NCBI GenBank assembly: GCA_017458025.1
Contig: JAFTGG010000130.1
Coordinates: 1-18,743 of the forward strand
Origin: Oscillospiraceae bacterium
Lineage (GTDB): Bacteria; Bacillota; Clostridia; Oscillospirales; Oscillospiraceae
Direction of reading: 5' to 3'
Length of the DNA: 18,743 nt
Shown here: in pieces, positions 1-18,743 of the stretch
How positions within the stretch are numbered: position 1 is the stretch's first letter
How the letters are laid out: the number at the start of each line of letters is the position of its first letter
Translations under genes and position numbers: made by a program
Notes under the pieces: model-generated
What the model saw: the letters and a program-made list of their open reading frames with translations, nothing else
Told to the model about the DNA's origin: nothing
The model's database searches: none

Positions 1-1272
1 GGCGGGTCCGGCCGGCGCAGTCGGCGCGGGAGCGGGCGCTTCCTCACGGCGGACATAATCCGATACGCGCGCCTTGCCACCCAGCTCGCCGAGGTCGCTC
101 GCGGGGATACGCGTCTGAAACGCTGCGGGCTTCTGTGTCGGCGCGGCGGTCGCTTTTGCGGGCGCGGCGGGTTTCGCGTTGCCCTGCGTCGCGCGGAACT
201 GCTCCGCGGTCATGGTTTGGTAGAAGTCATTGCGCGGGTTTTGCGCCTGCCCGACCGGCTTCTGCGCTTCCTGCGCGGGCTTCGCCTCGCGGTCGAGCGC
301 GTCCGTCACGCCGTGGTACACGAGATCGAACACGGCCTTTTCGTTGACGAACTTGACGATGGTCTTGGCGGGGTGGACGTTCACGTCCACCATGTCGAAC
401 GGCAGCGTCACGAACAGCACACAACCAGGGAACTTGCCCTTCATGATGCGGTTGGCGTACGCCTCCTCCGTCGCGGCGGTCAAAAGCTGCGACTTGACGA
501 GGCGGCCGTTGACGAAGAACGTCTGCATGCCGCGCGTGCCGCGCCCGCAGAGCGGGCGGGTCACGAAGCCGTCCGCCGCCAGCTCGCCGTCGCGGCCCTT
601 GACGTCGACGAGCCCGAGCGTAAATTCGCGGCCCAGCGCCGAGTAGACGGCGGACTTGAGCGTACCGTCGCCGGGGGTATGGAGCGTTTCTTCGCCGTCC
701 TTTAAGAGCTTGAACGAGATATCTGGGTGCGAGAGCGCGAGGTGCGTCACGATGCCGGAGATGGCGGTCGCCTCCGCGCTGTCGCGCTTCATGAACTTGA
801 GGCGGGCGGGCGTATTGTAAAAGAGGTCGCGCACGATGACGCTGGTGCCCTCGGGGCAGCCCGCGTCCGCCACCTCGCCGGGGACGCCGCCTTCGAGGTG
901 CAGCGTCGCGCCGCTCGTCGCGCCGCGCTCGCGGGTGAAGATATCGAGCCGCGAGACGGACGAAATGGCGGCGAGCGCCTCGCCGCGAAAGCCCAGCGTG
1001 CCGATGGCGGCGAGGTCCTCCGCGGCGCGCAGCTTGCTCGTCGCGTGGCGCAAAAATGCCGTCGGCAGCTCTGGGGGCGCGATGCCGCAGCCGTCGTCGC
1101 TGACGCGGAGGTAGGTCATGCCGCCGTCCTGAATCTCGACCGTGACGGCGGTCGCGCCCGCGTCGATGGCGTTTTCGAGCAGCTCCTTGGCGACGCTCGC
1201 GGGACGCTCGACGACCTCGCCCGCGGCGATCAGGTCGGCGACGTGTGGGGAGAGTTGTTGGATATGGGGCAT
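1..1272 (-). CDS. mutL: DNA mismatch repair protein MutL (3' end beyond left edge)
   Basis: MutL is a homodimeric GHKL ATPase that couples mismatch recognition by MutS to strand removal. The reading frame is open from the ATG at 1272 to the first base of the window, giving 424 N-terminal residues. Visible GHKL motifs are AAGEVVERPASV (residues 16-27) leading into KELLEN with the presumed catalytic Glu30 and Mg-binding Asn34, SDDGCGI (58-64) and GFRGEAL (94-100). The transducer domain follows (FFVNGR, and a VDVNVHPAK segment typical of MutL), and the visible end is the Ala/Pro/Gln-rich linker. The C-terminal dimerisation/endonuclease domain is outside the window, so I cannot tell whether this MutL carries the endonuclease motif. 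An AAGGAGG site at 1279-1285 lies 6 bases before the start and overlaps the stop of the upstream membrane protease gene, so the two are probably cotranscribed with mutS. Confidence 0.96.
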   Translation of the reverse strand, partial: MPHIQQLSPHVADLIAAGEVVERPASVAKELLENAIDAGATAVTVEIQDGGMTYLRVSDDGCGIAPPELPTAFLRHATSKLRAAEDLAAIGTLGFRGEALAAISSVSRLDIFTRERGATSGATLHLEGGVPGEVADAGCPEGTSVIVRDLFYNTPARLKFMKRDSAEATAISGIVTHLALSHPDISFKLLKDGEETLHTPGDGTLKSAVYSALGREFTLGLVDVKGRDGELAADGFVTRPLCGRGTRGMQTFFVNGRLVKSQLLTAATEEAYANRIMKGKFPGCVLFVTLPFDMVDVNVHPAKTIVKFVNEKAVFDLVYHGVTDALDREAKPAQEAQKPVGQAQNPRNDFYQTMTAEQFRATQGNAKPAAPAKATAAPTQKPAAFQTRIPASDLGELGGKARVSDYVRREEAPAPAPTAPAGPA

Positions 1273-1283
1273 GGTGCGCCTCC

Positions 1284-1997
1284 TTACGTTAAAATGACGA
1301 ACAGCGCCAGCGCGTTGACAACAGCGTGCAGCAGGATCGAAGTCCACAGCGTGCCGGAGCGGTCGTACGCCCACGCGAACACGAGCCCCGGCACGAGGTA
1401 TTGCGCCATCAGCGTCAGGTAACTCAGGTCCCACGCCGAAAGCGCGAACGTCCAGACGTGCAGAAACGCGAACAGCAGGCTTGATACCGCATAGGCGACG
1501 ACGCGGCTTTTCTCCTTGACGCAGCCGAATACAAGGCCGCGGAACAGCACCTCCTCGACGAACGGCGCGAGGAACACGACGATCAGCGCCGTCGTGCGCG
1601 GCGCGGCGCTCACCTGCGCGGCGATGGTCGTATCGTTCAGATTGGTGCGGCTGTGGAAAAACAAATTCGCGATACGGTACATCAGCTCGTTCGCGCCGTA
1701 AAACACCAGCAGCGACAGGAACAGCGTTCCGAGCGAGCGGTTGAGGCTGTCGAAAAACTTTGTGGTCGTCGCGCCGATATAGCCGTGGAAGATGACGAGC
1801 GTCACCGCGAACAGGATATAGTAATACAGCGCGTTTTGCAGCCCCGCGTCGATCCTCGTGTCGAGCAGCACCTCAAAGAGCGCGAACAGCCGGTCGGCCA
1901 AAAGCGGCATCACCAGCAGGTAGACGACGAAGAAGATCGTGCCCGCAAGGCGTTCGGTATGGTTCATGCTTGTGGTCGCGGCGGCTTTCCTCGCCAT
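1284..1997 (-). CDS. CPBP family intramembrane metalloprotease (Abi/CAAX-like)
   Basis: The 237-residue product is mostly hydrophobic, with several predicted transmembrane helices (for example residues 20-45, 56-75, 89-103, 136-157, 167-180, 193-211 and 219-236). It carries the three CPBP/Abi signature motifs: EEVLFRG at 148-154 (paired Glu and Arg), FAFLH at 176-180 and HAVVN at 224-228. These residues are expected to form the metal-dependent active site within the membrane. Family members include CAAX prenyl proteases and bacteriocin self-immunity proteins; the substrate here cannot be inferred. The gene sits between mutS (30-base gap) and mutL (11-base gap, with mutL's ribosome binding site overlapping this stop), so it is likely cotranscribed with the repair genes. 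The start at 1997 follows a GGGGGG/TGAGGA stretch; the alternative Met11 has no ribosome binding site. Confidence 0.88.
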   Translation of the reverse strand: MARKAAATTSMNHTERLAGTIFFVVYLLVMPLLADRLFALFEVLLDTRIDAGLQNALYYYILFAVTLVIFHGYIGATTTKFFDSLNRSLGTLFLSLLVFYGANELMYRIANLFFHSRTNLNDTTIAAQVSAAPRTTALIVVFLAPFVEEVLFRGLVFGCVKEKSRVVAYAVSSLLFAFLHVWTFALSAWDLSYLTLMAQYLVPGLVFAWAYDRSGTLWTSILLHAVVNALALFVILT

Positions 1998-2027
1998 GTC
2001 CTCACCCCCCTGCCTCTTTCTGTCGGG

Positions 2028-4619
2028 TCACTGTAATTTCTGCTTCAGCTCGTAGAGCAATTGCATCGCCTCGATGGGCGTCATCGTCTCGACTTGGGCG
2101 CGGCGGAGGCTGTCAAGCGCTTCCGCTTCACCGATGGCGGTCATGCTGAGCTGCTCCTCCTCCTTGCGAGGGGCGGGCTGGTACGCGCCGCCTTTTTCTA
2201 GGTCGGCGAGGATCGCCTTCGCGCGGCTCACGACCTCCTTCGGCAGGCCCGCCAGCGTCGCGACCTCGATGCCGTAGCTGCGGTCCGCGCCGCCGGGGAC
2301 GATCTTGCGCAGAAAGATCAGCTCCTCGCCGCGCTTTTTGATGGAGATATTGTAGTTTTTGACGCCGGAGAGCGTGTTTTCCAGCTCCGTCAGCTCGTGG
2401 TAGTGCGTCGCGAACAGCGTCTTCGCGCCCAGCTTGCGCGGGCTCGCGCAGTGCTCCAGCACGGCGCGGGCGATGCTCATGCCGTCGAAGGTCGACGTGC
2501 CGCGGCCGATCTCGTCGAGAATCAGCAGCGAGCGCGGCGTCGCCTGACGCATGATCTCCGCGACCTCGCTCATCTCCACCATAAACGTCGACTGCCCGCC
2601 GGCTAAGTCGTCGCTCGCGCCGATACGGGTGAAGATACGGTCCACCACGCCGATGCGCGCGCTCTTGGCGGGGACGAACGAGCCGATCTGCGCCATCAGC
2701 GTGATGAGCGCGACCTGACGCATATAGGTGGATTTGCCCGCCATGTTGGGTCCCGTGATGATGGAGACGCGGTTCTCCTTTTCGCCCATGTAGGTGTCGT
2801 TCGGCACGAACAGCGAGTCCTTTAAAACGCGCTCGACCACGGGGTGGCGGCCGTCGTGGATCTCGATCACGCCGCTGTCGTCCACCGTCGGGCAGCAGTA
2901 GTTGTATTTCACCGCGACCGTCGCGAACGAGCAGAGCGTGTCCAGCTCCGCGATGACGGCGGCGGTCTTCTGAATACGCTCCGCCTCGGCGGTCACGCTG
3001 TCGCGCAGCGCGGAGAACAGCTCATATTCCAGCGCGTTGAGCCGGTCGCCGGAGGTCAGGATATCCTGCTCCAAATCCTTGAGCTCCTGCGTGACAAAGC
3101 GCTCGCCATTGACCAGCGTCTGCTTGCGGATGTAGTCCTCCGGCACCTGATCCTTGAAGGAGTTCGACACCTCGATGTAGTAGCCGAAGACCTTGTTGTA
3201 GCCGATGCGGAGCGTGCGGATACCCGTGCGCTCCTTCTCGCGCTCCACGATAGCGGGGATCAGGTTCTTGCCGCCGTCGTGGATCTCGCGCAGACGGTCG
3301 ACCTCGGCGTTGAAGCCGTCGCGAATGAAGCCGCCCTCGCGCACCGAAAACGGCGGATCGTCGCAGAGCGTGTCACGGATCTGCTCCGCCACGTCGACAA
3401 GAGTATCCAAATTGTTATATAATTCGGCAAGTTTACTGTTTGTAAACGGTTTTAGCTGTTCCTTCACCGCGCTCAGCTTCTCGATGGAGGCGCGGAGCGA
3501 CGCGAAGTCGCGTCCGCCCGCGTTGCCGTAGACGATGCGGCCGATCAGGCGCTCCATGTCGGCGATGCCGGTCATGGCGAGGGTCAGCTCCTCCCGCGCC
3601 ATCGTCAGGCGCACGAGGGCCTCCACCGCGCTTTGGCGGCGGTTGATCTCCGCCGCGTCCCGCAGCGGACGCTCCAGATACGAGCGCAGGCAGCGCGCGC
3701 CCATAGCGGTCTTGGTCCTGTCCAGCACCCAAAGGAGGCTGCCGCGCTTTTCCTTGTTGCGGAGCGTCTCGGTCAGTTCGAGGTTGCGGCGCGCGGACAA
3801 ATCCAGCTCCATGAAGCGGCCCAGCTCGTAGTATTCGAGGCGGTTGATGTAGGCGAGGTCGGTTTTCTGCGTCTCGTGCAGATAGCTGAGCAGCCCGCCG
3901 AGCGCCAGCGCCGCGGCGGGATTGTTGCGCGGCAGGTTGGCGTAGGCTTCTTCGCCGTACTGCGCGAGAACCGATTTTTCCGCGGCGCGCAAGTCAAAAC
4001 GCTTGTCAGCGTTCTCGACGGCGCAGTTCAGCTTTTGGCGCAAAAGCCCGGCGATGGCCGTATGCTGATACGCGCCGTCGTTGAGCACCGCCTCGGCGGG
4101 CGTGAAGCGCACCAGCTCGTTGGCAAGATGCTCGGCGCGGTCGTCGCCGGAGAACGCGGTGACGTGGGTGTGGCCCGTCGACATGTCGCAGAAGGCGACG
4201 CCCGCGTTCTGTTCGTCCAAGAACACGCCCGCGAGGAAGTTGCCGCGGTTCGCGTCGAGGCTCTGGGAGTCGATGACGGTGCCGGGGGTGACGACGCGGA
4301 TAATGTCGCGCTTGACGAGGCCCTTGGCGAGCGCGGGGTCCTCGGTCTGCTCGCAGATGGCGACCTTGTAGCCCTTGGCGATGAGGCGGGCGATGTAGCC
4401 GTCGCTGGAGTGGTACGGCACGCCGCACATCGGGGTCTGGTCCTCCTTCGCCTTGCCGCGGTCGCGGGTGGTGAGGGTGAGGTCAAGCTCGCGGGACGCG
4501 GTGATGGCGTCCTCCTCGAACATCTCGTAGAAGTCGCCGAGGCGGAAGAACAGGATCTCGTCCGGATGCTGTTCCTTGATCTCGAGATATTGTTTCATCA
4601 TGGGGGTGAGTTCGGACAT
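2028..4619 (-). CDS. mutS: DNA mismatch repair protein MutS
   Basis: MutS recognises mispairs and small loops and recruits MutL. From the ATG at 4619 the product is 863 residues, normal for bacterial MutS. The mismatch-contacting Phe-X-Glu triad is present as F30-Y31-E32 in GDFYEMF. The ATPase shows Walker A GPNMAGKS (623-630), STFMVEM (677-683), Walker B LLILDEIGRGTST (698-710, D702/E703) and the THYHEL element (738-743). The C-terminal tail (about 820-863) carries a helix-like segment as in tetramerising MutS proteins. The open frame extends upstream to an ATG at 4772, but those 51 residues are low-complexity readthrough of hairpin-rich DNA and do not resemble MutS, so I reject that start. 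A GGGGG stretch sits 7 bases before 4619. The start codon lies inside a 15-base palindrome. It is followed by the CPBP gene and mutL. Confidence 0.97.
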   Translation of the reverse strand: MSELTPMMKQYLEIKEQHPDEILFFRLGDFYEMFEEDAITASRELDLTLTTRDRGKAKEDQTPMCGVPYHSSDGYIARLIAKGYKVAICEQTEDPALAKGLVKRDIIRVVTPGTVIDSQSLDANRGNFLAGVFLDEQNAGVAFCDMSTGHTHVTAFSGDDRAEHLANELVRFTPAEAVLNDGAYQHTAIAGLLRQKLNCAVENADKRFDLRAAEKSVLAQYGEEAYANLPRNNPAAALALGGLLSYLHETQKTDLAYINRLEYYELGRFMELDLSARRNLELTETLRNKEKRGSLLWVLDRTKTAMGARCLRSYLERPLRDAAEINRRQSAVEALVRLTMAREELTLAMTGIADMERLIGRIVYGNAGGRDFASLRASIEKLSAVKEQLKPFTNSKLAELYNNLDTLVDVAEQIRDTLCDDPPFSVREGGFIRDGFNAEVDRLREIHDGGKNLIPAIVEREKERTGIRTLRIGYNKVFGYYIEVSNSFKDQVPEDYIRKQTLVNGERFVTQELKDLEQDILTSGDRLNALEYELFSALRDSVTAEAERIQKTAAVIAELDTLCSFATVAVKYNYCCPTVDDSGVIEIHDGRHPVVERVLKDSLFVPNDTYMGEKENRVSIITGPNMAGKSTYMRQVALITLMAQIGSFVPAKSARIGVVDRIFTRIGASDDLAGGQSTFMVEMSEVAEIMRQATPRSLLILDEIGRGTSTFDGMSIARAVLEHCASPRKLGAKTLFATHYHELTELENTLSGVKNYNISIKKRGEELIFLRKIVPGGADRSYGIEVATLAGLPKEVVSRAKAILADLEKGGAYQPAPRKEEEQLSMTAIGEAEALDSLRRAQVETMTPIEAMQLLYELKQKLQ

Positions 4620-4628
4620 GGCATGTCC
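4614..4628. repeat. Palindrome spanning the mutS start codon
   Basis: Seven bases (GGACATG) are repeated in inverted order around a single central base, so the mutS ATG (4617-4619) and an out-of-frame ATG five bases upstream (4622-4624) are the two arms. Folding in mRNA would be weak because the loop is one base. It matters mainly because it presents two possible ATG codons in different frames right after the ribosome binding site. Confidence 0.6.
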
Positions 4629-4761
4629 CCCGCTTTCTCTCTTTTTCGCAGGAGGTTCCGCCTGCGGGCGGCTTTGCAGGGTGCTTCCCCCTGCCCAATC
4701 GAGGCGCCGTGCATCGTCTGAAACCGCTTTTCTCTTTTGATAAAGAAAAGGCGGCGTCAGG
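4629..4761. other. Hairpin-rich intergenic island between the MBL hydrolase gene and mutS
   Basis: No gene is supported in this stretch. Three inverted repeats lie in a row: 4647-4666 (CGCAGG / CCTGCG, 8-base loop), 4676-4694 (GCAGGG / CCCTGC, 7-base loop) and 4724-4754 (CCGC-TTTTC-TTT against AAA-GAAAA-GCGG with small bulges). The last begins 8 bases after the hydrolase stop and could act as a weak terminator, but there is no uninterrupted T-run after it on either strand. The layout resembles a small interspersed repeat element more than a simple terminator; that is inference. Confidence 0.5.
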
Positions 4762-5592
4762 TTAAAGCGCAAACTCGCTGCCGGAATGCATCGCGACCAA
4801 TTGGTCGCCGAGGATTTCTTTCAGGATATCGAACGGCTCCTGACCGGTGCAGTGGCCGGTGTAATACACCGTGTTCGGGCGCGCAGCCAGCTCCTTCGCG
4901 ATGCCCTCGATCAGCTCGCGCGGCTCGACGACGCCGCCGAGGCCCGGGTTGACGAGGTGAAAGCCCGCGAACACCGCGTCGGGCGCGCGGCCGAGGATCT
5001 TCTCCGCGCCGCGCAGAATGTTCACGACGCCGCCGTGCGCGCAGCCGCCGAACAGCGCCGCCCTGCCGCCCTCCGTAACGATGAGGTGCTGCTCGTGGCG
5101 GAACTCGTCCATCGGGTAGTCGTCGCCGACCTTCTCGCGCAGCGTGTCGTTCGCGTGCGACCAATAGTCGCGCGTCAGGCCGCCGGAGAACAGCGTCAGC
5201 TCGTCGTCGATGGTCGTGACGCCCTCGGCAAGGCGGAAACGGGCCTCGTACTTTTTGAGCGACTTGTCGAGCCCGATGAACGCGCACTTGGTCGGGGTCA
5301 CGACGTAGTAGCTGCCCCAGGCTTCTTTTTGCAGGTACACCGGCGCGTGGCCGTTGCGCTTGCAGAACAGCTCCAGCCCGCCGCAGTGGTCGTTGTGCGC
5401 GTGGGAGAGGAACGCCGTGTCCACCGCCGCGATATCGACGCCGAGCTTTTCGGCGTTTTCAAGGAACATCGCGTTGGGGCCCATGTCAAAGAGGACGCTG
5501 TGCTTGTCCGTCGCGACGTGCATGGACAGGCCGTGCGCGCAGCCCACGTCGGCGCGGCAGACGGTGTTTTCGAGCAAAACGGTGATTTTCAT
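4762..5592 (-). CDS. MBL-fold metallohydrolase, COG1237-like
   Basis: The 276-residue protein has the metallo-beta-lactamase fold metal motif HAHNDH (H64, H66, D68, H69), LFDMG (34-38), FGGCAHGGVVNI (181-192, H186) and YTGHCTG (244-250, H247). The GCAHGGVVNI and GHCTG signatures are characteristic of the group often labelled 7,8-dihydropterin-6-yl-methyl-4-(beta-D-ribofuranosyl)aminobenzene 5'-phosphate synthase-like (COG1237). That name derives from a methanogen enzyme and is probably not the bacterial activity; the substrate here is unknown. No signal peptide is visible, so it is likely cytoplasmic. GAGGT lies 6 bases before the ATG at 5592. It lies between miaB and mutS, separated from each by structured DNA of 170 and 142 bases. 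Confidence 0.87.
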   Translation of the reverse strand: MKITVLLENTVCRADVGCAHGLSMHVATDKHSVLFDMGPNAMFLENAEKLGVDIAAVDTAFLSHAHNDHCGGLELFCKRNGHAPVYLQKEAWGSYYVVTPTKCAFIGLDKSLKKYEARFRLAEGVTTIDDELTLFSGGLTRDYWSHANDTLREKVGDDYPMDEFRHEQHLIVTEGGRAALFGGCAHGGVVNILRGAEKILGRAPDAVFAGFHLVNPGLGGVVEPRELIEGIAKELAARPNTVYYTGHCTGQEPFDILKEILGDQLVAMHSGSEFAL

Positions 5593-5762
5593 GGTGACCT
5601 CGCTTTCCGCGACCCCATTTCTTCTTTCGTCTTGCCGAAAGAAGAAACGGTGCCGCCCGTCAAAGAAGAAAGATGCTTTCGCGTGTCGGCGCGATGTGCC
5701 GTTGTTTCCGGCGCTCCTCGTCGATACGGCTCGTCTCGATTTTTACGATGCGGGTCGCGGCT
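5593..5762. other. miaB to MBL hydrolase intergenic region with a perfect 12-bp inverted repeat
   Basis: A perfect 12-base inverted repeat has arms at 5618-5629 and 5636-5647 with a 6-base loop. Ten bases of the same motif (AAAGAAGAAA on the plus strand) occur again at 5662-5671, so two copies could compete to pair with one partner arm. No T-run follows on the minus strand, so it is not a textbook terminator for miaB. A minus-strand frame ending at 5660 gives a charged, non-repetitive tail, but it has no start codon or ribosome binding site of its own inside the gap. Confidence 0.6.
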
Positions 5763-7199
5763 CTATGCTTCGTTCGAGGCGGCGCCCGCGGTGACTGCCC
5801 CGTACAGCGCCCAGGTGTTGCTGTTCGTGATCTCGACCTCGGCAAAGCTGCCGATCAGCGCTTTATCGCCCTTTGCGCGCACCAGCCGGTTGCCCTCCGT
5901 GCGGCAGGACAGCGGGTAGTCCTTATCGTCGCTCTCGCCGTCGACGAGCACGCGGACGGTTTTGCCGACGTAGGCGGCATGCTTTTCCGCGCTGTAGCCG
6001 TTCTGCACGTCCAGCAGGCGGTCGAACCACTTCTGCTTCTCCGCGCGCGGCACGGGGTCGTCCATTTCCGCGGCGGGCGTGCCCGGGCGCGGCGAGAAAA
6101 TGAACGTGAACAGCGCGTCGAACCTCGCCTCTTTCACAAGGGATATTGTGTCCGCCGCCTCCGCCTCCGTCTCGCCGGGGAAGCCGATGATGACGTCGCT
6201 CGTCAGCACGAGGCCCGGCATGACCTTGCGGGCGTAGTTGATAAGCCGCATGTACCCGTCGCGGGTGTAGGGGCGGCGCATCGCTTTTAAAACGCGGTCG
6301 TTGCCCGACTGCACCGGCAGGTGCAGGCTTTTCGCGACGTGGGCGCAGCGCGCCATCGTGTCGAACAGCTTTTCCGTCGCGTCCTTCGGCTGGCTCGACA
6401 TAAAGCGGAGCCAATAGTCGCCCTCTATCGCGTCGATGGCGGCGAGCAGGTCGGCAAAGTCGTAGTCCAAGTCCAGATCATTGCCGTAGCTGTTGACGTT
6501 CTGGCCGAGAAGGTAGATTTCCTTATATCCCGCCTCGATCAGCTCGCGGCACTCCGCGACGATCTTCTCAGGGTCGCGGCTGCGCTCGCGGCCGCGGACG
6601 TAGGGCACGATACAGTACGAGCAGAAGTTGTCGCAGCCGTACATGATGCTCACCCACGCGCGCACCGTGCCGTCGCGCCGGACGGGCAGGTCCTCGGCGA
6701 TGCGCCCGTGCTCGTCGTCGATGGCAAACGCGCGCTTGTGCGTCTTCAGCACGCCGTATAAAAGCTCCGGTAGGCGCCACTCCGCCTGCGGGCCGAGCAC
6801 GAGGTCGACGTGGCGGTAGCTCTCGCGCACCTTTTCGGCGATGCGGGGCTGCTGCGCCATGCAGCCGCAGAGGACGATGATCTGCTCCGGATTCGCCTCT
6901 TTTGTGTGCGTCAGCTCGCCGAGCATGCCGAACACGCGCTTTTCCGCGTGTTCGCGGACGGCGCAGGTGTTGAGCAGCACCACGTCGGCGGCGTTTTCGT
7001 CGTCGGTCATCTCAAAGCCCATCTCGCGGAGCATGCCCGCGAGGGTCTCGCCGTCGGCGACGTTCTGCTGGCAGCCGAAGGTGTCGACCAGCGCGAGCGG
7101 CGCGCGCGGCAGCTCGCCGCTGATGGCGCGGAGCCTGCGCATGTATTCCTTTTGCCGCGCAAGCTCCTCCGCGCTCACGAGCACTTCTCTGCGTTCCAA
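5763..7199 (-). CDS. miaB: tRNA-2-methylthio-N6-dimethylallyladenosine synthase MiaB
   Basis: MiaB is a radical-SAM methylthiotransferase that adds the 2-methylthio group to i6A37 in tRNAs reading U-starting codons. From the TTG at 7199 the product is 478 residues. The N-terminal UPF0004 domain provides cysteines in TFGCQQN (C43), NTCAVRE (C79) and CGCMAQ (C113) for the auxiliary [4Fe-4S] cluster. The radical-SAM CxxxCxxC motif is GCDNFCSYC (C189, C193, C196), followed by IVPYVRGRE. A C-terminal TRAM domain (about 410-467) should bind tRNA. I chose TTG at 7199 because GGAGGG (7208-7213) sits 8 bases upstream of it, whereas the in-frame ATG at 7223 lies upstream of that site and nearly at the predicted transcript start. 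The stop is TAG. The NCAVRE and i6A-type signatures favour MiaB over MtaB or RimO. Confidence 0.95.
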   Translation of the reverse strand: MERREVLVSAEELARQKEYMRRLRAISGELPRAPLALVDTFGCQQNVADGETLAGMLREMGFEMTDDENAADVVLLNTCAVREHAEKRVFGMLGELTHTKEANPEQIIVLCGCMAQQPRIAEKVRESYRHVDLVLGPQAEWRLPELLYGVLKTHKRAFAIDDEHGRIAEDLPVRRDGTVRAWVSIMYGCDNFCSYCIVPYVRGRERSRDPEKIVAECRELIEAGYKEIYLLGQNVNSYGNDLDLDYDFADLLAAIDAIEGDYWLRFMSSQPKDATEKLFDTMARCAHVAKSLHLPVQSGNDRVLKAMRRPYTRDGYMRLINYARKVMPGLVLTSDVIIGFPGETEAEAADTISLVKEARFDALFTFIFSPRPGTPAAEMDDPVPRAEKQKWFDRLLDVQNGYSAEKHAAYVGKTVRVLVDGESDDKDYPLSCRTEGNRLVRAKGDKALIGSFAEVEITNSNTWALYGAVTAGAASNEA

Positions 7200-7207
7200 A
7201 GATACAA

Positions 7208-7213
7208 CCCTCC
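7208..7213 (-). promoter_or_regulatory. Ribosome binding site that sets the miaB start
   Basis: GGAGGG on the minus strand, 8 bases before a TTG codon. It lies inside the reading frame of the longer ATG-initiated version, which therefore looks incorrect. Confidence 0.7.
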
Positions 7214-7237
7214 ACGTTGACATACTTTAACTGATAC

Positions 7238-7266
7238 AATTTATCACAAACAACGTCCACTTGCAA
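7238..7266 (-). promoter_or_regulatory. Predicted sigmaA-type promoter of miaB
   Basis: Minus strand: -35 TTGCAA (7261-7266), 17-base spacer, -10 TAAATT (7238-7243, 4 of 6 consensus). The transcript would begin near 7231, leaving a leader of about 30 bases before the TTG. The -35 hexamer is palindromic and is the same DNA used by the divergent dehydrogenase promoter. Confidence 0.55.
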
Positions 7267-7289
7267 GAAAAACCGCGGCGCTGTATAAT
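7261..7289 (+). promoter_or_regulatory. Predicted sigmaA-type promoter of the SDR gene
   Basis: -35 TTGCAA (7261-7266), 17-base spacer, and a perfect -10 TATAAT (7284-7289). Transcription would start about 7295-7297, giving a very short leader that contains the purine-rich ribosome binding site GGGGGGAT just before the ATG at 7314. Confidence 0.8.
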
Positions 7290-7313
7290 CTCTGTGAAAC
7301 GGGGGGATACCGC

Positions 7314-8105
7314 ATGGAACCAAAGATCGCCGTCGTCACCGGAGGGAGCTCCGGCATCGGGCTGGAGACCGCCAGAGCGCTCGCCGCGGCGGGCTGCCGC
7401 GTCTATGAGCTCAGCCGCCGCGATTTTAACTGCGCCGGCGTGACGCACCTCTCCGCCGACGTGACCGACGAAGCGGCGGTGCAGGACGCGATCGACCAGA
7501 TTTTAGCCGAAACAGGGCGCGTCGATATCCTCGTCAACTGCGCGGGCTTCGGCATCTCCGGCGCGGTGGAGTTCACCGAGCTTGCCGACGCGAAGCGGCA
7601 GATGGACGTCAACTTCTTCGGCACGGTGAACACGACCAAGGCGGTGCTCGGGCACATGCGCCGCGCGGGAAGCGGACGCGTCGTCAACGTGAGCAGCGTC
7701 GCCGCACCCGCGGCGATCCCTTTCCAAGCGTTTTACTCCGCGTCGAAGGCCGCCGTCAACGACTACTCCTGCGCGCTCGCGAACGAGGTGCGGCCCTACG
7801 GCGTGAGCGTCTGCGCGGTGATGCCGGGGGACATCCGCACGGGCTTCACCGCCGCGCGCAAAAAATCCGCCGTCGGCGACGAGGCCTACGGCGGGCGGAT
7901 ATCGAGGAGCGTCGCGAAGATGGAGCGGGACGAACAAGGCGGCATGCCGCCGGAAACGGCGGGCGCGTATATCGCGAAGATCGCGCTGCAAAAGCGCGTC
8001 AAGCCGCTCTACGCCATCGGGCTTTCGTACAAATGCGCGTGCTTCCTCTGCGACGCGCTGCCCTGCCGCCTGCGCAATTGGGCGATCGGGAAATTATATG
8101 CATGA
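7314..8105 (+). CDS. Short-chain dehydrogenase/reductase (classical SDR)
   Basis: The 263-residue product is a classical Rossmann-fold NAD(P)-dependent oxidoreductase. It has the cofactor-binding TGGSSGIG (residues 9-16), NCAG (75-78), the catalytic tetrad residues Asn100 (DVNFFG), a Ser in NVSS (127 or 128), Tyr141 and Lys145 in YSASK, and PGDIRTG (171-177). R35-R36 after the second beta strand could favour NADP(H), which is an inference. The C-terminal end (238-263) is hydrophobic with four cysteines (C241, C243, C246, C251) and ends NWAIGKLYA, so it may associate with a membrane. The substrate is unknown. It is the only plus-strand gene in the window, has its own promoter, and is a single-gene unit flanked by divergent miaB and convergent ribF. 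Confidence 0.9.
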   Translation: MEPKIAVVTGGSSGIGLETARALAAAGCRVYELSRRDFNCAGVTHLSADVTDEAAVQDAIDQILAETGRVDILVNCAGFGISGAVEFTELADAKRQMDVNFFGTVNTTKAVLGHMRRAGSGRVVNVSSVAAPAAIPFQAFYSASKAAVNDYSCALANEVRPYGVSVCAVMPGDIRTGFTAARKKSAVGDEAYGGRISRSVAKMERDEQGGMPPETAGAYIAKIALQKRVKPLYAIGLSYKCACFLCDALPCRLRNWAIGKLYA

Positions 8106-8111
8106 TAGTAT

Positions 8112-8191
8112 AAGGCTCCCCAAGGGGGAGCCTTCAAATCGTCGGCAAAGGCTTTTGCCGACAGTCTGAAAAGTAGAATACTTCTACTTTT
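8112..8191. terminator. Three tandem hairpins between convergent SDR and ribF genes
   Basis: Three strong inverted repeats are stacked in 80 bases. At 8112-8134 two 10-base arms (AAGGCTCCCC and its complement) flank a 3-base loop. At 8141-8162 9-base arms (GTCGGCAAA) flank GGCT. At 8169-8191 10-base arms (AAAAGTAGAA) flank a 3-base loop, with T-rich 3' arms on both strands. The last overlaps the ribF stop codon (8184-8186) and looks like a bidirectional terminator. The first starts 6 bases after the SDR stop but lacks a T-run. The first two may belong to an interspersed repeat rather than a terminator. Confidence 0.7.
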
Positions 8192-9122
8192 TCACGGATT
8201 TCCGTATGAACCGCCGCGCTGCGGCAATGTCCGCCTCGATCTGCGCGTGCAGCTCCGGCACGGAGCCGAACGGCCTTTCGTCGCGCAGGAACCGCAGAAA
8301 TTCCACCTTGAACGGCTGGCCGTAGATATCCCCGTCCCAATCTATGAGGTGCGTCTCCACCGAGACCGTGTCGTCGCCCCCGCCCACCGTCGGACGGACG
8401 CCGACGTTCGTCACCGCCGCCAAAACGCCGCCGCCCCACAGGGTCGCGCGCGCCGCGTAGACGCCGCGCCTCGGCAGCACGCGCCACGCCTCCGGCATGA
8501 GGTTCACCGTCGGGAACAGCTCCGTCGAGCCGAGCCGGTGCCCGTGCGCCACCTCGCCCGTCATGGCGTACGGATGCCCCAAAAATTCCGCCGCGCGTTC
8601 CACGTCGCCGTCCTCCACCAGCGCGCGGATATGCGTCGAGCTGACCGTCACGCCGCCCAGCTCGACCTTGGAGATCACGTCGCAGCCGAGGCCGTGCGCC
8701 GCGCACCAATCGCGCAGGAGCTCCGGCGTGCCCTCGTTTTGGTAGCCGAAGCGGTAGTCATGTCCGGCGACGAGATGCGCCGCGCCGTACCGCGCGACAA
8801 GCCGCTCCAAAAACGACTGCCACGGCATCGTCATCATCGCGCGGTCGAACGGCGCGACGATGGTGCGCTCGATGCCATACAGATCGCGGATCAACGCCCT
8901 GCGCTCGTCCACGCTGGTCAGCAGCGGCACGTTCACGCCCGTGACGAACTCCTTCGGGGCGCGGTCGAACGTGAACGCCGCGGGCGCGACGCGATTTTCC
9001 GCCGCGCCCTGCGCGGCAATGTCCAATTCCTTCGCGCGCTCCACGGTTTTCCGCAGCAGCGCGCCGTGGCCGATATGCACCCCGTCGAAAAAGCCCAGGG
9101 CGATGACTGTTTTCTCTGCCAT
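8184..9122 (-). CDS. ribF: Bifunctional riboflavin kinase / FAD synthetase RibF
   Basis: RibF phosphorylates riboflavin to FMN and adenylylates FMN to FAD. The 312-residue length is typical of the bifunctional enzyme. The N-terminal nucleotidyltransferase domain has GFFDGVHIGH (10-19), GHDYRFG (120-126) and SSTHIR (161-166). The C-terminal riboflavin kinase domain has FPTVNL (203-208), RGVYAA (219-224), NVGVRPT (239-245) and SVETHLID (254-261) with the presumed catalytic Glu256. AAGGAG lies 8 bases before the ATG at 9122 and overlaps the truB stop, so translation is probably coupled. The rpsO gene often found after ribF in Firmicutes is absent; the operon instead ends at a hairpin overlapping the TAG. 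Confidence 0.96.
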   Translation of the reverse strand: MAEKTVIALGFFDGVHIGHGALLRKTVERAKELDIAAQGAAENRVAPAAFTFDRAPKEFVTGVNVPLLTSVDERRALIRDLYGIERTIVAPFDRAMMTMPWQSFLERLVARYGAAHLVAGHDYRFGYQNEGTPELLRDWCAAHGLGCDVISKVELGGVTVSSTHIRALVEDGDVERAAEFLGHPYAMTGEVAHGHRLGSTELFPTVNLMPEAWRVLPRRGVYAARATLWGGGVLAAVTNVGVRPTVGGGDDTVSVETHLIDWDGDIYGQPFKVEFLRFLRDERPFGSVPELHAQIEADIAAARRFIRKSVKK

Positions 9123-9134
9123 GAATATGGCTCC

Positions 9135-9998
9135 TTATGTGCTGAAAAAGTTCTTCATGGAGGTCAACACGCCGCCCTCGCAGCGCGAGAGCGCCAAAAC
9201 CGTCCCGTCCCGCCCGTAGACGCGGTAGACGCCGTCCTTGATGTTGAAGCCGCGTATGGGATTCCCGCAGCGGCAGCGGCGCTCCGCCTCCGCGTAGTCG
9301 ATGCGGTACGCCGGATACTGCCGGAACAGGCTGTCCACGGGCCGCAGCAGCCGATCGCCTTGCTTCTGCGCGTCCTCAATGGACGCCGCCTCGTCGATGG
9401 TGAAGCCCGACGCCATCGTGCGCTCAAGCGCGCTCATCGCGCCGCCGCAGCCGAGCGCCGCGCCGACGTCGTGGCACAGCGTGCGTATGTAGGTGCCCTT
9501 GGAGCACACGGCGCGCAAGCCCCAATCGCCGGAGGCGTCGCGCTCCAGCAGCTCCAGCTCGTAGATTGTCACGCGCCGCGGCTTCCGCTCGATCTCGACG
9601 CCCTTGCGCGCCAGCTCGTAGAGCTTTTTGCCCCGCACCTTGATCGCCGAGTACATCGGCGGAATCTGCTCGATCTCGCCCGTGAAGCGCGGCAGCACGG
9701 CGCGCAGCTCGTCCTCCGTCACTCGGACCGCCGACTCGGACAATACCGTGCCGCTCGTGTCCTGCGTGTCGGTGACGACGCCGAGCCGCAGCGACGCGCG
9801 GTACTCCTTTTTGCCGTCCTCGGCAAAGGACGCCGCCTTGGTTGCCTGCCCGACGAACACGGGCAGCACGCCCGTCGCCATCGGGTCGAGCGTCCCCGCG
9901 TGGCCGACGCGCTTCTCGTGAAAGACGCCGCGCAGCTTGGCGCACACGTCCATGCTCGTCCAATCCCGCGGCTTATTGATGACGATGATCCCGTCCAT
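9135..9998 (-). CDS. truB: tRNA pseudouridine(55) synthase TruB
   Basis: TruB converts U55 in the T-loop of tRNAs to pseudouridine. The product is 287 residues. It opens MDGIIVINKPRDWTS and contains the catalytic loop GHAGTLDPMATGVL with the nucleophilic Asp38, then PPMYSAIKVRGKKLYELAR and CSKGTYIRTL, all diagnostic of TruB. The C-terminal region (about 225-287, with GVYRVYGRDG) fits the small PUA-like end found in Firmicute TruB. The gene begins 3 bases after the nrnA stop and has only a weak ribosome binding site, so it probably depends on translation of nrnA. ribF follows 12 bases downstream. Confidence 0.97.
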   Translation of the reverse strand: MDGIIVINKPRDWTSMDVCAKLRGVFHEKRVGHAGTLDPMATGVLPVFVGQATKAASFAEDGKKEYRASLRLGVVTDTQDTSGTVLSESAVRVTEDELRAVLPRFTGEIEQIPPMYSAIKVRGKKLYELARKGVEIERKPRRVTIYELELLERDASGDWGLRAVCSKGTYIRTLCHDVGAALGCGGAMSALERTMASGFTIDEAASIEDAQKQGDRLLRPVDSLFRQYPAYRIDYAEAERRCRCGNPIRGFNIKDGVYRVYGRDGTVLALSRCEGGVLTSMKNFFST

Positions 9999-10001
9999 AT
10001 C

Positions 10002-10973
10002 TTACTGAGCGCCCCCGCAAGCGGGAGCGGCGCCTACCTCGATGCACGCCGCGACGATGGCGTTTTTCGCCGCCTCCTGCGTCATCCCCTTGATGACGCA
10101 GCCGGACGCGGCCCTGTGCCCGCCGCCGCCAAACTTCTCGCAGACCTTGGTCGCGTTGACGCGGGGGCCCGTGCGGACGCTGATCTTCCAATCGCCGTTC
10201 TCCAGCTCCTTCATGGTGACGGAGCAGTCCTGCCCCTCGACCAGCCCGCCGAGGGCGGCGAGGTCGTCCATATCGTTCTCGGTGAGCCCCATCTCGCGGA
10301 TCATCGACTGCGGCACCTGCACCACGACGACGCGCCCGCCGTCGAAATATTCCATCTCGCTGAGCAGGCGGCCTTCCAGCGCGAGGCGCTTTTTGGTCTT
10401 GGTGCGGAAGTGTTTTTTGTTCACCGCGCGCACGTCGACGCCGGTCTCCATCAGCGCCGCCGCGACGCGGTGCGTGTTCGCCGTGACGTTGGAGTACACG
10501 AAGCAGCCCGTGTCGGTGGACACGGCGACGTAGAGCGGCAGCGCGACCTCCGGCGTCAACTGCCCCAGCTCGACGGCGACCTCATATAAAATCTCGCCGC
10601 AGGCGGCGCACTCGGGGCGCACGCAGCAGAGCTTGCCGAAGCCCTCGTAGCTCGGGTGGTGGTCGACGGCGAGATCGACCTTGTCACGGAACGCCTCCGC
10701 GTTCTTCGGAAACAGTCCGGTTGCCGCGATGTCGACGGACACGACGGTATCGTACTTGTAATCCTCCGCCGCCCACAGCCCGTCGACGTAGGGCGCGTAA
10801 TTATCCGTGACCTCGGCGTTCTCCAGCAGCCACGCGGTCTTGCCGGCGCCGCGCAGCATGTGGCACAGCGCCGCCGCGCAGCCCAGCGTGTCGCCATCGG
10901 GCCGCTTGTGCGTTAAAATCAGGTAGTTGGCGTGCGCGCGGAGAAAGTCCGCGACCTCCTTCGTCGTCAGCAT
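10002..10973 (-). CDS. nrnA: DHH/DHHA1 phosphoesterase, NrnA-type oligoribonuclease / pAp phosphatase
   Basis: NrnA-type proteins degrade short RNAs from the end and dephosphorylate pAp. The 323-residue product has the DHH domain motifs in order: HKRPDGD (H22, D26, D28), VSVDIAATG (D81), VDHHPS (D104-H105-H106) and STDTGCFVYSN (D154), all metal ligands. The C-terminal DHHA1 domain is shown by FGGGGHRAASG (281-291). Its ATG shares one base with the rbfA stop (10973), indicating translational coupling. Position between rbfA and truB is the usual one in many Firmicutes. The tail (311-323) is short and Ala/Gly/Cys rich. Confidence 0.93.
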   Translation of the reverse strand: MLTTKEVADFLRAHANYLILTHKRPDGDTLGCAAALCHMLRGAGKTAWLLENAEVTDNYAPYVDGLWAAEDYKYDTVVSVDIAATGLFPKNAEAFRDKVDLAVDHHPSYEGFGKLCCVRPECAACGEILYEVAVELGQLTPEVALPLYVAVSTDTGCFVYSNVTANTHRVAAALMETGVDVRAVNKKHFRTKTKKRLALEGRLLSEMEYFDGGRVVVVQVPQSMIREMGLTENDMDDLAALGGLVEGQDCSVTMKELENGDWKISVRTGPRVNATKVCEKFGGGGHRAASGCVIKGMTQEAAKNAIVAACIEVGAAPACGGAQ

Positions 10974-11365
10974 CAGTCCTCGTCCTCCAATACGATATCG
11001 GCGTTCGCCGGATTCGCGGGCTTGACCACGCTCGGGTCGCGCAGCATGCTCAAAATCTTCGCGCCCTGCTCGATGGAGTCGTCCGCGACGAATTGCAGCT
11101 CCGGCGTGTAGCGCAGCTTGACCGCCGCGCCCAGCTCGCGCCGCAGCCAGCCCGCCGCGTTTTTCAGGCCCTTGATAACGTCCTTTTCCTGCGTCTTGTC
11201 CAGCACGCTGACGAACACCTTCGCGTAGCGCAGGTCGCTCGTCGTATCGACGTGCGTGACCGTCACCATGCCGCCCTGCACGCGCGGGTCCTTGAGCGTG
11301 CGAAGGAGGCTGCTCAGCTCCTTTTGGATTTCTTCGTTGATGCGGTTGATGCGATTGCTCGCCAT
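10973..11365 (-). CDS. rbfA: 30S ribosome-binding factor RbfA
   Basis: RbfA binds the maturing 30S subunit and supports 5'-end processing of 16S rRNA. The 130-residue protein starts MASNRINRINEEIQKELSSL and has the KH-type core DPRV (27-30), TTSDLRYAKVFVSVL (41-55) and LRRELGAAVKLRYTPELQF (74-92), followed by an acidic tail ending LEDED. AAGGAGG lies 8 bases before the ATG at 11365. An unrecognised 139-residue gene ends 21 bases upstream; in most Firmicutes rbfA follows infB or ylxP directly. Confidence 0.96.
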   Translation of the reverse strand: MASNRINRINEEIQKELSSLLRTLKDPRVQGGMVTVTHVDTTSDLRYAKVFVSVLDKTQEKDVIKGLKNAAGWLRRELGAAVKLRYTPELQFVADDSIEQGAKILSMLRDPSVVKPANPANADIVLEDED

Positions 11366-11386
11366 AGTAAATTCCTCCTTTTGAGG

Positions 11387-11806
11387 CTATCTCGCCACCG
11401 TCAGGCAGGTCTGTCCTTCCTCCAACAGCTTCTCGTTCTCAAACAGCATACCCAACGTGTCCATATCAAATTCGTCCAGCGTCCCGCGATAGCGGCGCAG
11501 CTTGCCCGGGCCGCTGCCGACCCAGAGCGACCACAGCTCGACCTCCTCGCCCGCCGAGAAGTTCTCCCGCAGATAATCGGTCAAATGCCGCAAATCCGTC
11601 TCGCAGTTTTCCAAATCAAACGCGTATTGATACGGCTTCATCTCGAAGCCCAGCTCCTCCACGGCGTCGCGGTAATAGTTGTGTTCCTCCACATAAAAGC
11701 CCATGTCAAAACCGATGGTATACCTGCCGCTCGTTTTCTCGCGATATTCCCGAAAGTCGCACGGCGGCAGCGGCTTGTCCGCCGCGATCAATGACACATG
11801 GCTCAT
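11387..11806 (-). CDS. Hypothetical protein between infB and rbfA
   Basis: I do not recognise the family. From the ATG at 11806, with AAAGGG 6 bases upstream, the product is 139 residues, acidic and soluble-looking, with no signal peptide or membrane segment. It is rich in aromatic residues in the middle (GFYVEEHNYYRDAVEELGF, MKPYQYAFDLEN) and has the segment VELWSLWVGSGPGKLRRYRG, then alternating acidic/hydrophobic residues to the end (TCLTVAR). The frame runs further upstream into infB to 11950, but that part is out-of-frame infB sequence with poor composition. It is not YlxP (DUF503), which normally sits here. Codon use and base composition match its neighbours, so recent foreign origin is not indicated. 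It may be cotranscribed with rbfA. Confidence 0.75.
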   Translation of the reverse strand: MSHVSLIAADKPLPPCDFREYREKTSGRYTIGFDMGFYVEEHNYYRDAVEELGFEMKPYQYAFDLENCETDLRHLTDYLRENFSAGEEVELWSLWVGSGPGKLRRYRGTLDEFDMDTLGMLFENEKLLEEGQTCLTVAR

Positions 11807-11826
11807 AAAATCCCTTTCGCGAAACA

Positions 11827-11851
11827 AGGGGCGGGCGAAACGCCCGCCCCT
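11827..11851 (-). terminator. GC-rich hairpin after infB
   Basis: A perfect 11-base inverted repeat (AGGGGCGGGCG and complement) encloses a 3-base loop, 14 bases after the infB stop. On the minus strand it is followed by TTGTTT, a short imperfect T-tract. It is a probable intrinsic terminator or attenuator separating the rimP-infB operon from the downstream genes. The 3' side runs into the ribosome binding region of the hypothetical gene. Confidence 0.65.
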
Positions 11852-11865
11852 CGTATGATACTCTT

Positions 11866-14247
11866 TTAAACCTCGATCTGCTCCATGACGAAGGCTTCGA
11901 CCACGTCGCCGAGCTTGATGTCGTTGTACTTCTCGAAGCTCAAGCCGCACTCGTAGCCGGAGGCGACCTCCCTGACCGCGTCCTTGAAGCGCTGGAGCGA
12001 CGCGAGCGCGCCTTCGTGGACGACGATGCCGTCACGCACGATGCGCACCTCGCAGGCGCGCTGGATCTTGCCGTCGGTGACATAGCAGCCCGCGACCGTG
12101 CCGACGCTGGAGACCTTGTAGGTCTGGCGCACCTCGGCGTGGCCCAGGACGACCTCGCGGAACTTCGGGGCGAGCATGCCCTTCATCGCCGCCTCGATCT
12201 CGTCGATCGCGTCGTAGATGACGCGGTACATGCGCATATCGACGTGCATGCGCTTCGCGCTCTCCGCCGCCACGGAGTCGGGGCGCACGTTGAAGCCGAC
12301 GATGATCGCGTTCGAGGTCGACGCCAGCATGACGTCGCTCTCGTTGATCGCGCCGACCGCGCCGTGAATGACGCGCACGCGGACCTCGTCGTTCGAGAGC
12401 TTTTCGAGCGAGCTCTTGACCGCCTCGACGCTGCCCTGCACGTCCGCCTTGACGATCAGGTTCAGGTTCTTCATCTCGCCCGCCTGGATCTGGCTGAACA
12501 GGTCCTCCAGCGAAACCTTCGTAATCGGCGCGTTGGCCTTGAGCTTCTCCTCCGCCTTGCGCTGCTCCACCAGCTCGCGCGCGAGGCGCTCGTCGGCGAC
12601 GGCGTTGAACGTCGCGCCCGCGCCCGGCACGTCGCCGAGGCCCGTGATCTCCACCGGCACGGAGGGACCCGCCTCGGTCAAACGCTGGCCCTTGTCGCCC
12701 ACCATCGCGCGCACACGGCCGACGGCCGTGCCGGCGATGATGATGTCGCCCTGACGCAGCGTGCCGTTCTGGACGAGCAGCGTCGCGATCGGGCCGCGGC
12801 CCTTGTCGAGCCGCGCTTCGATGACCGTGCCGGAAGCGGCGCGGTTCGGATTGGCCTTCAGCTCGCCGACCTCGGCGGTCAGCGCGACCATCTCCAGCAG
12901 GTTGTCGATGCCCATACCGGTCTTGGCGGAAATCGGACAGACGATGGTCTGGCCGCCCCAATCCTCGGCGAGCAGGTCGTGCTCGGTCAACTGCTGCTTG
13001 ATGCGCTCGGGGTTCGCGTCGGGTTTATCCATCTTATTGATGGCGACGATGATCGGAATACCCGCCGCCTTGGCGTGGTTGATGGACTCGACGGTCTGCG
13101 GCATGATGCCGTCCTCCGCCGCGACGACGAGAATGGCGATATCCGTCACCATCGCGCCGCGGGCGCGCATGGACGTGAACGCCTCATGGCCGGGCGTATC
13201 GAGGAACGTGATGGGCCTGCCCTTGATCTGCACCTGATACGCGCCGATGTGCTGCGTGATGCCGCCCGCCTCGCCGGAGGCGACGTGCGCGTTGCGGATA
13301 TAGTCGAGCAGCGAGGTCTTGCCGTGGTCGACGTGGCCCATGACCACGACGACGGGCGCGCGGAGCTCCAGCTCGTCTTCCGTATCCTGATGGTCGTCGA
13401 TGAGCTTCTCCTCGATGGTGACGACGACCTCCTTCTCGACCTTGCAGCCGAGCTCCTCCGCGACAAAGGACGCGGTGTCGAAGTCGATCATCTGGCTCAG
13501 CGACGCCATGACGCCGTTCTTCACAAGGCACTTGACGACCTCCGCGCCGGTCTTCTTCATGCGCGACGCCAGCTCCTGTACGGAGATCTCGTCGGGGATC
13601 TTGACCGTGACGGGCGTCTTCTTCAGCGCTTCGAGCTGGAGACGGCGCATGCGCGCGGCCTCCTCCTGCTTGCGCTTGTTGGAGAACGTCGGCGCGCCGC
13701 CGCGGCCCCTGTTCTTGCCGGCGTTGCGGAACTTCTCCTTGTTGCCGCTCTGCTCGGCGCGGCGCCCGCCGCCGCCGGAGCGGTCCGCCATGTCCTGCAG
13801 CTTCTCGTCGTACTTGTCGAGATTGACGTTGGTCGCCTTGCGCGTGTCGACGATCTTCTTCTCCGGCACGCGGGATACCGGCTGCGCCGGCTTGTCGGGC
13901 TTCTCGGCCTTGGGCGCGGGCGCATTGCCGCTCTGCTGCGCCGCCGGAGCGGACGCGCCGCCCTGCGCGGCGGAGGCCTCAGCCTTGGCCTCCTGCTTCT
14001 GCCCCGCCTTGGGCTGCTCCTCCTGCTTTTCCTGATAGGTGTCGGCAAAGATCGTCGCGATCTCCACCTGATTCTTCTGCGTCAGGTACTCAAAAAGGAT
14101 CGACAGCTCGCGCTCGTCCAGCACCTGAGAAGGCCCTTTCACCGTGTCCGTATAGTTTTTGAGGATACCGACGATATCCTTGCTGCTCATGCCAAAGTCC
14201 TTGGCGAGCGCAGACACCTTGTTTTTGTTGACGGTAGCAGTTGCCAC
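11866..14247 (-). CDS. infB: Translation initiation factor IF-2
   Basis: IF2 is the GTPase that places initiator fMet-tRNA on the 30S subunit and promotes 50S joining. The 793-residue product starts with GTG at 14247; GGAGGT lies 6 bases upstream and no in-frame ATG fits better. Domains in order: a first IF2_N module (about 8-58), an Ala/Lys/Gln/Gly-rich linker (about 70-205, including an Arg/Gly stretch near 156-184), a second IF2_N module (about 212-265), the G domain with GHVDHGKT (304-311), GGITQHIG (328-335), DTPGH (350-354), NKMD (404-407) and SAK (440-442), a beta-barrel domain II, domain C1 (about 575-690) and the C2 tRNA-binding domain ending [20 protein letters not shown]. It follows the L7Ae-like gene by 29 bases. 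Confidence 0.97.
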
Positions 14248-14276
14248 GATAACACCTCCATTAAGTGCTGGGGAAA

Positions 14277-14708
14277 TTACTTCTTGGTACGCTTTTTGCC
14301 GGTGCGCACGTTTTTGTCGTGCCGCGCCTGCTCTTTCTTCCGCTCGGCGGCCCTCGCGGCCTTTGCCGACAGCTTTTCCGCGGTCTCGCCGTAGCGCTTT
14401 TCATCGAGCGCCGCGAGCTTTTTCGCGACCGCCTCGGCAAAACCGACGTCGGTGACGGCGAGCATCGCGCAGGACGTGCGCCCCACGGCGCGGCCGAGTT
14501 CGTCCTTGGCGGCGGGGATCGTCACGCACAGGCACGCGCCCGCCTCGGCAAAGTGCTTCGCGCGGCGCGCCGTGTTGTCCGCCGCGTCCGACGCGAGCAG
14601 AATGAGCCGCGCGTCGCGCGCTCTCGCCGCCGCGCCGACGGGTTCCTCGCCCGCTTCGAGCCGTCCCGCCTTTTTTGCCAGGCCAAGCAGCGATAATACG
14701 TTATTCAC
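14277..14708 (-). CDS. L7Ae/L30e family RNA-binding protein (YlxQ-like)
   Basis: From the GTG at 14708 the protein has 143 residues. The first 100 or so match the L7Ae/YlxQ fold found between ylxR and infB in Firmicutes: [20 protein letters not shown], then a conserved [14 protein letters not shown] segment, then [21 protein letters not shown]. Such proteins bind kink-turn RNA; the precise target of YlxQ is not settled. Compared with the usual length of about 100 residues there is an extra Lys/Arg/Ala/Glu-rich tail (about 105-143, ending [10 protein letters not shown]), likely helical and nucleic-acid binding. The GTG overlaps the end of ylxR by 8 bases, with AGGAG 10 bases upstream. The longer frame to 14828 is out-of-frame ylxR DNA and is rejected. 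Confidence 0.9.
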
Positions 14709-14973
14709 CGCCTGCCATCTCCTGTTCCAGCGCGTCGTAGACCTCCGGCGGGATCGCCGCCGAAAACGCTCGCTCCAGCGCCCGCGACTTGCGCGCCCTT
14801 TTGAGGCACTCCGCGTTCGGGCAGACATACGCGCCGCGCCCGGGCTTCTTGCCGCGGAAGTCGAGCGTGATGGCCCCCTCCGGCGACTTGACCACGCGGA
14901 TCAGCTCGCGCTTGTCTTTCATCTCACGGCAGCCCACGCATTGCCGCTGCGGTATTTTCTTCGGCTTTTGCAT
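14701..14973 (-). CDS. ylxR: YlxR family RNA-binding protein (DUF448, RnpM)
   Basis: The 90-residue protein shows the full YlxR pattern: PQRQCVGCREMKDKRELIRVV near the N-terminus (C12, C15), then GRGAYVCPNAECLKRARKS (C51, C56). YlxR was described as an RNA-binding protein of the nusA/infB operon and more recently as an RNase P modulator in Bacillus subtilis. It is encoded 18 bases after nusA, with AAAGGA 10 bases before its ATG, and its last codons overlap the GTG of the L7Ae-like gene. Confidence 0.95.
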   Translation of the reverse strand: MQKPKKIPQRQCVGCREMKDKRELIRVVKSPEGAITLDFRGKKPGRGAYVCPNAECLKRARKSRALERAFSAAIPPEVYDALEQEMAGGE

Positions 14974-14991
14974 AGGCGCGCCGTCCTTTCG

Positions 14992-16032
14992 TTATTCCTC
15001 CGCCTTTGCTCCGGCTTCGGCGGCGGCCTCCGCCGCCTCCTCCGCGCTGCCGCGGAAGGACTCGGGCTTGATGTCGATCTTGTAACTGACGAGGCGCGCC
15101 GCGAGGCGGGCGTTCTGGCCCTCCTTGCCGATGGCGAGGGAGAGCTGGTCGTCCGGCACGATGACGCGGCAGGCCTTGCCGTCGTCCGCCATCCAGACGT
15201 CGGTGACGTCCGCCGGCGCGAGCGCCGCCGCGATGTATTCCTCGGGCGTCTCGCTGTATTTGATGATGTCGATCTTCTCGCCGCGCAGCTCGTTGACGAT
15301 ATTGTTCACGCGCGCGCCGTGCTGGCCGACGCAGGCGCCGATGGGATCGACGTTCGGATCGTTGCTCCACACCGCCATCTTCGTGCGGCTGCCCGCCTCG
15401 CGGGCGATGCTGCGGATCTCGACGACGCCGTCGGCGATCTCGGGCACCTCCAGCTCGAACAGGCGCTTGACCAGGCCCGGGTGCGTGCGGGAGATGATGA
15501 CCTGCGGTCCGCGGTTCGCGCGGCGCACGTCGACGAGGTAGACCTTGACGCGCTGGCCCTCGACCAGCGTCTCGCCCTTGACCTGCTCGCCCATAGTGAG
15601 CACGGCGTCGGTCGCCTCGGCGCCGTTGCCGATGCGAATCGCGGCGTTGCCGGTGCGCGGGTCGATACGCTGCACGATGCCGGTGAGGATCTCGTGCGTC
15701 TTGGAGTTGTACTCGTCGTAGACCATGCCGGTCTCCGCCTCGCGCAGACCCTGAATGATGACCTGCTTGCCGTTGCCGGCGGCGATGCGCCCGAACTCCA
15801 CCGTATCGACGGGGAAGTTGACGATATCGCCGAGCGTATGCTTCGCGGAGATCGCCCTCGCGTCCTCCAGCGAGATCTGCGCGCCTGGCTCCTCGACCTC
15901 CTCGACGACCTCCTTCTGGACGTACATCTTGAGGTCCTTCCTCGCCTCGTTCACCTCGACGTAGACGTTCTCGACGCCGGGGTGATCCTTCTTGTAGGCG
16001 GTGGAAAGCGCCTGCACGATCTTATCCATCAT
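14992..16032 (-). CDS. nusA: Transcription termination/antitermination factor NusA (N-terminal frameshift)
   Basis: NusA binds RNA polymerase and nascent RNA and modulates pausing, termination and antitermination. The continuous frame from the ATG at 16032 encodes 346 residues: most of the N-terminal domain (1-108), S1 domain (about 113-180), KH1 with IGACVGQHGARVNNI (231-245), KH2 with LSLAIGKEGQNARL (297-310) and an acidic Ala/Glu tail (329-346). About 23 residues normally at the NusA N-terminus are missing from this frame. They are encoded just upstream in another frame from 16100 (MKCDEIFAALALLEKERGIP), so the gene carries a one-base deletion relative to the expected sequence at the CCCC run 16041-16044. 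Restoring one C gives GIPQDFMMDKI in frame. The ATG at 16032 has no ribosome binding site of its own. Confidence 0.93.
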   Translation of the reverse strand: MMDKIVQALSTAYKKDHPGVENVYVEVNEARKDLKMYVQKEVVEEVEEPGAQISLEDARAISAKHTLGDIVNFPVDTVEFGRIAAGNGKQVIIQGLREAETGMVYDEYNSKTHEILTGIVQRIDPRTGNAAIRIGNGAEATDAVLTMGEQVKGETLVEGQRVKVYLVDVRRANRGPQVIISRTHPGLVKRLFELEVPEIADGVVEIRSIAREAGSRTKMAVWSNDPNVDPIGACVGQHGARVNNIVNELRGEKIDIIKYSETPEEYIAAALAPADVTDVWMADDGKACRVIVPDDQLSLAIGKEGQNARLAARLVSYKIDIKPESFRGSAEEAAEAAAEAGAKAEE

Positions 16033-16100
16033 GAAGTCCTGGGGATACCGCGCTCTTTTTCGAGCAGCGCGAGCGCGGCGAAGATTTCATCGCATTTCAT
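16029..16100 (-). other. nusA: Displaced N-terminal segment of nusA (23-codon frame overlapping the NusA ATG)
   Basis: The ATG at 16100, preceded by AGGAG 11 bases upstream, opens a frame reading MKCDEIFAALALLEKERGIP and then RTS before TGA at 16029-16031. The first 20 residues are the expected NusA start. The TGA overlaps the ATG (16030-16032) that opens the rest of NusA, in the arrangement ATGA. An 8-base stem (16048-16055 with 16071-16078) lies just before the CCCC run on the mRNA. One missing base, a real mutation with reinitiation, or -1 slippage of tRNA-Pro on C-CCC would all explain the layout. Confidence 0.85.
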
Positions 16101-16228
16101 GTTAAGAACAACTCCTGTTCATGGTATTACATATCAAAAACACCGTATTGTTTTTGAACGCCATACTCGCGGTTGCCGCGCAGGCGGCGAGCGAAACGGC
16201 ATTTTGCGCAAATTTTAGAAATCCATTT
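16101..16228. promoter_or_regulatory. Structured leader between rimP and nusA
   Basis: No gene here. The 128-base gap is long for rimP-nusA. On the transcript it holds, after the rimP stop hairpin, a GC-rich stem-loop (about 16165-16190), a 9-base stem TCAAAAACA / TGTTTTTGA (16134-16157, 6-base loop) and a small stem GAACA / TGTTC (about 16106-16120) that places the GGAGT of the nusA ribosome binding site in its loop. A TGTAAT resembling a -10 box lies near 16129-16134 but no convincing -35 matches it. Confidence 0.45.
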
Positions 16229-16236
16229 CTAAAATT
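16211..16236. repeat. AT-rich 12-bp inverted repeat overlapping the rimP stop
   Basis: Arms AATTTTAGAAAT and ATTTCTAAAATT surround two bases, and the rimP TAG stop lies inside the right arm. The composition is strikingly AT-rich for this GC-rich DNA. On the minus strand it ends in TAAAATTTG, a weak terminator-like tail; it could reduce readthrough into nusA or protect an mRNA end. Confidence 0.6.
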
Positions 16237-16684
16237 CGACTCTCAGTCGCACCAGGGCGATCTCCTCTTTTTCAAAGCGCAGCGTCTCGCTGCCGACGGC
16301 CAGCTCCACCGCGCCGCCGTCATAGCCCGCGAGCGTGCCCGCGAACTCCTTGCGTCCGTCGCGCGGCTTATAGGTCTTGAGCGTGACCGGCGAGCCCATA
16401 AACCGCTCGAAGTCGCCTGGGCGTTTAAGCGCGCGCTCCGCGCCGGCGGAGCCGACCTCAAAGATATAGCTCGACTCGATGGGGTCCGCCTCGTCGAGCA
16501 GGTCGCTGACGCGGCGGGAGATCGCCTCGCAGTCGAGGATATCGACGCCGCCCTCTTTATCAATATAAAGCCGCAGGTACCACTGCCCCGCCTCGCGGAC
16601 GTACTCGACGTCCCAGAGCGTGCAGCCGTTTTCGAGCACGACCGGCTCGGCGAGCTCGCGCACGAGCTCGGTGATTTTCTTCAT
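16229..16684 (-). CDS. rimP: Ribosome maturation factor RimP
   Basis: RimP helps assemble the 30S subunit. The 151-residue protein has the normal length and order: an N-terminal alpha/beta domain (1-78) with LWDVEYVREAGQWYLRLYIDKEGGVDILDCEAISRR-type features, the hinge EVGSAGAERALKRPGDFERFMG (76-97; most homologues read EVSSPGLxRPL here, so two consensus positions differ), and a small Sm-like C-terminal domain (about 98-151). It is the first gene of the operon, starting at ATG 16684 with a weak ribosome binding site (GAACGGG), after a structured leader with its own promoter. nusA follows. Confidence 0.95.
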   Translation of the reverse strand: MKKITELVRELAEPVVLENGCTLWDVEYVREAGQWYLRLYIDKEGGVDILDCEAISRRVSDLLDEADPIESSYIFEVGSAGAERALKRPGDFERFMGSPVTLKTYKPRDGRKEFAGTLAGYDGGAVELAVGSETLRFEKEEIALVRLRVEF

Positions 16685-16704
16685 TGGCGCTCAACCCGTT
16701 CTTC

Positions 16705-16721
16705 GCAAATCGAAGATTTGC
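16705..16721 (-). promoter_or_regulatory. Second leader hairpin before rimP
   Basis: A perfect 7-base inverted repeat (GCAAATC / GATTTGC, 3-base loop) lies about 20 bases before the rimP ATG. On the transcript, CTTCG in its loop can instead pair with the CGAAG immediately downstream, so two small structures are mutually exclusive near the translation start. Confidence 0.5.
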
Positions 16722-16732
16722 AATTTTTCAAA

Positions 16733-16762
16733 GAAAAGAGCGGACCGAAGTCCACTCTTTTC
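16733..16762 (-). terminator. UUCG-loop hairpin with U-rich tail, in the rimP-nusA leader
   Basis: On the minus strand GAAAAGAG-x-GGAC encloses TTCG and is closed by GTCC-x-CTCTTTTC: 12 base pairs with one mismatch and the very stable C(UUCG)G tetraloop. The 3' side continues TTTTCTTT, making a canonical intrinsic terminator with a preceding A-tract. It lies about 8 bases after the predicted start of the rimP transcript, so it could both stop readthrough from ppdK and attenuate the rimP-nusA operon. Confidence 0.75.
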
Positions 16763-16776
16763 CTACCTACTCGGCT

Positions 16777-16805
16777 AATATACCATAGTTATATGCGGAT
16801 TGCAA
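16777..16805 (-). promoter_or_regulatory. Predicted sigmaA-type promoter of the rimP-nusA-infB operon
   Basis: Minus strand: -35 TTGCAA (16800-16805), exactly 17-base spacer, -10 TATATT (16777-16782, 5 of 6 consensus) preceded by TGG, an extended -10. The region is AT-rich compared with the surroundings. Transcription would start about 16768-16771, giving a leader of roughly 85 bases before rimP with two hairpins. Confidence 0.8.
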
Positions 16806-16823
16806 GCTTTTTTTGCGAGAAAT

Positions 16824-18743
<1,920 letters not shown>

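Follow-up and report, generated by a model that had tools for sequence, protein, structure and literature searches.

A single-base frame break near the start of nusA in an Oscillospiraceae draft contig, most likely a sequencing or assembly error

According to Cooley and Wright (2024, PMC11017572), assembly errors account for many putative pseudogenes that show a frameshift or an internal stop, and the occurrence of these errors varies with coverage, platform, and assembler. The nusA break described here lies in a window of 18,743 nucleotides, the whole of contig JAFTGG010000130.1 from an Oscillospiraceae bacterium (GCA_017458025.1). It is similar to the spurious frameshift pseudogenes of draft assemblies treated there (PMC11017572) because the frame of a conserved gene is broken while near-identical sequences are intact; that study drew on simulations, on assemblies from RefSeq, and on genomes reassembled from their reads, and the present case on sequence comparison. 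The window shares with Oscillospiraceae and Oscillibacter-like NusA proteins the domains, the length (369 aa in protein P0002), and the N-terminal sequence as far as the break. It differs from them in that the NusA frame is lost after codon 20. In programmed -1 ribosomal frameshifting of the dnaX type, the frame changes at a run of identical bases, and such a run is also present at the frame change in the window. Unlike dnaX-type sites, the site in the window is not conserved, contains no in-frame X XXY YYZ heptamer recognizable by eye, and has no stimulatory structure that we could find. Literature searches listed no title that dealt with a comparable natural frameshift in nusA.

The Break as It Stands in the Contig

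The frame that opens at the minus-strand ATG 16100-16098 reads MKCDEIFAALALLEKERGIP-RTS-stop in the translation of the window (Table 1). NusA is matched continuously on both sides of the break, and decay is absent from the first 20 codons. Against the Pfam NusA_N profile, the match of the 346-residue product begins at position 20 of 119, and that of the intact protein P0002 begins at position 1. The original prediction placed a ribosome binding site and the ATG at 16100 ahead of 20 NusA codons, with which our re-reading and the SD-like CAGGAG (duplex energy -6.9, spacing 10 bases) agree. It also held that NusA shifts frame after the CCCC run and that the TGA overlaps the ATG at 16032, and these coordinates proved correct when rechecked. 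The SD-like site before 16032 is weaker (duplex energy -4.0, spacing three bases). The window holds 76 C or G runs of at least four bases, among which the C4 run at the break is unremarkable.

The gene is single copy in the source genome, where P0002 as query gave two matches (residues 1-22 and 15-369). A second intact nusA elsewhere in this genome was considered and rejected because there were no other matches and these two correspond to the sequence on either side of the break.

Table 1. Positions of nusA parts and of sequence elements around the break, in window coordinates
Feature	Position	Strand	Remarks
First nusA frame	16029..16100	-	23 codons and TGA; the 20 initial codons correspond to the NusA N-terminus
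C4 run	16041..16044 (read 16044-16041)	-	NusA reading passes to another frame after it
ATGA stop/start overlap	16029..16032	-	TGA 16031-16029 and ATG 16032-16030
Remaining nusA, 346 codons	14992..16032	-	carries NusA_N (profile position 20 onward) and the S1 and KH domains
SD-like CAGGAG	16112..16117	-	5' of ATG 16100

nusA at the Same Site in Other Genomes

A protein search yielded P0002, a NusA of 369 aa encoded on a contig of 12,959 bases. It is identical to the NusA of the window at 345 of 346 residues, the sole difference being Ala for Val at position 180. Its residues 1-20 equal the first 20 codons of the window and are followed by QDF and then by the common part. Judged by this identity, P0002 and the nusA of the window are evidently from the same species, and P0002 shows an intact nusA of that species on another contig, which may derive from the same sample as the window. 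Two further NusA entries, P0001 (585 aa) and P0003 (545 aa), have much of the protein tandemly duplicated internally, possibly as assembly artefacts.

A nusA is present in all 17 genus mates, and the N-terminus is covered in 16 of them (L025 ends there with its contig), each with a frame open across the site from a start giving MKCD. A wider set of 97 loci was composed of the 17 genus mates and the best 80 of at least 575 related loci; because the two groups overlap, 14 loci identical to another in the first 600 bases of the match were dropped as duplicates, leaving 83 distinct loci. The site is covered in 82 of these, and the frame is open there in every one. Stops within the alignment occur in eight of the 83 loci, all at positions 353-363 of 369, and are taken as natural ends.

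At the family level, a search with full-length NusA gave matches in 238 of 250 genomes (eight of these with two matches), leaving 12 genomes without a match. Among the matches listed, those of all genomes but the window's begin at query residue 6 or earlier. The seven other genomes with two matches were inspected, and none has a frame break at the nusA site: three genomes of one genus have an insertion and an open frame, in another the gene is split over contigs, a fifth contains an N run, and in the last two the second match is weak and unrelated. G206 had been a candidate for a second broken nusA and was rejected because of an N run there (23 N in L256). Thirteen weak-scoring genomes with a single match, from beyond those listed, were inspected again. 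Judged by positions, contig ends lie at the matches of G043, G054, G182, G195, and G042, while the matches of G066, G151, G210, and G255 start from residue 4 or 5 and span most of NusA. In G097, G173, and G200 the match ends between residues 255 and 284, and in G203 it comprises only 29 residues; as seen, these four matches do not bear on the break site.

Because the genus mates, the 82 loci, and the inspected family genomes are without the break, it is private to the window's record among the genomes examined at the site. The comparison with the same position in related genomes that the original prediction had proposed has thus been run, and the break was found in 0 of 82 loci and 0 of 16 genus mates.

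A long acidic insertion in the NusA N-terminal domain, near P0002 residues 71-75, was observed in three loci of one genus (L251, L252, and L253 from G126, G023, and G190). In this genus, open NusA frames of 445-467 codons occur in all three matching genomes; the fourth genome, G239, has no match.

Origin of the Missing Base

A technical slip is the most likely explanation of the break, since nusA is whole in the compared relatives and, it appears, in a second copy from the same species. We infer, with a probability of about 0.82, that the record of the window is one base short through a sequencing or assembly error. On this reading nusA is an ordinary, functional gene whose C run has lost one base in the contig; the loss most likely arose while the draft genome was sequenced or assembled, and the organism most likely makes a full-length NusA of ~369 residues from the ATG at 16100. 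An isolated error is the simplest account, given that assembly errors are reported to underlie many of the frameshift and stop pseudogenes found in public genomes (PMC11017572). A point against it is that, in the same study, reads of low quality increased internal stops more strongly than they increased frameshifts. Of the three options in the original prediction, a sequencing or assembly indel, which it had ranked first, is the best supported, the break being found in no relative examined and the near-identical P0002 being intact; its proposals of reinitiation at the ATGA and of slippage on the C run fared poorly. An artefact would matter for annotation only, as gene callers would give a NusA minus its first 23 residues or a pseudogene, whereas a real break would help to tell which part of NusA cannot be dispensed with.

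The source genome consists of 282 contigs and looks like a short-read assembly, and such assemblies seldom gain or lose one base within a short run, which also speaks against an error. Frame changes were surveyed in 609,436 of its 2,011,155 bases (81 pieces, including the window), which were read with ORFs from 1,057,593 bases of genome G006; the pieces were picked by contig number and supplemented with contigs already hit in a palindromic-repeat search, and genes were taken from a simple ORF caller. Filters on identity, coverage, and codon-position pattern dropped 236 of 301 (forward) and 183 of 258 (reverse) proteins with any match. Frame changes remained in two of 65 filtered shared genes, namely nusA and one doubtful gene near a probably over-long start, and six further genes of the 65 carried in-frame stop flags alone. 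In the reverse comparison, one of 75 genes had a frame change and 12 had stop flags; the stop flags are likely to stem from shadow frames and from ORF starts called too far upstream. Fourteen of the 16 ORFs of the window have a clear counterpart in the G006 sample, each in one stretch, with nusA as its 346-residue part; no orthologue of the SDR and a 187-aa ORF was found in this sample, which is part of one genome. A general frameshift excess was not clearly seen, either with these filters or before them (6/117 vs 2/124 in reverse), and the sampled assembly is not conspicuously frameshift-ridden. Because the survey does not mark the assembly as poor, it counts somewhat against an error, and the artefact reading therefore rests on the relatives rather than on overall assembly quality.

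The few clear frame changes in the sampled assembly leave room for a genuine deletion of one base that occurred very recently in the strain sequenced, by which NusA would be lost or a 346-residue form made at low level by reinitiation at 16032. We consider this unlikely. In its favour, variation within the species is quite possible, given the one residue at which P0002 differs, and an ATG with a weak SD-like site stands at the stop. The structure model of P0002 (mean pLDDT 70.6, pTM 0.43; block pLDDT 70-78 over residues 1-30) has helices at residues 3-17 and 21-39 of the N-terminal domain, and a start at residue 24 (ATG 16032) would drop the first helix and clip the second. This domain makes contact with the RNA polymerase flap-tip helix (PMC8940904), and NusA is stated to be essential in Bacillus subtilis and Escherichia coli (PMC8060035). 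A viable truncated NusA is unlikely on the basis of the model because the first helix would be lost, the domain contacts RNA polymerase, and NusA is described as essential. It is more doubtful still that the strain truly has the deletion and lives with a NusA minus its first helix, reinitiated at the ATGA, with this helix dispensable in some Oscillospiraceae.

The elements that would serve reinitiation are also found as plain codons in intact relatives. An ATG is present at residue 24 in all 82 loci and the ATGA, in frame, in 69 of them, so that the letters of the stop-start overlap are not specific to the broken form; before duplicate removal, ATGATG was found in 81 and ATGA in 82 of 96 loci. 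The ATGA occurs in relatives because the codon after Met24 begins with A and is nearly always ATG. The internal SD-like site has a median energy of -4.0 in the relatives, equal to the value in the window. A run of at least four C is present in 56 of 82 loci and C5 in 31, and codons 20-21 have 15 spellings, with CCCCAG the commonest (46/82). Across these loci the C run is ordinary Ile-Pro-Gln coding, and the ATGA, the C run, and the weak internal SD-like site are not special to the broken form. In pseudoknot-free structures, the RNA folds no better than shuffles (z -0.53 for the 80 bases downstream, z -0.44 for the start region). The shifted arrangement is conserved in 0 of 82 loci, and a conserved regulatory frameshift was rejected on this basis. 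Reinitiation at the ATGA and slippage on C-CCC lose support because the ATGA and C run are ordinary, the spellings vary, the RNA folds are unremarkable, and conservation of the lesion is absent.

A programmed -1 shift at the C run, or slippage during transcription, giving two NusA forms from one gene, is very improbable: in ATCCCC a tRNA on CCC could re-pair with the CCC one base back, and the C run is frequent at this site, though in an unbroken frame, but all 82 relatives are open without the shifted arrangement, codons 20-21 vary in spelling, no RNA structure stands out, and work on E. coli and Buchnera described G/C runs as not prone to slippage during transcription (PMC5574713). In these organisms, the homopolymer transcription insertions reported were all in A or T runs (PMC5574713). 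A search for frameshifting literature led only to a paper on loss of m1G37 at proline codons (PMC8643618), not on a programmed site.

Neighbourhood and Other Features of the Window

The gene upstream of nusA is presumably rimP, and those downstream we take to be ylxR, an L7Ae-like gene, infB, rbfA, nrnA, truB, and ribF. Neighbours were named by reading translations, and NusA was the only protein of the window scanned against the family library. A 187-codon ORF follows infB (11387-11950, minus strand). The Rfam scan gave a single match below the gathering threshold (25.4 vs 45; plus strand, 15010-15107), no tRNA genes were found in the window, and no phage records similar to window positions 15800-16200 were found.

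On the plus strand, very long open frames lie opposite infB (12016-14394, 792 codons) and nusA (14452-16218, 588 codons). They are at most putative genes, and high G+C codon use can give such frames.

A dispersed palindromic repeat of ~41 nt, which we label REP/MITE-like, lies between rimP and nusA on the minus strand (~16160-16200). It has 19 matches in 590,693 sampled bases of its own genome (window excluded, contigs picked for matching included) and four in 1,057,593 bases of G006.
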